Assembly (NCBI RefSeq): GCF_041154745.1
Contig: NZ_AP031573.1
Span: 1,302,001 to 1,366,000 of the forward strand
Reading direction: 5' to 3'
Source of the DNA: Flavobacterium sp. CFS9
Lineage (GTDB): Bacteria > Bacteroidota > Bacteroidia > Flavobacteriales > Flavobacteriaceae
DNA: 64,000 nucleotides
The notes beneath the pieces were generated by a model. The model worked only from the letters and a program-made list of their open reading frames with translations, ran no database searches and was not told the DNA's origin. Shown piece after piece: positions 1 through 64,000 of this stretch; within the stretch, counting starts at the first letter, position 1; the number at the start of each line of letters is the position of its first letter. The position numbers and the translations under genes are program-made.

Positions 1-345
1 GAAAAGGGAGTCCCTACTCCGCTTGTAGCGACTATGATGCGTGCGCCTATGAGTCGAATGGATGTTTTAACTTCTGAAGAAATTGAAGGAATCAATAGTA
101 AATCGAAACTCGTAAAAAAATACCTGGAGGAAATTGATCGGGAAAGTGCCTACGAAATTCTGAACAAGAAAATTGAAGACGCTACTCAGGCGGCTGCAGA
201 ACAAGAGGAAGAAACTCCGGCAAAATCATCTAAATCTGAACCAAGCACCGCTAGCGTTGTTGGTAAATCGGTTTTAAAAGTAGTTACCAGCGCTACCTTT
301 ATAAGAGGCGTCTTTGGAGTTTTATCCAAAATATTTAAAAAGTGA
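1..345 (+). CDS. HerA-like helicase (DUF853), C-terminal fragment
   Basis: The frame is open from the first base, so this is the 3' end of a gene that starts outside the window. The visible 114 residues begin with a Gly-x-Pro-Thr-Pro stretch followed by LVATMMRAPMSRMDVLT, which resembles the C-terminal part of DUF853/YjgR-type HerA-like ATPases. An acidic, Ala/Ser-rich linker follows, then a basic, hydrophobic tail ending GVFGVLSKIFKK, also typical of this family. The family is predicted to be a membrane- or DNA-associated P-loop ATPase. The Walker motifs would lie upstream and cannot be checked here. The gene ends at a TGA and is followed by a strong bidirectional hairpin. Internal ATGs at the left edge are not the true start. 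Confidence 0.72.
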   Translation, partial: EKGVPTPLVATMMRAPMSRMDVLTSEEIEGINSKSKLVKKYLEEIDRESAYEILNKKIEDATQAAAEQEEETPAKSSKSEPSTASVVGKSVLKVVTSATFIRGVFGVLSKIFKK

Positions 346-356
346 CAATATCAAAA

Positions 357-421
357 GTCAATAACAATGTCAATGACAATTTAAAATTGATTTTTTGACA
401 TTGTTATTGACATTGCTTTTT
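357..421. terminator. Bidirectional terminator between HerA-like gene and kmo
   Basis: A perfect 17-base inverted repeat (357-373 with 395-411) is followed by a T-run on the plus strand. It lies between two convergent genes, so it can end transcription of the HerA-like gene and of kmo. Confidence 0.8.
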
Positions 422-431
422 TGAAATTAAT

Positions 432-1772
432 TTATTTCTGGAGTAATTCCAGAATTTTATTTTCTACTTCAGGACTGCTCCAGATGTTTTCAATATTTTC
501 TATTCGTAAAATCTCCTCCATAATGATGTTTTGAAAATCTCCGATCGCCAAAGCTTCAGTATACGGACGATCGCTAAAGGTTACCCGACTGTAAAGCGGA
601 ATCCATTTATCAGGATGTTTATCTGAGAATGCTTTTTCAATTTTCTTTTGCAATAAGAATTTCTCATCAGCTGTTTTGGTACTCATCTCCATAAAATTTC
701 GATAAGACAATTCGGCAATCGCGTCGGCATTGGGTTTACGTGAGATTTGATACTCGGAAAAAATCTTCTTCCAGTCGTCTCCGTATTTTTCGATCATTTC
801 ATTTAAAACGGTGATATCTTCAAAACCCGCATTCATACCTTGTCCGTAAAAAGGAACAATTGCATGACAGGCATCTCCGATCAAAGCAATTTTATTTTCG
901 TATGTCCATGGAAAACATTTCATGGTGACCAAAGTACTGGTCGGATTTTTAAAGAAATCTTCAGCCAGCTTCGGAATGACTTCGATCGAGTCCGGGAAAT
1001 TCTTCAAAAAGAAGTCTTCGACCATTTTACGATCTGTAAGCGATGCAAATGAATTTTCTCCTTCAAAAGGCATAAACAAAGTACAGGTAAAACTTCCATC
1101 GAGATTAGGAAGTGCAATTAACATGTACTCGCCACGCGGCCATATATGAAAAGAGTTTTTATCTAATTTATGCGAAGCATCTGTATTTGCAGGGATGTTT
1201 AGCTCTTTGTACCCCATATTCAAAAATTCCTGTGAATAATTGAACATGCTTTGACGCTGCATTCTGTGTCGTATTCTCGAGAAAGCACCATCGGCACCAA
1301 AAACCATATCGTATTTTTTCTCTTCCCACTCTCCTCTTTCGGTTTCACCTATGTGTAACGTAGCATCGTTTAACGTTACGTCCCAAATTTTTTGTTCGAA
1401 AAGAAATTCTGCGCCGGCTTCTTCCGCAAGATCAATCATTTTCCGGTTTAAAGTTCCTCTGGAAATGGAATAAATGGACTCGCCTTCCTGACCATAGTTC
1501 TGGAAATTGAGTTTATCGACCAAATGAATGGCACGTTTGTCCATTGGAATAGCGATTTCCCGCACGGCATCTCCAACGCCAACACCATCAAGAGCCTTCC
1601 AACCCCGGTTTGACATTGCCAAATTTATTGAACGACCTGAGAAATTAATTTTACGAATATCGGGGCTACGATCATAAACATGAACGGTATGGCCTGCTTT
1701 TTTAAGATAAATCGCCAAAAGTGATCCTACTAATCCGGAACCAACAACAGCAATTTTTAATGGAGTTTGCAT
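432..1772 (-). CDS. kmo: Kynurenine 3-monooxygenase
   Basis: FAD-dependent aromatic hydroxylase that converts L-kynurenine to 3-hydroxykynurenine with NADPH and O2. The N-terminus carries the Rossmann FAD motif (VVGSGLVGSLLA, about residues 10-21). The GD-box (GDACHAIVPFYGQGMNAGFED region, about residues 300-320) is intact, and so is the Arg/Asn-rich substrate segment SGRSINLAMSNRG near residue 50. Its 446 residues fit the family. The ATG at 1772 is used rather than a TTG one codon upstream. Kynureninase lies 12.6 kb away on the same strand, so the pathway genes are near each other but not in one operon. The downstream hairpin at 357-421 would end the transcript. Confidence 0.93.
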   Translation of the reverse strand: MQTPLKIAVVGSGLVGSLLAIYLKKAGHTVHVYDRSPDIRKINFSGRSINLAMSNRGWKALDGVGVGDAVREIAIPMDKRAIHLVDKLNFQNYGQEGESIYSISRGTLNRKMIDLAEEAGAEFLFEQKIWDVTLNDATLHIGETERGEWEEKKYDMVFGADGAFSRIRHRMQRQSMFNYSQEFLNMGYKELNIPANTDASHKLDKNSFHIWPRGEYMLIALPNLDGSFTCTLFMPFEGENSFASLTDRKMVEDFFLKNFPDSIEVIPKLAEDFFKNPTSTLVTMKCFPWTYENKIALIGDACHAIVPFYGQGMNAGFEDITVLNEMIEKYGDDWKKIFSEYQISRKPNADAIAELSYRNFMEMSTKTADEKFLLQKKIEKAFSDKHPDKWIPLYSRVTFSDRPYTEALAIGDFQNIIMEEILRIENIENIWSSPEVENKILELLQK

Positions 1773-1944
1773 CAAGAAAAATCTAAATATAAGATCGTAA
1801 AAATAAGTAATAAATATACATAAGCTTTAAAATAAAGGAAATATTTAGCATTTAAGCTTTCTAATCCGCAAGATATCAGTCGAACAAAATACAAGACGAA
1901 ACTTTTTTACTATCTTTCGTATCCATTCAATCAAAAATCAAATC

Positions 1945-2409
1945 ATGAAAAAATCAATCTTACTGCTTTTTATTGTCCTTACAGCTGGTACAATACAGGC
2001 TCAAACGAACGAAGAGGTTCTTAAAATGGCTCAGTTGAAAACTGAAATCATCAAAATGGACAGTTTACTCTTTACTGTGGCTTTCAACGAATGCAAAACA
2101 GACCTTTTCAAGAAAATTATGGCCAACGATCTGGAGTTTTATGACGATCGTTCGGGATTAAACGCTTCTAAAGAAAATGAAATCAAAGCTTTTCTGGAAA
2201 GATGCGAGAGACCTGAAAAACTGACCCGAAAACTAAACTCAACAACCGTGGATAAACTGGGTGATTATGGTGCGGTTCAATTGGGCGAACACACATTCCT
2301 TGTCAATGGTGTCCCTGTTGGAACTGCAAAATTTATTCACATCTGGGAAAGAAAAAACAACAGCTGGGTTGTAAAACGCATTGTAAGTTATGAGCATCGG
2401 GCTATTTAA
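1945..2409 (+). CDS. Secreted NTF2-like (DUF4440-type) protein
   Basis: A 154-residue protein with a signal peptide (cleavage near GTIQAQ, residue 20) and one small alpha+beta barrel of the SnoaL/NTF2-like type. The core runs from DSLLFTVAFNECKTD to the C-terminal strand SWVVKRIVSYEHR. The same pattern (DSLLF, FN-C, EFY-D-x-G) recurs at the N-terminus of the protein at 3487-5016, so the two are paralogous. Such domains bind small ligands or act as immunity or enzyme subunits; the function here is unknown. A near-consensus minus-7 element (TATCTTTC, 1911-1918) lies 27 bases upstream of the start. Confidence 0.7.
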   Translation: MKKSILLLFIVLTAGTIQAQTNEEVLKMAQLKTEIIKMDSLLFTVAFNECKTDLFKKIMANDLEFYDDRSGLNASKENEIKAFLERCERPEKLTRKLNSTTVDKLGDYGAVQLGEHTFLVNGVPVGTAKFIHIWERKNNSWVVKRIVSYEHRAI

Positions 2410-2599
2410 AAAATAGTCCTTCGTCCCAACAATATTTATTATAGTAATATTACTTAGGAATGGAAGACTGTCAAAAGCCAATATTCCCCTTATTTTATAT
2501 AGGAAAACAACCTCAACTATTGTGATATAAAAATGGTATTTTAGCTTAGAAATTTTGTTTCAAAAAACGAGAAACATACTCTAACTGATTACCTCTATA

Positions 2600-3406
2600 A
2601 TGAATCTCTATTCGGAATATTACGTAAGCGAGAAAAGCGAGCGGTTTGTTACCAAAATCTGGTGTCTGGATAATGGCAATGGAAAAACGACTGTTGAAAA
2701 CAAACTCGTTTTGCCTAATGGCTGTTTTAATCTGGCAATTATTTCGGGAGCATCCATAGAAGTACATACCAGTAAGCGAAAATATGAAATGAACGAAGGA
2801 TTTTACTTTTGTTCGCAAATGACGAACAAAGTTTTGGTCAACATAAGACCTAAGACCAAAGTAACTATCATTCAATTGCAAACCTGGACACTTTCGATGT
2901 TTCCTCAGTACGATCTAAGTACTTTTATTGATTCTATTATTGAAATCGATCCTGCCGAATTGCCTTTTACCTCTAAAATAAAAAACAACTTAAATCTTGA
3001 CATTCCCTCATTATTGATGATGCTGAATGTCTATTTTGAAGAATTAAACTTCACCAATCCGAATAAAAATACCATCGAAAGCATCTGCGAAATCATCAGA
3101 CGTCACAACGAAGAAATTTCGGTTTCGGAAATTGGGGAGATTTTAAAGGTCTCTCAGCGGTTGTTGCAGATGAAGTTTAAAACAGCGACAGGACTTACGA
3201 TTAAAAAATACATTCAGATTTTAAAATTCAGAAAATCAGTGGATCAAATGGTGCATTCGAATCCTGAAAAACTCAGTCTGACAGAGGTTGCGCTTTACAA
3301 TAAGTATTTTGACCAGTCTCATTTTATAAAACAATTTAAAGGAGTTATGAAAACAACTCCAAAAACATTCAACTCCAGTTTGTACTTTCTTTCTAAAAAA
3401 AGATAA
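2600..3406 (+). CDS. AraC-family transcriptional regulator
   Basis: 268 residues. The C-terminal 100 carry the two helix-turn-helix units of AraC/XylS proteins (EEISVSEIGEILKVSQRLLQMKFK, then LTEVALYNKYFDQSHFIKQFK and TPKTF). The N-terminal 150 residues resemble the small sensor domain of Bacteroidota AraC regulators (opening NLYSEYYVSEKSERF; PNGCFNLAIISG). It sits between a secreted NTF2-like protein and a NTF2/beta-lactamase fusion on the same strand, and probably controls one or both. No operator could be recognised. The start is the only suitable ATG before the conserved N-terminus. Confidence 0.85.
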   Translation: MNLYSEYYVSEKSERFVTKIWCLDNGNGKTTVENKLVLPNGCFNLAIISGASIEVHTSKRKYEMNEGFYFCSQMTNKVLVNIRPKTKVTIIQLQTWTLSMFPQYDLSTFIDSIIEIDPAELPFTSKIKNNLNLDIPSLLMMLNVYFEELNFTNPNKNTIESICEIIRRHNEEISVSEIGEILKVSQRLLQMKFKTATGLTIKKYIQILKFRKSVDQMVHSNPEKLSLTEVALYNKYFDQSHFIKQFKGVMKTTPKTFNSSLYFLSKKR

Positions 3407-3486
3407 GATTTTCGCATTTGTACAATTTTCAGGTTTTAGATTGCAGTACTATTGCAAAATCATCAATCAATCAAAATTAATACAAA

Positions 3487-5016
3487 ATGAAAATCAACAA
3501 ATCCGTTTTCCGGTTCAGAGTTCTCTTAATTGGAATATTCCTTTTTCAAATCCAAATTGGATTCTCACAGGAAGAAAAAAACTCTCCATTGTACAAGACC
3601 ATTATGTCGAAAGACAGCCTACTTTTTAATGTAGGCTTTAATACTTGTGATGTATCACAATTCGAAAATTTGTACAGCGACAGCTTTGAATTTTATCATG
3701 ACAAAGATGGTCCTTCTGATAAGGCTCTTTTTTTAGTCAATCTCAAAAAAGGTTTGTGCAAATCGGTTGAAACTTACAAAGCCCGAAGATACCTGGTTCC
3801 AAACAGCACTGAAATTTATCCGTTGTATCAAAAAGGCGTATTGTATGGCGCTGTTCAAATAGGCATTCATCAGTTTTACGAAAAATCAGCAGGAAAAAAT
3901 GAATCTCTTGCCGACGTGAAGGAGAAATTTGGCAGTACGGCACGATTTACTCATTTATGGATTTTAGAAAATGGTGATTGGAAACTTAAAAGATCTCTTA
4001 GTTACGATCATCAGGAAACCAGTACAGCGGGCACCCAAACGGATATTTTTGACAATGATTCCGAAATTAAAAAATGGCTGGTTCAGAATAATGTTCCGGC
4101 ACTGGGCATTGGTGTGATCAATGATGGAAAACTACAGGAAGTAAAAGTCTTTGGTGAACTTAAAAAAGGAGTTGCTGCACCTTATAATACGATTTGGAAT
4201 GTGGCCTCTCTGACTAAACCCATTACTGCCATCGTCGCTTTAAAATTAGTAAGTTCCGGAAAATGGGATCTCGACGAACCTCTTTACAAATACTGGTCGG
4301 ATCCGGATATCGCAAATGATCCGAATACTAAATTATTAACGACAAGAATTGTCTTAAGCCATCAAACCGGTTTTCCGAATTGGAGACATATGAATGAATC
4401 CGGCAAATTGGATTTCAAATTCAAACCCGGAACAAAATATAAATACTCAGGAGAAGGTATGGAATATTTGCGAAAAGCTCTGGAAAAGAAATTCCGTAAA
4501 TCATTGGATCAATTAGCAAATGAATTGATTTTTACACCGCTTAAAATGAATGACACCAAATTTACCTGGGGTGCCATAACAGATGTTACGAGATATGCCA
4601 TTGGTTACGACAATAAAGGAAATGCTTATGAACCTGTCAAAAATAAAACGGCAAGTGCAGCCGATGATTTGCTGACAACCCTTGAAGATTACGGGACATT
4701 TCTATGCAGTGTGATGAACAGTGATGGTTTGAGCAAAAAAGTTTATGAAGACATGACAGCTCATCAGGTTCAAACCAAGAAGAACAAATACTTTGGTTTA
4801 GGTTTTGAGATTTATGATTTAGGAAATGATGATTTCGCTTTATCGCATGGCGGGGCTGACAATGGGGTTCAGACGATTTTCATGTTACTCCCAAAAACCA
4901 AACAAGGGCTAATTATTTTTACCAATGTTGATGATGGATATAAGGTTTACGAAAAAATCCTTACACATTACATGGGTGAAAAAGGGAAGAAAATAATTGA
5001 GATTGAAACCAAGTAA
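3487..5016 (+). CDS. Secreted NTF2-like/beta-lactamase-fold serine hydrolase fusion
   Basis: 509 residues. A signal peptide (ends near GFSQE, residue 28) is followed by a NTF2-like domain (about 30-175) related to the 1945-2409 protein, then a class C beta-lactamase-fold domain (about 190-500). The serine hydrolase motifs are SLTK (catalytic Ser and Lys, about residue 241), YSG in place of the more usual YxN, and HGG (about residue 457). Members of this fold include esterases, D-aminopeptidases and penicillin-binding proteins, so the substrate cannot be given and resistance to beta-lactams should not be assumed. It is probably periplasmic. The fusion arrangement next to a lone NTF2-like paralogue is unusual. 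Confidence 0.8.
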   Translation: MKINKSVFRFRVLLIGIFLFQIQIGFSQEEKNSPLYKTIMSKDSLLFNVGFNTCDVSQFENLYSDSFEFYHDKDGPSDKALFLVNLKKGLCKSVETYKARRYLVPNSTEIYPLYQKGVLYGAVQIGIHQFYEKSAGKNESLADVKEKFGSTARFTHLWILENGDWKLKRSLSYDHQETSTAGTQTDIFDNDSEIKKWLVQNNVPALGIGVINDGKLQEVKVFGELKKGVAAPYNTIWNVASLTKPITAIVALKLVSSGKWDLDEPLYKYWSDPDIANDPNTKLLTTRIVLSHQTGFPNWRHMNESGKLDFKFKPGTKYKYSGEGMEYLRKALEKKFRKSLDQLANELIFTPLKMNDTKFTWGAITDVTRYAIGYDNKGNAYEPVKNKTASAADDLLTTLEDYGTFLCSVMNSDGLSKKVYEDMTAHQVQTKKNKYFGLGFEIYDLGNDDFALSHGGADNGVQTIFMLLPKTKQGLIIFTNVDDGYKVYEKILTHYMGEKGKKIIEIETK

Positions 5017-5371
5017 ATCTAAATTCAAAAAAGTGATGTATATAAAATCCTTATTCCGAAATCTATGGTAAAACTATGTATTCTTATAGTGTTATATTTA
5101 AGTGAAGTTCTATTTGCATAAACCTATTATTGATTTGAAAGAAATTTGTTAGTTATGAGCATAGGTCTATATAGAGAAGTTCCTGGCGGTTCTGGCCTAT
5201 GCTCTCCCGCAAGAGTGTTAAGAAAAAGATAAAAAAAGGATCGATCCTGAAACATAATTGAAAATCTGTCGTCTAACAAAAGACAACGACATAATCCTGA
5301 ACAGATTAAAGAGTTTCAATCATCAAATCAAAAATCAATCACGGAGTCACTAACCTTAACCATCAATCAAT
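5017..5371. other. 355-bp intergenic region with possible RNA structure
   Basis: No ORF with coding character. It contains a 9-bp perfect inverted repeat, GAGCATAGG (5157-5165) with CCTATGCTC (5196-5204), enclosing a 30-base loop with a small ctatatag palindrome. A second interrupted inverted repeat (gtcgtct...agacaacgac) lies near 5267-5290. Neither ends in a T-run, so they are not standard terminators. They may be a structured leader or remnant sequence; no known riboswitch was recognised. Confidence 0.3.
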
Positions 5372-6835
5372 ATGCAAAAACCAATCAAACTAGTTGTTCT
5401 TAGCGTTCTTTTTCTATTTTTCGCTCTGAACATTTCTTCCGCACAGGATAAAGCCAAACAAATTGACCAATTGTTAAGTACCTACAATCAATACGGTCAA
5501 TTTAATGGTTCGGTACTGGTTGCCGAAAATGGAAAGGTAATTTTTAAAAAAGGCTTTGGTTCAGCCAATATGGAATGGGATATTCCGAATCAGGCTGATA
5601 CCAAATTCAGACTAGGCTCGATCACCAAGCAATTTACCGCTTTTTTGATCTTAAAATTAGTGGATGACGGAAAACTAAAACTGGACGTCCCTATCAGTAC
5701 TTACTTACCGGATTACCCTAAAGAAACCGGAGATCTAATAACGCTTCATCATTTACTAACCCATACTTCGGGAATTCCAAATTATACGGCCACACCAAAT
5801 TTTCTTAGAGATAAAAGCCGCAATCCTTATACTCCGGAAGACTTTGTAAAAACATTTAATAAACTTCCTCTGGAATTCAAACCGGGTGAAAAATTCAATT
5901 ATAGTAATTCAGGATATTTCCTTCTGGGATATATTATCGAAAAAGTTACCGGTAAAACCTACGAGCAATATTTGCAGGAAACTATTCTTACTCCTTTAAA
6001 AATGGCAAACAGTGGTTTTGATCATAGTGAAGTTATTCTTAAAAACAGAGCAGCGGGTTATGAAAAACAAGGCAAAAATTTTGTCAATTCTTCTTTCATT
6101 GACATGAGTATTCCCTATGCGGCGGGATCTTTATATTCTACTGTCGAAGATTTATATTTATGGGATCAGGCACTTTATACGACTAAATTGCTTTCAGAAA
6201 AATCTATGGAGTCATTTTTTAAACCTTACATAAAAGCCTGGGGGGATTTTTACAGTTACGGCTGGTTTATTACGGAAGCTAGTAATGGCAATAAGGACAA
6301 ACTAAAAGTCACAGAGCACGGTGGAGGAATCAACGGATTTAACACGCTCATTTCACGTGTGCCTGCTGATAAAATTCTAGTGGTGTTACTTAACAATACT
6401 GGCAATACTGTTTTGGGCGAAATGAACACTGCTATTCGTGCTATTTTGTACAACCAGCCTTATAAACCTGCCCGAAAATCGTTGGCTGTTGATTTATTGG
6501 ATGTTTTCTCTACCAAAGGTGTCACAGCCGGAATTGATACTTATAAAAAGTTCAAGAACGATCCAACATTCGTTATTAAAGAAAACGACATGAACGAAGC
6601 CGGTTATCAATTACTGCAAAGTGGAAAAAAGAAAGAAGCTATTGAAATTTTTAAAATTAATGCGGAGACTTTTCCGAAATCCGGAAATGTGTACGATAGT
6701 TTAGGAGAAGCTTATTTGGCTGATGGAGATAAAAAACTGGCGATTGTCAATTATTCCAAATCAGTTGAACTGGATCCTTCAAATGAAAACGGAAAAAAAG
6801 TATTAGAAGAAATTTCTAAAAACAAAACGAAATAA
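5372..6835 (+). CDS. Secreted serine hydrolase (beta-lactamase family) with C-terminal TPR
   Basis: 487 residues with a signal peptide (to about ISSAQ, residue 25). The beta-lactamase/class C fold spans about 30-365 with SITK (catalytic Ser/Lys, about residue 83), YSN (about residue 183) and HGG (about residue 329), all intact. A short C-terminal tetratricopeptide-like region (VYDSLGEAYLADGDKKLAI, about 448-466) follows. This combination is common in Bacteroidota 'beta-lactamase family' proteins, whose substrates are mostly unknown and are often peptides or esters rather than antibiotics. It is a second enzyme of this fold just downstream of the fusion at 3487, but lacks the NTF2 domain and is separated by 355 bp, so it is likely transcribed on its own. 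Confidence 0.82.
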   Translation: MQKPIKLVVLSVLFLFFALNISSAQDKAKQIDQLLSTYNQYGQFNGSVLVAENGKVIFKKGFGSANMEWDIPNQADTKFRLGSITKQFTAFLILKLVDDGKLKLDVPISTYLPDYPKETGDLITLHHLLTHTSGIPNYTATPNFLRDKSRNPYTPEDFVKTFNKLPLEFKPGEKFNYSNSGYFLLGYIIEKVTGKTYEQYLQETILTPLKMANSGFDHSEVILKNRAAGYEKQGKNFVNSSFIDMSIPYAAGSLYSTVEDLYLWDQALYTTKLLSEKSMESFFKPYIKAWGDFYSYGWFITEASNGNKDKLKVTEHGGGINGFNTLISRVPADKILVVLLNNTGNTVLGEMNTAIRAILYNQPYKPARKSLAVDLLDVFSTKGVTAGIDTYKKFKNDPTFVIKENDMNEAGYQLLQSGKKKEAIEIFKINAETFPKSGNVYDSLGEAYLADGDKKLAIVNYSKSVELDPSNENGKKVLEEISKNKTK

Positions 6836-6854
6836 CTCTTAACACCCCTCTTTA

Positions 6855-6906
6855 AAAAACTCCGCTAAAATTGATTTTGAATCAGTTTTAGCGGAGTTTT
6901 TTGTTA
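6855..6906 (+). terminator. Rho-independent terminator
   Basis: A 17-bp stem, CTCCGCTAAAA... with ...TTTTAGCGGAG, has a 3-base loop and only one G-U pair and is followed by TTTTTT. It lies 20 bases after the serine hydrolase stop codon. Confidence 0.9.
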
Positions 6907-7038
6907 CAATTTCTAACAGTCAGATTCGGTAATTTAGCATTAAAAGAACTATTTTAGCGCTGCCCAAAAAAACAATAATAAACCCTCAAATTAACGTGAT
7001 TTACAACAAGAACTGTTGTGAACTGTTTTACTTAACCT

Positions 7039-7482
7039 ATGAAAAAATTAAAGAAACAAATTCTTTTAGTATTAGTATTGTGCCTGTTTATTCCTTTTAT
7101 CGGTCATTCTCAAACCTCAACCAAGACAGTCCCGATGCCGAGCCAGCAAAACAAAATTATCATTGATAAAATTGTTGAGGCTGCCCGATACAAAAACTAT
7201 GTCACCGATTTTTGTCTGGCCACTATTAGCGAAGCTGCACTTAAAGAAAAATGGAATGATCAGAAAACAGTCGAAATAACGGCGAGTATCAACTACAAAA
7301 ACTTCCGTGATGCCGTTTATAATATGTTTGCGTTTTATAATGAAATAGAATTGGAAACACTTTTAAAAACTTATCAAAAAGATACAATCTATCAAACAAC
7401 CAATGTCATGGTTACGAATGATGCACTGGGTTATAATCTGGAAATATTTGCAAATGATATTGTTCGGGGGAAGTATAAATAG
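7039..7482 (+). CDS. Hypothetical secreted protein
   Basis: 147 residues with a clear signal peptide (basic start, hydrophobic core LLVLVLCLFIPFI, cleavage near GHSQ at residue 25). The mature part is helical in composition (IIDKIVEAARYKNYVTDFCLATISEAALKEKW) with one Cys and no motif I recognise. It stands alone: a terminator precedes it and a hairpin separates it from the convergent penicillin acylase gene. Function unknown; likely periplasmic. Confidence 0.6.
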   Translation: MKKLKKQILLVLVLCLFIPFIGHSQTSTKTVPMPSQQNKIIIDKIVEAARYKNYVTDFCLATISEAALKEKWNDQKTVEITASINYKNFRDAVYNMFAFYNEIELETLLKTYQKDTIYQTTNVMVTNDALGYNLEIFANDIVRGKYK

Positions 7483-7546
7483 GTTCAGAGTTGCAGGGGC
7501 TCAAAGCGACAAAGTTTTTTTTAGATTCTGAGGTTCTGAGGTTTTA

Positions 7547-7578
7547 ATCTTTGTCAAAGCGTAAGCTTTGACAAAGAT
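7547..7578. terminator. Perfect 14-bp hairpin between convergent genes
   Basis: ATCTTTGTCAAAGC is exactly repeated in inverse after a 4-base loop. It has no clear T-run but sits between two convergent genes. It may be a terminator core or one of the dispersed hairpin repeats of this genome. Confidence 0.5.
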
Positions 7579-7600
7579 GTAATCATAAAAACGCAAAAGA

Positions 7601-7627
7601 AACCTTGCGAATCTTTGCGGTAAAACC
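7601..7627. repeat. Short dispersed repeat (copy 1)
   Basis: The segment aaccttgcgaatctttgcgg plus taaaac recurs as aaccttgcgagctttgcgg plus taaaac at 37375-37400. Both lie in intergenic DNA between unrelated genes. Confidence 0.5.
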
Positions 7628-7648
7628 AACAAACCTGAAACTAAAAAA

Positions 7649-10039
7649 CTATCTCCCGGCAGGCTTAAACACCAACTTGGTGGAGGTTTTAATAATCTCT
7701 TCTTTGTTCAGTTTCATCTTTCTGAATTTACCGGCATTGTACATCTCTGCCTGATCCTCATAGTGTTTACTGAACGGATTACCGGATTGTCCTGTTGGCA
7801 GAATACTCCAGCTATTTTCGATATCAGAGAAATCTACTACTCTTCTGGTTGACGGTCCGCCTTTTACGTGGTACTTTCCTTCTTTATTAAATCCGAAAAA
7901 CTGATTGTTTATTACTTCATTCGATCCCGGAGCTGCAAATGGCCCTACGTTAAACAAACTGCGCAAAGCGGCTATTTTTCCCAAAGGATGTTCATGTTCT
8001 ACAGTGTGTGCTTTCCCCCAGTTCCAATCTGCGATCTGAGTTCCAAATTGTTCCTGAAGTTCCGCTATGGCTTCATGAAAGGCTTTTGAAACAATATCAC
8101 TTCTGGTTTCTTTTACATTTTTAGTTTTGATATTGTCCCACCAAACGGAATTTTCATTCTGAATTTGTCTTGCAATGATTTGTTTCCCCAATGAAGTATC
8201 AAGATATAAGCTAAAATTGTCAGCCCCCATCTCGTCTTCAAACGTATTTTTCAGATACAGATACACCCATTTATTGTAAATCGTTGGTCCAACATCTTCT
8301 GTATTATTGGTCCCTTTCCAGGATTGCAAAGCATTTATCGCTTCTTTTTCTTCTGCTGAAAGTTTACTTCCGGCTACGATCGAAATCAAACGCTGCACCA
8401 CTCCCGGTGACACCAGTGAAGTATTGTCAAAAATCATCTTACTGATGGCTTCTTTATCCCAATCTGATTTTGCATCCATTAACCCTGAAATTCTTTTGGC
8501 ACGATCCTCCGGCAAATAATATCCCGGATATAAAAAGCCGTCAATCGCCTCAGGCTGGTTGTTAGCGGAATACACATAACCCCATTTTGGATTCTCGGCA
8601 GAAGGATTCTTCGAAAAATCTAAGTGTTCTTTAATATCATCTTTACCGCTGGCACCGTCCAAAATAAGAAAGGTGTTCACTCCCTTATCATGTTTGTAAA
8701 GTGCTCCGGTTGCCCACCATGCCACATTTCCTTTGGCATCACCATACATCACATTCAAACCCGGTGCCGCTACAAGCGAAACTGCTTTTCTAAAATCGTC
8801 TTTATTTTTAGCATGTGAAAGTCCGTAAACTGCATCTAAAATCTGAATGGGCTGTCGTGTATATACCCACGACATTGCAATAGGATTCTTTTTTCCTAAA
8901 CGATCCAGCACATCGTTCATAATTGGCCCGTGTCGGCTTGATTTAACTGTCAAAACTACATCTGACGTATCTTTTACTTTTATCGTTTTTTTAATCGATG
9001 TATAAGCCGCAAAACCAGTTGGCGTCTGATATTGATTAGAATCACCATCTTTATTTTTTTCCTGATAAAAATCGATATCATCATTCTCGAACATCGTCAG
9101 CCCATAGGCATAATTGCGATTGTGTGCCAATAACGGATAAGGAGTTCCGGCCAGATAACAGCCGTACAATTCGAAATCTGGTGTTACCAAATGTGCTTCA
9201 TACCAGGTGGCAGGCTGTGAAAAGCTAATATGCGGATCATTCGCAAAAATCACTTTTCCGCTTTTCGTTTTAGTGGGACCCGCAACCCAGCTGTTACTTC
9301 CCACAAAAGGAGGAATAAGTGAATTCTCCAGCAATGCCGCTACCGATTTTGAAATGGTAGTATATTCTTCGATATTCTCTTTTGAGTTTCTAATTTTGGT
9401 GGTATTAAACTCCCCCTCAATCCCCAAATCTTTTAAATATTCAACACCGTATTTATCGCGAATAAACGTTAACAAAGGATCTGTTTTTTGCGCCATTGCA
9501 AAACTAAAAGACATATAACCAAAAATATTATACACGTCTTTTATGGTAAATTTTTCTTTTTTCACTCCTACCAGGGTAAACTCAATTGGTGTCACTCCCT
9601 CTTCCATGTACTGATTTATCCCGTCCAGATAAGCCATTGTCATTTTATAACTCTGACTGTTCGGATCTAATTTTGCTATGGCTTTTGCCGAAGCTTCTTC
9701 TATACCGATTCCGGAGAAAAATTTATCATTTTTTAGTGCAACCGATCCAAAGATTTCTGACAATCTACCGGGTGCAATTCTTCGAAGTAATTCCATTTGC
9801 CACAATCGTTCCTGCGCATGAACGTAGCCAAGTGCCGTCATCGCGTCTTTTTCAGAATCGGCGTAAATATGGGGCACTCCAAAATCATCAAAATATACCG
9901 TGGTTTCTTTCTGAAGGTTCTTCAATTCTACTTCGCCTTCGTATTTAGGCTTCAGATGGAAGATATAGGCACACAAACCAATTCCAAGAATAACAATCAA
10001 TACCAATAAAACCAGCAGAATTTTTTTAATTTTTTTCAT
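7649..10039 (-). CDS. Penicillin acylase family (Ntn-hydrolase) protein
   Basis: 796 residues with an N-terminal signal/anchor segment (about 7-28), then the A-chain region with FDDFGVPHIYADSEKDA (about 50-66) and GYVHAQERLWQME (about 71-83). The autoprocessing site is G-S-N-S-W near residues 247-251; Ser248 would become the N-terminal catalytic nucleophile. FANDPH and the B-chain signature (GSNEVINN, about residue 700) are present. The family cleaves amide bonds in penicillins, acyl-homoserine lactones or cyclic amides, and substrate cannot be predicted from sequence. In Flavobacteria it is a single periplasmic gene without operon partners, as here. An AsmA-like gene is divergently transcribed 116 bp away. 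Confidence 0.9.
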   Translation of the reverse strand: MKKIKKILLVLLVLIVILGIGLCAYIFHLKPKYEGEVELKNLQKETTVYFDDFGVPHIYADSEKDAMTALGYVHAQERLWQMELLRRIAPGRLSEIFGSVALKNDKFFSGIGIEEASAKAIAKLDPNSQSYKMTMAYLDGINQYMEEGVTPIEFTLVGVKKEKFTIKDVYNIFGYMSFSFAMAQKTDPLLTFIRDKYGVEYLKDLGIEGEFNTTKIRNSKENIEEYTTISKSVAALLENSLIPPFVGSNSWVAGPTKTKSGKVIFANDPHISFSQPATWYEAHLVTPDFELYGCYLAGTPYPLLAHNRNYAYGLTMFENDDIDFYQEKNKDGDSNQYQTPTGFAAYTSIKKTIKVKDTSDVVLTVKSSRHGPIMNDVLDRLGKKNPIAMSWVYTRQPIQILDAVYGLSHAKNKDDFRKAVSLVAAPGLNVMYGDAKGNVAWWATGALYKHDKGVNTFLILDGASGKDDIKEHLDFSKNPSAENPKWGYVYSANNQPEAIDGFLYPGYYLPEDRAKRISGLMDAKSDWDKEAISKMIFDNTSLVSPGVVQRLISIVAGSKLSAEEKEAINALQSWKGTNNTEDVGPTIYNKWVYLYLKNTFEDEMGADNFSLYLDTSLGKQIIARQIQNENSVWWDNIKTKNVKETRSDIVSKAFHEAIAELQEQFGTQIADWNWGKAHTVEHEHPLGKIAALRSLFNVGPFAAPGSNEVINNQFFGFNKEGKYHVKGGPSTRRVVDFSDIENSWSILPTGQSGNPFSKHYEDQAEMYNAGKFRKMKLNKEEIIKTSTKLVFKPAGR

Positions 10040-10155
10040 ATTTATGAAACGTATAATGATAAATGATTTTGCAATGATGTAACTTAAATTTAAAATCCTG
10101 TAAGAAACATCTCTTTTAAAAGTCTAAATTTATGTATTTAAAATCAATACTATAA

Positions 10156-11718
10156 ATGTCAATCTATAAAAAAATAGCGATGGGTATCATTTCAGTCCTT
10201 TTTTTTGTGATTTTATTCAATATTGGCCTCAACTATTGGATAAAAAAACAGTTGCCTTTTATTGTACACGAAAAAAACAAAACTGCTTATTCGATTCATT
10301 ACGAAAAAATCGAAGTCTCTTTATGGAGCCGAAGCATCAATGCACAAACTTTACTGATTCATCCCAAAAGTCAGCTTCAGAACAGCAAAACAAAAAACGG
10401 AATCTACTCCAAAATTGAATCCATTACGATTCGGCATTTTAACATTTGGGATCTGGCCTTTCGTGATATTATTCAAGCTGAAAGTATCATCATTAACAAA
10501 CCCCGCATTATTTTATACAAAAAAGGTGAAAAGCTTTTAAACAATAGCAAAAGCATTCAGACGGAAATTATAGCCCCTTTTCAAAAAATAATTGCAGTTT
10601 CCAATATCTATTTAAATGAAGGAAGTGTCGATGTGGTTTCTCTGAATAATAACCAACCTATTTTTAGCATCAAAAAAATGATTCTAAAACTCGAAGGAAT
10701 TCTGGTCACTGCTGCTACCTTAAAAGAAAAAATCCCGATGCATTTTAAAAAATATGTTTTGGTCTGTGATAGTTTGTATTTTAAACCCAATGCTTTTTAT
10801 CGTCTGAATATTGGCAAAATCAGTAGTGAAAATCAATTTCTAAGGGTTAAGAATTTTTCTTATTTACCTGAATTGAATCGAAAAGAATTTATCCAAAAAC
10901 TCGACAAGGAGAAAGATATTTATACGCTAAAACTGGATTCGGCCGACATTGAAAAAATGGATTGGGGTTTTAAAAAAGGGCAATTTTTCTTCAAAGCCAA
11001 TTCGTTGGTTGCTCATCATCTGGATGCCAATATCTATCGCAATAAAATTCCGAAAGATGATTTGAGCAAAAAGTATCTTTACAATGCTTTATTGCGAAAA
11101 ATTAAGTTCCCTCTACAGATTGATACCGTACAGGTTTTAAAATCAAAGCTGGTTTATGAGGAAGAAATTGATTTTTCAAAGGGTCCCGGGATCCTAAATT
11201 TTGATCATTTCAATTTGCAGGCTATCCATCTGAAAAGTGGTTTTGCTTTAAAGAAAACCGCTGATGTGAAGATTAAGATCAATTGCCTGTTCATGAAAAC
11301 GTCTCCTTTACATGTGGATTGGAGTTTTAATGTTCTGGATCCTAAAGACAGTTTTCATATCGAGGGAACAATTTCTCGTTTCAATGTTGCCGCAATGGAG
11401 CGTTTTACCAAACCTTACATCAACACTACTTTTACCGGTAAATTTCATAAATACCATTTTAATTTTTACGGAAATGATGACAACGTCAAAGGAAATGCAT
11501 TACTGGAGTATGAAAATTTAAAAGTAAAACTCTTTAAAAAGAAACATCCTGAAAAGGAAGCGAAATTAAAAACTGCAGTTGCCAATTTAGTACTCAAAGA
11601 TGACTCGGGAGAAACATCCAAAACTGCTGATGTTCAATTGGACCGAATTCCCGAAAAATCTTTTTACAATTTTCTATGGAGAAGTATTGCGGCGTCTTTT
11701 ACCCAAATTCTGATTTAA
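10156..11718 (+). CDS. AsmA/DUF748-like membrane-anchored protein
   Basis: 520 residues. One N-terminal membrane segment (about 8-27) is followed by a long beta-rich region with repeating strands (SIHYEKIEVSLWSRSINAQTLLI; GKISSENQFLRVKNFSYLPEL). This layout resembles AsmA/DUF748-type proteins that act at the cell envelope, some of which move lipids between membranes. The match is one of architecture, not of a defining motif. It is divergent from the penicillin acylase gene and ends before its own terminator. No catalytic residues are evident. Confidence 0.5.
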   Translation: MSIYKKIAMGIISVLFFVILFNIGLNYWIKKQLPFIVHEKNKTAYSIHYEKIEVSLWSRSINAQTLLIHPKSQLQNSKTKNGIYSKIESITIRHFNIWDLAFRDIIQAESIIINKPRIILYKKGEKLLNNSKSIQTEIIAPFQKIIAVSNIYLNEGSVDVVSLNNNQPIFSIKKMILKLEGILVTAATLKEKIPMHFKKYVLVCDSLYFKPNAFYRLNIGKISSENQFLRVKNFSYLPELNRKEFIQKLDKEKDIYTLKLDSADIEKMDWGFKKGQFFFKANSLVAHHLDANIYRNKIPKDDLSKKYLYNALLRKIKFPLQIDTVQVLKSKLVYEEEIDFSKGPGILNFDHFNLQAIHLKSGFALKKTADVKIKINCLFMKTSPLHVDWSFNVLDPKDSFHIEGTISRFNVAAMERFTKPYINTTFTGKFHKYHFNFYGNDDNVKGNALLEYENLKVKLFKKKHPEKEAKLKTAVANLVLKDDSGETSKTADVQLDRIPEKSFYNFLWRSIAASFTQILI

Positions 11719-11776
11719 TTTATCTATTCTTCAGAAGAGTTTCATTCCCTACAAGATCAAAGGAATAATAAACTGC

Positions 11777-11802
11777 AAACCTGACATTTATCAGGTTTTT
11801 TG
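11777..11802 (+). terminator. Terminator after AsmA-like gene
   Basis: 8-bp stem AAACCTGA/TCAGGTTT followed by TTT. An upstream ATG at 11800 falls inside this hairpin, supporting the later start at 11848 for the next gene. Confidence 0.75.
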
Positions 11803-11847
11803 AATTTTATTTTCCCAACATTTGCTTTTATTTTAATTTTAAAACAA

Positions 11848-13659
11848 ATGTCAAAACCATCGTTACACACTTTTCATATCCCTGTAATGGGTCTCGCATA
11901 TACAATTGACAGTCCGATTCGAGTGGCACAATTTGGTATTTCGTCTGTAGTTTCTATCGCCGATGACGACCTAATTGAAAAGATGCGTAATTTTTACAGT
12001 ACTAAATTTAATTTTCCGTACGAGGAGATCAGTCAAAAATTTCAGGACTACAGGGCAGAGCGCATTACTTCGTATCTCAATCTGGTGGATAAAATTGTGA
12101 AAGAGAAATTCGAAAATTTTAAAACGGAATTAATCGAAAGCAAAACTGCGTTAGAAAACTATATTGCGATGTTGCCCAATACTTCCGACATCAAAAAAGG
12201 GTTTCAGAATTTACTGGAGGACGGAATTTCTTTTAAAGAAAATATCCAAAACTATATTGAGTCACATCTTTCACCCGGTGACATTGATGTGAATATCATG
12301 ACCAAAATCGACAAAGATAATTTCGAAAAAAACGAACAGCTTCCGATTGAATTTAATGATGCTCATGCTGCTTTGCGAGGTTTCGCCAATAGTAATCTTG
12401 AATCATCAGTGGTACTTTCTGCCGGAATGAATCCGAGATTGTACAGTTACTTTGAAAATTTTACGGATTTCTTTCCCAATAGTAAAAACGAACTTAAAAA
12501 GAGAATTATTTTAAAAGTCAGCGATTTCAGATCGGCTATGATTCAGGGAAATTTCCTGGCCAAAAAAGGCCTGTGGGTTTCTGAATACCGAATTGAATCA
12601 GGACTAAATTGTGGCGGACATGCTTTTGCCACTGACGGTCTTTTACTAGGTCCGATTTTAGAAGAATTCAGGCAGAAAAAGAATCAGCTCATTCAGTCGG
12701 CACACGAATTGATGACAAAGGTATTACAGCAAAAACAAGTTCATGTACCAAAAGAACCATTACCATTGAAAATTACGGTTCAGGGAGGCGTAGGTACTGC
12801 CGAAGAACACGATTTTTTATTACAAAATTACGAAGTGGACTCTGTAGGATGGGGATCTCCTTTTTTACTAGTGCCCGAAGCGACTTCTGTAGATCAGGCC
12901 ACTCGCAACTTATTAATGAATGCTAAAGAAAAAGACTTGTATCTGAGCCACATTTCTCCGCTAGGAGTTCCGTTTAACACTTTAAAAGGCACTACTAATG
13001 AGGCTTTAAAGCAAAAAAGGATTGAGCAAAATAAAGCGGGAAGTTCCTGTCCGAAAAAATTTCTCGCCTTGAGTAAGGAATATGATCCGCATGGAATTTG
13101 TACCGCGTCAAAGAAATTTCAGGACATTAAACTGGAAGAATTGGATGCTAAGAGAAATACTCTTTCTGTAGAGGCATATGAGAAAGAAAAATTTGCTATC
13201 ACCGAAAAAGCCTGTTTATGCGTTGGATTGGCCAATGCGTCTTATTTAGAAAATAATATTCAGATAAAAGGTCAGGCGCAGGGAGTTGTTATCTGTCCAG
13301 GACCTAATATGGCCTATTTTGACCAGGAAGTTTCATTGTCTGATATGCTGGCACATATTTATGGAAATAAATCAATTCTGAGGGCTAATAACAGGCCAAA
13401 TCTGTTTGTGAAGGAATTAAAGATGTATATCGACTATTTCAGGAATGAAATCAATAACATTTCGGGAGAAATTACCAATGCCCAATTAAAGAAATGGACT
13501 GTTTTCAAGACTAATCTCTTAGAAGGAATTGCTTATTATGAGAATTTGTTCGCGTCTTCTTTCTATTTTCAGGAGGATAGCGAAAAAATCAAATACCAAT
13601 TCGATTTTTACAAACTGGAACTGGCTACAATTAAAGTTCCAGCTTGTGAATTGGTATAA
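11848..13659 (+). CDS. Uncharacterised protein with FMN/TIM-barrel-like motif
   Basis: 603 residues from the ATG at 11848 (MSKPSLHTF); an in-frame ATG at 11800 lies in the preceding terminator. I do not recognise a named family. The N-terminus (IPVMGLAYTIDSPIRVAQFG) and a central block (QGGVGTAEEHDFLL, then VDSVGWGSPFLLVPEATS, near residues 309-343) resemble the phosphate-binding end of FMN-dependent TIM barrels such as nitronate monooxygenase/FabK. Cysteines are clustered in the second half (CGG near 252; then C in SSCPK, GIC, ACLC and ICPG), suggesting a metal or Fe-S site. A helical region spans about 70-130. There is no signal peptide, so it is probably cytoplasmic. It is flanked by terminators and so is a single-gene unit. 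Confidence 0.6.
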   Translation: MSKPSLHTFHIPVMGLAYTIDSPIRVAQFGISSVVSIADDDLIEKMRNFYSTKFNFPYEEISQKFQDYRAERITSYLNLVDKIVKEKFENFKTELIESKTALENYIAMLPNTSDIKKGFQNLLEDGISFKENIQNYIESHLSPGDIDVNIMTKIDKDNFEKNEQLPIEFNDAHAALRGFANSNLESSVVLSAGMNPRLYSYFENFTDFFPNSKNELKKRIILKVSDFRSAMIQGNFLAKKGLWVSEYRIESGLNCGGHAFATDGLLLGPILEEFRQKKNQLIQSAHELMTKVLQQKQVHVPKEPLPLKITVQGGVGTAEEHDFLLQNYEVDSVGWGSPFLLVPEATSVDQATRNLLMNAKEKDLYLSHISPLGVPFNTLKGTTNEALKQKRIEQNKAGSSCPKKFLALSKEYDPHGICTASKKFQDIKLEELDAKRNTLSVEAYEKEKFAITEKACLCVGLANASYLENNIQIKGQAQGVVICPGPNMAYFDQEVSLSDMLAHIYGNKSILRANNRPNLFVKELKMYIDYFRNEINNISGEITNAQLKKWTVFKTNLLEGIAYYENLFASSFYFQEDSEKIKYQFDFYKLELATIKVPACELV

Positions 13660-13661
13660 AA

Positions 13662-13701
13662 GAAACCGCCGATTTAAAATTTAAATCGGCGGTTTTATTT
13701 T
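13662..13701. terminator. Bidirectional terminator, long palindrome
   Basis: AAACCGCCGATTTAAA is followed directly by its inverse, giving a near-perfect 16-bp stem with A- and T-runs on both sides, between two convergent genes. Confidence 0.92.
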
Positions 13702-13717
13702 AAAAATGTATTCTAGT

Positions 13718-14170
13718 TTACTCTTTTTTCTTCTTGCTGCCATCAATAATAGCTCCGGTTCCGGCTCCAACACCTGCTCCGGCTAAACCGCCTATTATTG
13801 CTCCTTCGCCTTTTCTTTTACTAACAATGGCTCCTGTCACTGCTCCTACTCCGGCACCTATTACGGCTCCTTTGGCAGCTGAGCTCCAGCCTTTCTTTTT
13901 GGGAGTGGCTTGTGCTGCAGTCGAGGTTCCGTCAGCTTTTTGATTGACCACGACTACTTTTTGTGTTTCTAACTTTTGTTGTGCCTCTACTTTCTGCTCT
14001 TCTCTGATTTTTGCCATTTCCGTTCTCATTGAATCAATAACTCTTTGTTTACTGATTTCAACTTTCATCGAATCAATACTAGCTTGTTTTGCTTTATTGA
14101 TATCCTCTTTTCCCTGATTCTGGCAAGAAACAAGAAATACTGCAGCTATAAAAATATACAAAGCTTTCAT
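13718..14170 (-). CDS. Glycine-zipper lipoprotein
   Basis: 150 residues with a lipoprotein signal (VFLVSCQNQ; Cys at about residue 16). A Lys/Glu-rich helical segment (about 20-75) is followed by a C-terminal glycine zipper (about 95-142) of repeating GxxxG units, such as GAVIGAGVGAVTGAIV and GAGVGAGTGAII. This is the YMGG/Gly-zipper layout of envelope proteins that insert two short helices into a membrane, often upregulated by envelope stress. The repeat biases the composition of both strands. Confidence 0.8.
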   Translation of the reverse strand: MKALYIFIAAVFLVSCQNQGKEDINKAKQASIDSMKVEISKQRVIDSMRTEMAKIREEQKVEAQQKLETQKVVVVNQKADGTSTAAQATPKKKGWSSAAKGAVIGAGVGAVTGAIVSKRKGEGAIIGGLAGAGVGAGTGAIIDGSKKKKE

Positions 14171-14355
14171 GAGATTGTAGTTTAAAAAATTATTACACTA
14201 CAAAGTAAAGAAGAACTTTTTTCTGAAAAATTACAGGATTTCACCCAAAACTTATAGAATTCGAAGGTTCTGTTTCGCCACAGATTAAGATGATTAAAAA
14301 GATTTAAAAAAAACTGCTTCGATCTATTTGAATCTGTAGGGGTTCATACTTTGGC

Positions 14356-15633
14356 TTATTCTCCTAAAATTCCTTTTTTAAGAATCTGTCCGAAATCATA
14401 CATGTCTTCATACGAGCAATACAACGGAACAGGTGCAAGACGAATTACATTGGGTTCACGCCAATCTGTTATCACTCCATTTTTCATCAGGTAATCAAAT
14501 AAGCTTCTTCCTTCTCCATGTAAAAAAACAGAAAGCTGAGAAGCTCTTTCGCTAAGATTTGACGGTGTTATAATTTCAAAACTGCCTTTTACCTCTTTAT
14601 CAATTTCATGTAGAATAAACTCTAAATAAGCGGTGATTTTATCTCTTTTGGTGATCAGAGTATCCATTCCAACCTCAGCAAACATTTCAACGGAAGCCAA
14701 ATAAGGCGCTAAAGAAAGTATTGGTAAATTACTTACTTGCCAACCGTCTGCTCCATGAACCGGATCAAAATTCGGTTCCATTTTAAAACGACGCTCCTTG
14801 TTATGTCCCCACCATCCGGCAAATCTTGGCAAGTCCGGATTGTTGTGATGTTTTTCATGTACAAAACAACCTGAAGCATTCCCCGGTCCTGAATTCATAT
14901 ATTTATAACTGCACCAGGCCGCAAAATCTACATTCCAGTCGTGAAGCTGTAGTTTAATATTTCCTGCGGCATGTGCCAGATCCCAGCCCACTTTTGCTCC
15001 TGCTTTTTGACCTGCAGCAGTAATTGTTTTCATATCGAAAACCTGCCCGGTATAATAATTTACTCCTCCTATTAACACTAATGCCAATTCATCTCCGACT
15101 TCTTCAATTTTAGCCAGAATATCTTCAAGACGAATATTATGCTCTCCTTCACGGCGTTTAATTTCTACAATCGCATCTTCTGTTTTATAGCCATGAAAAT
15201 GTACCTGACTTTGAAACATATATTGATCTGAAGGAAATGCTTTTTCCTCGCAGATGATTTTGTAACGGGTTGCTGTTGGCTGATAAAAGGAAACCATTAA
15301 TAAATGAAGATTTACAGTCAACGTATTCATTACTGTCACTTCAGAAGGTAAAGCTCCCACTATTTTGCTCAGGGGTTCGGCGAATCTTTCCTGATAATCC
15401 CACCAGGGTTTCTCGGCATAAAAGTGACCTTCTACAGCAAGATTTGCCCAGTCATTCATTACTTCATCAATGTAAGCTTTGGTACGTTTTGGTTGTAATC
15501 CCAGAGAATTCCCCGTGAAATAAATCACTCTTTTGTCATTCACTTTTGGGAATATAAATTGGTCCTGATAATGGTTTAAAATATCCTCTGAATCGAGTTG
15601 TTTCGCAAATTCGCGTGTATTTTGAAAAGTCAT
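14356..15633 (-). CDS. kynU: Kynureninase
   Basis: PLP-dependent fold-type I enzyme that cleaves kynurenine or 3-hydroxykynurenine to anthranilate or 3-hydroxyanthranilate plus alanine. 425 residues from the ATG at 15633 (MTFQNTREFAKQLD); an upstream in-frame extension of 37 residues has no family character and runs into a terminator-like repeat. FTGNSLGLQP near the N-terminus, WDLAHAAGN (the PLP-binding Asp) and CSYKYMNSGPG (Schiff-base Lys) are all present. Together with kmo at 432-1772 it covers consecutive steps of tryptophan breakdown. Partner genes (dioxygenase, formamidase) are not in the window. Confidence 0.95.
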   Translation of the reverse strand: MTFQNTREFAKQLDSEDILNHYQDQFIFPKVNDKRVIYFTGNSLGLQPKRTKAYIDEVMNDWANLAVEGHFYAEKPWWDYQERFAEPLSKIVGALPSEVTVMNTLTVNLHLLMVSFYQPTATRYKIICEEKAFPSDQYMFQSQVHFHGYKTEDAIVEIKRREGEHNIRLEDILAKIEEVGDELALVLIGGVNYYTGQVFDMKTITAAGQKAGAKVGWDLAHAAGNIKLQLHDWNVDFAAWCSYKYMNSGPGNASGCFVHEKHHNNPDLPRFAGWWGHNKERRFKMEPNFDPVHGADGWQVSNLPILSLAPYLASVEMFAEVGMDTLITKRDKITAYLEFILHEIDKEVKGSFEIITPSNLSERASQLSVFLHGEGRSLFDYLMKNGVITDWREPNVIRLAPVPLYCSYEDMYDFGQILKKGILGE

Positions 15634-15728
15634 TGTGTTTTTGTTTTGAATGCTAAAATAACAAAATTTGTTTATTTTGTTTGAAGTTTCAGGTTTCAAG
15701 TTACCAACAGAACCTGAAACCATTATAA

Positions 15729-15767
15729 AACAAAAACCCGACAAGTTTTAAAAACCTGTCGGGTTGG
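15729..15767. repeat. CCCGACAG-family hairpin/terminator (copy 1)
   Basis: AACCCGACAAGTTTT pairs with AAAACCTGTCGGGTT (one mismatch). The same hairpin occurs twice at 42756-42854. It lies between kynU and queA and can end transcription of queA on the minus strand. Confidence 0.8.
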
Positions 15768-15786
15768 ATATAACTATAAAATTTAA

Positions 15787-16836
15787 TTATAGGATTAACA
15801 TCGCATCTCCGTAAGAATAGAATTTGTATTCTTCTTTGATGGCTTCTTCGTAAGCTCTTTTCATTAAATCATGACCACAGAAAGCAGAAATCATCATTAA
15901 TAATGTTGATTTTGGTGTGTGGAAGTTTGTAATCATACAGTTTGCAATACTAAAATCATGAGGAGGGAAAATAAATTTATTGGTCCAGCCTTCATAAGGA
16001 TTTAAAGTATTTTGAGAGGAAACTGAACTTTCGATGGCACGCATCGAAGTTGTTCCAACTGCACAGATACGTTTTCTGCCCGCTTTTGCAGCATTTACGA
16101 TATCACAAGCTTCTTGTCTGATGATCAATTCTTCAGAATCCATTTTGTGTTTAGACAAATCTTCAACCTCAACCGGGTTGAAAGTTCCTAAACCTACGTG
16201 AAGTGTTACTTCAGCAAAATTTACTCCTTTGATTTCTAATTTTTTCAAAAGGTGTTTTGAGAAGTGTAAACCTGCAGTTGGTGCCGCTACAGCTCCTTCT
16301 TCTTTTGCATAAATGGTTTGGTATCTTTCAGCATCTTCAGCCGTTACTTCTCTGTTGATGTATTTAGGAATTGGAGTTTCTCCAAGTTCTGTCAATTTAT
16401 TTCTGAATTCTTCGTAAGAACCATCGTATAAGAAACGTAAAGTTCTACCACGCGAAGTGGTGTTGTCAATTACCTCAGCCACTAACGAATCGTCGTCGCC
16501 AAAATAAAGTTTGTTACCAATTCTGATTTTACGGGCCGGATCAACCAAAACGTCCCATAGACGCTGCTCTGAGTTTAATTCTCTTAATAAGAAAACTTCA
16601 ATTCTTGCTCCTGTCTTTTCTTTGTTTCCGTACAAACGTGCCGGGAAAACTTTAGTATTGTTAAGGATCAAAACGTCTCCATCATCAAAATAATTGATAA
16701 CATCTTTGAACATTTTGTGCTCTATAGTTTGTTTTTGACGATCGATTACCATTAAACGAGACTCATCTCTGTTTTCTGCTGGAAATTCCGCTAAAAGTTC
16801 TTTTGGTAAATTGAATTGAAAATGTGATAATTTCAT
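15787..16836 (-). CDS. queA: S-adenosylmethionine:tRNA ribosyltransferase-isomerase
   Basis: 349 residues, full length. It makes epoxyqueuosine in tRNA by transferring and isomerising the ribosyl group of SAM onto 7-aminomethyl-7-deazaguanine. Family motifs visible are [12 protein letters not shown] with RDESRLMVI at the N-terminus, [10 protein letters not shown] (about residue 180), [10 protein letters not shown] and the C-terminal [13 protein letters not shown]. It has its own promoter (16901-16932). Other queuosine genes are not adjacent. Confidence 0.96.
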
Positions 16837-16900
16837 ATTGACATTGCTGATTTTAGAGTGTAAATTTTAGATGTTTTTATCTAAAATTGTAAATCGAGTG

Positions 16901-16932
16901 CAAATATACGATTGTGAGATAGGCGTTGTCAA
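16901..16932 (-). promoter_or_regulatory. Flavobacterium-type promoter of queA
   Basis: On the minus strand, TTG is followed by 21 bases and an exact TAnnTTTG element (TATATTTG, 16901-16908), placing the start of transcription about 55-60 bases before the queA ATG. Confidence 0.55.
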
Positions 16933-17177
16933 GTGTTTTGCCGTTTATTTTCAAAAGTCTTTGGTTTACTGATCCTTTGAGTTCCTTCAAAATGAAAGTT
17001 TTAGCTTTTCTTTAACTATAATTAAGTTCTGTCTACTTACCTGGTGTATGATAAATGTGTTTTCCTGAACATTCTTTTCTGAGTATAAAAAGCTATGTTG
17101 CTCGTGTTAAATATTTTTCACGCAGATCTCGCAGATTATGCAGATTTCTTCTGCTGCCTATTTTGGGAAGATAAAAC

Positions 17178-17208
17178 AAAAAAGCCTCCGATTGAAACCG
17201 GAGGCTGT
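17178..17208 (-). terminator. Terminator of aroA
   Basis: AGCCTCCG and CGGAGGCT form an 8-bp GC-rich stem; reading on the minus strand it is followed by TTTTTTG, right after the aroA stop. Confidence 0.88.
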
Positions 17209-17244
17209 TCTATCATGTTTGGTTAATGAATAACCTTGTATTCC

Positions 17245-18471
17245 TTATGCAATTTCGGCAACTTCAAACTCTAAAGCTTTCAAATCATTCCAGAAATCAG
17301 GGTATGATTTTGAAACTACTCCTGCATCTTCAATAATAATCGGAACTTTTAAAGCCAATGGTGCGAACGCCATGGCCATACGGTGATCATTGTAAGTGGC
17401 GATTTTCACATTATGATTAATCGATTCTGATGCCTCTAAAGTCAAACTGTCATTGGTTACCGAAATAGTGGCTCCTAATTTTGTAAGTTCCACTCGTAAT
17501 GCTTCCAATCGGTCTGTTTCTTTAATTTTTAAAGTATGAAGACCTGTTAAATGACATCCTATTCCTAATCCCAGACAAGTCACAACAATTGTTTGTGCAA
17601 TATCCGGAGTATTGTTCAATTCAAAATTTACATTTTCAAACTTAAAATTCTCCTGTTTTACCAAAGTCATTTTATTGTTCTGAAAAGTAGTTTTCACTCC
17701 CAATTTCTCATAAAGCGATACCAATTCAGAATCTCCTTGTAAGCTGTTATCTTTGTAACTGCTCAGCGTTATAGAAGCAGTGTCTGCCAAAGCTACTAAA
17801 CTAAAGAAGTACGAAGCCGAACTCCAATCGGATTCTACTACCATTTCTTTGGAAGCTACTTCTGTTTTTGGATATACTTTGATCACATTTCCTTTAAAAC
17901 TGGTCTGAATATCTAAATCATTTAGCAAAGCCAAAGTCATTTTGATGTATGGAATCGAAGTGATTTCACCTTCTAAAGTCAATTCTAAGCCATTCTCCAG
18001 TTTTGGCGCCACTAACAAAAGTGCCGAAATGTATTGACTGCTTACGTTGGCTGCCAAAGTTACTTTTGAAGCAGTTACTTTTTTCCCTTTGATTCGAATT
18101 GGCGGATAACCTTCTTCTTTTTCATAAGAGATCTCGACTCCCAGTTGTGCTAAAGCTTCTACCAGAATCTTGATCGGGCGCTCCTGCATTCTGCTGGAGC
18201 CTGTCATGACTACTTCACGGCCTTCGTTTACTGCAAAATATGCCGTTAGAAAACGCATCGCCGTTCCTGCATGATGAATGTCTATAATTTCGTCATGACC
18301 AATTAATGCTTTTTGCATGACTTCGCTGTCATCGGAGTTTGAAGTATTCGTTAAAGTAATATTTGGAAACAGTGCTTTTAATAACAACAAACGATTGGTT
18401 TCGCTTTTTGATCCGGTTACTGCAATTTGTCCTTGTAAATTATGTTGAGTTGTTTGGAGTAGTAAATTCAT
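17245..18471 (-). CDS. aroA: 3-phosphoshikimate 1-carboxyvinyltransferase (EPSP synthase)
   Basis: 408 residues. It transfers enolpyruvyl from PEP to shikimate-3-phosphate in the common aromatic pathway. The N-terminal substrate loop GSKSETNRLLLLKALF, the GTAMRFLTAYFAV segment and the C-terminal DYNDHRMAMAFAP-like block (YNDHRMAMAFAP) are intact. It is on the same strand as the aromatic operon 6 kb upstream but has its own promoter and terminator, so it is probably not under the leader-peptide control seen there. Confidence 0.95.
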   Translation of the reverse strand: MNLLLQTTQHNLQGQIAVTGSKSETNRLLLLKALFPNITLTNTSNSDDSEVMQKALIGHDEIIDIHHAGTAMRFLTAYFAVNEGREVVMTGSSRMQERPIKILVEALAQLGVEISYEKEEGYPPIRIKGKKVTASKVTLAANVSSQYISALLLVAPKLENGLELTLEGEITSIPYIKMTLALLNDLDIQTSFKGNVIKVYPKTEVASKEMVVESDWSSASYFFSLVALADTASITLSSYKDNSLQGDSELVSLYEKLGVKTTFQNNKMTLVKQENFKFENVNFELNNTPDIAQTIVVTCLGLGIGCHLTGLHTLKIKETDRLEALRVELTKLGATISVTNDSLTLEASESINHNVKIATYNDHRMAMAFAPLALKVPIIIEDAGVVSKSYPDFWNDLKALEFEVAEIA

Positions 18472-18500
18472 TATAGGGTAATTATATTATAGCATTTTTG

Positions 18501-18530
18501 CAAATCTATTTTAAATAAAGGACACTCCAA
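18501..18530 (-). promoter_or_regulatory. Promoter of aroA
   Basis: Minus strand: TTG, exactly 19 bases, then TAGATTTG (a full match to TAnnTTTG, at 18501-18508). Transcription would start about 20 bases before the aroA ATG. This is the cleanest promoter in the window. Confidence 0.7.
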
Positions 18531-18552
18531 AACTTTACCTGGACTTATCACA

Positions 18553-18879
18553 TTATTTTAATTTATCGTTGTTTTTATGGCGATCCTTATCTCGAACTGA
18601 TTTTAAATCCATTTTTTTATCAAAAGCAGCTTGTAAATCTATTCCGGTTTGATTGGCCAGACAAAGCACTACAAAAACAACATCAGCCAGTTCTTCGCCT
18701 AAATCTTTGTTTTTATCGCTTTCTTTCTCTGACTGTTCTCCATACCTGCGGGCAATGATACGGGCAACTTCACCTACTTCTTCTGTAAGTTGTGCCATAT
18801 TCGTTAATTCGTTAAAGTAACGAACGCCATGTTCTTTAATCCAGGTATCTACATCCAGTTGTGCATTTTTCAAATCCAT
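18553..18879 (-). CDS. MazG-type nucleotide pyrophosphohydrolase
   Basis: 108 residues from the ATG at 18879 (MDLKNAQLDVD); an ATG six codons upstream is possible but adds no family sequence. It shows the MazG metal-binding helices: EEVGEVARIIARRYGE (about 30-45) and GEELADVVFVVLCLAN (about 63-78). Such short all-alpha enzymes hydrolyse non-canonical or excess dNTPs to monophosphates. It lies 43 bp from the DUF3857 gene on the same strand and may be co-transcribed with it. Confidence 0.88.
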   Translation of the reverse strand: MDLKNAQLDVDTWIKEHGVRYFNELTNMAQLTEEVGEVARIIARRYGEQSEKESDKNKDLGEELADVVFVVLCLANQTGIDLQAAFDKKMDLKSVRDKDRHKNNDKLK

Positions 18880-18922
18880 AGTTCTATTTTTCAACAAAAA
18901 TAATTCTAATCTTTTAATACCG

Positions 18923-20935
18923 CTAGATTCTCTTTAAAACAATTTTCTCTGTTTCTTTAGCGATCATCCCTTTGTAATATTCTTTTAGCATTTCATACTT
19001 TTCGGTAGATACAATTGCATCATTAATCTGGTGCTGCACTGTGATTTGTAAAAGATTATCATTTGCTGCAATGTTAAACTTAAAAGACCCCAGATTCTCT
19101 TCCATATTGAAAATTGCTGGCGCAGGTAATGTTTCTACTGCGAATCCTTCAGGAATTTTAAGTGTAATATTGTATTTATCAGTAAACGGGAAACCAAAAT
19201 CTACCGGATATTCTCTTACTTCCTGTTTGAATGGGTTTTCCTGATTTGCGAAAAACAACATCGGACTCACATATATTTTACCGCCAATTACTTCACATAA
19301 ATTACTTCCTGTAAAAGAGTACGATTCAACAATAGGTAATAAAATATCTTTTTCATTGGTTTTTGAGTACTCGCTGATTTCAATTTTATTGTTTTGATTC
19401 TCCAATTTTTCAAGATACTCTTCTTCTTTGAGACTAGAAATATTATGTCTGGTAATCACAGCATTGTAATCTGTACATTGCCTTCTGGTTTTCCCTGTTA
19501 TTTTACCATCAGGATCAACACTATAATTCATAAACACAATATCATTCGACGATTTCTTAGGCATCAAATCTACTTCTTCGGAGCTTCCGTCTTTTCGGAT
19601 CAATCGACCGTACCAATTTAGCGCTCTAAGTGGCAAAACATTAGGGGTTGAGTACTTATCTGAAGCATCTAAAAGTATATTCCCCTCCGGTGTTTCAACT
19701 GCCGCAATTACATAATTAAAAGCGGTTCTGTTTGGAAAAAGCGAAATCCCGTTAGAACGTGTACTCACTAAAACCGGATTTGCTGTCAAGCCGGCATAAC
19801 GCAACATCGCTGTAAGCATTAAATTAATATCGGCAATATTCCCTGTCTTTTCTTTATACGCTTTCTTAACTCCATTATCCGCATAATATCCGAAATAATC
19901 ATTCCATTTCACATTTTCTTTCACATGATGCAGAACAACCAGTATTTTCTCTTCCTGGCTATTTTTCCCTTCCAGTTTCTTTTTTAAATCTTCTTCGAAA
20001 TATCCTGTCTTGCTTAACTCTGCACCAAAATCTTTATATTCGTAAATTGTTTTCACAACTGAATTCCAGTCTACTGAATACATTTTATACTCTTTACGAG
20101 GAAATTTAGTCATCGATAATTCATGCTGAATACTAGATGTATAATTATCAATATTATTTACAAAAGCCTCCTCTTTCATAGCCGGAAAATCTTTTGCCAC
20201 ATAAGTTGTTTTAGTCTCCTGATAATCTAATTTGTCTGTAGAAAATGTTGTAGAACTGTTCAGCCAGCCACTTCTTTCTTTACTTGTAAAAGTAAGTGTC
20301 TTTAAAGCTTTCTCTACTGTAGTTTTTGGAAAAATATATCCTTTCTGTCTTGGATTAAACACATAATACTCCGGAATATAAGTTGTAAATTCTGAATAAT
20401 CTACAGGAATGCTCGTTTGAAAATCCCATTCTCTGATCATTCGATCACTTGGACATCTTAAAACATATCTAAACTCCAGAACAGAACCTTCTTTTACATT
20501 AGGCATTGTAATCTTTTTTTGTGCTCTGAATTTATTGACTACCTCGTCAAACACTCCATCACTCTTAAGTTTTGTTTTTTCGATTTTACCTCCAACTAAA
20601 TTATAGGTCACTGCATCACTAAATGTTACCTTTTCTTTAAAGTCGTTCTCGTTATAATACCATACCTTTTGATTTGCCCAGTCATACCCTTCCTTTTTAT
20701 AGATTTTAATTCTGGTTTCGACTTCCGTTACCACAACAAAACCCTGCGTTTCATCGTATTCAAATCTGGCTGTTCCTTTTCTATACAAAATAGCTGCCGC
20801 CGCTGATGAATCTTTAGGATGAACTTTCTGTTCTAATTCGGCAACAGACACTTTTCCTAATTTAAACTCTTGCGCTGTCCCTTTGAACATGCAGAGCAAC
20901 ACAATTAAAAAACTTAAAAATTTGATTGATTTCAT
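18923..20935 (-). CDS. DUF3857 protein with degenerate transglutaminase domain
   Basis: 670 residues: signal peptide (to about GTAQE, residue 22), a DUF3857 beta-rich domain (about 55-230), a transglutaminase-like domain (about 320-430) and a C-terminal beta domain. The position that carries Cys in active members (Gly-Asp-Cys in the neighbour) reads Gly-Asn-Ile near residue 366, and the His position reads Tyr (FNYVIA, about 408), while the Asp (LLDASD) is kept. It is therefore probably not a peptidase or transglutaminase but a binding version. It sits 5 bp downstream of a paralogue with an intact core, so the two are almost surely co-expressed in the periplasm. Confidence 0.85.
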   Translation of the reverse strand: MKSIKFLSFLIVLLCMFKGTAQEFKLGKVSVAELEQKVHPKDSSAAAAILYRKGTARFEYDETQGFVVVTEVETRIKIYKKEGYDWANQKVWYYNENDFKEKVTFSDAVTYNLVGGKIEKTKLKSDGVFDEVVNKFRAQKKITMPNVKEGSVLEFRYVLRCPSDRMIREWDFQTSIPVDYSEFTTYIPEYYVFNPRQKGYIFPKTTVEKALKTLTFTSKERSGWLNSSTTFSTDKLDYQETKTTYVAKDFPAMKEEAFVNNIDNYTSSIQHELSMTKFPRKEYKMYSVDWNSVVKTIYEYKDFGAELSKTGYFEEDLKKKLEGKNSQEEKILVVLHHVKENVKWNDYFGYYADNGVKKAYKEKTGNIADINLMLTAMLRYAGLTANPVLVSTRSNGISLFPNRTAFNYVIAAVETPEGNILLDASDKYSTPNVLPLRALNWYGRLIRKDGSSEEVDLMPKKSSNDIVFMNYSVDPDGKITGKTRRQCTDYNAVITRHNISSLKEEEYLEKLENQNNKIEISEYSKTNEKDILLPIVESYSFTGSNLCEVIGGKIYVSPMLFFANQENPFKQEVREYPVDFGFPFTDKYNITLKIPEGFAVETLPAPAIFNMEENLGSFKFNIAANDNLLQITVQHQINDAIVSTEKYEMLKEYYKGMIAKETEKIVLKRI

Positions 20936-20940
20936 TTTGA

Positions 20941-22848
20941 TTAATTCTTGGTTAGTATAATTTTGGTGTTATCATTTTTTGCGACTTGTTCCATAAAAAG
21001 GCGGTAATCATCATATTCTTTGTTTGAGTATTTTCCTTTATTCAAAAACAAGGATCGTTTGTAGAGCAATTTATTATTCTCTTTTTTGATGATTTCAGTT
21101 TTGTATTCACCGAACTTCCCTTTTAATTCAAAATTTGAAGGCAAGAATTCTATAGCAAAACCTGCTGGTAAATTAACCTCAATCTCATCTGTATCTGCAT
21201 AGCCGCGCTGAATCTGAAATGGACTTTTTCTGTTTCGGATTCTCTTTACGTTATTCCCGTTTTGATTAAATGCATCAACAGCAAAAATTAGTTTGTTCCC
21301 TGAAACTGTTGCATAATTTAAAGCGCTAAGCTGTACATCTTCGGTAAAGCGTATAGCCTCTTTATTATTGTTCAAAGCTATCTTACCCAATTTCAAATTG
21401 TTGATATTATCCCAATACTCTTTGTAATGCGCTTCTTTTTCAGTTGGCTGTAAATGCTCTATTCTGGTTTTTGAAGCGTATTGAGAACCTTCTGAATTTA
21501 TTAAAATCGAACCGGAAAAATGTCCATTTTCATCTATGGTATAAGTTCCTTTTTCGATTTGAGTATTGCCATTATCTTCATAGATTTTAGTCCTTACTAT
21601 TTCTGCTCCTTCAGGTTTCATAACCAAGACATCTCTGTCATCAGTAAAAGTTCCCTGATATCCAAAAGGATCGTCCTGACTCGTACATTCTAGCCAGATA
21701 TACTGATTCCCATTTGGAATTGATAAAATCATGTGATTACCCTGCATGGAAACAAAATCAGATTCGATATTTGTTTTATTAGTATCTCCGTATAAAATTG
21801 TATTATACGACGGAACATCTACGGCCTGTAAAAGTGCTTTGGTATAATTGGTTAAAGCTTTACAATCGCCATAACCCAAACGATCAACATCGGTCGCCAG
21901 CATAGGTTTCCAACCGCCAATACCAACCTGAATGCTTACATATCTGGATTTCTTTTGCACAAAATCGTAAACCAGTTTTGCTTTTTTAATCGGGTCTTTT
22001 TCATTGCCAACAATCGTTTTTATTTTAGCTTTGGTTTCCTCCGGCAGATCAGTTGTGCCGGAAAGTATTTTTTCAGAATACCATTTGCCAAAATCAGTCC
22101 AATTTGTAGCGGTACCGTCAACACCTTCCAGATGAAAACGCTCTAACCCCATCATCACTTTAGGAAAAAGATCTTTGTATACCGGACTATAATCTTCTTG
22201 TTTTTGTGCTAAAATAGTACTTGCGGTATAAGAAAGCTGTGTACTGGTATCGATTGTTTTCTTTACGTTGAACCCTGAAAATTGAAGTTCTTTCTTCTTA
22301 AAGCCCAAATCAGCAGGATAGACGACATTTAGAACCGCTTTTTCAATGCTGGTATAAAACCCTTTTAAGGGCATCCAGCTTGGAATAAATGCAGTTGAAG
22401 AAGTTTGGACTTCACTGTTAAACTCAACTGTGAAAGGATATGAAATCGGAGTATAGTCTAAATATATAACACGGCTATCAGAAAAGAGTGTGCTACCTCC
22501 AACAACGCTTTGATCTTTAAAATCTTTCCTTTTTACTTTTTTAATTTCCTTACCAAAAGCATCATAAACTACAGCTTCGATACTCTTAACCGAAGTTGAT
22601 TTATCATAATATTCATGAGCTTGTATTGCGCCGAGTCCTTTTTCGTTTAAAACCGTAACAACACGACGGTTTTTAGTGTTCATGCTTCGTTGAGACAAAA
22701 TCGCTATATCAATCTGATCGAAACGAACTACAGCATTGGCATTTTCTTTAAGGCTGTCGGAAATTGCAGCTGAACTATATTCAACCTTCTGAGCTGTTAG
22801 AATAAAGGTAAAAAAGAAGAAAAATAACGTAAAAACAGGAACTTTCAT
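20941..22848 (-). CDS. DUF3857/transglutaminase-like periplasmic protein
   Basis: 635 residues: signal peptide (residues 1-19, hydrophobic Phe-rich core), DUF3857 domain (about 40-220) and a transglutaminase-like core (about 285-390). The putative catalytic Cys is in GYGDCKAL (Cys329) and His in GNHMIL (His372); the acidic third residue is in WLECTS. The fold normally makes or cleaves amide bonds on proteins or cell-wall peptides. It is the promoter-proximal member of a tandem pair, with its degenerate paralogue 5 bp downstream. The TATATTTG promoter element is 20 bases before the start codon. Confidence 0.87.
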   Translation of the reverse strand: MKVPVFTLFFFFFTFILTAQKVEYSSAAISDSLKENANAVVRFDQIDIAILSQRSMNTKNRRVVTVLNEKGLGAIQAHEYYDKSTSVKSIEAVVYDAFGKEIKKVKRKDFKDQSVVGGSTLFSDSRVIYLDYTPISYPFTVEFNSEVQTSSTAFIPSWMPLKGFYTSIEKAVLNVVYPADLGFKKKELQFSGFNVKKTIDTSTQLSYTASTILAQKQEDYSPVYKDLFPKVMMGLERFHLEGVDGTATNWTDFGKWYSEKILSGTTDLPEETKAKIKTIVGNEKDPIKKAKLVYDFVQKKSRYVSIQVGIGGWKPMLATDVDRLGYGDCKALTNYTKALLQAVDVPSYNTILYGDTNKTNIESDFVSMQGNHMILSIPNGNQYIWLECTSQDDPFGYQGTFTDDRDVLVMKPEGAEIVRTKIYEDNGNTQIEKGTYTIDENGHFSGSILINSEGSQYASKTRIEHLQPTEKEAHYKEYWDNINNLKLGKIALNNNKEAIRFTEDVQLSALNYATVSGNKLIFAVDAFNQNGNNVKRIRNRKSPFQIQRGYADTDEIEVNLPAGFAIEFLPSNFELKGKFGEYKTEIIKKENNKLLYKRSLFLNKGKYSNKEYDDYRLFMEQVAKNDNTKIILTKN

Positions 22849-22865
22849 TTAATAAGTAATTTCGC

Positions 22866-22895
22866 CAAATATATACTATTTTTAGAAATCCTTAA
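22866..22895 (-). promoter_or_regulatory. Promoter of the DUF3857 pair
   Basis: Minus strand exact TATATTTG (22866-22873) with TTA, a near match to TTG, 19 bases upstream. The start of transcription would be only about 10-15 bases before the ATG. Confidence 0.45.
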
Positions 22896-22912
22896 CATTT
22901 GTCTAAATTATT

Positions 22913-23365
22913 TTAATCTCTGTTTTTACTGTCTATTAAAATAGTTACAGGCCCGTCATTTACAAGGCTTACTTTCATATCGGCACCAAAAATTCCCGTC
23001 TGTATTTTTTTATTGAATTCCTTTTCTAAGGATTGTAGAAAATTCTCATACATAGGAATTGCAAAGTCTGGTTTTGCTGCTTTTATATAAGAAGGACGAT
23101 TCCCTTTTTTGGTAGAGGCATGAAGTGTAAACTGACTCACCACAATAATATCTCCATCAATATCCTGAATTGAACAGTTCATAACATCATTCTCATCTCC
23201 AAAAATTCTCATTTTGACAATCTTACCCACCAACCAATCAATATCCTCCTGCGTATCGGCTTCTTCTATTCCAACTAAAATCAATAAACCCTTCTGAATA
23301 TCTGCAACCTTTTTCTGATCAACTGTTACGGATGCTTCTGAAACTCTTTGCAGCACTATTCTCAT
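22913..23365 (-). CDS. dtd: D-aminoacyl-tRNA deacylase
   Basis: 150 residues, full length. It removes D-amino acids (and glycine) from mischarged tRNA. The active-site motif SQFTLHASTKKGNRPSY (about 78-94) and the Gly-cis-Pro motif (NDGPVTILID, about 136-145) are both present. It begins MRIVLQRVSEASV as in other bacteria. It lies 77 bp downstream of rsgA on the same strand and may share its transcript. Confidence 0.96.
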   Translation of the reverse strand: MRIVLQRVSEASVTVDQKKVADIQKGLLILVGIEEADTQEDIDWLVGKIVKMRIFGDENDVMNCSIQDIDGDIIVVSQFTLHASTKKGNRPSYIKAAKPDFAIPMYENFLQSLEKEFNKKIQTGIFGADMKVSLVNDGPVTILIDSKNRD

Positions 23366-23442
23366 GTTCTATTCTAATCTAAAGTTTTAAAATCACAAAG
23401 TCCAACAAATCTAACTTTGAACTTCATAACTTCTATATCATT

Positions 23443-24420
23443 TTATTTTCTGGATTCGTCACTGGCTTTTCGATCTTCGTCGTAAGTATCCGTGCGGTAA
23501 TGCTCTTCGTCTCCTTCCAAAATCTTAAGATAACTATTATAACGCGACCAGGCAATTTCGTCTTTCTCCAAAGCTGCTTTAATGGCACAATGCGGTTCTT
23601 CTTTATGCAAACAGTTATTAAATTTGCACTGATCTTTTAATCGGAAGAATTCCGGAAAATAACCGCTTATTTCTGTGGGTTCCATATCTACAATTCCAAA
23701 ACCTTTTATTCCCGGAGTGTCGATGATCTGAGCATTAAAAGACAGATCGTACATTTCGGCAAAAGTAGTGGTATGCTGTCCTTGTTTACTTTGTTCTGAA
23801 ATTACCGTAGTTTTAAGATGCAAACTCGGTTCCATCGCATTGACCAATGTTGATTTTCCAACACCGGAATGTCCGGAAAACATGCTTACTTTACCTACCA
23901 TCATTTCTTTAAGTTTATCCACCCCTTTATTTTCGGTTGATGAAATTCTGAGACATTTATATCCAATTTCGGTATAAATATGCTGCAGGTAAAGCTGATC
24001 GTCTAAAGTCTGCTCGTTTAATGTATCTATTTTATTGAAAATCAAAATGGCTTCAATTCCATAGGCTTCAGCTGTAACTAAAAAACGATCTATAAAACTT
24101 GTAGTCGTTGGAGGGTTATCAATTGTAATCAGTAAGAAAACCTGATCGATATTGGATGCAATGATATGAATCTGTTTGGATAAATTAACCGATTTACGAA
24201 CGATATAGTTTTTTCTTTCGTGAATATTAAAAATCGTTCCGGTTACCGCATCTGAAGTCTGCTCTAATTCATAATCAACAATATCACCTACAGCAATTGG
24301 ATTAGTGCTTTTAATACCTTTCATCCTAAACTTCCCTTTCATACGGCATTCTATAAAATCACCCTTTTCTGATTTTACAGTGTACCAACTTCCTGTAGAT
24401 TTATATACGATTCCTGTCAT
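23443..24420 (-). CDS. rsgA: Ribosome small subunit-dependent GTPase A
   Basis: 325 residues. An OB-fold (about 1-80) is followed by a circularly permuted GTPase domain with G4 NKID (about 131), G1 SGHSGVGKSTL (about 183-193), G3 DTPG (about 238), and a zinc finger with Cys/His ligands (CKFNNCLHKEEPHC, about 267-280). It assists late 30S maturation. The order of the G-motifs is diagnostic. A TATCTTTG promoter element lies at 24469-24476 on the minus strand. Confidence 0.95.
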   Translation of the reverse strand: MTGIVYKSTGSWYTVKSEKGDFIECRMKGKFRMKGIKSTNPIAVGDIVDYELEQTSDAVTGTIFNIHERKNYIVRKSVNLSKQIHIIASNIDQVFLLITIDNPPTTTSFIDRFLVTAEAYGIEAILIFNKIDTLNEQTLDDQLYLQHIYTEIGYKCLRISSTENKGVDKLKEMMVGKVSMFSGHSGVGKSTLVNAMEPSLHLKTTVISEQSKQGQHTTTFAEMYDLSFNAQIIDTPGIKGFGIVDMEPTEISGYFPEFFRLKDQCKFNNCLHKEEPHCAIKAALEKDEIAWSRYNSYLKILEGDEEHYRTDTYDEDRKASDESRK

Positions 24421-24778
24421 TCTATATTTTTAGATTTCTGATTTTAGATTCTAACTCTAAAACCTTTGCAAAGATAAATGAATAATTTTAACCACAGCCC
24501 ACGGATTCAAACACGTAATTCAGTATTTTATAAAAAAGCACAATACCGCTTAACGAATAAAACACTTTGCTAAGTCTGCATAAAAGTTACATTCTCTATC
24601 TTCATAAACTGAATAAAACCAATCTATACCTAAAACAAAAATCCCCATCACTTCTTTCAAAGCGATGAGGATTAAAAAAAAAACAATCTATTTTTAAAAT
24701 TGTGACATAAGAAAATCATAGAACAGAGTTTCAAAAAACTCCGATTAACCTATATCACTTATATGTCTTTAGAAAAAA
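24421..24778. other. 358-bp gap upstream of rsgA
   Basis: Holds the rsgA minus-7 element (24469-24476), a non-coding AT-rich stretch, and the terminator of the aromatic operon at its right side. No gene seen. Confidence 0.6.
24633..24673 (-). terminator. Terminator of aromatic operon
   Basis: Minus strand: AATCCTCATC pairs with GATGGGGATT (one G-U) and is followed by TTTGTTTT. It lies 106 bp after the last gene of the operon. Confidence 0.8.
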
Positions 24779-25861
24779 TTATGCATTGAAAACTTTTTCC
24801 TGGTGACCGATACTCTCCTGGTGAATGGCTTTAAACATTCTCAAAACGAATTCTTCAGTAAGTCCTTTTTTCTCTCCTTCCAAAATCATTTTTCCTAAGA
24901 TTTCATTCCAACGGTTGTTTTGAAGAATCGCAACGTTCGCATCTTTTTTCACCTGTCCGATTTCATCAGCAACTTTCATACGTTTTCCAAGTAACTCTAA
25001 TAAATTAGCATCCAAAACGTCGATGTTAGCTCTTAATTTCTTCATTTTTTGGTTGTACTCGTCTGTAGTATCATCTGTTTTTCTGATGGTCAAATCTTTT
25101 ATGATTTGTTTCAGCGCATCAGGAGTTACTTGTTGAGCGGCATCACTCCAGGCATTGTCCGGATCGTAGTGCGTTTCGATAATCATACCATCGTAATTCA
25201 AATCTAATGCTTCCTGAGTCACTTCGAAAATCATGTTACGGTTTCCGGTAATATGAGATGGATCGATGATTAATGGTAAATCAGGGAATTTGTTTTGCAA
25301 TTCGATTGCAATCTGCCATTCCGGAATGTTTCTGTATTTTGTCTTTTCGTAAGTCGAAAATCCTCTGTGAATTACCCCTAATTTTTCGATTCCCGCCATG
25401 TGTAAACGCTCTACACCACCTAACCATAAAGCTAAATCAGGGTTTACAGGATTTTTAACCAAAACGATTTTATCCGTTCCTCTCAAAGTATCTGCAATTT
25501 CCTGAACTGCAAAAGGGTTCGCTGTTGTACGGGCACCCACCCATAAAACGTCGATATCGTGTTCTAAAGCCAATTTACAATGTGCTGCTGTTGCTACCTC
25601 AGTTCCCATTAGTAAACCGGTTTCAGCTTTCGCTTTTTGTAACCATTTCAAACCAATTTCTCCAACACCTTCAAATCCTCCCGGACGCGTTCTTGGTTTC
25701 CAGATTCCTGCTCTGAATACACTAACTTTTGAATCTTTCAATTCACGTGCAATTTTCAATACCTGATCTTCTGTTTCTGCGCTGCATGGTCCTGCTATCA
25801 CAAGTGGGTGATTTAAATTGAAATCTTCTAACCACTTTCTCATTTCTTTCTTATTTTCCAT
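24779..25861 (-). CDS. Bifunctional DAHP synthase/chorismate mutase
   Basis: 360 residues. The N-terminal 260 form a type I DAHP synthase (GPCSAET near 20, KPRTRPGGFEGVG near 55, TEVATA near 83, IIDPSHITGN near 200), making the first intermediate of the shikimate pathway from PEP and erythrose-4-phosphate. The C-terminal 90 form an AroQ chorismate mutase (YNQKMKKLRANIDVLD, LLGKRMKVADEIGQVKK). In Bacteroidota this fusion is usual, with the mutase domain giving prephenate feedback control. It is the last gene of the operon, 12 bp after tyrA, and is therefore under the same leader-peptide attenuation. Confidence 0.95.
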   Translation of the reverse strand: MENKKEMRKWLEDFNLNHPLVIAGPCSAETEDQVLKIARELKDSKVSVFRAGIWKPRTRPGGFEGVGEIGLKWLQKAKAETGLLMGTEVATAAHCKLALEHDIDVLWVGARTTANPFAVQEIADTLRGTDKIVLVKNPVNPDLALWLGGVERLHMAGIEKLGVIHRGFSTYEKTKYRNIPEWQIAIELQNKFPDLPLIIDPSHITGNRNMIFEVTQEALDLNYDGMIIETHYDPDNAWSDAAQQVTPDALKQIIKDLTIRKTDDTTDEYNQKMKKLRANIDVLDANLLELLGKRMKVADEIGQVKKDANVAILQNNRWNEILGKMILEGEKKGLTEEFVLRMFKAIHQESIGHQEKVFNA

Positions 25862-25873
25862 CTTTGTTATAGT

Positions 25874-26731
25874 TTATTTTTTAATTGTTAATCCGTTTAA
25901 TATTTCTTTAATTTTATTGGTGCTTTCCATTTCTTCAAAAATGGCGCTGTAATCTTCTTCTTTTAACAAATCCCTAAACCGACTGAGATTTGAAATGTAT
26001 GCTTCTAAAGTTTCGAGAACGTATTCTTTATTCTGTTCAAAAATTGGTGTCCACATTGCAGGAGAACTTTTGGCCAGACGTACTGTACTTTCAAATCCGC
26101 TTCCCGCCATATCGAAAATATCCTGTTCATCTTTTTCTTTATTCATTACTGTTTTCCCAAGCATAAACGAGCTGATGTGAGATAAATGCGACACATAAGC
26201 AATGTGTTTGTCGTGCGACACCGGATCCATATATCGAATCCTCATTCCTATTTCGCTAAAAAGCTTCAATGCTTTTTCCTGCAATTTAAAAGTGGTTTTT
26301 TCCACTTCGCAAATAATATTCGTTTTCCCTTTAAACAACCCTCTTATTGCTGCCGAAGGTCCTGAGAACTCTGTACCGGCAATTGGATGTGTGGCAATAA
26401 AATTTCTTCGTTTCGGGTGACTTGCTACCGCATCACAAATTGGTTTTTTAGTTGAACCTACTTCAAAAACAATTGTTTTGTCGCCCACTACATCCAATAC
26501 TTTTGGCAAAATCGTTAGTGCCACATCTACAGGGACCGAAACAATTACAAAATCAGCTCCTGACAAATCTTCAAAATGCCCTTCCTGATCAATAACCCCT
26601 AAATCAATTGCTTCCTGCAGGTGTTTTTCGTTACTGTCAATTCCAAAGACAGCTGCATTTGGATGTTGGTCTTTGATGTCCAATACCATCGAACCACCAA
26701 TTAATCCTATTCCTATTACGTATATTTTCAT
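25874..26731 (-). CDS. tyrA: Prephenate dehydrogenase
   Basis: 285 residues. NAD-binding GIGLIGGSM at residues 6-14, catalytic-domain HPIAGTE (about 115) and SHLSHISSFML (about 185) are intact. It converts prephenate to 4-hydroxyphenylpyruvate, the tyrosine branch. The protein has no ACT domain, so any feedback control would come through other enzymes or the leader peptide. The 100-bp gap before it contains a dispersed repeat. Confidence 0.93.
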   Translation of the reverse strand: MKIYVIGIGLIGGSMVLDIKDQHPNAAVFGIDSNEKHLQEAIDLGVIDQEGHFEDLSGADFVIVSVPVDVALTILPKVLDVVGDKTIVFEVGSTKKPICDAVASHPKRRNFIATHPIAGTEFSGPSAAIRGLFKGKTNIICEVEKTTFKLQEKALKLFSEIGMRIRYMDPVSHDKHIAYVSHLSHISSFMLGKTVMNKEKDEQDIFDMAGSGFESTVRLAKSSPAMWTPIFEQNKEYVLETLEAYISNLSRFRDLLKEEDYSAIFEEMESTNKIKEILNGLTIKK

Positions 26732-26776
26732 ATTTTTTTTAATTCCAAAATTTTAAAACCCAAATTGCAACTAAAA

Positions 26777-26804
26777 AGGCTTCGACTTCGCTCAGCTTGA
26801 CAAT
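26777..26804. repeat. Dispersed repeat TTCGCTCAG, copy 1
   Basis: aggcttcgacttcgctcag followed by cttgacaa, in the gap between the aminotransferase gene and tyrA. A close copy is at 28039-28066 in the next gap of the same operon. Confidence 0.55.
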
Positions 26805-26830
26805 CTGGATAAAAATCTTGATTCTTGATT

Positions 26831-27976
26831 CTAAAATCGCTCTATCGCTTCTTGTACTTTTTCTTCTTTAACACACAATGAGAATCTGATGTATCCTTCA
26901 CCGTTGCTTCCGAAAATAGTTCCCGGCGTGATGAAAATATGTTTCTCGTATAATATTTCATCAATGAACTTCTCTGCTGATGCTATTCCTTCCGGAAGTT
27001 TTGCCCAAACAAATAAGCCAACTCCTTCTTTATAAACTTCGCAGCCTAATTTTTCAGCCAGCTTTTCTGTTAATTCTCTACGGCGTCTGTAAATTACATT
27101 CTGATCTTCAAACCAGCTTTTATCACAATTTAAAGCTGCAACAGCCCCTTTCTGAATTCCGTAAAACATACCGCTGTCCATATTGCTTTTTACTTTCAAA
27201 ACAGCATCGATAGTTTCAGGTTTTCCTAAAACCATCCCTACTCTCCAGCCGGCCATATTGAATGTTTTACTTAATGAATTCAACTCTAAAGCCACATCCT
27301 TTGCCCCTTCAACCTGCAGCAAACTCATTGGATTATCATTCAAAACAAAACTATACGGATTATCGTTAACCAATAGTATGTTATGTTTTTTGGCAAAAGC
27401 AACCAATTTTTCAAATAACTCCAAACTTCCTCTTGCACCCGTTGGCATATGCGGATAACCCAGCCACATCAATTTTACTTTCGAAAGATCCAGTTTCTCT
27501 AAAGCTTCAAAATCAGGTTCCCATACATTTGCTTCTTTCAAATCATAATAAACCGGAACCGCTCCAACCAAATTGGTAACCGAAGTATAAGTCGGATAAC
27601 CTGGATTCGGAATTAAAACCTGATCGCCTTCATTTAAAAATGCTAACGAAATATGCATAATTCCTTCTTTCGAACCCATCAACGGTAAAATCTCATTGTT
27701 AGGATTCAACACAACACCAAACTGATTCTGATAAAAATCAGCCATTCCTTTTCTCAATTCCGGCAATCCCTGATAGCTTTGATAGCCGTGCCCGTTTTCT
27801 TCCATAATCGCCGCGGCTACCGCTTCAATTACTGCTTTAGACGGACTCAAATCAGGGCTTCCGATGCCCATATTGATGATAGGTTTCCCTTCAGATTGCA
27901 GCTGACGAACTTCTCTCAACTTTGAGGAAAAGTAGTATTCTTCAACTGTATCTAATCGTTTTGCTGTTGTGATCAT
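26831..27976 (-). CDS. PLP-dependent aminotransferase (probable aromatic)
   Basis: 381 residues, fold-type I class I/II aminotransferase. The Schiff-base Lys is in SLSKTFNMAGWRVG (about 235-248), with NPGYPTY (about 124) and GYPHMPTGA before it. It sits between pheA and tyrA, so it most likely catalyses the last step from phenylpyruvate and hydroxyphenylpyruvate to Phe and Tyr. Sequence alone does not separate aromatic from LL-diaminopimelate or aspartate specificity. The 141-bp gap to pheA carries copy 2 of the dispersed repeat. Confidence 0.88.
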   Translation of the reverse strand: MITTAKRLDTVEEYYFSSKLREVRQLQSEGKPIINMGIGSPDLSPSKAVIEAVAAAIMEENGHGYQSYQGLPELRKGMADFYQNQFGVVLNPNNEILPLMGSKEGIMHISLAFLNEGDQVLIPNPGYPTYTSVTNLVGAVPVYYDLKEANVWEPDFEALEKLDLSKVKLMWLGYPHMPTGARGSLELFEKLVAFAKKHNILLVNDNPYSFVLNDNPMSLLQVEGAKDVALELNSLSKTFNMAGWRVGMVLGKPETIDAVLKVKSNMDSGMFYGIQKGAVAALNCDKSWFEDQNVIYRRRRELTEKLAEKLGCEVYKEGVGLFVWAKLPEGIASAEKFIDEILYEKHIFITPGTIFGSNGEGYIRFSLCVKEEKVQEAIERF

Positions 27977-28038
27977 TTTTTTTGGTTTTAGACTTTAAGC
28001 TCTATGTTTTTAGACACTTTTTTAATTTTCTAACTTTA

Positions 28039-28066
28039 AGGGCTTTGATTTCGCTCAGCCCGACAA
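28039..28066. repeat. Dispersed repeat TTCGCTCAG, copy 2
   Basis: agggctttgatttcgctcag followed by cccgacaa, in the gap between pheA and the aminotransferase gene. It differs from copy 1 (26777-26804) at only a few positions. Confidence 0.55.
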
Positions 28067-28117
28067 TTTTATTTTAAACCTTTCGAATTTGGATTTTCTT
28101 TATTGGAACTTCCTTGT

Positions 28118-28945
28118 TTAAGGTTTGGTATTTCTGTATTCTCCCAATACTTTAAAATATTCTGCCATAATGTTTAATAATGATTTGGCTTTTGCAAAAT
28201 CTTCGTATTTATCAAAAGTTACATCTACGAAAAACGAATATTTCCAAGGGGTTTCGATTTTTGGAAGCGACTGAATTTTGGTCAGATTCAGTTTGCAGTC
28301 ACTCATTACATTTAAAACCGCTGCCAAACTTCCTCTTTTATGATCCAGTTCAAATTTAATCGAGGCTCTGTTGATTTCATTTTCCGGCAGAAATGAATTT
28401 TGCTTTTTAATAATTACAAAGCGGGTCATGTTATTTTTGATAGTTTGGATTTCAGGAGCGATAATTTCTAAATTATACATTTCTGAAGCCGTCTTACTCG
28501 CAATCGCTGCAATTCCGGTCAATTGTTTTTCCTGAATTCTCCTTGCCGTTTCGGCCGTATCTTTATCCTCAACCAATTTAATATTGGGGTATTGTTTCAA
28601 AAAATCCATGCATTGCAATAAGGCCATCGGATGCGAATGAACCTCTTTTATATCTTCAATTTTCTGACCTTTTAAAGCCATTAAATTTTGATGAATATTC
28701 AAATAATGCTCTCCGATAATGTGAATATTATTCTTATCAATCAAGGCATAATTCGGAATAATTGGCCCTGCAATCGAATTTTCAATGGCCATTACTGCCT
28801 GCTCCGATTTTCCTGAAATCAGACTGTCAATTAATTCTTCAAAAGATAAACACTCATCAATATCCACGTTTTCAGAGAAATACTCCTTCACTACCTGATG
28901 GTGAAAAGATCCTTTAATACCTTGTATTGCAATTTTCGTTGTCAT
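28118..28945 (-). CDS. pheA: Prephenate dehydratase
   Basis: 275 residues: the prephenate dehydratase domain (1-180; GIKGSFHH, ENSIAGPI, and the NMTRFVII active-site motif near 165) followed by an ACT domain (about 195-270; FELDHKRGSLAAVLNVM, then IQSLPKIETPWKYSFFVD), which in this family binds Phe for allosteric inhibition. It makes phenylpyruvate. There is no fused chorismate mutase; that activity is on the DAHP synthase gene of the same operon. It is the first gene of the operon, and its ATG is only 13 bases after an attenuator hairpin. Confidence 0.95.
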   Translation of the reverse strand: MTTKIAIQGIKGSFHHQVVKEYFSENVDIDECLSFEELIDSLISGKSEQAVMAIENSIAGPIIPNYALIDKNNIHIIGEHYLNIHQNLMALKGQKIEDIKEVHSHPMALLQCMDFLKQYPNIKLVEDKDTAETARRIQEKQLTGIAAIASKTASEMYNLEIIAPEIQTIKNNMTRFVIIKKQNSFLPENEINRASIKFELDHKRGSLAAVLNVMSDCKLNLTKIQSLPKIETPWKYSFFVDVTFDKYEDFAKAKSLLNIMAEYFKVLGEYRNTKP

Positions 28946-28951
28946 ATATTC

Positions 28952-28980
28952 AAAAAAAAATCCTGATTTGCATCAGGATT
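28952..28980 (-). terminator. Attenuator hairpin in front of pheA
   Basis: Minus strand: AATCCTGAT, loop GCAA, ATCAGGATT (9-bp perfect stem), then a run of nine Ts. It ends just before the pheA start codon. Its 5' arm is also complementary to a leader segment at 29027-29034 (AGGATTGT with ACAATCCT, 8 bp plus a G-U), giving a mutually exclusive antiterminator. Confidence 0.85.
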
Positions 28981-29011
28981 GTATATTAGTTTTATTTGTC
29001 TTTTAATTTTC

Positions 29012-29092
29012 TCAAATAACCATAGCACAATCCTCACTTCTACTAAAGAAGAAATAAAAAGAGTTGCTAAAATAAAAACGGTTATGGGTCAT
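29012..29092 (-). CDS. Phe/Tyr-rich leader peptide of aromatic operon
   Basis: A 26-codon ORF, ATG to TGA, not listed in normal ORF sets because of length. Residues 6-16 read FYFSNSFYFFF: six Phe and two Tyr in eleven codons. It starts about 25 bases after the predicted transcription start and its stop is 32 bases before the attenuator hairpin. The 8-base antiterminator segment lies at codons 19-22, just past the Phe/Tyr run. A ribosome stalled for charged tRNA-Phe or tRNA-Tyr would leave that segment free (operon on), while one that finishes would cover it (terminator forms). This matches pheL-type leaders of Proteobacteria in layout, although the sequence is unrelated. Confidence 0.85.
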   Translation of the reverse strand: MTHNRFYFSNSFYFFFSRSEDCAMVI

Positions 29093-29122
29093 TTTGTTTG
29101 TGTTTATCAATAAAATTCTTTG

Positions 29123-29152
29123 CGAATGTATAAATTATTTTTACCGCACCAA
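29123..29152 (-). promoter_or_regulatory. Promoter of the leader and aromatic operon
   Basis: Minus strand: TTG, exactly 19 bases, then TACATTCG (7 of 8 to TAnnTTTG with the first two bases kept). The leader ATG follows about 25 bases after the expected start site, giving a leader RNA of roughly 160 bases up to the hairpin. Confidence 0.6.
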
Positions 29153-29262
29153 AAAAAATAATACTTTTTATGAAACAAAAAAGGATTTCTTAACAAATTT
29201 ATGATGTTTTGTAGGATAATATAAAAATATCCACTTAAAATGAGATATTTACAATTGGTTTT

Positions 29263-29568
29263 TTTGAAGGTTCTAAGGTTCTGAGACGTAAAGGTGCTAA
29301 GTTTTTTTGCCACAAATTCACGAATGATTTCAAACTGGTATGGTTTTCAAATAAAAAATTCGGGAATTCGTAGCCATCACATTATCCTCAAAACAATCCT
29401 GTAACTGGTGCGTTCTTTGAAAGTACTAAGATTCTGAGGTACAAAGGTGCTACGTTTTTTTGCCACAAATTCACGAATGATTTCAAACTATTATGGTTTT
29501 CAAATAAAAAATTCGGGAATTCGTAGCCATCACATTATCCTTAAAATAATCCTGTAACTGGTGCGTTC
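29263..29568. repeat. 153-bp direct tandem duplication
   Basis: Two copies abut without a gap: 29263-29415 and 29416-29568, with exact 153-base period and roughly 90% identity by eye. The second copy includes the last nine codons of the DUF1501 gene (NAPVTGLF and stop). The first copy repeats those codons with synonymous changes (TTA to TTG) and TGA in place of TAA. The rest is downstream non-coding DNA containing the phrase ttgccacaaattcacgaatg. Confidence 0.9.
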
Positions 29569-30707
29569 CTTATCCCAATTTTAGCATAATCGAAATTCAT
29601 TTTTTGCTGTAATAATGAGGCATACACACTTCTAAAATCAATTTCATATTTTAAATCTCCGTTATCCAGATTAGATAAATCAGGGTTCTTACCTAGAATC
29701 GTTCCTCTGTTGTTGCCGCCAATGACAAACATTGGCGCCGCAGTTCCGTGATCTGTACCGTTTCCGTTATCTCTAACACGTCTTCCAAATTCAGAAAAAA
29801 CGACGACCGTTACATTCTGAAGCAGTTTTGCCTGTTTTAAATCCTGATAAAAACTATACAAGGCGTCATTCAGCTCCCCTAATTTTCTTTCGTGGAGAGC
29901 GAGTTGATTGTCATGAGTGTCAAATCCGCCCAGCGAGGTATAATATACTTTCGAATTTAGATTTCCTTTAATCAGTCGGCCAATCCATTCGAGATTTTTA
30001 GATAATTCTGTCTTCGAATAACTAATTTCGGATTTTGATTTTGCCAATGCCTTCTGAATCTCATCCGATCCTTCTGTAACCGAATTGGCTATTTTTCGAA
30101 CAAAATCTAATTGCGGATTATCCGACAAAGTTACATTTACTTCTTTATCCGATTTCACCTTAAATCGATTTGGATCTTTTACGGTTATAAAATTAGGTTC
30201 ATTTCCTTTTAAAGCCAAGTTATCGATCGAATCCAAATTTATTCCCGCTGTAGCCTGATGTCCGTTGCATTGTAAATCTAAGTAACGTCCCAACCAGCCT
30301 TCGTTACTATATTTATTAGAATCTGTTGCGGTTTGCCAAATTTCCTGGCTTCTGAAGTGTGATCGGATGGGTTCGGGATAACCAACATTTTGAATTACGG
30401 TCAGGTCTCCGTTTTGCTGTATCTGAGCCAGATCTTTCAATGCCGGATGAAATGCCATTCCTTTATTTTTCCCAATAACAACGTCTTTATTCAAAGCGAT
30501 TTTTGTACGATAGTCATAATACAACGGATTGTCATATGGTATAAAAGTATTCAGACCGTCATTCCCTCCATTTAACTGAACAAACACCACACATTGCTCG
30601 CCTACGACTAAACTACTCTGCGAACCAAATGCATGTAAAAAATCAGGAAGCACCAGCATTCCGCCGGTAAGAGTTCCTGTGAGCGTTAGAAAATTCCTTC
30701 TGTTCAT
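29541..30707 (-). CDS. DUF1501 protein
   Basis: 388 residues. The N-terminus carries an RRNFL twin-arginine motif followed by a hydrophobic stretch, so it is probably a Tat-exported protein. The DUF1501 core has VFVQLNGGNDGLNTFIP (about 42-58), GFDTHDNQ and FSEFGRRVRDN with GTDHGTAAPMFV, a layout related to the alkaline-phosphatase/sulfatase fold. It is encoded 11 bp after its partner DUF1800, which is the usual pairing in Bacteroidota and Planctomycetes; the function is unknown. The 3' end is duplicated downstream. Confidence 0.9.
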   Translation of the reverse strand: MNRRNFLTLTGTLTGGMLVLPDFLHAFGSQSSLVVGEQCVVFVQLNGGNDGLNTFIPYDNPLYYDYRTKIALNKDVVIGKNKGMAFHPALKDLAQIQQNGDLTVIQNVGYPEPIRSHFRSQEIWQTATDSNKYSNEGWLGRYLDLQCNGHQATAGINLDSIDNLALKGNEPNFITVKDPNRFKVKSDKEVNVTLSDNPQLDFVRKIANSVTEGSDEIQKALAKSKSEISYSKTELSKNLEWIGRLIKGNLNSKVYYTSLGGFDTHDNQLALHERKLGELNDALYSFYQDLKQAKLLQNVTVVVFSEFGRRVRDNGNGTDHGTAAPMFVIGGNNRGTILGKNPDLSNLDNGDLKYEIDFRSVYASLLQQKMNFDYAKIGIRNAPVTGLF

Positions 30708-30718
30708 GATAATAACTT

Positions 30719-32116
30719 CTAAATTAATTGATACTCGGGCAGTTTTGTAATATAATTGAAGAGACGAATTACAGCAAAATTGGCATGTTCCTCTTTTGGA
30801 TCGAAATCGTATTTTAGTAAATTCTCCATGTCTTTTTGCATCGAATCATTTACTTTAAACAATAATCTGTTTGACAGCTCTGTAATGATCGTTTTATTAG
30901 TTCCATTGGTATCAAAGTCGATTTTTACGTCCACTTTTTCAAACTCCGGCTTTGGTTTCTCAGCCTCACTAGTCATTGTGTTCAAGGCTTTTCGGGTAAT
31001 ACTTCGTCCCGAACAAAGTAAGTCGGCTGTGTTGTTGCGCTGCAGATACACCTGCGAAGTCAGCCAGGAATTCCCTCCCTCCCAGCCTTTCACATTAACC
31101 TGATTGTACAAATCCATTCCTTGCTGCTTCAGAAAAAACAAAATCATACCCTCATCAAGATCGTCAATATGCAGTTCCTCTAAAAGCTGCAAAATATAAA
31201 CTAACGGATCTTTGATTTTTGTTCCTGAATTCTCCTTCTTATATTCTTCGGTAAAAATTTTGGTTAGTAAAGGCTGTATTTCAAATTTTACTTCTCTGAA
31301 ATAATCTCCATAATACGTCACCAAATTTGCAGGTGGATTGTCATAAATGAACCATTCCAGAATTTTTCGGGTAATCAGATAAGGAATGTTTTTCTGTTCG
31401 AAAATAATATCGACCAAATCATCTGCTTTCCAATTTCCGGTTTTACCAAAATACGTTTTGTCTGTATCATCTTCAGCAAATCGTCTGTAACCAGCTCTGT
31501 TGTCGCCATAATTGAGTCCGGCCAGCGCTCTTGCACCGTTCTTAATATCGCTTTCTGTGTAATTCCCAATTCCAATGGTAAACAATTCAAGCAATTCACG
31601 GCTAAGATTCTCATTGTATTTCCCTTTTTTATTATCGACATTATCCAGATATTTCACCATAGCATTCGATTTTAGGATCTGCTTGGTCAGCTCTTTAAAG
31701 TTTCCAAAGGCATGTTCCCGCAAAATCATATTGTGCTGGTAAATCCAGTAATTGACTTTTACTTTTTGAGAAGTTGAGACAAAGTGATTGTGCCAAAAGC
31801 AAACCATGTTTTCACGTAATGGAAATTCGTCATTACGCATTTTTCCAATCCACCATTTTCTCAGCTCCACAGCAGAGTAGAATTCTTTTTTCAGAGCTTT
31901 CTTTTTTTCCTCTGAATCTGCCGTTTTAATAGAATCCCGAAGTTCTTTGAGTTCTAATAATGTTTTGGGATCATCTTCGAGAAAAGCAGGGATCTGGGTA
32001 TCAAATTTTGATTGATAAGATTGCTTCAGGAATTTTTCTAATCCCATTTTTTCAATCGCATCGGATTCTTTTCCGGAAAAACCCAATCGTAATGACCAAA
32101 GATTACTTTTTTTCAT
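30719..32116 (-). CDS. DUF1800 protein
   Basis: 465 residues. The DUF1800 motifs are visible: RLGFSGKESDAIEKMGLEKFL at the N-terminus, FWHNHFVSTSQKV (about 108-120), NENLSRELLELFTIGIGNYTE (about 165-185) and the region around RALAGLNYG. No clear signal peptide. It is the first gene of the two-gene unit with DUF1501. Such pairs are conserved but functionally uncharacterised. Confidence 0.9.
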   Translation of the reverse strand: MKKSNLWSLRLGFSGKESDAIEKMGLEKFLKQSYQSKFDTQIPAFLEDDPKTLLELKELRDSIKTADSEEKKKALKKEFYSAVELRKWWIGKMRNDEFPLRENMVCFWHNHFVSTSQKVKVNYWIYQHNMILREHAFGNFKELTKQILKSNAMVKYLDNVDNKKGKYNENLSRELLELFTIGIGNYTESDIKNGARALAGLNYGDNRAGYRRFAEDDTDKTYFGKTGNWKADDLVDIIFEQKNIPYLITRKILEWFIYDNPPANLVTYYGDYFREVKFEIQPLLTKIFTEEYKKENSGTKIKDPLVYILQLLEELHIDDLDEGMILFFLKQQGMDLYNQVNVKGWEGGNSWLTSQVYLQRNNTADLLCSGRSITRKALNTMTSEAEKPKPEFEKVDVKIDFDTNGTNKTIITELSNRLLFKVNDSMQKDMENLLKYDFDPKEEHANFAVIRLFNYITKLPEYQLI

Positions 32117-32474
32117 AATTCAGAAATTATTACAATAAGACTTGACTTTCTCTTAAAGGTTTAAAAGAGAAGGTTCTGAGATGCTTAGTTACTAAGGCGC
32201 TAAGGCTTTAAAATCTTTGGTATTGGTGTAAACGGAGATTTTACAGAGATATTGTTGTTTGAAATTTAAAGTATCATCGCAAAATTTTTCATTTCTAAGA
32301 ACGAGAAATCTTCGAAAGAAATTCTACAAAGATTGACGAAATACTTTATGTAGCTGCTTGCGAGGATTTCTCGTTCCTCGAAATAACAAACTGGAACAAA
32401 AAAAGCAGCTATCCTATAGATAACTGCTTTTATATTCTAAAAATCTAAGCTCTCAGATTTACTATCTAAAATTA
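32117..32474. other. 358-bp gap with inverted repeats
   Basis: Contains a remnant of the ttctgag/ctaagg intergenic repeats (about 32168-32210), an imperfect 20-base inverted repeat (32295-32314 with 32361-32380: ctaagaacgagaaatcttcg and cgaggatttctcgttcctcg) and the nrdA terminator. No gene seen. Confidence 0.5.
32398..32436. terminator. Terminator of nrdA
   Basis: AAAAGCAGCTATC pairs with GATAACTGCTTTT (13 bp with one G-U), with A- and T-rich flanks; it lies 39 bp beyond the nrdA stop. Confidence 0.8.
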
Positions 32475-34868
32475 TTAAGATCCACACATTTCACAATCTT
32501 CAGGATCTGCGGCTTGTGCTTTTAACAACATTGCTTTGTAGTCTTCCACACTGATTGCTTCTGTTTCCTGAACTAAAGAACTGGTTGTTTCCTGTTTCTT
32601 TTCATTGTTCAATGTAAATTTAATCGCATCAACTGCTGCTTTTGTTCTTAAGTAATACATTCCTGTTTTTAAACCTGATTGCCATGCATAGAAGTGCATA
32701 GACGTTAGTTTAGAGTAGTTGGCATCCTGCATGAACAAGTTCAACGACTGAGACTGATCAATGAAATATCCTCTTTGACGTGACATATCGATAATATCTT
32801 TCATCGACATCTCCCAAACTGTTTTATAAAGATCTTTTAAATCTTGTGGAATAATATCAATGTTTTGAACAGATCCGTTATGACGCATGATTTCCTGTTT
32901 CAAATCTTCGTTCCATAAGCCTAGTTTCACTAAATCTTCCAGTAAATGCTTGTTTACTACGATAAATTCTCCGGACAATACACGACGTGTGTAAATGTTT
33001 GAGGTGTACGGCTCGAAAGCTTCGTTATTTCCTAGAATTTGAGATGTTGAAGCAGTTGGCATTGGCGCAACCAATAATGAGTTACGAACTCCGTGCTCCA
33101 TAACTTCTTTTCTTAAGGAAGCCCAGTCCCAACGACCTGATAATTCTTCATCTTTCAATCCCCACATATTGTATTGGAATTCTCCTTGTGACATTGGAGA
33201 ACCTGCAAAAGTTGAATAAGGACCTTCTTCTTTTGCCATTTCCATAGAAGCGGTTACGGCTGCAAAGTATAACGTTTCGAAAATTTCCTGGTTTAATGCT
33301 TTGGCCTGATCGCTTGTAAAAGGCATACGCAACATGATGAAAGCATCTGCTAAGCCCTGCACTCCTAATCCTACCGGACGGTGGCGCATGTTTGAGTTTT
33401 CAGCTTCTTTAACCGGGTAATAGTTTCTGTCGATTACTTTATTCAGGTTACGCGTTACACGTTTTGTAACATTATAAAGCGCTTCGTGATCGAATTTTCC
33501 GTTATCAATAAACATTGGCAATGAAATAGAAGCCAGGTTACAAACTGCAATTTCATCTTTAGAAGTGTACTCCATAATTTCCGTACACAAGTTAGACGAA
33601 CGAATGGTTCCTAAATTCTTGTGATTTGATTTACGGTTTGCTGCATCTTTGTACAACATATATGGTGTTCCCGTTTCGATTTGTGATTCGAGGATTTTCT
33701 CCCATAATTCACGTGCACGAATCGTTTTTCTGCCTTTACCCTGAGCTTCATAACTTGTATACAATGCTTCAAATTCTTCTCCATAAACATCGTATAAACC
33801 AGGACACTCATTAGGACACATTAAAGTCCAGGTAGTATCTTCCTGTACACGTTTCATGAACAAATCTGAAGTCCACATCGCGAAGAATAAATCTCTCGCA
33901 CGCATTTCTTCTTTTCCTGTATTTTTCTTTAAATCTAAAAATTCAAAGATATCAGCGTGCCAGGTTTCGATATAAATCGCGAAACTTCCTTTACGTTTTC
34001 CACCACCTTGGTCTACATAACGAGCCGTATCATTGAAAACTCTCAACATCGGAACAATTCCGTTCGAAGTTCCGTTTGTCCCGCGAATGTATGATCCTGT
34101 CGCACGAACATTATGAATAGAAAGTCCAATTCCTCCAGCCGATTGTGAGATTTTAGCGGTTTGTTTTAAAGTGTCATAAATACCATCAATACTATCGTCC
34201 TGCATTGCTAAAAGGAAACAAGAAGACATTTGTGGTTTTGGAGTTCCGGCATTAAACAACGTTGGCGTCGCATGCGTGAAGAACTTTTTAGACATTAAGT
34301 CGTACGTTTCAATTACTGCTTTTAAATCGTCAAGGTGAATCCCTACCGAAACACGCATTAACATGTGCTGTGGTCTTTCGACAATTTTACCGTTTATTTT
34401 TAGCAGATAAGAACGCTCTAAGGTTTTAAAACCAAAGTAATCGTAATTAAAATCTCTTGTGTAAATGATATGAGAATCTAAGAAAGCAGAGTTTTCCTGG
34501 ATTACTTTAAATACCTCATCCGAAAGTAACGGAGCATCTTGTCCGTTTCTTGGATTTACGTAGTTGTACATATCCTTCATCGTTTCTGAGAACGATTTCT
34601 TGGTATTGGAATGTAGATTTGAAATTGCCACACGTGCCGCTAATTGTGCATAATCAGGATGCGCAATCGTCATAGAAGCCGCCGTTTCTGCCGCAAGATT
34701 ATCCAATTCAGAAGTCGAAACCCCATCGTACAATCCTTCAATAACCCTCATCGCCACCTTAACAGGATCTACAAGTTCATTTAAACCATAACACAATTTT
34801 TTGATTCTTTCTGTAATCTTATCAAACATTACCGGCTCTTTGTGGCCATCTCTTTTTACTACATACAT
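32475..34868 (-). CDS. nrdA: Ribonucleoside-diphosphate reductase, alpha subunit
   Basis: 797 residues, class Ia. The N-terminal ATP-cone (about 1-90; [18 protein letters not shown]) indicates allosteric control by ATP/dATP. The catalytic barrel has [14 protein letters not shown] and the Cys residues expected of the family ([15 protein letters not shown] with the first active-site Cys; NLCTEIMEY), with the C-terminal shuttle Cys pair in CEMCGS. It makes dNDPs from NDPs with the NrdB radical subunit, encoded just upstream. A 252-bp gap separates the two genes. Confidence 0.96.
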
Positions 34869-35120
34869 AAGCTTACTTTTTTAGTTATTGAAAAAATGAA
34901 AGTCTCGGGAATAACGATTTCCAAGGCTTAAACATTGTGTGTTTTTAAATTATTTTTTGAGAATTGCAGGATTCTCAATAGTTGTCTGTTTCCAGTTTGA
35001 AAAACAAACTGAAAGGCATTAAAAATTGCACTTGAATCAACGATTTGGGATGAAGATTCAATCTTGTAAAATGATTTATTTTTTTAGTGTTTTGGTATTC
35101 ACTAAATTTATTGCTGTTGG

Positions 35121-36098
35121 CTAAAAATCTGCATCAAATGAAATTTTCTGAGCATCACTATCTGTGTTCATCACACCTGATTTTTGATACTCCGCAACAC
35201 GTTTTTCAAAGAAATTAGTTTTTCCCTGAAGAGAGATCATGTCCATGAAATCAAACGGATTCGCTGATCCATACACACGCTCGCAACCTAATTCTACTAA
35301 TAATCTATCCGCAACAAACTCTAAATATTGCGTCATTAAAGCAGCATTCATTCCTATTAAACTTACCGGAAGAGATTCTGTTACAAACTCTCTTTCGATA
35401 TTTAAAGCATCAACGATGATTTCTTTAATTCTGTCTTTTGGCACTTTATTAATCAGGTGATGATTGTGTAAGTGCACTGCAAAATCACAGTGTACACCTT
35501 CGTCACGCGAAATCAATTCATTCGAAAAAGTTAAACCTGGCATTAAACCACGTTTTTTCAACCAATAAATAGAACAGAAAGCACCTGAGAAAAAGATCCC
35601 CTCTACTGCTGCAAAAGCAATTAGTCTTTCAGCAAACGAATCTGATTCGATCCATTTTAAAGCCCATTCTGCTTTTTTACCAATTGCAGGAAAAACTTCT
35701 AAAGCATTAAACAATTCCGCTTTCTCTGCTTCATCTTTTACATAGGTATCAATTAATAAAGAATAAGTCTCACTGTGAATATTCTCCATCATGATTTGGA
35801 AACCATAGAAAAATTTAGCTTCGGCATACTGAACTTCATTTACGAAGTTCTCTGCAAGGTTTTCATTTACAATTCCGTCAGAAGCTGCAAAAAAAGCTAA
35901 AATGTGTTTGATAAAGTATCTTTCGTCGTCGCTTAATTTATTATTCCAGTCAGTCAAGTCCTGGTGTAAATCGATTTCTTCGGCAGTCCAGAAACTAGCC
36001 TCCATCTTTTTGTACCATTCCCAAATATCATGGTGTTTTATTGGGAAAATAACGAAACGATTTTTGTTTTCTTGTAATATTGGCTCGACTTGTAACAT
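35121..36098 (-). CDS. nrdB: Ribonucleoside-diphosphate reductase, beta subunit
   Basis: 325 residues, ferritin-like di-iron radical subunit. Metal and radical motifs include [11 protein letters not shown] (about 38-48), [13 protein letters not shown] (about 103-115) and EGIFFSGAF, plus [14 protein letters not shown] (about 203-217). The tail [22 protein letters not shown] carries the C-terminal contact to NrdA. It is the first gene of the pair. The promoter at 36169-36196 lies about 70 bases upstream. Confidence 0.96.
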
Positions 36099-36434
36099 GA
36101 AATTTTTCTTTAATTTTTATACTAAATTTTTGCTAATTCAGTAGACTACAAAGATTGTCATTTGTCGCCAAAAATAAAAGTCAAACTTATTCACAATCGG
36201 GCGTAGTTTTTAACAACACGCCGAAAATGAGATATTTTTCATACAATAACTAAAATACTGAAAACAAGCAAATTAATATTAAATTTCATCTCATTTTTGG
36301 AAGTAAAATATAGAATTTTTGAAATAAAAAGCAAGAAAATTTTAAATGTTTTTAAAAGTTTTCACCTGACCAATTCTATGTTTTTTAGCAAAAATCTGAG
36401 TACTTCCCAGTAATGGTAATGGCTACCAATTTTT
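36099..36434. other. 336-bp gap upstream of nrdB
   Basis: Holds the nrdB promoter and an AT-rich stretch with no coding character. The DUF3109 gene ends at its right edge without a clear hairpin. Confidence 0.5.
36169..36196 (-). promoter_or_regulatory. Candidate promoter of nrdB-nrdA
   Basis: Minus strand TTG, 17 bases, then TATTTTTG (exact match to TAnnTTTG, 36169-36176). No NrdR box was recognised. Confidence 0.45.
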
Positions 36435-37004
36435 CTACGATTTTTTGAGTTCTTCTGCGACTTTTTCAAGCTCCAAATACCAGTCCTGTCCAAAGCGGCG
36501 AATTAGCGCTTCTTTGACAAATTTATACACCGGAACTTCCAACTCTTTACCTAAAGAACAGGCATCGTCGCAAATGTCCCACTTGTCATAATTTACAGCA
36601 GCGAACTCTGTAAAGTCTTTCACACGAATTGGATATAAATGACAGGAAACAGGTTTTTTCCAATCTACGATTCCCTGATTGTATGCCTGTTCAATTCCGC
36701 AAAGCGCAGTCTTGCCATCAAAAATAACATAAGCACAGTCTTTATTATCAATCAGAGTCGTTTCAAGATCACCATCCGTTCCTTTTACCCAGGTTCCCTG
36801 AGCTTCGATGGCAGCAATCCCCTCTTTTCGCAGGAAAGGTTTTACTTTCGGATAGATTTCTTCCAGAATTTTAGTCTCAGCTTCATTCAAAGGGGCACCG
36901 GCATCTCCATCAACACAGCAAGCCCCTTTACAAGCTGACAAGTTGCACACAAATTCTTTCTCAAGAATATCTTCTGAAATAATGGTTTTCCCTAATTGAA
37001 ACAT
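36435..37004 (-). CDS. DUF3109 cysteine-rich protein
   Basis: 189 residues from the ATG at 37004 ([13 protein letters not shown]); a start 14 codons upstream adds nothing. The Cys motif [17 protein letters not shown] (about 20-36) with later Cys residues ([30 protein letters not shown]) is typical of DUF3109/YkgJ-like proteins that are thought to bind Fe-S or zinc. Function is not known. A TATCTTTG element lies on the minus strand at 37034-37041. Confidence 0.85.
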
Positions 37005-37560
37005 GATATTGAAATACTGTAATTTATAAAATGCAAAGATACGCAAAGAAAGCAGATAATGCTCGCTAAAATTTTTAAAGGCAAAGTCCTTAAAACTTTG
37101 ACATTAAATTTTCAGGTTGAAATCGAAAGAAAGCTACTCTGTATTGGTATTGAAATTACTTTCACATTTTAACGCAAAGCGCGCTAAGATTTATTACACG
37201 TAAGGTTTTATAAAAACACACATAGATCGCAAAGCTTTGTCTAAATACAACTTTGCAAACTTTGCCTTTCTAATCGCTACAGAGAAAAAATCTTTGCGCG
37301 CTTTGCATTAAACTTCCTAAAGCTCAAAAGAGAATGAAGCTACTTCGACATTTATAAACACATCACAAGAAAAAAACCTTGCGAGCTTTGCGGTAAAACC
37401 CGCTATACCCTTCACTATCTCTAAAAGAATATCATAATTGTTACAAATATCACTTTTTTAACCAAACAAACATGTTTTTATAACAAAAATACAATGTATC
37501 GAAAAAACACCTAACTTTATTATCTACTTTTGCACATCTCTAAACAGTAAACAAAAAATT
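37005..37560. other. 556-bp divergent gap rich in repeat remnants
   Basis: Between DUF3109 and marC. It contains many copies of short phrases with ctttgcg, gcaaag and tttgcgag, including repeat copy 2 (37375-37400, see 7601-7627). The minus-7 element of the MarC gene is TACTTTTG at 37525-37532. No gene seen. Confidence 0.6.
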
Positions 37561-38139
37561 ATGTTAGAAATTGATTTTAAGGAAATTATCACCGTTGGAA
37601 TGGTACTTTTTGCCGTAATCGATATTGTAGGGTCAATTCCGATTATATTAAATTTAAGAGCAAAAGTTGGCCATATTGAATCTGAAAAAGCTTCTATTGT
37701 AGCCGGTCTGATTATGATCACTTTTCTATTTGTCGGAGAAGGTTTTCTGCATCTTATTGGTATTGACGTGCATTCTTTTGCTGTTGCAGGTTCATTTGTA
37801 TTGTTCTTCCTGGCTTTAGAAATGATTTTAGGAATCCGAATTTATCGTGATGAAGAACCAGGTTCGGCCTCGATTGTTCCTTTGGCCTTTCCTTTAATTG
37901 CGGGTGCCGGTACTATGACTACTTTATTATCATTACGCTCTCAGTTTCACACCATTAACATTATCATTGCCATTTTACTAAACATTATTCTGGTTTACGT
38001 TGTTTTGAAATCTTCTAAAAAAATAGAAAATTTATTAGGAGAAAACGGACTTGGCGTCGTTCGCAAGACATTTGGAGTAATCCTTTTAGCAATTGCTGTT
38101 AAATTATTTGCTGCTAATGTTAAAGGTTTGTTTGTCTAA
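37561..38139 (+). CDS. MarC family integral membrane protein
   Basis: 192 residues, about six membrane helices. It starts LEIDFKEIITVGMVLFAVIDIVGSIPII and ends with a helix bounded by KLFAANVKGLFV, both typical of the MarC/UPF0056 family. PLAFPLIAGAGTMTTLLSL is the most conserved family block (about residues 102-120). Function is unclear; it is not shown to be a drug exporter despite the name. A TAnnTTTG promoter element lies 29 bases upstream. Confidence 0.9.
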   Translation: MLEIDFKEIITVGMVLFAVIDIVGSIPIILNLRAKVGHIESEKASIVAGLIMITFLFVGEGFLHLIGIDVHSFAVAGSFVLFFLALEMILGIRIYRDEEPGSASIVPLAFPLIAGAGTMTTLLSLRSQFHTINIIIAILLNIILVYVVLKSSKKIENLLGENGLGVVRKTFGVILLAIAVKLFAANVKGLFV

Positions 38140-38246
38140 CATTTATTTTTATAAATTTACCCCATAAAATTTCTAAAATATAACTTTAAGATACTTTTCA
38201 CATCTGACGGTTCTACTTTATTATTTTAGACAAACAAACAACCATT

Positions 38247-38447
38247 ATGAAAATTTTTACTTCAATTTTAGTGCTTTTGGCATTGGCATTAATCGTTTTT
38301 AATATTACGTTACTGGACTTCAAAAATCCTTTTCAGGGAGATAGTGTAGTTGCTTTTATTGGAATCGCTGCTTCATTTTGCGCCGTTTTAATTCTTTTGA
38401 TTTTCAGAATCTCTAAAAGAATTGAAGAAAAAACAAACGGACGATAA
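38247..38447 (+). CDS. Small membrane protein
   Basis: 66 residues with two predicted membrane helices (about 3-21 and 34-56) and a basic tail (RISKRIEEKTNGR). I recognise no family. It ends 4 bases before the start of the FAD protein, so the two are translationally close and likely co-transcribed. Confidence 0.65.
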   Translation: MKIFTSILVLLALALIVFNITLLDFKNPFQGDSVVAFIGIAASFCAVLILLIFRISKRIEEKTNGR

Positions 38448-38451
38448 TCCT

Positions 38452-39057
38452 ATGTTTGACGTTTTAATTATTGGCGGAGGTGTTTCAGGCATGTCCTGCG
38501 CTCTTGTATTGGGATCGGCCAAAAAGAAATCTTTTGTAACCGATAAAAAAATCGGAATTTTTACACATCAAAAAAACTCTTCTCTACAGGAAGCCATTTT
38601 TTACAACGCTTATGGCATTACACCCGGTAAACTGGGATCTGATTTACTGGTGGAAAGTACACAGGATTTAGCCAAAACTTATCCGCATATCACTCAGATA
38701 GAAAACGAGAAAGTAGTTAAAGTTGAAGGCTCCTATCCGGACTTCATCGTAACTACCAACAAAAACTCCTATAAAACAAAAAGTATCGTAATCGGTATTG
38801 GTTCGGCGAATACTTTTGACATCGAGGGCTTGATGCAATATATCGAGCCACACCAAAAAGCACTTCCAGAAAAAAAACGCATTCAGCTTAAAAACGACGA
38901 CCATAAGGTTGCCGAAGGCATTTATGTTATAGGAACTCTGGCGGGCTGGAGAAGTCAATTAGCTATCGCTGCCGGAAGTGGTGCTGCCGTAGCAACTGAC
39001 ATCCTAACTTTATGGAACAACGGCGTACAAACGCATGCACACGACAGTATCCGATAA
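38452..39057 (+). CDS. Minimal FAD-dependent oxidoreductase (thioredoxin-reductase-like)
   Basis: 201 residues from the ATG at 38452 (MFDVLIIGGGVSGM); a start 10 codons upstream would overlap the previous gene. The N-terminal dinucleotide-binding motif GGGVSGMSCAL is intact and the C-terminal FAD block GIYVIGTLAG is present. The NADPH domain and the redox CxxC of thioredoxin reductase are absent, so it is about 100 residues shorter than that family. Its electron donor is unknown. Together with the small membrane protein it forms a two-gene unit. Confidence 0.75.
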   Translation: MFDVLIIGGGVSGMSCALVLGSAKKKSFVTDKKIGIFTHQKNSSLQEAIFYNAYGITPGKLGSDLLVESTQDLAKTYPHITQIENEKVVKVEGSYPDFIVTTNKNSYKTKSIVIGIGSANTFDIEGLMQYIEPHQKALPEKKRIQLKNDDHKVAEGIYVIGTLAGWRSQLAIAAGSGAAVATDILTLWNNGVQTHAHDSIR

Positions 39058-39107
39058 ACGTCCGGAAGAATTCCGACAAAGGCATTATTAGACTAGAACC
39101 CTATCCT

Positions 39108-39473
39108 TTACTGCAACTGAATACAGCTGCCGGCAATTACTTTCAGATTTTCATCAAACTGTTTCCAAACCCTGATGTATCGGAAAGTTCCATTAAAGGG
39201 ATTATGATTAAAACTTCCTTTTAATAAAATTGTTACCGCAACTACAGCCGAGTTATCAATTATGTTTATAGTCTGATCTGAAGCTTCTAATGCATCTATT
39301 TGCATCTTACCCGAGCGATACGAATTTAAATCAAACTCTTTCGTAATGGTTTGCCCGTCCGGTAAATTAAAAAGTAAATCGTCGTGCAGCATCTTTTCCA
39401 AAGTTGGAACATCAGCACTTTTCACGGCCGTTAATAATTCAATCTCAGCATTTACAATAGTTTCTATTTTCAT
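39108..39473 (-). CDS. NTF2-like (DUF4440) protein
   Basis: 121 residues, no signal peptide. It reads as a single SnoaL/NTF2-like domain: ETIVNAEIELLTAVKSADVPTLEKMLHDDLLF (helices 1-2) and a beta half with VVAVTILLKGSF and TFRYIRVWKQF. It lies 17 bp downstream of the S41 peptidase on the same strand. The family covers enzymes and binding proteins; substrate unknown. Confidence 0.72.
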   Translation of the reverse strand: MKIETIVNAEIELLTAVKSADVPTLEKMLHDDLLFNLPDGQTITKEFDLNSYRSGKMQIDALEASDQTINIIDNSAVVAVTILLKGSFNHNPFNGTFRYIRVWKQFDENLKVIAGSCIQLQ

Positions 39474-39490
39474 CTGATGAAGATTAGGGA

Positions 39491-41068
39491 TTACTTGTTT
39501 GGTTTCAAAACAGCCTTGATCATGGCATCTTCTTTTAAAATAACATCGTAGTAATACAGTTCGCCGTACAATTGTCTGGCAAACTCAGCAGTGATATATC
39601 GATTTACCAACGCTTTGGTTTTATCAAATTTCAAGTCTAAACCAGTTAACAACACATAGGTTTTGAACTTTTTAAAATACAGATCAGAACTCTTCATCTT
39701 TGCTAAAAACTCATTAAAATGGAGTCCGGCAAATACAGTTCTGTTTTTATCCAATTCTTCAAAAACGAAATGCCCCACAATTCCGGTTTGCATCAGGTAG
39801 GCCACATTCTCGTTCCCATGCTCCGCCTCTATTGGCACAAAAACATCAGGAACAATTCCGCCACCGCCATATACAATTTTACCTTTTGGCGTTTTAAACT
39901 TCAAAGAATCGGCTACTTTTATACTGTCTTTTGCATAAAGTTCGCCTGATTTTATACGGGCTTCGGATTCCTTAAAATAGTCTTCATTTCCTTTTTTATA
40001 AGGCTTCTGAATCGATCTTCCGGTTGGAGTATAATAACGAGCCACGGTCAGTCTCACTGCCGATCCGTCATTGAAATCCATTTCACGCTGTACCAGACCT
40101 TTTCCGAATGAACGTCTGCCTACAATGGTCCCACGGTCGTTATCCTGCAATGCTCCTGCTAGAATTTCACTGGCCGATGCACTATTTTCATTAATCAGTA
40201 CATACACTTTACCGGTTTCAAAACTACCTGCTTTGGTCGCGTAAGTCTTCTCGGTTGTACCGTTTTTATTTTTAGTAAAAACGATGAGCTGTTTGTCTTT
40301 TAAAAATTCATCTGCAATGGCAATGGCTTCTTCCATATAGCCTCCGCCATTGTCACGAAGGTCGATCACCAGTGACTCGATTCCTTTTTGCTTCAATCGA
40401 TCCAAACCACTCTTAAACTCATTAAAAGTTGTTTCGGCAAAACGATTGATTTTGATATATCCGGCATTATTCCCGAACAGCAAGGAAGCATCGACGCTTT
40501 TGATTGGAATAATATCTCTTTTTACTTTAAACTTAAGTTTCTTTTGTTCTGATCTTCTAAAAACAGTCAGTTCAATCTCAGATCCTTTTAATCCTTTTAA
40601 CTTAGAAAATAAGATATCCGAAGACAATCTGCGCCCGAACAATTTGGTTTTTCCGGCAAATAGAATGCGATCCCCGGACTTTATTCCTGCTTTTGCCGAA
40701 GGTCCATTTTCAATTGGTTTTATAATGGCAACAGAATCTTTATACATGTAAAAATTAATCCCGATCCCAACGAAATCCCCTTTCATACTTTCGGCCACTT
40801 CGGCTTGTTCTGTTGGCGGAATATAAACGGAATGAGGGTCTAATTTTGATAAAATATTATCGACCGTAAGATTTACAATGGAGTCGGTGTTGATACTGTC
40901 GACATATTCATTATTGATAAAATCGATCAGCTTATTCAGTTTGGTTTTGGAGTAATTTTTAGCCAAAAGCTGATCATCCGCGGGAGCATTCATCAGGCTT
41001 CCGAGAACGATACCCAGAGCTAAAGTCGCTCCGATAACAAGCGGTAAATATTTTGAATTAAATTTCAT
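39491..41068 (-). CDS. S41 C-terminal processing peptidase
   Basis: 525 residues with an N-terminal membrane anchor or signal (about 9-26). A PDZ domain (about 95-175; VGIGINFYM, GPSAKAGIKSGDRIL) precedes the tail-specific protease fold, with catalytic Ser in ENSASASEILAGALQD (about 290-305) and Lys in RRSFGKGLVQ (about 319-328). The DLRDNGGG motif is present. It degrades or processes proteins at the C-terminus in the periplasm. It is the middle gene of a run with dCMP deaminase and a HupE-like gene; the deaminase stop codon directly precedes its start. Confidence 0.92.
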   Translation of the reverse strand: MKFNSKYLPLVIGATLALGIVLGSLMNAPADDQLLAKNYSKTKLNKLIDFINNEYVDSINTDSIVNLTVDNILSKLDPHSVYIPPTEQAEVAESMKGDFVGIGINFYMYKDSVAIIKPIENGPSAKAGIKSGDRILFAGKTKLFGRRLSSDILFSKLKGLKGSEIELTVFRRSEQKKLKFKVKRDIIPIKSVDASLLFGNNAGYIKINRFAETTFNEFKSGLDRLKQKGIESLVIDLRDNGGGYMEEAIAIADEFLKDKQLIVFTKNKNGTTEKTYATKAGSFETGKVYVLINENSASASEILAGALQDNDRGTIVGRRSFGKGLVQREMDFNDGSAVRLTVARYYTPTGRSIQKPYKKGNEDYFKESEARIKSGELYAKDSIKVADSLKFKTPKGKIVYGGGGIVPDVFVPIEAEHGNENVAYLMQTGIVGHFVFEELDKNRTVFAGLHFNEFLAKMKSSDLYFKKFKTYVLLTGLDLKFDKTKALVNRYITAEFARQLYGELYYYDVILKEDAMIKAVLKPNK

Positions 41069-41500
41069 TTACTCTTCTAAAACAGGAATATGTTCGACTT
41101 CGACACCTGCTTTTATTAAAAACTGAATTCCGGAATCATCACGATATCCGTCATGATACACCACTCTTTTTATACCCGACTGATGTATTAATTTACTGCA
41201 TTCTTTGCAAGGCGAAAGCGTAATATACAACGTTGCTCCTTCACAGGATTGCGTTGATCTCGCCACTTTCAAAATTGCGTTTGCCTCAGCATGAAGAACG
41301 TCCCAACGGGTTAATCCTTCTTCATCCTCGCAGCAATTTTCAAAACCAGACGGGGTACCATTGTATCCATCCGAAATAATCATCCGGTCTTTTACAATGA
41401 TGGCACCTACCTGCTTTCGTTTGCAATACGACAATAAACTCCATTCTTTGGCAATCCGCAGATAGGCTTTGTCGTATTTATTTAATTTTTTTTTCTTCAT
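41069..41500 (-). CDS. Deoxycytidylate (dCMP) deaminase
   Basis: 143 residues. Zinc-binding HAE (LHAEANAILK, about 72-81) and PCxxC (LSPCKECSKLI, about 99-109) mark a cytidine/deoxycytidylate deaminase-family zinc enzyme. The extra Cys/His-rich loop with CKRKQVGAIIVKDRMII and GYNGTPSGF is usual in dCMP deaminases (ComEB-like), which supply dUMP for thymidylate synthesis. Its stop abuts the S41 gene start, pointing to an operon with that gene. Confidence 0.93.
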   Translation of the reverse strand: MKKKKLNKYDKAYLRIAKEWSLLSYCKRKQVGAIIVKDRMIISDGYNGTPSGFENCCEDEEGLTRWDVLHAEANAILKVARSTQSCEGATLYITLSPCKECSKLIHQSGIKRVVYHDGYRDDSGIQFLIKAGVEVEHIPVLEE

Positions 41501-41505
41501 TTATT

Positions 41506-42099
41506 TTATCTGTTCCAAATTGGGCTTTCAATAATCATCGGCACAACTACTCCGATAACGAAAGCCGACATTACAAGTGCCCAATCACGTTTTGAAAAAC
41601 GAAATATAGTCTGCACGATATAAGATAGTATCAAAACTACAAAAACCACCACCAGCTGTGCTGCTTCAATTCCTAATGCAAATTCTCCTAAAGGTAGTAA
41701 TTTTGAACCGGGTGACCCTCCTAAAATTGTTTTGAAATAATTCGAGAATCCAAGTCCGTGTATAATTCCAAAAAACAAGGTCACAAAAAACACTACATTC
41801 AAACCATCATTCTTAGAGTTCTTTCCGGCTGTTAAGAGATTAAAAACTGCAGTAATTAAAATCGTTATGGGAATTAAAAACTCAACAGTATTCACTTTTA
41901 TCGCAATAATTCCGTAAACGGAAAGCAATAAAGCCATTGTATGACCAACTGTAAAAACAGAAACGAGAAGCAAAATACGTTTCCAGTCTTTGAACAAATA
42001 AGGGGTTGTTAATGCAATTAAAAAAAGAACGTGATCGTAAGCGTTAATATCTAAAACATGCTTTAATCCTATTTGAAAATAAATCCAAAATTCTGACAT
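41506..42099 (-). CDS. HupE/UreJ-like membrane protein
   Basis: 197 residues, about six helices. It has the HupE/UreJ-type arrangement, with GHTMALLLSVYG (about 52-63), FGIIHGLGFSNYF (about 108-120) and the C-terminal helix ALVMSAFVIGVVVPMII. In other bacteria such proteins are linked to metal (nickel) uptake, but no hydrogenase or urease is here. It is the first gene of the run that continues with dCMP deaminase 5 bp downstream. Confidence 0.82.
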   Translation of the reverse strand: MSEFWIYFQIGLKHVLDINAYDHVLFLIALTTPYLFKDWKRILLLVSVFTVGHTMALLLSVYGIIAIKVNTVEFLIPITILITAVFNLLTAGKNSKNDGLNVVFFVTLFFGIIHGLGFSNYFKTILGGSPGSKLLPLGEFALGIEAAQLVVVFVVLILSYIVQTIFRFSKRDWALVMSAFVIGVVVPMIIESPIWNR

Positions 42100-42240
42100 A
42101 AGGGTACTCTATTATAATGATTAGGGGCTGTAAACTTACGATTTATTTTGAACAATTACAGCTGTCCTAAACTAAAACAACCGATAAAAATTAAGTTAAA
42201 TTTTATGAGAACTTTAAAATTAATAATTTAAAATAAAAAT

Positions 42241-42248
42241 TATCTTTG
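42241..42248 (+). promoter_or_regulatory. Minus-7 element of TerB-like gene
   Basis: TATCTTTG, an exact TAnnTTTG match 21 bases before the ATG at 42270. No TTG was found at the expected distance. Confidence 0.45.
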
Positions 42249-42269
42249 TAAGATAAAAAAACCATAATT

Positions 42270-42701
42270 ATGTCATTTTCAGATTTATTTGATAGCGAAT
42301 TTAAACAAAGAAACAAAGGTCACTTTTCTGCTATTGTTCGTGTAGCACTAGCTGACGGAATTGTACATCCTGAAGAAAAAAATTTCCTGGACAAATTGGC
42401 TGCACGTTTAGAAATTTCAGAAGCTGAATACGAAGAAATTCTTAACGACCCTTTAAAATACCCTATCAATCCTCCTTATTTGCACGTACAGCGTCTAGAG
42501 CGTTTGTATGATTTAACAAGAATGGTACACGTAGATCACCATCTTGAAGACCAACAAGAAGTGATGTTACGAAAATTAGGTATCGCTTTAGGTTTTACAC
42601 CAAGTAACGTAAACTATATCATTTCTAAAGCATTATCATTAGTTGACAAAAAAGTAGACGGTGATACTTTTGTTTACGAAATGCAACACATGCATAAATA
42701 G
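42270..42701 (+). CDS. TerB-like protein
   Basis: 143 residues, all-helical, resembling the TerB fold: VRVALADGIVHPEEKNFLDKLA (about 25-46) carries the acidic residues of the putative metal-binding site. A second helical half contains MVHVDHHLEDQQEVMLRKLG. TerB domains are found in tellurite and stress systems as well as alone; no other ter gene is present, so no resistance role should be assumed. It stands alone, followed by two hairpins. Confidence 0.75.
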   Translation: MSFSDLFDSEFKQRNKGHFSAIVRVALADGIVHPEEKNFLDKLAARLEISEAEYEEILNDPLKYPINPPYLHVQRLERLYDLTRMVHVDHHLEDQQEVMLRKLGIALGFTPSNVNYIISKALSLVDKKVDGDTFVYEMQHMHK

Positions 42702-42755
42702 TATTCAGTCGCGATTTTCAGTTTTCAAACTGATCGTTAAAACTAAATAAAAATA

Positions 42756-42791
42756 CAAACCCGACAGGTTTCAGAAACCTGTCGGGTTTAA
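42756..42791. repeat. CCCGACAG-family hairpin (copy 2)
   Basis: AAACCCGACAGGTTT and AAACCTGTCGGGTTT are perfect inverses with a 3-base loop, followed by a TTTA-rich stretch. Related to 15729-15767. Confidence 0.82.
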
Positions 42792-42821
42792 TTTTATAGG
42801 TGCGAACAGAATTAGAAAAAA

Positions 42822-42855
42822 GAAACCCGACAGATTTTCAAAATCTGTCGGGTCT
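42822..42855. repeat. CCCGACAG-family hairpin (copy 3)
   Basis: AACCCGACAGATTTT pairs with AAAATCTGTCGGGT with a 2-base loop. It lies 32 bp beyond copy 2, between convergent genes TerB-like and fbp, where both can act as terminators. Confidence 0.8.
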
Positions 42856-42887
42856 ATTTAATTAATATCTCTTCTTCAAAAAAATTA

Positions 42888-43895
42888 CTAATTGCCCTCT
42901 GCCATAAACTCTTCTGCTTTTTCGACCATGTTGTAGCTTCCACAGAAAAACGGAACTCTTTGGTGCAATTCAGTTGGTTTTATCTCCATAATTCTTCCAA
43001 AACCATCCGTTGCTTTTCCTCCTGCCTGTTCTGCTATAAAAGCCATAGGATTACATTCGTACAATAGTCGCAGCTTCCCTTTTGGTGCTTTTGAACTTGT
43101 TGGATAAATATAAATTCCTCCTTTAATCATATTTCGGTGAAAATCAGAAACTAAACTTCCTATATATCTTGAAGTATAAGGTCTGTCTTCTTCTTCTCTC
43201 TGACAATATTTGATATAATTTTTCACTCCCTGTGGAAAGTGAACATAATTTCCTTCATTTACGGAATAAATATTTCCATTTTGCGGAAATTTCATATTAG
43301 GATGTGAAAGATAGAAAGTTCCAATCGCAGGGTTTAAAGTAAATCCGTTTACGCCATGCCCTGTTGTGTATACCAACATGGTTGATGTTCCATAGATTAC
43401 ATATCCTGCTGCTACCTGATTTACTCCCGGCTGTAAAAAATCCTCGCTTGTAACCGGAGTTCCGATAGGTGTAATTCTTCTGAAAACCGAAAAAATGGTT
43501 CCTAAAGATACATTCACATCTATGTTTGAAGATCCGTCCAGCGGATCCATTAAGATCACGTACTTGTTATTATGACTGTTGTCGCTCCCCTGAACAGTAA
43601 TAAAATCGTCGTTTTCTTCTGAAGCAATACCACAGACAATCTCACGGTTAATTAACGTCTGAATAAATACTTCGTTTGCATATACATCTAATTTTTGCTG
43701 GTCTTCACCCTGGATATTCTGCTCGCCTGCCGCGCCAATGATATCTACTAATCCAGCTTTGTTTACTTTATAGTTTACGACCTTGGCCGCTAAACGTATA
43801 GAATTAATAATTCGGGAAAGCTCCCCCGACGAATATTGAAATGCTTTTTGGTTCTCAATAATAAACTCTCCCAGTGTTTTATTGCGTTCTTCCAT
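42888..43895 (-). CDS. fbp: Class 1 fructose-1,6-bisphosphatase
   Basis: 335 residues, type I FBPase. The metal-binding [13 protein letters not shown] motif (about 113-125), [10 protein letters not shown] and the active-site region with [17 protein letters not shown] (about 265-281) are intact. It catalyses an irreversible gluconeogenic step. There are no operon partners: the GNAT gene is divergent upstream and two terminator hairpins are downstream. Confidence 0.96.
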
Positions 43896-43987
43896 TACTA
43901 AATCGTTGTAGTTTTGTTTTTAAGTCACAAATATCGTTTTTTTTGTGAGAATGGTTTAAAAATTATTTCGTTAGTTTGCCACTATTG

Positions 43988-43995
43988 TATATTTG
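43988..43995 (+). promoter_or_regulatory. Minus-7 element of GNAT gene
   Basis: TATATTTG, exact TAnnTTTG match on the plus strand, 72 bases before the ATG at 44067. The upstream TTG is not at the usual distance. Confidence 0.35.
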
Positions 43996-44066
43996 CTAAA
44001 TAAAACCCTAAAGTACTGAGCAAAAGAATACTTTTTTAGCTAATAAACGTTTAATAATAAGAATAT

Positions 44067-44555
44067 ATGAATATTAGAAAAGGGAATCCTGAAGACATGA
44101 AATCGGTTCTGGGATTAATACAGGAGTTGGCAATATTCGAAAAAGAACCAAATGCTGTCGTGATTACAGAGGCAGATTTAATACGTGACGGTTTTGGTGA
44201 AAAACCATTGTTTCATGTGTTTGTTGCAGAAATTGATACTGAGGAAAATCATAAAGAAATTGTTGGAATTGCCTTATACTATTACAAATACTCGACCTGG
44301 AAAGGAAAAGCGATACATCTTGAAGATCTCATTGTTAAAGAAAAGATGAGAGGTACAGGTTTAGGATCTGCACTTTATGCCGAAATCATAAAACAGGGAA
44401 AGCGGGATAAAGTTCTCAGAATCGATTGGAATGTTTTGGACTGGAATACTCCTGCTGTAAAGTTCTACGAGAATTCGGGGGCAAAAATCCTTGAAGACTG
44501 GAGAGTTGTTCAAATGGACGAAACGGGGATTAATTCGTTTTTAGAAAAATTATAA
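44067..44555 (+). CDS. GNAT-family acetyltransferase
   Basis: 162 residues with the acetyl-CoA-binding motif LEDLIVKEKMRGTGLGSALYAEI (about residues 91-113; Arg/Gly-x-Gly-x-G/A pattern). WNVLDWNTPAVKFYENSGA is the usual C-terminal beta-strand/helix with Tyr. The acceptor is unknown; the sequence resembles the diamine-type acetyltransferases. It lies upstream of aspartate kinase on the same strand, 123 bp apart. Confidence 0.85.
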   Translation: MNIRKGNPEDMKSVLGLIQELAIFEKEPNAVVITEADLIRDGFGEKPLFHVFVAEIDTEENHKEIVGIALYYYKYSTWKGKAIHLEDLIVKEKMRGTGLGSALYAEIIKQGKRDKVLRIDWNVLDWNTPAVKFYENSGAKILEDWRVVQMDETGINSFLEKL

Positions 44556-44678
44556 GAGAAATATTTTGCCACAGATAGTAAGGATTAAGATAATTCTAAA
44601 ATACATGGCAGAAAAAATGATAACATATACAAGATTTCATCCGGTCTGAAATCTGAAATAAAAAATCTAAAATTAAAA

Positions 44679-45938
44679 ATGAGAGTATTTAAATTTGGCG
44701 GAGCATCGGTTAAAGATGCCGAAGGAATTAAAAACGTATACGACGTTTTACAAAAAGTAGGTTATGAAGATGTGATTTTAGTAGTTTCCGCAATGGGAAA
44801 AACGACAAATGCTCTTGAAGTAGTAATCAAAAATTATTTTGATAAATCATCAGAACTGAGTTCATCAGTACAGGAAATAAAGAAATACCACAATCAGATT
44901 TTACTGGATTTGTTTGAGAATGAAGAGCATGCTGTTTTTACTGCTGTAAAAGCGTTATTTTCTGAATTGGAATATTTCCTGGCGCACAATAAATCTCCAA
45001 ACTATAATTTTGTTTACGATCAGATTGTGAGTTTTGGAGAATTGATTTCAACGACTATCTTAAGTCATTTTATGAATTTTAGGGGCATTCAGACGCAGTG
45101 GCTTGATGTTCGAAATTTCATCAAAACCAATGCAAACTACCGCGATGCCGAGGTAGACTGGGAAGTGACACAACAAAACATCAGTAAAAATGTTCCTCGT
45201 AAGGTTTTAAACATTACTCAGGGATTCTTAGGTGCCGATGAAAATAACTTTACTACCACTTTAGGCCGTGAGGGTTCTGACTACACTGCCGGAATTTTCG
45301 CTTACTGCCTGAATGCCGAAAGTGTTACAATTTGGAAAGACGTTCCGGGAGTTATGAATGCCGATCCGCGTTATTTTGAAAATGCGAGTTTATTAAATCA
45401 GATTTCCTATCGTGAAGCGATCGAACTGGCTTTCTACGGAGCTACTGTAATTCACCCAAAAACATTACAGCCTTTACAGAAAAAAGAAATTCCGTTGTAC
45501 GTAAAATCTTTTGTTAATCCGCTTTTAAAAGGAACCTGCGTTTCTAAAGGAGTTGATTTGGAGCCGCAATATCCTTGTTTTATTGTAAAAAGAGAGCAGC
45601 TTTTAATTTCTCTTTCTTCGATTGATTTTTCTTTCATTATGGAAGAGAATATCAGTGAGATTTTTGCTTTGTTTCACCAATTCAAAATAAAAGTAAATCT
45701 GATTCAGAACTCTGCCATTAGTTTTTCGGTTTGTGTAGAAGATAAATTCGGAAACTTCAATGAACTGAATGCCATTCTTTCAAAAAAGTTCAAAGTAGAA
45801 TTTAGCGAAAATGTAACTTTATACACCATTCGTCATTTTACGGAACAAGCAGCGCAAACGGTAGAGGAAAACAAAGAAGTTTTACTGAAACAAGTGAGCC
45901 GCGAAACGATGCAAATCGTTACTAAAGAGATTAACTAA
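44679..45938 (+). CDS. Aspartate kinase
   Basis: 419 residues, monofunctional. It phosphorylates aspartate at the entry to Lys, Thr and Met synthesis. KFGGASVKDAEGI at the N-terminus and TTLGREGSDYTAGIFA (about residue 190) with VWKDVPGVMNADPR-like TIWKDVPGVMNADPR are intact. The C-terminal part carries ACT-type domains, less well conserved. No leader peptide or attenuator was found upstream. It ends before the terminator at 45975-46008. Confidence 0.93.
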   Translation: MRVFKFGGASVKDAEGIKNVYDVLQKVGYEDVILVVSAMGKTTNALEVVIKNYFDKSSELSSSVQEIKKYHNQILLDLFENEEHAVFTAVKALFSELEYFLAHNKSPNYNFVYDQIVSFGELISTTILSHFMNFRGIQTQWLDVRNFIKTNANYRDAEVDWEVTQQNISKNVPRKVLNITQGFLGADENNFTTTLGREGSDYTAGIFAYCLNAESVTIWKDVPGVMNADPRYFENASLLNQISYREAIELAFYGATVIHPKTLQPLQKKEIPLYVKSFVNPLLKGTCVSKGVDLEPQYPCFIVKREQLLISLSSIDFSFIMEENISEIFALFHQFKIKVNLIQNSAISFSVCVEDKFGNFNELNAILSKKFKVEFSENVTLYTIRHFTEQAAQTVEENKEVLLKQVSRETMQIVTKEIN

Positions 45939-45974
45939 ATCTGTATTACACGTTAATTATATAATTCATATACT

Positions 45975-46008
45975 TAAAAAGCTTCACTTTATTGGTGAAG
46001 CTTTTTTT
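45975..46008. terminator. Terminator after aspartate kinase
   Basis: AGCTTCAC pairs with GTGAAGCT (8 bp, loop about 6) followed by TTTTTTTT. It lies between two convergent genes. Confidence 0.85.
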
Positions 46009-46361
46009 TATTCCTGTCCTTTATTCAAATGTTTAATTATACTTTTAAGATCTTCAATCTCTAATTCATATTTCCTGATAATCTTTCGATAAACACTAAG
46101 CACAGAATAGTCTATCAATTGATCAAGATTCATCAAACTTTCATAAGTTTTAACCCCTATCTCTTCTCTTACCAATTCTTCAGGAGTTATCTCAAAAACC
46201 TCGCAAATTCTATTAAAATGAGCGGCCCATGAAGTACTTTCTCCACGTTCCATTCTTGCATAAGCCGATGGTGATATACGAAGACTGTCAGCCACTTCTT
46301 CCTGTGACATATTTTTTGCTTTACGCAGCATCTTTAATTTTTCTCCTATAATCTTGTTCAT
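46008..46361 (-). CDS. XRE-family helix-turn-helix regulator A
   Basis: 117 residues from the ATG at 46361 (MNKIIGEKLKML); upstream starts give an unrelated basic tail. The HTH spans residues 4-65 (LRKAKNMSQEEVADSLRISPSAYARMERG). The C-terminal half is helical (LIDYSVLSVYRKIIRKYELEIEDLKS), probably a coiled coil for dimerisation. A paralogue lies at 47199-47531, and the two flank a small lipoprotein gene and a broken regulator. No target is apparent. Confidence 0.85.
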   Translation of the reverse strand: MNKIIGEKLKMLRKAKNMSQEEVADSLRISPSAYARMERGESTSWAAHFNRICEVFEITPEELVREEIGVKTYESLMNLDQLIDYSVLSVYRKIIRKYELEIEDLKSIIKHLNKGQE

Positions 46362-46514
46362 CATCACTACTTTTTCGCGCATAAACATAAGAATTAATTT
46401 ACAATTACTCAAAAAAACAGACTTTTAATAACCGATTTTCGGCTGAGAATTTCCCAAAAAGCAGTTTAAATTTAATGAAAGAAAAATTCTATATTAATTA
46501 AAAACTACTTCACT

Positions 46515-46904
46515 ATGAAAAACAAAATCAAACTATTTACAATGCTCCTCTTAGTGTCATCTTTCTCTTTTTTATCCTGTGCAAAAGATGAAATGATTAA
46601 TAAAGACGGAGAGATTTCACAAGAATTAAAAAACGACCCTCTATTTGAATCAATGGATAAAGCCTACAGCAAGCACTTGGAAGATATCATAAAATATCCC
46701 AGAGATAATGTAAATCAAACCTCCAATAAAAAATTCACGGAAGACTTAGAACAAAATAAATTTAAAAATTTCAAAGATTTTGCAAAAGCCAAGGAAAAAA
46801 CAGGATACGCAGATTTTGGAAAAAGAGTTCGCAATTTAATTGCTTTTAAAGCAGCTGATTTTAAAAAAAAGTACAGACAAGGACCAATAAAAAACAAACT
46901 GTAA
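46515..46904 (+). CDS. Small lipoprotein, unknown function
   Basis: 129 residues with a lipoprotein signal (SSFSFLSCAKDE; Cys near residue 22). The mature part is charged and helical (KEKTGYADFGKRVRNLIAFKAADFKKKYRQG). I recognise no family. The last codons overlap the antisense of a broken AraC-type membrane regulator (46861-47118), so the real 3' end may have been shaped by that rearrangement. Flanked by two XRE regulators transcribed the other way. Confidence 0.6.
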   Translation: MKNKIKLFTMLLLVSSFSFLSCAKDEMINKDGEISQELKNDPLFESMDKAYSKHLEDIIKYPRDNVNQTSNKKFTEDLEQNKFKNFKDFAKAKEKTGYADFGKRVRNLIAFKAADFKKKYRQGPIKNKL

Positions 46905-47118
46905 GCCCAATCTGCAAATACATTTTGGGTAAAGTTGGATTAAAATAAACAAATACTGATTTTGCGATTCGTATGCTTAAAGCAAACAAAAGGCCTCCTA
47001 AAAAATAGTTTGTAAGAAACTTTTTCTTTGTAAAAAAGAAGAAATAAATGCTTAAAACAATTCCATTGAAAGCTCCTAATGCACTAAAAAAGAACAAAAG
47101 TTCTTTACTGGAATCCAT
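46861..47118 (-). pseudogene. Truncated, frameshifted AraC-type membrane regulator
   Basis: The 85-codon ORF MDSSKELLFFFSALGAFNG... reads like the N-terminal membrane part of Bacteroidota AraC regulators that carry several helices before the DNA-binding domain. It ends early (GLTVCFLLVLVCTFF), but the other frame continues with FFIGPCLYFFLK, the usual next helix. Loss of one T in a run at about 46888-46894 explains the shift. The gene then stops at the 3' end of the lipoprotein gene; no DNA-binding domain follows. It is a remnant. Confidence 0.7.
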
Positions 47119-47198
47119 TGTTTAAGGTTGTTACATTCCATACAAAGCTAAAAAAAATACTATTTTAACTACTTTTCTTCTCTTTCTAAAAATAAAAA

Positions 47199-47531
47199 CT
47201 ACACCTTCTTCAAATCGCGAATGGTTTGCCTCAACTCTTTTATACGTTCTTCGTATTCCTCAATTATTTTGCCTGATAAATGAGCGGTGGTAGTAGCGGA
47301 ACCTTCTCCATTCATACCCTGTTTTTTATGTTCTACTTTCAATAAATCTTCGGGAATTATCCCAAAAATTTCGCAGATGCTTAAAATATGATTCGCCCAT
47401 GAACTGCTTTCGCCACTTTCCATTCTGGCATATGCTGATTGTGAGATATGGAGAAAATCTGCCACTTCTTCCTGTGACAATCTCTTATTTTTCCGAAGTA
47501 TTTTAAGCTTGTTTCCTACAATTACATTCAT
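47199..47531 (-). CDS. XRE-family helix-turn-helix regulator B
   Basis: 110 residues; clear HTH (LRKNKRLSQEEVADFLHISQSAYARMESG, about residues 13-41) very close to regulator A at 46008-46361, with a different C-terminal half ending in a coiled-coil-like IIEEYEERIKELRQTIRDLKK. The two look like a duplicated pair. It is flanked by the small-gene cluster that begins at 47777 on the opposite strand. Confidence 0.85.
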   Translation of the reverse strand: MNVIVGNKLKILRKNKRLSQEEVADFLHISQSAYARMESGESSSWANHILSICEIFGIIPEDLLKVEHKKQGMNGEGSATTTAHLSGKIIEEYEERIKELRQTIRDLKKV

Positions 47532-47776
47532 GGTTTAGCAAATTTTTCCGTCCAAAACAATAGAGGACACTTTTACACATATATACTCACAAAAAACAAA
47601 TTATTTTTAAAATAAAAAAATATATGTTAATTTCTTATTAAAAATACCCGATAATCACATAATAGAGAACCTTACAAAATGCTAAATTAGCGCCACCGAA
47701 AAACAAACAAACAATTCTTTGTGCTTAACCACGCTTAGGAATCTATTAACACCAAAACCACTAAACCCAAAAAAAC
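47532..47776. other. AT-rich divergent region of small-gene cluster
   Basis: 245 bp, very AT-rich, between the divergent XRE regulator B and a 26-codon ORF. It probably holds promoters for both directions; no exact TAnnTTTG with TTG was found. Confidence 0.35.
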
Positions 47777-47857
47777 ATGATCCGACCAGTCTTATTTCTC
47801 TGCCTTTTGATCATTATTATAGCACTAGGATATCGCTTTAGCAGAAAAAACAGTTAA
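47777..47857 (+). CDS. 26-residue membrane peptide
   Basis: ORF ATG to TAA, 26 residues: a single hydrophobic helix (about 4-19; VLFLCLLIIIIALGY) followed by basic RFSRKNS. Too short for normal ORF lists. The composition is that of a one-helix membrane peptide; similar short peptides precede or regulate membrane proteins. It lies 52 bp before the DUF5808-like gene on the same strand. Confidence 0.45.
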   Translation: MIRPVLFLCLLIIIIALGYRFSRKNS

Positions 47858-47909
47858 CTCATTTTATCAAAACCCCCTTCCTCTGATAAAAACTTAACTT
47901 TCTAAAATA

Positions 47910-48134
47910 ATGGATTTCAGTTCTAAACCTACAAAAGAAACCCAAAACAACTGGCGCCGTGATCCAAACCATTGGATTTGGGTAATTTTCTATTACAATC
48001 CTCAGGATAAGAGACTGTTCCCTCCAAAAAAGATCAAACAGCTTGGGTGGACCGTAAATTTTGCAAACCCAAATTCAATATGCATCGCCATAGCAATAAT
48101 CGCTGTATTACTAATTTTCACAAGAAACCCTTAG
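47910..48134 (+). CDS. DUF5808-like small membrane protein
   Basis: 74 residues. The N-terminal part has NPQDKRLFPPKKIKQLGWTVNFANP (Asp/Pro/Lys and Gly-Trp-Thr-x-Asn-Phe), resembling the DUF5808 pattern, followed by one C-terminal membrane helix (ICIAIAIIAVLLIF). The function of the family is unknown. It forms a run with the 26-residue peptide and a 56-residue membrane protein. Confidence 0.6.
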   Translation: MDFSSKPTKETQNNWRRDPNHWIWVIFYYNPQDKRLFPPKKIKQLGWTVNFANPNSICIAIAIIAVLLIFTRNP

Positions 48135-48184
48135 TACCTGAACTCCAAACAGCTGATTATTATTTTTAAACTATCTTTAAAAAA

Positions 48185-48355
48185 ATGAAACTTTTTATTC
48201 TAAAATACAGCATTGCTATTATAAGCTGTCTTTATCTGGCCTATTTCTTTTACCATTCAGAACGCGCCGGAAATATGATCAAAATGGGAACTGCTCTTGT
48301 TCTGGCATTTTTTATTTTTATGACGATGTGCTGTCAGATCAGGAGTGGAAGATAG
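48185..48355 (+). CDS. 56-residue membrane protein
   Basis: ORF ATG to TAG with two hydrophobic helices (about 3-22 and 34-50; LVLAFFIFMTMCC) and a basic C-terminus (QIRSGR). No family recognised. It lies 50 bp after the DUF5808-like gene and 100 bp before the large outer-membrane gene. Codon use matches coding frames but no promoter was identified. Confidence 0.45.
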   Translation: MKLFILKYSIAIISCLYLAYFFYHSERAGNMIKMGTALVLAFFIFMTMCCQIRSGR

Positions 48356-48455
48356 GACAATTCACTCTTAAACAAATCCCAAATATGTCTGAATTGCAGA
48401 CTCTTTATTTCCCAATTATAAATACTACTTTTGGTTTTTGAGAGTTAAAGTATTT

Positions 48456-51400
48456 ATGTTGAAAAAATTACTGGTTCTTACTATTTTCATCTGGTTTTCC
48501 GGGCTTCAGGCACAGGAAACGGTATCATCGTACAAAACCAGGAAAATAATTGCCAGCTGTGATACCATTCATCTTGAAGAAGTGAGTATCAATTCAGGGT
48601 TCTTTCAAATTTTTACTACCAAAAACAAAGCTGTCGATTCTACTTTTTATAAAATTGATTTCAAAAAAGGAACTTTACTTCTAAATGAAAAGTTAGCCTC
48701 AACTGCTGATACTTTAATCGTAAATTATCTCAAATATCCTGATTTCTTAACTAGAGAATACACCTTATACAAATCAAATCAGGTCGTATCCAATGACATT
48801 GGCACTGAAAAGCTGTATAAAATTGATAATGTTGTCACCAAAAAAGTTACTCCGTTTGATGGTTTAAACACCTCCGGAAGTATTACAAGAGGAGTAACCG
48901 TCGGAAACAATCAAAATACCGTTCTAAATTCCAATCTGGATTTACAAATCACAGGAAAAATATCCGACAAAATTAGTCTGCGAGCTTCCTTACAAGACAG
49001 CAATATCCCGCTTCAGGATGGCGGTTATTCTCAAAAACTGGATCAGTTTGATAATATCTTTATGGAACTTTTCACAGACGACTGGAACATTCGTGCCGGA
49101 GATGTTTTTTTAGAAAACAGAAAAACTCAGTTTTTAAATTTCAACAAAAAGGTTCAGGGACTTTCGGCCAGTTTTAATTTTGGTACAGACGAAAACAAAA
49201 CCAACATTTTTGCTTCGGTGGCTTTTGTAAAGGGGCAATATGCCAAAAGTACTTTTACGGGTCAGGAAGGAAATCAGGGACCTTATAAATTAAAAGGTCA
49301 AAATGGAGAATTGTATGTTCTGGTAATTTCAGGCTCTGAGCGTGTTTATGTAAATGGTATTTTGCTAAAACGCGGAGAAAATAACGATTATGTGATCGAC
49401 TATAATGCCGGTGAAATTACTTTCACTTCTCTTTTTACGATTACTTCCGAAATGCGAATTAATGTAGAGTATCAATACTCTGAACGAAATTACAACAGAC
49501 TGGTGACCTACGCAGGCGAAACACATGAAAGCAAAAACTGGAGTTTTGGCGGTTATCTGTATTCTGAAAATGACATGAAGAACCAGCCTTTGCAGCAAAA
49601 TCTTTCAAAAGAGCAAGTTCAGATTTTAAGTCAGGCCGGAGATGATCCAAATTTAATGAAGGCCCCTTCGGCGTATGAAGATACTTATGCCGATACTAAA
49701 ATATTGTACAAAAAAAAATTAGTCAATTCTGTCGAAATTTATGAGTACTCAAAAGATGCAAGTGCTGTTTTGTATAACGTAAAATTTAGTCTTGTCGGAA
49801 ATAATACCGGTAATTACATCATTCAGAACAACAATTCGGTAGAGCGTATTTATGAATATGTAGCTCCTGTTAACGGAATTTTACAAGGAAACTATGAACC
49901 GCTTGTAAATCTGATTGCACCGATAAAATTGCAGGTCGCTACCTTTTTAGGAAAATATAATCCGGACGAGAAGACTCTGGTTGACTTTGAAATTGCAGTA
50001 AGCAACAACGACAAAAACTTATTCTCTAAAATAGATGACGCTAATAATGACGGTATCGCTATTAAAACCAATATCAAAAAACGTCTTTTTACACGAAGCT
50101 GGTCCTTGGATGCCTTTGCCAACTATCAATTCGTTCAGAAAGATTTCAGATCTGTGGAGCGTTTGTACAATATTGAATTTAACCGTGACTGGAATTTAAC
50201 CGAGACTCTTTTGGGGAACCAAAACATGTTAATTACAGGGTTAAATTTTGATTTATTTGCCAGGAAGGAAACCTCCAATATTGGACTGTTTACCTATCAA
50301 TTTGAGAAATTAGATTACTCCGAAAGTTATTCCGGATCTCGTCATACCTCAACAGCACTCTTTAAATTGCAGCAATGGACGATCGAAAATCGGAGCAGCT
50401 TCCTGAATTCAGATGCTGTAAATTCTACTTCAAAATTTATTCGGAATCAAACTAGAACTAAGTATCATTTTGGTAAAAGCTGGGTTGGTGCCAGTATGCA
50501 GCTCGAAGACAATCAGCAGAGGAATAAAATCACCAATCAATTTTCGGCTTTAAGCCAAAGGTTTTCAGAATATGGTGCTTTTATTGGCCGTGGTGACAGT
50601 ACTAAAGTTTTTGTCGAAATTGGTTATTTGCAACGTCGAAACGATAGTTTGCAAAATGGCTTTTTACAACACGTAAACAATTCTCAAACTTACTTCTTAA
50701 AATCAAAATTAATACAGAATAAGAAAACGGATCTGGCGGTATATGCCAGCTATCGCAAATTGGATTTTACAGATGCTACACGAAAAAATGAACCTTCGTT
50801 AAACTCCAGAATACTTTATAACGATCGTTTTTTTAATCAGCTGCTGCAAATTGGAACCACTTACGAAACCAGCTCCGGAACGATTGCCCAACAGGAGTTT
50901 ACCTATATTGAAGTACCCACAGGACAGGGCGTTTATACCTGGAACGATTACAATGGAAACGGAATTCAGGAACTCGAAGAATTTGAAATTGCTGCGTTTC
51001 CCGATCAGGCTCGCTACATCCGAATCTTTCTGCCGAATCGGGTTTACATCAAAACCAATCAAAATAGGTTCTCTCAATCTGTGAGTTTAAATCCATTGCA
51101 GTGGCAGAACGAAAACGGTTTCAAAAAACTCCTGTCTTATTTTTACAATCAGACGTCCTTCATTATGGATCGCAAGGTAAAAAGTCGGGGAGAGCGTCTG
51201 GAACTGAATCCGTTTAATTCTTCTGAAGAAAATATCTTAGGACTTAATTCAAGTTTCAGAAACAGCTTGTACTACAATCGTGGTAAGCAAAAACATTCCG
51301 TTACCTATACTTATTTGGTCAATAAAGGTAAAAACCTGCTTTCGATTGGATCGCAAAACGTTCAGAACAATTCACATCAATTGCAATACACCCACCTTTA

Positions 51401-51887
51401 TCGAAAAAGCTGGCTGTTTAACTTCTTTACCAAAACAATTAAGACTGACCTCGTTTCTGAAGATTTCGTCGAAAAAAACTATGATATCACGGGCTATCAG
51501 ATGGCTCCCAAAGTGAGTTATTTGTTCTCGAAAAACACCAGTCTGGATTTCTTTTTTGAGTTTCAAAACAAAGAAAATCAAATAGGAAATTCTGAAACTC
51601 TGGTTCAAAATCGATTGGGAACTTCTTTTTCGTTTGCGGGAGAGAAAAAAATAACGGTAAACGGAGAGTTTTCTTTTTACCAGAATAAATTCAAAGGAAA
51701 TGAATTTTCATCAGTAGGATTTCAGATGCTGGAAGGGCTACAAGCTGGACAAAACCTGGTATGGAAGTTTCTTTTACAAAAAAATATCACACAGTTTTTA
51801 GATGTGAATTTAAACTATCAGGGGCGAAAAAGTGAGACTGGCTCTGTAGTTCACACCGGAAACGTACAGCTCCGTGCTTATTTTTAA
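48456..51887 (+). CDS. Large outer-membrane beta-barrel-like protein
   Basis: 1143 residues from the ATG at 48456 (MLKKLLVLTIFIWFSG; signal peptide to about LQAQ). The start 6 codons upstream lacks a usual signal peptide start. The mature protein is beta-rich, with alternating aromatic and polar strands (RINVEYQYSERNYNRLVTY; RLYNIEFNRDWNL) and a long C-terminal set of strands ending VQLRAYF, the terminal aromatic expected of an outer-membrane barrel. The NNQNTVLNSNLDLQITG and GSERVYVNGILLKRG blocks are a pattern seen in large Bacteroidota surface proteins. No catalytic motif seen. Confidence 0.6.
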   Translation: MLKKLLVLTIFIWFSGLQAQETVSSYKTRKIIASCDTIHLEEVSINSGFFQIFTTKNKAVDSTFYKIDFKKGTLLLNEKLASTADTLIVNYLKYPDFLTREYTLYKSNQVVSNDIGTEKLYKIDNVVTKKVTPFDGLNTSGSITRGVTVGNNQNTVLNSNLDLQITGKISDKISLRASLQDSNIPLQDGGYSQKLDQFDNIFMELFTDDWNIRAGDVFLENRKTQFLNFNKKVQGLSASFNFGTDENKTNIFASVAFVKGQYAKSTFTGQEGNQGPYKLKGQNGELYVLVISGSERVYVNGILLKRGENNDYVIDYNAGEITFTSLFTITSEMRINVEYQYSERNYNRLVTYAGETHESKNWSFGGYLYSENDMKNQPLQQNLSKEQVQILSQAGDDPNLMKAPSAYEDTYADTKILYKKKLVNSVEIYEYSKDASAVLYNVKFSLVGNNTGNYIIQNNNSVERIYEYVAPVNGILQGNYEPLVNLIAPIKLQVATFLGKYNPDEKTLVDFEIAVSNNDKNLFSKIDDANNDGIAIKTNIKKRLFTRSWSLDAFANYQFVQKDFRSVERLYNIEFNRDWNLTETLLGNQNMLITGLNFDLFARKETSNIGLFTYQFEKLDYSESYSGSRHTSTALFKLQQWTIENRSSFLNSDAVNSTSKFIRNQTRTKYHFGKSWVGASMQLEDNQQRNKITNQFSALSQRFSEYGAFIGRGDSTKVFVEIGYLQRRNDSLQNGFLQHVNNSQTYFLKSKLIQNKKTDLAVYASYRKLDFTDATRKNEPSLNSRILYNDRFFNQLLQIGTTYETSSGTIAQQEFTYIEVPTGQGVYTWNDYNGNGIQELEEFEIAAFPDQARYIRIFLPNRVYIKTNQNRFSQSVSLNPLQWQNENGFKKLLSYFYNQTSFIMDRKVKSRGERLELNPFNSSEENILGLNSSFRNSLYYNRGKQKHSVTYTYLVNKGKNLLSIGSQNVQNNSHQLQYTHLYRKSWLFNFFTKTIKTDLVSEDFVEKNYDITGYQMAPKVSYLFSKNTSLDFFFEFQNKENQIGNSETLVQNRLGTSFSFAGEKKITVNGEFSFYQNKFKGNEFSSVGFQMLEGLQAGQNLVWKFLLQKNITQFLDVNLNYQGRKSETGSVVHTGNVQLRAYF

Positions 51888-51950
51888 CACTTTACGAAAA
51901 TCATATTCATAAATTGCTTAATTTTAGTAGGAATTTAAACTTGTAACATT

Positions 51951-52541
51951 ATGAAAAAATTATTAGTACTTTGTTTTGTAGTTCTTCTGTCTTCTAATTT
52001 CTATGGGCAAGATGTAACTACAAAAGCAGTGAAAAGCAAAACTGAAGCTGCTGCGAAAAAGAAAAAAGCCGAGGCAGATAAAGCGAAAGCGGACGCCAAA
52101 AAAGAAACTGCAAAATCTAAAAAGGCAGCTGACGACGCCAGCAAAGCAGCAGCAAAAGCAACAAAAGAGTCTGCAAGCGCAGCTAAAAAAACGGCAGACA
52201 AAGAGGCTGCTAAAGCTAAAAGCGAAGCAACAAAAGCAAAAACTGATGCTGTAAAAGCTACAAAAACTGCTGAAAAAAGTGCAAGCACAAAAGCCGCCAA
52301 TGCAAAAGCGGACGCAAAAAAAACAGCCGCAAAAGCAACTGAAGCTTCAAAAGCAGCACAAAAAGACGCCGCTGCTGCAAAAAAAACAGCTTCGAAAACA
52401 ATAAAAGAAACAAATGAAAAAGCTCCAAAAGTAGCCGATAAAGTTACTGGTGAATACAATGGAAAGAAAGTATATACCGGACCAAAAGGCGGTAAATACT
52501 ATATTAATAAAAATGGAAATAAAACCTATATTCAGGATTAA
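51951..52541 (+). CDS. Secreted Lys/Ala-rich protein with PBCV basic adaptor-like domain
   Basis: 196 residues. A signal peptide (to about FYGQD, residue 20) is followed by about 130 residues of highly repetitive Ala/Lys/Glu/Asp, reminiscent of histone H1-like tails or coiled-coil spacers. It ends with a basic block, YNGKKVYTGPKGGKYYINK (about 168-186), the pattern of the PBCV-specific basic adaptor domain, followed by NGNKTYIQD. The basic body suggests binding to polyanions (nucleic acid or polysaccharide) outside the cytoplasm; that is inference. A terminator follows at 52562-52594. The long antisense ORF here is a composition artefact. Confidence 0.75.
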   Translation: MKKLLVLCFVVLLSSNFYGQDVTTKAVKSKTEAAAKKKKAEADKAKADAKKETAKSKKAADDASKAAAKATKESASAAKKTADKEAAKAKSEATKAKTDAVKATKTAEKSASTKAANAKADAKKTAAKATEASKAAQKDAAAAKKTASKTIKETNEKAPKVADKVTGEYNGKKVYTGPKGGKYYINKNGNKTYIQD

Positions 52542-52561
52542 AATTTATTTTACCAATATCT

Positions 52562-52594
52562 GAAAGGGGTTACTTACAGTAACTCCTTTTTTTT
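52562..52594 (+). terminator. Terminator after Lys/Ala-rich gene
   Basis: AAAGGGGTTACT pairs with AGTAACTCCTTT (one G-U) and is followed by a run of Ts. Confidence 0.88.
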
Positions 52595-52780
52595 GTCTAT
52601 TAATAAACCAAATATTCGTTAACATATAAGTAACTTTTCCTTCCAAACACTACTAATTCCACGGCCTAGGCAACGAATTATATGGGCTGAGCGGCCTTAT
52701 AGAGTTAATAATTTAGTAATACGCACGAAATAACATAAAAAGCATATTTCTTTATCTTCGTTTTTAAAAAGTGTTACATT

Positions 52781-53857
52781 ATGAGCATTGACTATTCTGC
52801 GAACAAAACAATTTTAGTTGCTCCATTAAACTGGGGATTAGGTCATGCGACAAGATGCATCCCTATTATAAAAGCGCTTCAGGAAAACAATTACATCCCG
52901 ATAATTGCTTCTGACGGTGTTGCGTTAGCATTGTTACGAAAAGAGTTTCCCTACATTCAAACCCTTGAATTACCATCTTATCATATCGAATACGCCAAGA
53001 ATGCTAAAAATTTCAAATGGAAGCTGATTAAAAATCTTCCAAAAATGATTACCGCCATTCTCGACGAAAAGAAAATTGTAAAAAGCTGGATTAAAAAACA
53101 CGGAATAGACGGTATTATTTCGGATAACCGACTGGGAGTTTTCAGTAAAAAAGTTCCTTCTGTTTTTATGACACATCAATTGAATGTCATGACCGGAAAT
53201 ACAACCTGGTTTACCAGTAAATGCCATCAGCATATTATAAAAAAATATACAGAATGCTGGGTTCCGGACACCAATGACACGGTAAATCTAACCGGAGAAT
53301 TGGGGCATCTTAAAACAGATGATCTAAAATTAAAATACATTGGTCCATTAAGCAGAATGCGCAAAAAGGACACTCCGAAGGTATATGATCTGATGATTAT
53401 CCTGTCAGGACCTGAACCTCAACGTACTTTTCTGGATGAAAAACTACAGAAAGAAGTTGTCAATTATAAAGGCAAAGTAGTATTTGTTCAGGGTATTGTA
53501 GAAAAAATACAAACGAAATGGCAAGCCGGAAATGTTACGTATTACAATTTCATGAACTCTAAACAGTTGGAACAGACTTTTAACGAAAGTGAATTTGTTT
53601 TATGCCGTTCCGGTTATACGACTGTAATGGATTTGGCAAAATTAGGCAAGAAAGCCTTTTTCATTCCAACTCCCGGCCAATACGAGCAGGAATATCTGGC
53701 GATAAAACTTCAGGAAGAAAATTTAGTACCTTATGCAATGCAAGACGACTTTACGATTGAAGATCTTTCAAAAGTAAAGTCGTTTAAAGGTCTGACTCAA
53801 TTTAACGATACCATAGACTGGGATGCTCTGTTTACCGTTTTTGAGGATGAAAATTAG
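52781..53857 (+). CDS. Glycosyltransferase (MurG-like fold)
   Basis: 358 residues, GT-B fold. N-terminal NWGLGHATRCIPIIKAL (about 19-35) and C-terminal CRSGYTTVMDLAKLGKKAF (about 275-293) with IPTPGQYEQEYLA are the nucleotide-sugar-binding signature of the GT28/MurG-like group. Donor and acceptor are unknown; MurG itself would normally be in the division cluster, so this is a different transferase, perhaps for a surface glycan. It ends overlapping the convergent porin gene by 4 bases. Confidence 0.8.
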   Translation: MSIDYSANKTILVAPLNWGLGHATRCIPIIKALQENNYIPIIASDGVALALLRKEFPYIQTLELPSYHIEYAKNAKNFKWKLIKNLPKMITAILDEKKIVKSWIKKHGIDGIISDNRLGVFSKKVPSVFMTHQLNVMTGNTTWFTSKCHQHIIKKYTECWVPDTNDTVNLTGELGHLKTDDLKLKYIGPLSRMRKKDTPKVYDLMIILSGPEPQRTFLDEKLQKEVVNYKGKVVFVQGIVEKIQTKWQAGNVTYYNFMNSKQLEQTFNESEFVLCRSGYTTVMDLAKLGKKAFFIPTPGQYEQEYLAIKLQEENLVPYAMQDDFTIEDLSKVKSFKGLTQFNDTIDWDALFTVFEDEN

Positions 53858-55161
53858 AAGTTAAACTGTGCCTGCAAACGCAATAAATTTCCTTGCTGTC
53901 TGTTTACAGGAAGTGCGCTGTCTATGAAAGTTCTGTCGGCAATCACATATTCCGCAGTAAGTTCAAAGGCTTTTAAAGGCTGCCATTCGATACCAATTTC
54001 ATAATCTCTGACCACATAACTTCTGGCATCTTTCTCGTATTTTTTTCCTCCGTCATAATATTGAAATTTAGCAAAAGGATAAATATGTTGTTTTTTGATG
54101 TCTAACTTATAATTCAGCATAATATACCCCCCATCTAAATCTGTTTCATCTACTGAATTAGTCACAGCATTGTATCTTGGTCCTCTACCAATATTGTACT
54201 CGGTCTGAATTCCGAAAGGTCTTGGATATAGTACAAATGTTGCTCCTATCCTTTGATCTTTTACGTGCTGTGAATTGTTCACTTTAACTCCTGATGAAAT
54301 TTCACCTGAAAAAGCCCATTTTCCGGTATACGCCTGAATTCCGGGTTCGATAATCTGACTTCCAATTACAAATGGGTACGTTACTCTTGCCACCACATTT
54401 AAATCTCTGTTTCCATCTAATCTATTTGCAATCTGCCCATTGTAAACTCCAAAAGCGAAAACACCATAATCACCTGAACCTTTATAACCGTCTTTTACTA
54501 ACATTTCAAAACGTTCTCTGATTTCAGCCGGGGCCCAGTAAAAGAACATTCCTAAATCACGTTCGTTTAATATCGCACTGTTCATCGCATCGTTACGATC
54601 CAGAGCCAATCGCTGACCACTTGACTGCATGTTTTCGAAACCATATGGAATTTTACTCTGTCCTATACGTACTCTATATTCTCTCTTCTTATCAAAAGAA
54701 AGATCGAAATATAAATCTCGAACCTGAACGAAATTCTGAACTCCGGTTACCGGTGAACTGGCAAAATCAGGTTGAAAATAGAAAAATACATTAGGATGAA
54801 CCTGACCGGAAAACACCAAACGTGCACGTCTGATAAATAAACCATTGTTTGCTTTTGCATTCGGGGCTGTAGAAGTTGTCCCCCAGGATCTGTCGCACTG
54901 ATCACACGATACTTTATCATTTGTAGAAAACAAACCGTTGTACCGTATTTGCGCATATCCTCTTAAAGAAATCTTGTCGTACCAACGATCTTTATCCTTT
55001 TCATCTTCATCATTCTTTTCGGATTCGGTATGCGATACTTTTGCTTTGTTGATTGAATCCAGAAGTCGTACTACTTCTTTTTTCACCTCTTCTTTACTTA
55101 AATCCTGTGCATTTGATACACAAGTAATTAGCAACAGAATTGCTATTAGTCTTATTTTCAT
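53854..55161 (-). CDS. OprO/OprP-type porin
   Basis: 435 residues with a signal peptide (to about ITCVSNAQD, residue 19). Outer-membrane beta-barrel strands are visible throughout, with phosphate-porin style segments (ISLRGYAQIRYNGLF; GLFIRRARLVFSGQV; the last strand GNLLRLQAQFNF ending in Phe). The N-terminal 60 residues are charged and helical, consistent with the coiled coil of OprP-type porins. It is convergent with the glycosyltransferase, overlapping by 4 bases. The kinase/regulator pair lies just upstream on the same strand. Confidence 0.85.
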   Translation of the reverse strand: MKIRLIAILLLITCVSNAQDLSKEEVKKEVVRLLDSINKAKVSHTESEKNDEDEKDKDRWYDKISLRGYAQIRYNGLFSTNDKVSCDQCDRSWGTTSTAPNAKANNGLFIRRARLVFSGQVHPNVFFYFQPDFASSPVTGVQNFVQVRDLYFDLSFDKKREYRVRIGQSKIPYGFENMQSSGQRLALDRNDAMNSAILNERDLGMFFYWAPAEIRERFEMLVKDGYKGSGDYGVFAFGVYNGQIANRLDGNRDLNVVARVTYPFVIGSQIIEPGIQAYTGKWAFSGEISSGVKVNNSQHVKDQRIGATFVLYPRPFGIQTEYNIGRGPRYNAVTNSVDETDLDGGYIMLNYKLDIKKQHIYPFAKFQYYDGGKKYEKDARSYVVRDYEIGIEWQPLKAFELTAEYVIADRTFIDSALPVNRQQGNLLRLQAQFNF

Positions 55162-55335
55162 TCTTTTTGTTTTCTGATCCCTTAATTTTTCGAATGCAAA
55201 GATCCACCACCTATGTTAAGATATCATTAACAAGGTGTTACTATAACAAAAAGGAATTGTTGCGAAATGGTTATGTAAATTTCATTAGTGTTAAAACACT
55301 AGATTTCATGGCACTTCGCTCCAACAAGCTTACAA

Positions 55336-56415
55336 TTATTTAACTTCAGCTTTTACTGTTTTATTTGCTTTTTCAAGCGTAAAAGAGAATTCAGAACCAA
55401 TTCCGAACTCACTTTCTACATATACTTTCTCTTTATGTGCTTCAATAATATGCTTTACAATAGCCAATCCCAATCCGGAACCGCCTTCTGATCGGGTTCC
55501 GCTTTTATCGACTCTGTAAAAACGTTCGAAAAGCCTTGGAATGTTTTGTTTTTCAACACCTTCACCATTATCACTGATACGGATCAGTACTTTTTTCTTG
55601 GTTAGATTAACCACTCCCACCTCAGTTAAACCACCTTCTTTACCATACTTAATAGAGTTTACGATCAGATTTTCCAAAACCTGCTGAATTCTGTCCTTAT
55701 CACCACGAATGATTACTGATTTAACATTCTTACTCTCAAAAGCCAGTTTAATTTTCTTTTTATCGGCTTTCATCTCCAGTAAATCAAAAACGTTCTGAAT
55801 CAGTTCTACGATATCAAAATCAGTCATAATTAAATCCAGATCCCCTGATTCTAATTTGGTGATCATGTCCAGATCTTCTACAATATAAATCAATCGTTCA
55901 ACACCTTTTTCAGCTCTCTTTAAATATTTTTTTCGAATGTTCTTATCTTCCATCGCTCCATCCAGCAACGTCGAAACATACCCCTGAACAGTAAACAAAG
56001 GTGTTTTTAACTCATGCGAAACATTTCCAAGAAACTCACGTCGGTATTGCTCCCTGATCTCCAGCATTTCAATTTCCAATTTTTTATCGGTAGCAAACTT
56101 TTTCACCTCGCGCGAAAGCGTTTCCATGTCGGTAGTTATAGGCTGATTGATAAGTGTTGTGGTCTCTAATAGCGAAACCTCATCGTATATCTTCTTGACT
56201 CTGCGATAAATAAAACGCTCCACACGATATTGCAGGACCAGGAATGAAAACGCATAAATGGATATTATAAAGATTATCCCGAATACAAATTGATACTTTA
56301 ATTGATTTTTATAAAACAAAGACATCAGTATCATCACAAACCCCGTAGCGAAAAGACTTATGTATAATGCCGACTTTACGGCAAATTTGTATGTTTTTTT
56401 AAAATTAATTTTCAT
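55336..56415 (-). CDS. Sensor histidine kinase (PhoR-like)
   Basis: 359 residues. Two membrane helices (about 13-33 and 37-60) are followed by a short linker, the H-box HELKTPLFTVQGYV (about 132-145) with the phosphoacceptor His, and the ATP-binding domain with N-box NLIVNSIKYG, G1 DNGEGVEKQ, FERFYRVDKSGTRSEGGSGLGL. There is no large sensor domain, as in many PhoR-like kinases. The response regulator gene is 240 bp upstream on the same strand with a hairpin between them. Confidence 0.93.
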   Translation of the reverse strand: MKINFKKTYKFAVKSALYISLFATGFVMILMSLFYKNQLKYQFVFGIIFIISIYAFSFLVLQYRVERFIYRRVKKIYDEVSLLETTTLINQPITTDMETLSREVKKFATDKKLEIEMLEIREQYRREFLGNVSHELKTPLFTVQGYVSTLLDGAMEDKNIRKKYLKRAEKGVERLIYIVEDLDMITKLESGDLDLIMTDFDIVELIQNVFDLLEMKADKKKIKLAFESKNVKSVIIRGDKDRIQQVLENLIVNSIKYGKEGGLTEVGVVNLTKKKVLIRISDNGEGVEKQNIPRLFERFYRVDKSGTRSEGGSGLGLAIVKHIIEAHKEKVYVESEFGIGSEFSFTLEKANKTVKAEVK

Positions 56416-56505
56416 TGAAATTATTGAACCATTAAGAGATTAAGAAAATTAAGCTTTGTTTTTGAGCTCCATTCTCCTGAGCAAAAGCAAAAAAGGAATA
56501 ACTCA

Positions 56506-56557
56506 AAAACCATATAAGAAAATGAAGATTACACCAACTTCAATTCTTATATGGTTT
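56506..56557 (-). terminator. Perfect 14-bp hairpin between regulator and kinase genes
   Basis: AAACCATATAAGAA and its exact inverse enclose a 23-base loop that itself has a 5-bp stem (TGAAG/CTTCA). On the minus strand it is followed by TTTTT. It may partly end transcription between the regulator and kinase genes. Confidence 0.6.
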
Positions 56558-56654
56558 AAATGTATTGAATGTTTTTAAAACAATTTGGATGAATTTAAAT
56601 CTTAACCAAAATTCTTAGCAACTTAACTTCTAAGAACCTCAGCAGTTTAAAAAG

Positions 56655-57338
56655 CTAAACTTCAAATTTATACCCTACTCCTTTTATTGTTTTAAAAAGA
56701 TCTTCTCCAATTTTTTCGCGAAGTTTTCGAATATGAACATCAATAGTCCTTCCTCCTACAACCACTTCATTCCCCCAGACTTTATCGAGAATTTCGTCTC
56801 TTTTAAAAACTTTCCCCGGTTTTGAGGCTAACAGGTAAAACAATTCAAATTCTTTTCTTGGTAAGGCAATCTCAACATTACCCTTAATAATCTTATATTC
56901 TTCACGGTTAATCTCTATTCCGCCTACATTTAAGGTATCAGTTACGACTTCTTGTTCTTTTAACCTTCTTAACAAAGCCTTTACTTTGGAGACCAATAAT
57001 TTCGGTTTTATTGGCTTGGTGATATAATCATCTGCACCTGCATCAAAACCAGCCACTTGTGAGTAATCTTCACTTCTTGCTGTAAGGAATGTTATGATAA
57101 CATTATTTAATTCGGGAATTTTTCTAATGTGTTCGCAAGCTTCCATTCCGTCCATTTCTGCCATCATTACATCCATAATAATCAATTCCGGCAATTCTTT
57201 CTGCGCCTTTGCAATTGCTTCTTTTCCGTTAGAGGCAGTTACAATCTGGTAGCCTTCCTGAGCAAGGTTATAGCCAACGATTTCTAAGATATCTGGTTCA
57301 TCGTCAACTAGTAAAATCTTGGTTTGTGTTTTTTTCAT
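56655..57338 (-). CDS. OmpR/PhoB-family response regulator
   Basis: 227 residues from the ATG at 57338 (MKKTQTKILLVDDEPD). Receiver domain (1-120) with phospho-Asp in ELIIMDVMM (about residue 53), DDE at 11-13 and Lys in DYITKPIKPKLL. The winged-helix DNA-binding domain (about 135-227) has DILDKVWGNEVVVGGRTIDVHIRKLREKIG. It forms a two-component pair with the kinase downstream and is divergent from the TonB-dependent receptor gene, which it may control. Confidence 0.94.
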   Translation of the reverse strand: MKKTQTKILLVDDEPDILEIVGYNLAQEGYQIVTASNGKEAIAKAQKELPELIIMDVMMAEMDGMEACEHIRKIPELNNVIITFLTARSEDYSQVAGFDAGADDYITKPIKPKLLVSKVKALLRRLKEQEVVTDTLNVGGIEINREEYKIIKGNVEIALPRKEFELFYLLASKPGKVFKRDEILDKVWGNEVVVGGRTIDVHIRKLREKIGEDLFKTIKGVGYKFEV

Positions 57339-57568
57339 AAATAGCAAAAATTGAGATTTTTACATCAAATTTTCTTTATTATACATTCGATGATTTTCAT
57401 TTGAGATGGTAAATATACTAATAAAACGACCGTTAAAAATTGCGGTTAACGGTAATTTAATCTGGTAACAATTTGATAATCTACGCAACACGAAAACATA
57501 ACAAGTGGCTAACATGAACTTTACACAGCGTCTTTTTCTTTGCACAAAAATTTAAACACAACACTGAA

Positions 57569-60343
57569 ATGAAATTCAATTTAAAATTTCTATTTATCAC
57601 ATTATTCATCTGTACGATTTCGATCGCACAAAACAAAGGTACGATTTCTGGTGTATTAACCGACAAAGAAACCAACAATGAAGCTCTACCTTTTGCAAAT
57701 GTTTTACTTAAAGGAACAAACATTAGCGCAAACACTGACATTGAGGGAAAATATTCCTTAAATGTAAATCCGGGAAATTATATCATTATTTTTAGTTTCG
57801 TTGGATATGAATCTGTAGAAAAGCCAGTTACTGTAAAAGCAAATGAAACCATCACTGTAAATCAGGTACTTTCATCAGGAAGTTTTACACTTAAAGATGT
57901 TGTAGTAAAATCATCTGCCGTAAACAAACAAAAAGAATCTGCACTGCTATTGGAACAGAAAAATGCTGTTGATATTAAACAATCTATCGGAGCACAGGAG
58001 CTTTCTAAAAAAGGAGTTAGTGATGTTGCCAATGCTGTTGTAAAAACGACTGGTATTACCAAACAGGAAGGAACAAACAATATTTTCGTAAGAGGTTTAG
58101 GGGACCGTTACAATTCAACTACAATGAACGGTTTGCCAATTCCATCAAACGATCCTGAAAAGAAAAACATCAATTTAGATATTTTCTCTACTGACATTAT
58201 CGAATATGTATCGATTGACAAAGTTTACAACGGTAAGTTCTTTGGAGATTTTGCTGGAGGAAATGTTGATATTATCTCTAAAGATTACAAAGGAAATGGA
58301 TTTTTTAAAATTGATGTGGAATCAAAAGTAAACACAAATGCTCTTGGTGAAAACAACTTTAGCCTGCAAAAAGGCCCAAATGCTTTTGGATTTAGTAAAG
58401 CTGAAATTCCAAACAATCCATTGAATCAATACAATTTCAACACGCTTCAATTTGAGAAGAAAACTCCTTTAGCAGGTTCATTCGGAATCTCAGGTGGAGA
58501 TTCGTTTAATATTGGAAGTGAAGGAAAACTTACCGTATTTGGAACTGCTTCTTTCTCAAATGAGTATTCGTCAAGAACAAACGGAACTGCCAGAGCGAGT
58601 GTAAATGCTGCTGGTGTTGCCGGAAAAGATTTAGATTACCACTACCTGGCCTACAGCACTAACACAACAGGAATGTTTAATGCCGGATACAAAATCAACA
58701 ATCGCAACAAAATTAACTTCAACTCTTTATTCATCAATACTTCTGCACAAAAGAGAGAAGAGTCATCTGGATATATTGTCGATCTTGCCAATGAAGGAAA
58801 CGGATATATTCGCAGAAATGAATACGAAAAAACAGCTTTGTGGGTAAATCAATTATTGGGAGAGCACAAACTAAGCGAAAGAAGTACACTGAACTGGGGA
58901 GGTTCTTACAATATTGTAAACCAAAACATTCCAGACAGAACTTACAACACTATGAACAAAGTGAATGGTGGTTATGTAATCAACTCTCAATCTGCACCAA
59001 ACAACAACCGTTACTTTCAGGACTTAAAAGAAAACGAATTGGCTGCAAACTTGTCTGTAAACTATAAGTTTAACAAAAATGACGAAGGTGATTTCAAAGG
59101 AAAATTCACTTTAGGATACAACGGAAGGTTTAAAAACAGAGATTTTGAGGCTACTCAATTCAACCTTAAAACCACAACATTTCCAGTGTCTCACACCGGT
59201 GATATTGTTGACCCAAACAACTTAGATTTATTCTACAACCAACAAAACTTAGCGAACAACTATTTCACAATTTCAACTTTCCGTGGAGGACCTGAAGTTC
59301 CTAACGCATTGGATCCGCAAACTTACGGTGGAGATTTAACGATCAACGGTGGTTTCTTAAATACAGAGTACAAATTCAATCCTAAATTCACAGCAGTACT
59401 AGGATTAAGAGCTGAAGTTATCACACAAAATGTGGAATGGAGTACACAATTAGATCCTGCAGGAGGAAGCGATAAGTTAGAAAAAACAGCTTTCTTACCA
59501 AGTGTAGTTTTAAAGTATGAACTTAACGAAAAACAAAATTTACGTTTAGGATTCAGTAAAACGTATACATTACCTCAGTTCAAAGAAAGATCTCCTTTTA
59601 TTTATGAGGACTTTTTACAGGCTAAAGTTGGTAATCCATTTTTATACGCTTCAGACGATTACAACTTTGACTTAAAATGGGAAGTTTTTCCAAAAAGTGA
59701 CGAAGTTTTCTCTGTAACGGCTTTTGGAAAATACATTTTGAATCCAATTAATGAGGTAATCATTAACTCTTCTACAAATGATATTTCATATGTAAACTCT
59801 GGAGATTATGGATATGTAGCCGGAGCTGAATTAGAGTACAAAAAAGTACTTTTTAACTTTGACAGTGAACAGACAAAGAAGTTAACGGGAGGTATTAACT
59901 TATCTTACTTGTACAGCAAACAACAATTAGACGACGAAAAGGTTTTGAAAGAAACTGAAGGAACACGTCCGACTACTTTTACAAATACAACAGGTAAATT
60001 TACAGGAGCTTCTCCTTTCTTACTAAATGCTGACATCTCTTTCTACAATGAGTGGAATGATAAAAACAGTAACCTGACTACAACTTTGGCTTACAATTAT
60101 TTCTCTGATCGTGTTAACGCAATTGGTACACTTGAAAAAGGAGACTTGGTTGACAAAGCGGTTGGTTCATTAGATTTCATTGCAAAAGCAAAACTGAGTA
60201 AAAACTATGGTCTTGGTTTAGTTGTAAAAAACATTCTTGACCCAACAGTTAACAGAATTCAGGAAAATCAATCTGGTGATGTAAATGTTTTGAGCTACAA
60301 AAAAGGTTTAAACTTAAGCTTACAATTTAGCTACGAGTTCTAA
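57569..60343 (+). CDS. TonB-dependent receptor
   Basis: 924 residues. Signal peptide (to about ISIAQNK, residue 21), then a carboxypeptidase-like regulatory domain (about 23-110; GVLTDKETNNEALPFANVLLKG), a plug (about 115-240; KKGVSDVANAVVKTTG, FVRGLGDRYNSTTMNGLP) and a long beta-barrel ending LNLSLQFSYEF with the C-terminal Phe. No SusD-type gene is next to it; instead a lipoprotein and a T9SS-sorted protein follow on the same strand. It imports a scarce nutrient using TonB energy; which one is unknown. The response regulator gene is divergent, 230 bp away. Confidence 0.94.
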   Translation: MKFNLKFLFITLFICTISIAQNKGTISGVLTDKETNNEALPFANVLLKGTNISANTDIEGKYSLNVNPGNYIIIFSFVGYESVEKPVTVKANETITVNQVLSSGSFTLKDVVVKSSAVNKQKESALLLEQKNAVDIKQSIGAQELSKKGVSDVANAVVKTTGITKQEGTNNIFVRGLGDRYNSTTMNGLPIPSNDPEKKNINLDIFSTDIIEYVSIDKVYNGKFFGDFAGGNVDIISKDYKGNGFFKIDVESKVNTNALGENNFSLQKGPNAFGFSKAEIPNNPLNQYNFNTLQFEKKTPLAGSFGISGGDSFNIGSEGKLTVFGTASFSNEYSSRTNGTARASVNAAGVAGKDLDYHYLAYSTNTTGMFNAGYKINNRNKINFNSLFINTSAQKREESSGYIVDLANEGNGYIRRNEYEKTALWVNQLLGEHKLSERSTLNWGGSYNIVNQNIPDRTYNTMNKVNGGYVINSQSAPNNNRYFQDLKENELAANLSVNYKFNKNDEGDFKGKFTLGYNGRFKNRDFEATQFNLKTTTFPVSHTGDIVDPNNLDLFYNQQNLANNYFTISTFRGGPEVPNALDPQTYGGDLTINGGFLNTEYKFNPKFTAVLGLRAEVITQNVEWSTQLDPAGGSDKLEKTAFLPSVVLKYELNEKQNLRLGFSKTYTLPQFKERSPFIYEDFLQAKVGNPFLYASDDYNFDLKWEVFPKSDEVFSVTAFGKYILNPINEVIINSSTNDISYVNSGDYGYVAGAELEYKKVLFNFDSEQTKKLTGGINLSYLYSKQQLDDEKVLKETEGTRPTTFTNTTGKFTGASPFLLNADISFYNEWNDKNSNLTTTLAYNYFSDRVNAIGTLEKGDLVDKAVGSLDFIAKAKLSKNYGLGLVVKNILDPTVNRIQENQSGDVNVLSYKKGLNLSLQFSYEF

Positions 60344-60365
60344 GCCATATAAATTGAATTAGTAA

Positions 60366-60398
60366 AAAAGGACAGTCTGCGTACTGTCCTTTTTTTGT
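60366..60398 (+). terminator. Terminator after TonB-dependent receptor
   Basis: AAAAGGACAGT pairs with ACTGTCCTTTT around a 6-base loop, followed by TTTTT. Confidence 0.9.
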
Positions 60399-60558
60399 TC
60401 TTTCAACTATAAACAATGTGTTAAGTAGTTAACATTTAGTTAATATAAAAGCTTCATTTTATTAAACTAACAATCACGGTTGCTTAACATCCGGAAAGGA
60501 TTTCTAATCCATCTTTGCATCAAGAAATTAAACACACAAAAAAATTATTAAAACGATT

Positions 60559-61740
60559 ATGAAAAAATCAATTTTAAACTTTGTTACAGTTATTGCTTTA
60601 TCAGGAGGCTTACTTACAAGCTGTTCAAGTAGCGATGACGATAAAAAAGCACCTACTTCGACGTTTGTTGCCGACCCTGCTAACTTTCAAGGAAAGATCA
60701 CTGATGGAGAAGTAATACTTGATGCTACTAAAACTTATAAATTGACAGGAGCTATAAAAGTAGAAAACGGAGCAACTTTAACAATTCCTGCAGGAACGGT
60801 TATTGAAGGTACTGGAGGAACTGCGGCATATATATCAGTTGCACAAGGTGCAAAAATAAACGTAAACGGTACAGCTGCAAAACCAGTTATCATGACTGCT
60901 TCTGTAAAACAAGCTGGTAAATGGGGTGGTTTAGTAATTTGTGGTAAAGCTCCAATCAACCGTGTAACTGGTGGTGCTAGTACTGCTACATCTGAAGTTG
61001 CTGAATTGACTTATGGTGGAACTAACTCTGCTGATAACTCTGGATCTATCAAATATTTAAGAATTGAATACGCTGGAGCTGCTTTCAACTCTGAAAAAGA
61101 ATTTAACGGAATCTCATTCTTTGGAGTAGGTTCAGGAACAATCGTTGAAAACGTTGAAGCTTACTACGGTGCTGATGACGGATTCGAATTCTTCGGAGGA
61201 TCTGTAAATACTAAAAACTTAATCTCTATCGGTAACGAAGATGATCAATTTGACTGGACTGAAGGATGGAATGGTATCAACGAAAACTGGTATGGTAAAT
61301 TAGACTTCGGAAAAGGAAACAGAGGAATTGAAGCCGATAACTTCGAATTCGGATATGCTTTCACTCCAATCGCTAATCCTACTATCACAAACTTAACTCT
61401 TGTTGGACCTGGAAGTACTGCAGCTGCTGCTAACTTCGCTGAAAACCAAGCAATCAAATTAAGAAGAGGAACTAAAGCTATTATCTCAAACGTAGTTTTA
61501 AGTGCATGGGCAACCGGAATCGATGTTGAAAACGACGAAACTATTGCTTTTGTTGGAACTGCATTAAAAGTATCAAATGTATTATTTGCTAATGATGTAC
61601 CTGTAAAAACTAAAGGAAAGAAAACAGACGCTTCTTCTGCTAACGTAAGTGCTATTGTTACAGAATCGGCTACTGCTACCGGAGCTGGAAATGGAGTATT
61701 AGCTCCAACATGGGCTGCTGGATGGTCAGTTGGTTTCTAA
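60559..61740 (+). CDS. Surface lipoprotein with beta-helix-like repeats
   Basis: 393 residues with a lipoprotein signal (LLTSCSSSDDDK; Cys about residue 22). SSSDDDK after the Cys resembles the lipoprotein export signal of Flavobacteria that sends proteins to the cell surface. The mature part is rich in short beta repeats with Asn/Gly/Thr (IKVENGATLTIPAGTVIEG; GTIVENVEAYYGADDGFEFFGG), suggesting a right-handed beta-helix. It has been annotated loosely elsewhere as a transporter; the sequence gives no support for that. It follows the TonB-dependent receptor by 215 bp and its terminator, and is highly codon-biased, as if well expressed. Confidence 0.75.
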   Translation: MKKSILNFVTVIALSGGLLTSCSSSDDDKKAPTSTFVADPANFQGKITDGEVILDATKTYKLTGAIKVENGATLTIPAGTVIEGTGGTAAYISVAQGAKINVNGTAAKPVIMTASVKQAGKWGGLVICGKAPINRVTGGASTATSEVAELTYGGTNSADNSGSIKYLRIEYAGAAFNSEKEFNGISFFGVGSGTIVENVEAYYGADDGFEFFGGSVNTKNLISIGNEDDQFDWTEGWNGINENWYGKLDFGKGNRGIEADNFEFGYAFTPIANPTITNLTLVGPGSTAAAANFAENQAIKLRRGTKAIISNVVLSAWATGIDVENDETIAFVGTALKVSNVLFANDVPVKTKGKKTDASSANVSAIVTESATATGAGNGVLAPTWAAGWSVGF

Positions 61741-61765
61741 TCACTTACAATATAAACTGTTAAAA

Positions 61766-61796
61766 ACATCCTAAATATTTAGGATGTTTTTTTTTG
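61766..61796 (+). terminator. Terminator after beta-helix lipoprotein
   Basis: AACATCCTAAA pairs with TTTAGGATGTT and is followed by TTTTTTT. The first in-frame ATG of the next ORF (61794) lies at its end, favouring the start at 61848. Confidence 0.9.
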
Positions 61797-61847
61797 GTGC
61801 AATTTTTGTACTTTTTTTTGTATATTTACAGTAACCAAAATAACGCG

Positions 61848-62186
61848 ATGGCAAAAAATTACTTTTATATTACTTTCTTATTGGCTTTTTTCTTTACTGT
61901 TAGTGTTTCGGCACAAGACAGTAAGCAATTACCAAAACCTCAACAGGTAGCAACCATTGAGGGTCTAAGCCTGTACCCTAACCCCGTGACCGGTGGAAAA
62001 GTAACTATCTCCTCTAAAAATGATTTAGAAAAAGAGATTATCATCTTTGATGTTCTGGGTAAAAAAGTACTTCAAACACATTTAAGTTCCCGAGAGTTAA
62101 ACGTTTCTGATCTCGTTCCGGGCGTTTACATCATCAAAATAAGCGAAGAAAATGCTTCGGCAACACGAAAACTCATTATTCGATAA
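61848..62186 (+). CDS. Tiny T9SS-sorted protein (sorting domain only)
   Basis: 112 residues from the ATG at 61848 (signal peptide MAKNYFYITFLLAFFFTVSV to about SAQDS). The mature part is about 90 residues and is almost wholly a type A T9SS C-terminal sorting domain: LYPNPVTGGKVTIS, IIIFDVLGKKVLQTHL, LNVSDLVPGVYIIKI and the terminal basic TRKLIIR. There is hardly any cargo before it. It lies between two terminators downstream of the beta-helix lipoprotein. It may be a surface anchor, a secreted peptide or a remnant of a larger substrate. Confidence 0.82.
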   Translation: MAKNYFYITFLLAFFFTVSVSAQDSKQLPKPQQVATIEGLSLYPNPVTGGKVTISSKNDLEKEIIIFDVLGKKVLQTHLSSRELNVSDLVPGVYIIKISEENASATRKLIIR

Positions 62187-62191
62187 AACAC

Positions 62192-62221
62192 AAAAGCTCT
62201 AATTTTCATTAGAGCTTTTTT
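62192..62221 (+). terminator. Terminator after T9SS-sorted gene
   Basis: AAAAGCTCTAA pairs with TTAGAGCTTTT around a 7-base loop, followed by Ts. The next bases hold a 13-base direct repeat (aactgaaaactgt, about 62275-62300). Confidence 0.85.
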
Positions 62222-62318
62222 AGTTTTCAGTCCCATTCCCGGTTCTCAGTTTCGTAGAAACTGTAAAAACCGCAACTGAAAACTGTAACTGAAAACTGTG
62301 ACTAAATATTAAAAACAA

Positions 62319-62326
62319 TATCTTTG
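62319..62326 (+). promoter_or_regulatory. Minus-7 element of LuxE-like gene
   Basis: TATCTTTG, exact TAnnTTTG match only 14 bases before the TTG at 62340. The predicted transcript would be nearly leaderless. Confidence 0.5.
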
Positions 62327-62339
62327 CACAAAAAAAGTT

Positions 62340-63320
62340 TTGATCACAGCCCACGATATATTTACCATTTCGAGTCAGAAACAATTTGAAAAAATAGCAC
62401 TAAAAGTGTTTCGTTTTCAACATGAGAATAACGTTGTCTATCGTGATTTTTGCGATTTTTTAAAAGTAAATCCACAACAGGTAAAATCATTGGAACAAAT
62501 TCCTTTTTTACCCATTCAGTTTTTCAAAAGTCATAATGTCGTTTCCAACAATGATCCGGCTCAGGTAACTTTTACCAGCAGCGGAACTACGGGCGCAATT
62601 ACCAGCAGGCATATCGTTACCGATGTAAATCTTTATGAAGAGAGTTACCGTAACGGATTTTCACAATTTTACGGCAATATCGAAGATTACGTTGTTTTAG
62701 CGCTTTTACCGTCTTATCTCGAACGTGATGGCTCTTCGTTAATCTACATGGTCGAAGATTTAATAAAACTCTCCAATCAGCCTGAAAGTGGGTTTTACCT
62801 GCATAATCACGACGACCTTATCAAAAAACTGACTGCTTTGGACGAATCCGGTCAAAATGTAATCTTAATTGGTGTCACTTATGCCTTACTCGATTTGATT
62901 GAGAAACACCAATTCAATCTTCAGAATACTATTATTATGGAGACGGGCGGCATGAAAGGTAAACGAAAAGAAATGATTCGCGAGGAATTACACGAACAGC
63001 TTTGTGCAGGTTTTGGCGTTTCGGCTATTCATTCAGAATATGGCATGACCGAACTTTTAGCTCAGGCGTATTCTTTAGGCGAAGGCGTATTTGAATGCCC
63101 TTCATGGATGCACATTTTGGTTCGTGATCCTGAAGATGCCTTAACCTATCTAAAAGACGGAAAAACCGGTGGAATCAATGTGATTGATTTGGCCAACATT
63201 AACTCATGTTCCTTTATCGCTACTCAGGATTTAGGCAAAAAAAATCCCAACAACTCTTTCGAAGTATTGGGACGTTTTGATAATTCTGATATTCGCGGCT
63301 GTAATTTGATGGTATTGTAA
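62340..63320 (+). CDS. LuxE/PaaK-like acyltransferase
   Basis: 326 residues, resembling the acyl-protein synthetase (LuxE) group: FTSSGTTGAITSRHIV (about 79-94) is the AMP/acyl-binding loop, and GMKGKRKEMIREELHE with SEYGMTELLAQAYS (about 238-251) the C-terminal conserved block. It probably activates a fatty or aromatic acid. The only start that keeps the conserved N-terminus (ITAHDIFTISSQKQFEKIA) is TTG at 62340; no ATG exists nearby in frame, and the promoter element is 14 bases away. No lux operon is present. Confidence 0.8.
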   Translation: MITAHDIFTISSQKQFEKIALKVFRFQHENNVVYRDFCDFLKVNPQQVKSLEQIPFLPIQFFKSHNVVSNNDPAQVTFTSSGTTGAITSRHIVTDVNLYEESYRNGFSQFYGNIEDYVVLALLPSYLERDGSSLIYMVEDLIKLSNQPESGFYLHNHDDLIKKLTALDESGQNVILIGVTYALLDLIEKHQFNLQNTIIMETGGMKGKRKEMIREELHEQLCAGFGVSAIHSEYGMTELLAQAYSLGEGVFECPSWMHILVRDPEDALTYLKDGKTGGINVIDLANINSCSFIATQDLGKKNPNNSFEVLGRFDNSDIRGCNLMVL

Positions 63321-63385
63321 AGGTTTAATTGTTGATTTGTTGAAATCGTTTAATCGCAAAAAAAAAATACATTCTAAGATGAAAC

Positions 63386-63976
63386 TTATTTCTTTAAAGA
63401 GCTGTCATCTAATATAACTTTGACCTTTTCTCTTAACTGAGGTAAAACCTTTTCCTGAAACCATTCATTTTTAGCCTGCCAGACATTGTTTCTTGGTGAC
63501 GGATGCGGCAAGGGAAAATAGTACGGTAAATAATCCTCAAAATTTCGTACCGTTTCGGTCAGTGTACTTTTGGCATTATCACCTAAATAATATTTCTGCG
63601 AATACTGCCCTATCAATAAAACAAGTTCTGCATCCGGCATTAATCTCAATACTTTTTTATGCCATAATGGTGCGCACTCTGGTCGTGGAGGTAGATCTCC
63701 AGTCTTTCCTGTACCCGGAAAACAAAACCCCATTGGCATCAATGCTATCTTATCCGTATTATAAAATACTACTTTATCAATTTGCAGCCAATTCCTCAAA
63801 TTATCCCCGCTTTTATCATTCCATGCAATATTAGTATTGTGCACAATCCGTCCAGGTGCCTGTCCAATAATTACAATTTTGCTATTTCTGCTGGCTGCAA
63901 CGACGGGATTGACACCGTCTTCCAGATAATCTTCACAAACACGGCAGTTTCTAATTTGTTCCAAAAGCTCTTCCAT
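63386..63976 (-). CDS. Uracil-DNA glycosylase-family protein
   Basis: 196 residues from the ATG at 63976 (MEELLEQIRNCRVCEDYL). IIGQAPGRIVHNTNIAWND (about 33-51) is the uracil-DNA-glycosylase superfamily motif with the Gly-Gln-Ala-Pro-Gly loop. LMPMGFCFPGTG, PRPECAPLWHKK and the C-terminal LPHPSPRNN (HPSPRN motif) complete the fold. The Cys residues at 11 and 14 and later hint at an Fe-S-type group, but a fourth ligand is not certain. Whether it repairs uracil in DNA is not shown. The gene runs almost to the window edge, converging with the LuxE-like gene. Confidence 0.85.
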   Translation of the reverse strand: MEELLEQIRNCRVCEDYLEDGVNPVVAASRNSKIVIIGQAPGRIVHNTNIAWNDKSGDNLRNWLQIDKVVFYNTDKIALMPMGFCFPGTGKTGDLPPRPECAPLWHKKVLRLMPDAELVLLIGQYSQKYYLGDNAKSTLTETVRNFEDYLPYYFPLPHPSPRNNVWQAKNEWFQEKVLPQLREKVKVILDDSSLKK

Positions 63977-64000
63977 AATGATCAATCATTTAAACTAAAA

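Follow-up and report, generated by a model that had tools for sequence, protein, structure and literature searches.

In Escherichia coli, pheA is preceded by a Phe-rich leader peptide and a terminator, and in the ilvGMEDA and thrABC operons of the same species one leader reads several pathway-related amino acids. Trp/Phe-type attenuation depends on the ribosome and the polymerase keeping pace. As far as the available parts of the sources go, Bacteroid-trp (RF01692) is given as a cis-regulatory motif of Bacteroidetes (PMC2864571) and has been likened to the E. coli trp leader (PMC6414381), leader-like short ORFs are reported for Bacteroides thetaiotaomicron (PMC7366714), his attenuation is mentioned in general terms only (PMC8305728), and PMC4833913 refers to a survey of attenuation from 2010 (Lopatovskaya et al.). 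For Flavobacterium psychrophilum, the available part of Guérin et al. 2021 (PMC9723704) presents a 5′ element in front of pheA that is both structured and conserved, together with clues to leader-peptide attenuation at amino acid operons. Given this source, even as seen in part, the remark in an earlier reading of the present DNA from its letters alone (the sequence-only reading) that no Phe/Tyr leader is described in flavobacteria was too strong. The attenuator is partly in print already; new here are the anatomy, the covariation, the taxonomic range, and the Trp codon in most other genera. A description of pheA leader anatomy in Bacteroidetes was not recognised in the open-licence literature, which was judged mostly by titles and the openings of abstracts.

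The window, i.e. the whole stretch of DNA analysed, comprises 64,000 nt of Flavobacterium sp. CFS9 (GCF_041154745.1, NZ_AP031573.1, positions 1,302,001–1,366,000, forward strand). On the basis of its sequence and of comparison across relatives, the region in front of pheA very probably contains a transcription attenuator of the ribosome-mediated (Trp/Phe) type that controls the aromatic amino acid operon (Table 1). All the parts from which the sequence-only reading had assembled such an attenuator on the minus strand were present in the sequence: a promoter, a 26-codon ORF with FYFSNSFYFFF as residues 6–16, a 9-bp hairpin with a T run, and the pheA ATG. We take the promoter to be of the Bacteroidetes type, by its match to the general consensus. 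Three additions refine this picture: the antiterminator arm lies inside the ORF, the antiterminator fold includes a second helix, and the leader likely forms a protector hairpin.

Table 1. Coordinates of the leader elements and operon genes in the window.
Feature	Position	Strand	Description	Basis
Promoter	29123..29152	(-)	-33 TTG 29152-29150, 19-nt spacer, -7 TACATTCG 29130-29123	Read from sequence
Leader ORF MTHNRFYFSNSFYFFFSRSEDCAMVI and stop	29012..29092	(-)	26 codons and stop	Sequence, conservation
Sensing codons 6-16, FYFSNSFYFFF	29045..29077	(-)	8 aromatic codons in 11	Sequence
Likely protector (1:2) hairpin	29016..29085	(-)	Would sequester antiterminator arm	MFE folds; weak pair support
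Antiterminator 5′ arm AGGATTGTG	29026..29034	(-)	Codons 20-22 and next base; pairs with 28983-28975
Inner antiterminator helix	28987..29022	(-)	29022-29013 with 28998-28993 and 28990-28987	Fold and comparison
Antiterminator 3′ arm TACAATCCT	28975..28983	(-)	Overlaps terminator 5′ arm	Fold and comparison
Intrinsic terminator AATCCTGAT-GCAA-ATCAGGATT and T run	28952..28980	(-)	9-bp stem with GCAA loop, 28980-28959; nine-T run, 28960-28952	Sequence, comparison
pheA, prephenate dehydratase	28118..28945	(-)	ATG at 28945	PF00800 (PDT), E 4.3e-58
Class I/II aminotransferase	26831..27976	(-)		PF00155 (Aminotran_1_2)
tyrA, prephenate dehydrogenase	25874..26731	(-)		PF02153, PF20463 (PDH_N/PDH_C)
DAHP synthase-chorismate mutase fusion	24779..25861	(-)		PF00793, PF01817 (DAHP_synth_1+CM_2)
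Possible operon-end terminator	24640..24673	(-)	15-bp stem, then T-rich tail	Consensus match only; regional site count not above chance

Downstream of the leader, pheA, the aminotransferase, tyrA and the DAHP synthase-chorismate mutase fusion (DAHPS/CM) followed one another on the same strand, and the identities proposed earlier for these genes were borne out by Pfam. By Pfam gene content, the operon comprises genes for the same amino acids as the leader codons. Among 138 longer pheA loci, which cover only 1.5–3 kb downstream, the aminotransferase was matched in 137 and tyrA in 124.

The 5′ arm of the terminator has two alternative partners, its own 3′ arm or a segment within the leader ORF. 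AGGATTGT at 29034–29027 is complementary to ACAATCCT at 28982–28975; the complementarity to the terminator 5′ arm stated in the sequence-only reading stood, whereas the placement of the segment 3′ of the leader ORF did not, as it lies inside the ORF at codons 20–22. The leader region contains both an intrinsic terminator and a mutually exclusive antiterminator. Across both strands of the 64-kb window, the leader was the sole ATG ORF of 8–45 aa with at least 7 F/Y per 11 residues, and with 8 F/Y in 11 it is a short ORF rich in codons for products of the pathway. The terminator scan alone was at chance level (3 found vs 2.9 expected in shuffles), so the case is carried by conservation.

Among the close named Flavobacterium loci, a leader with at least 6 F/Y per 11 residues preceded pheA in 80 of 80, likewise in 80 at the threshold of at least 7; these loci are the best 80 of 256 relatives, with PheA 94–98% identical, and represent little independent evidence, and 12 of them repeat the 200-nt upstream of a genus-sample locus. 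In the genus sample, a pheA match was obtained in 42 of 61 genomes, and the leader was found in 38 of these 42 loci at the lower threshold and in 35 at the higher one. It was absent in two loci with a divergent pheA (46% and 40% identity), and two were cut off by contig ends. The family sample gave a pheA match in 166 of 179 genomes. Upstream regions from other genera were taken from the 128 of 164 matching genomes with the highest PheA scores, leaving out the 36 most divergent, and contained a leader with at least 6 F/Y per 11 in 125 of 128 loci and with at least 7 in 123, the remaining three having no leader at the lower threshold. Among the controls, such a leader reached the higher threshold in 0.27% of 2560 dinucleotide-shuffled regions and in one of the 128 reverse strands. 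Leader and terminator occurred together in 122 of the 128 other-genus loci, which contradicts the pattern that would have spoken against the attenuator in the sequence-only reading, i.e. a hairpin conserved without its ORF.

In some Flavobacterium loci, such as L014, L021, L023 and L027, the leader stops early (FFRK and stop), just 5′ of the antiterminator arm, and the RNA beyond is conserved; a ribosome at this earlier stop would still cover the arm. Two loci (L023, L025) have no ATG at the position of the PheA start in the window and have another ATG nearer the terminator, which suggests an N-terminal extension of PheA.

Upstream of the leader, the motif TAnnTT[C/T]G occurred in 67 of the 77 distinct upstream regions of the genus (vs 3% of shuffles), mostly 37–38 nt 5′ of the leader ATG, and its strict form TAnnTTTG in just 9 of the 77. 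Outside the genus, TAnnTT[C/T]G was found in 15 of 121 upstreams (vs 7% of shuffles), which is not a clear signal.

Within the aromatic blocks, 652 of 852 codon changes between similar blocks stayed aromatic (348 synonymous, 304 aromatic-to-aromatic), the pairs compared not being phylogenetically independent. These changes bear on the possibility that the leader peptide acts by nascent-chain arrest, the type of arrest known from TnaC, and senses free Phe or Tyr in place of slow decoding for lack of charged tRNA. The sequence RFYFS, which all 80 of the 80 named Flavobacterium loci have in their leader, would agree with this. Against it, the other genera vary freely around the aromatic block with the F/Y content kept, changes within the block mostly leave the residue as it is or exchange F, Y and W for one another, and the N-R and MVI codons that Flavobacterium conserves sit in predicted paired segments, which can account for them without a function of the peptide. 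Nascent-chain arrest is accordingly regarded as improbable, and slow decoding at the aromatic codons as the preferred reading.

A joint change was observed at one position of the pairing between the arm in the ORF and that in the 5′ half of the terminator. With the base of the ORF arm named first, this position was A-T in 105, G-C in 38, G-T in 7 and A/C in none of the 150 sequences parsed out of 193 distinct ones. Of the 43 rows outside this count, an arm was not parsed in 17, and the other 26 matched neither of the cores; one of the 43, L034, has an imperfect complement. The 30-row genus alignment (A1) comprises 30 of 87 distinct genus leaders and omits the divergent L031–L034 and L040, which align poorly in the antiterminator region, as well as most of the near-identical named loci. 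On A1, the terminator was 100% and the outer antiterminator helix 95.5% paired, each with 11 rows having a compensated pair. Both helices contained one covarying pair, a number that nearly all shuffles reach, and the 11 compensated rows, being at a single position in both helices, may stem from few events. Conserved Phe/Tyr codons together with compensatory changes in both stems, for which the sequence-only reading had proposed to look among relatives, are thus found.

Beyond the genus, a 6-bp complement to the terminator core, restricted to Watson-Crick pairs, was present in the leader of 55 of 118 other-genus loci; when a different core was used as control, 53 of 2360 trials gave one. When G-U pairs were allowed, the complement was found in 95 of the 118 loci vs 665 of 2360 different-core trials and 453 of 5900 shuffled segments, and in the other 23 loci the full 6-bp complement was missing even so.

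The conserved ORF and the joint changes of the arms already contradict a reading in which the hairpin is simply constitutive, or ends a transcript that comes from upstream, and the ORF is there by chance. That terminator-like sites are no more numerous in the region than chance expects would be in keeping with it, yet the promoter motif just upstream is also conserved in the genus, and the probability left to this reading is close to nil.

When folded up to the terminator 5′ arm, the leader of the attenuator formed the antiterminator together with an inner helix between the ORF end and the spacer (z -3.21). In this inner helix, 91% of cells were paired and 17 cells were changed on both sides, with a covariation score of 0.240; both the cell count and the score were reached by 0 of 500 shuffles. 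Its 4 covarying pairs were matched by 129 of 500 shuffles and its pair types by 100 of 500, so neither stands out. Pairing in the inner helix can explain why the MVI-encoding bases are kept even in leaders with an earlier stop.

The minimum free energy fold of the whole leader consisted of the protector hairpin and the terminator (z -2.56), and the leader segment alone had a z of -1.55. In the protector hairpin, 85.7% of cells were paired compared to 84.6% in shuffles, and slid controls had at least as many pairs in which both sides had changed. RNAalifold found no common structure for the leader-only region in all 89 genus rows, and by clade, two clades (73 and 11 rows) each folded alone. Judged mainly by the minimum free energy folds, with weak comparative support, the leader likely forms a protector hairpin, which would sequester the antiterminator arm.

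The last aromatic codon starts 13 nt 5′ of the antiterminator arm in the window. The spacing is tight among relatives as well: over all loci, without deduplication, this distance had a median of 13 nt in 116 genus loci and 15 nt in 111 other loci, and the stop codon was placed between 2 nt 5′ and 21 nt 3′ of the first base of the arm (5–95% range). With the ribosome footprint assumed from general knowledge, a ribosome waiting at the aromatic codons would presumably leave the arm free, and one at the stop codon would cover it.

The elements would then operate as follows. RNA polymerase would transcribe the leader while a ribosome translates the peptide. Should charged tRNA-Phe or tRNA-Tyr be scarce, the ribosome would wait in codons 6–16, open the protector hairpin and leave the antiterminator 5′ arm free, because the arm begins 13 nt past the start of the last aromatic codon. 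The free arm could pair with the antiterminator 3′ arm, the inner helix could form from the ORF end and the spacer, and with the antiterminator in place the terminator would not form, so that pheA and the following genes would be transcribed. With charged tRNA plentiful, the ribosome is predicted to reach the stop and cover the arm, by which the terminator would form. If no ribosome were loaded, the protector hairpin would hide the arm, and transcription would also end.

Concerning the translation start, 85% of 165 distinct leaders had an A at -3 and 67% had one at -6, while an SD-like motif was present in 2. This context fits the determinants of initiation in F. johnsoniae, A-3 and A-6, as given in the available part of PMC6847099.

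A leader with at least 7 F/Y per 11 was found in 7 of 16 loci of the order beyond the family, and in 7 of 15 loci of the class beyond the order, these figures scoring the leader only, at loci anchored by tblastn. The leaderless loci include four divergent PheA of one family (L251–L253, L257) and two genomes of ca. 0.6 Mb (L255, L258); L251 was badly anchored by tblastn, and its negative result rests on anchoring by protein motif, which found the gene start in 4 of 36 loci. Outside the class Bacteroidia, no leader was present in 28 new phylum loci at a threshold of at least 5 F/Y, these being the best-scoring Pfam matches, from 102 matched of 118 genomes, with kinship as assigned by the tool.

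Trp codons occurred within the F/Y block in 83 of 121 distinct other-genus peptides. With the block set on F/Y alone, W made up 81 of 1331 residues inside vs 2 of 1430 outside. The leader of the window has no Trp codon, which is also the case for 33 of 44 distinct genus peptides, the other 11 having one. A Trp codon in the block fits an operon that includes DAHP synthase, as in the window, the enzyme that opens the route shared by Phe, Tyr and Trp. It is tentatively proposed, at somewhat less than an even weighing, that this is an old leader of the aromatic operon of Bacteroidia, which in most relatives would read all three aromatic amino acids at once.

Other leaders were identified in the same genome. 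Upstream of trpE, Bacteroid-trp (RF01692) was matched with 74.3 bits, over the gathering threshold (L316:1260–1384), with the leader peptide MNNTWWWKNLRQTS. The upstream region of hisG (L315) contained the His-rich leader MISNQLHHHHFHYCSQAMC followed by a terminator-like hairpin with a T run, likely a His attenuator. The pheA leader is therefore likely one of at least three attenuators in the genome of Flavobacterium sp. CFS9. Just upstream of the pheA promoter, a 128-nt direct repeat was present in two copies (29260–29387 and 29413–29540) with 91% identity, and the second copy reaches the edge of the searched region (29540), adjoining the 3′ end of a DUF1501 gene at 29541.

In the Rfam search, no family, including T-box, riboswitches and RF01692, reached its gathering score in the 64-kb window. 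The structured 5′ region, with its terminator and mutually exclusive antiterminator, might as such be governed by a metabolite riboswitch, a T-box or a bound protein, leaving the short ORF incidental; this is considered very improbable, as 0 Rfam families reached the gathering score anywhere in the window and, within the family, conservation of the ORF with its aromatic codons exceeds chance. A permissive Rfam scan of the leader gave 15 sub-threshold matches. Of these, Phe_leader (RF01859) is meaningful in its architecture, all 125 positions of its model being aligned over 28952–29093; membership was rejected, since the score of 21.4 bits (E 0.26) falls short of the 55 bits required for gathering. 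The leader peptide had no match in Pfam or NCBIfam.

With the attenuator as the preferred reading, the pheA 5′ element of flavobacteria, listed and left unexplained in the available part of PMC9723704, becomes a concrete switch with named arms that is testable base by base. The results suggest that attenuation of the Trp/Phe type is a common mode of control of the aromatic operon in Flavobacteriaceae, and perhaps in Bacteroidia beyond this family. If so, RNA polymerase and ribosome would not drift too far apart for attenuation, in a phylum where Shine-Dalgarno sequences are rarely used. The set of leaders could also seed an RNA family model, as no Rfam 15 family matches the pheA leader at cut-off.

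In comparison with known systems, the leader resembles the E. coli-type pheA leader (RF01859) in its Phe-rich leader peptide and in the terminator before pheA, and differs from it in having Tyr codons too (and Trp codons in many relatives), in lacking an SD-like motif, and in an operon which adds the aminotransferase, tyrA and DAHPS/CM. With the ilvGMEDA and thrABC leaders it would share the reading of several pathway-related amino acids by one leader, whereas the residues here are aromatic and the phylum is a different one. Bacteroid-trp (RF01692) is likewise a leader-peptide RNA of the same phylum, but contains Trp codons and belongs to a different sequence family, the pheA leader having no RF01692 match. 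The pheA 5′ element of F. psychrophilum is likened to it by description, the available part of the source (PMC9723704) giving no pheA anatomy, sensed residues or covariation.
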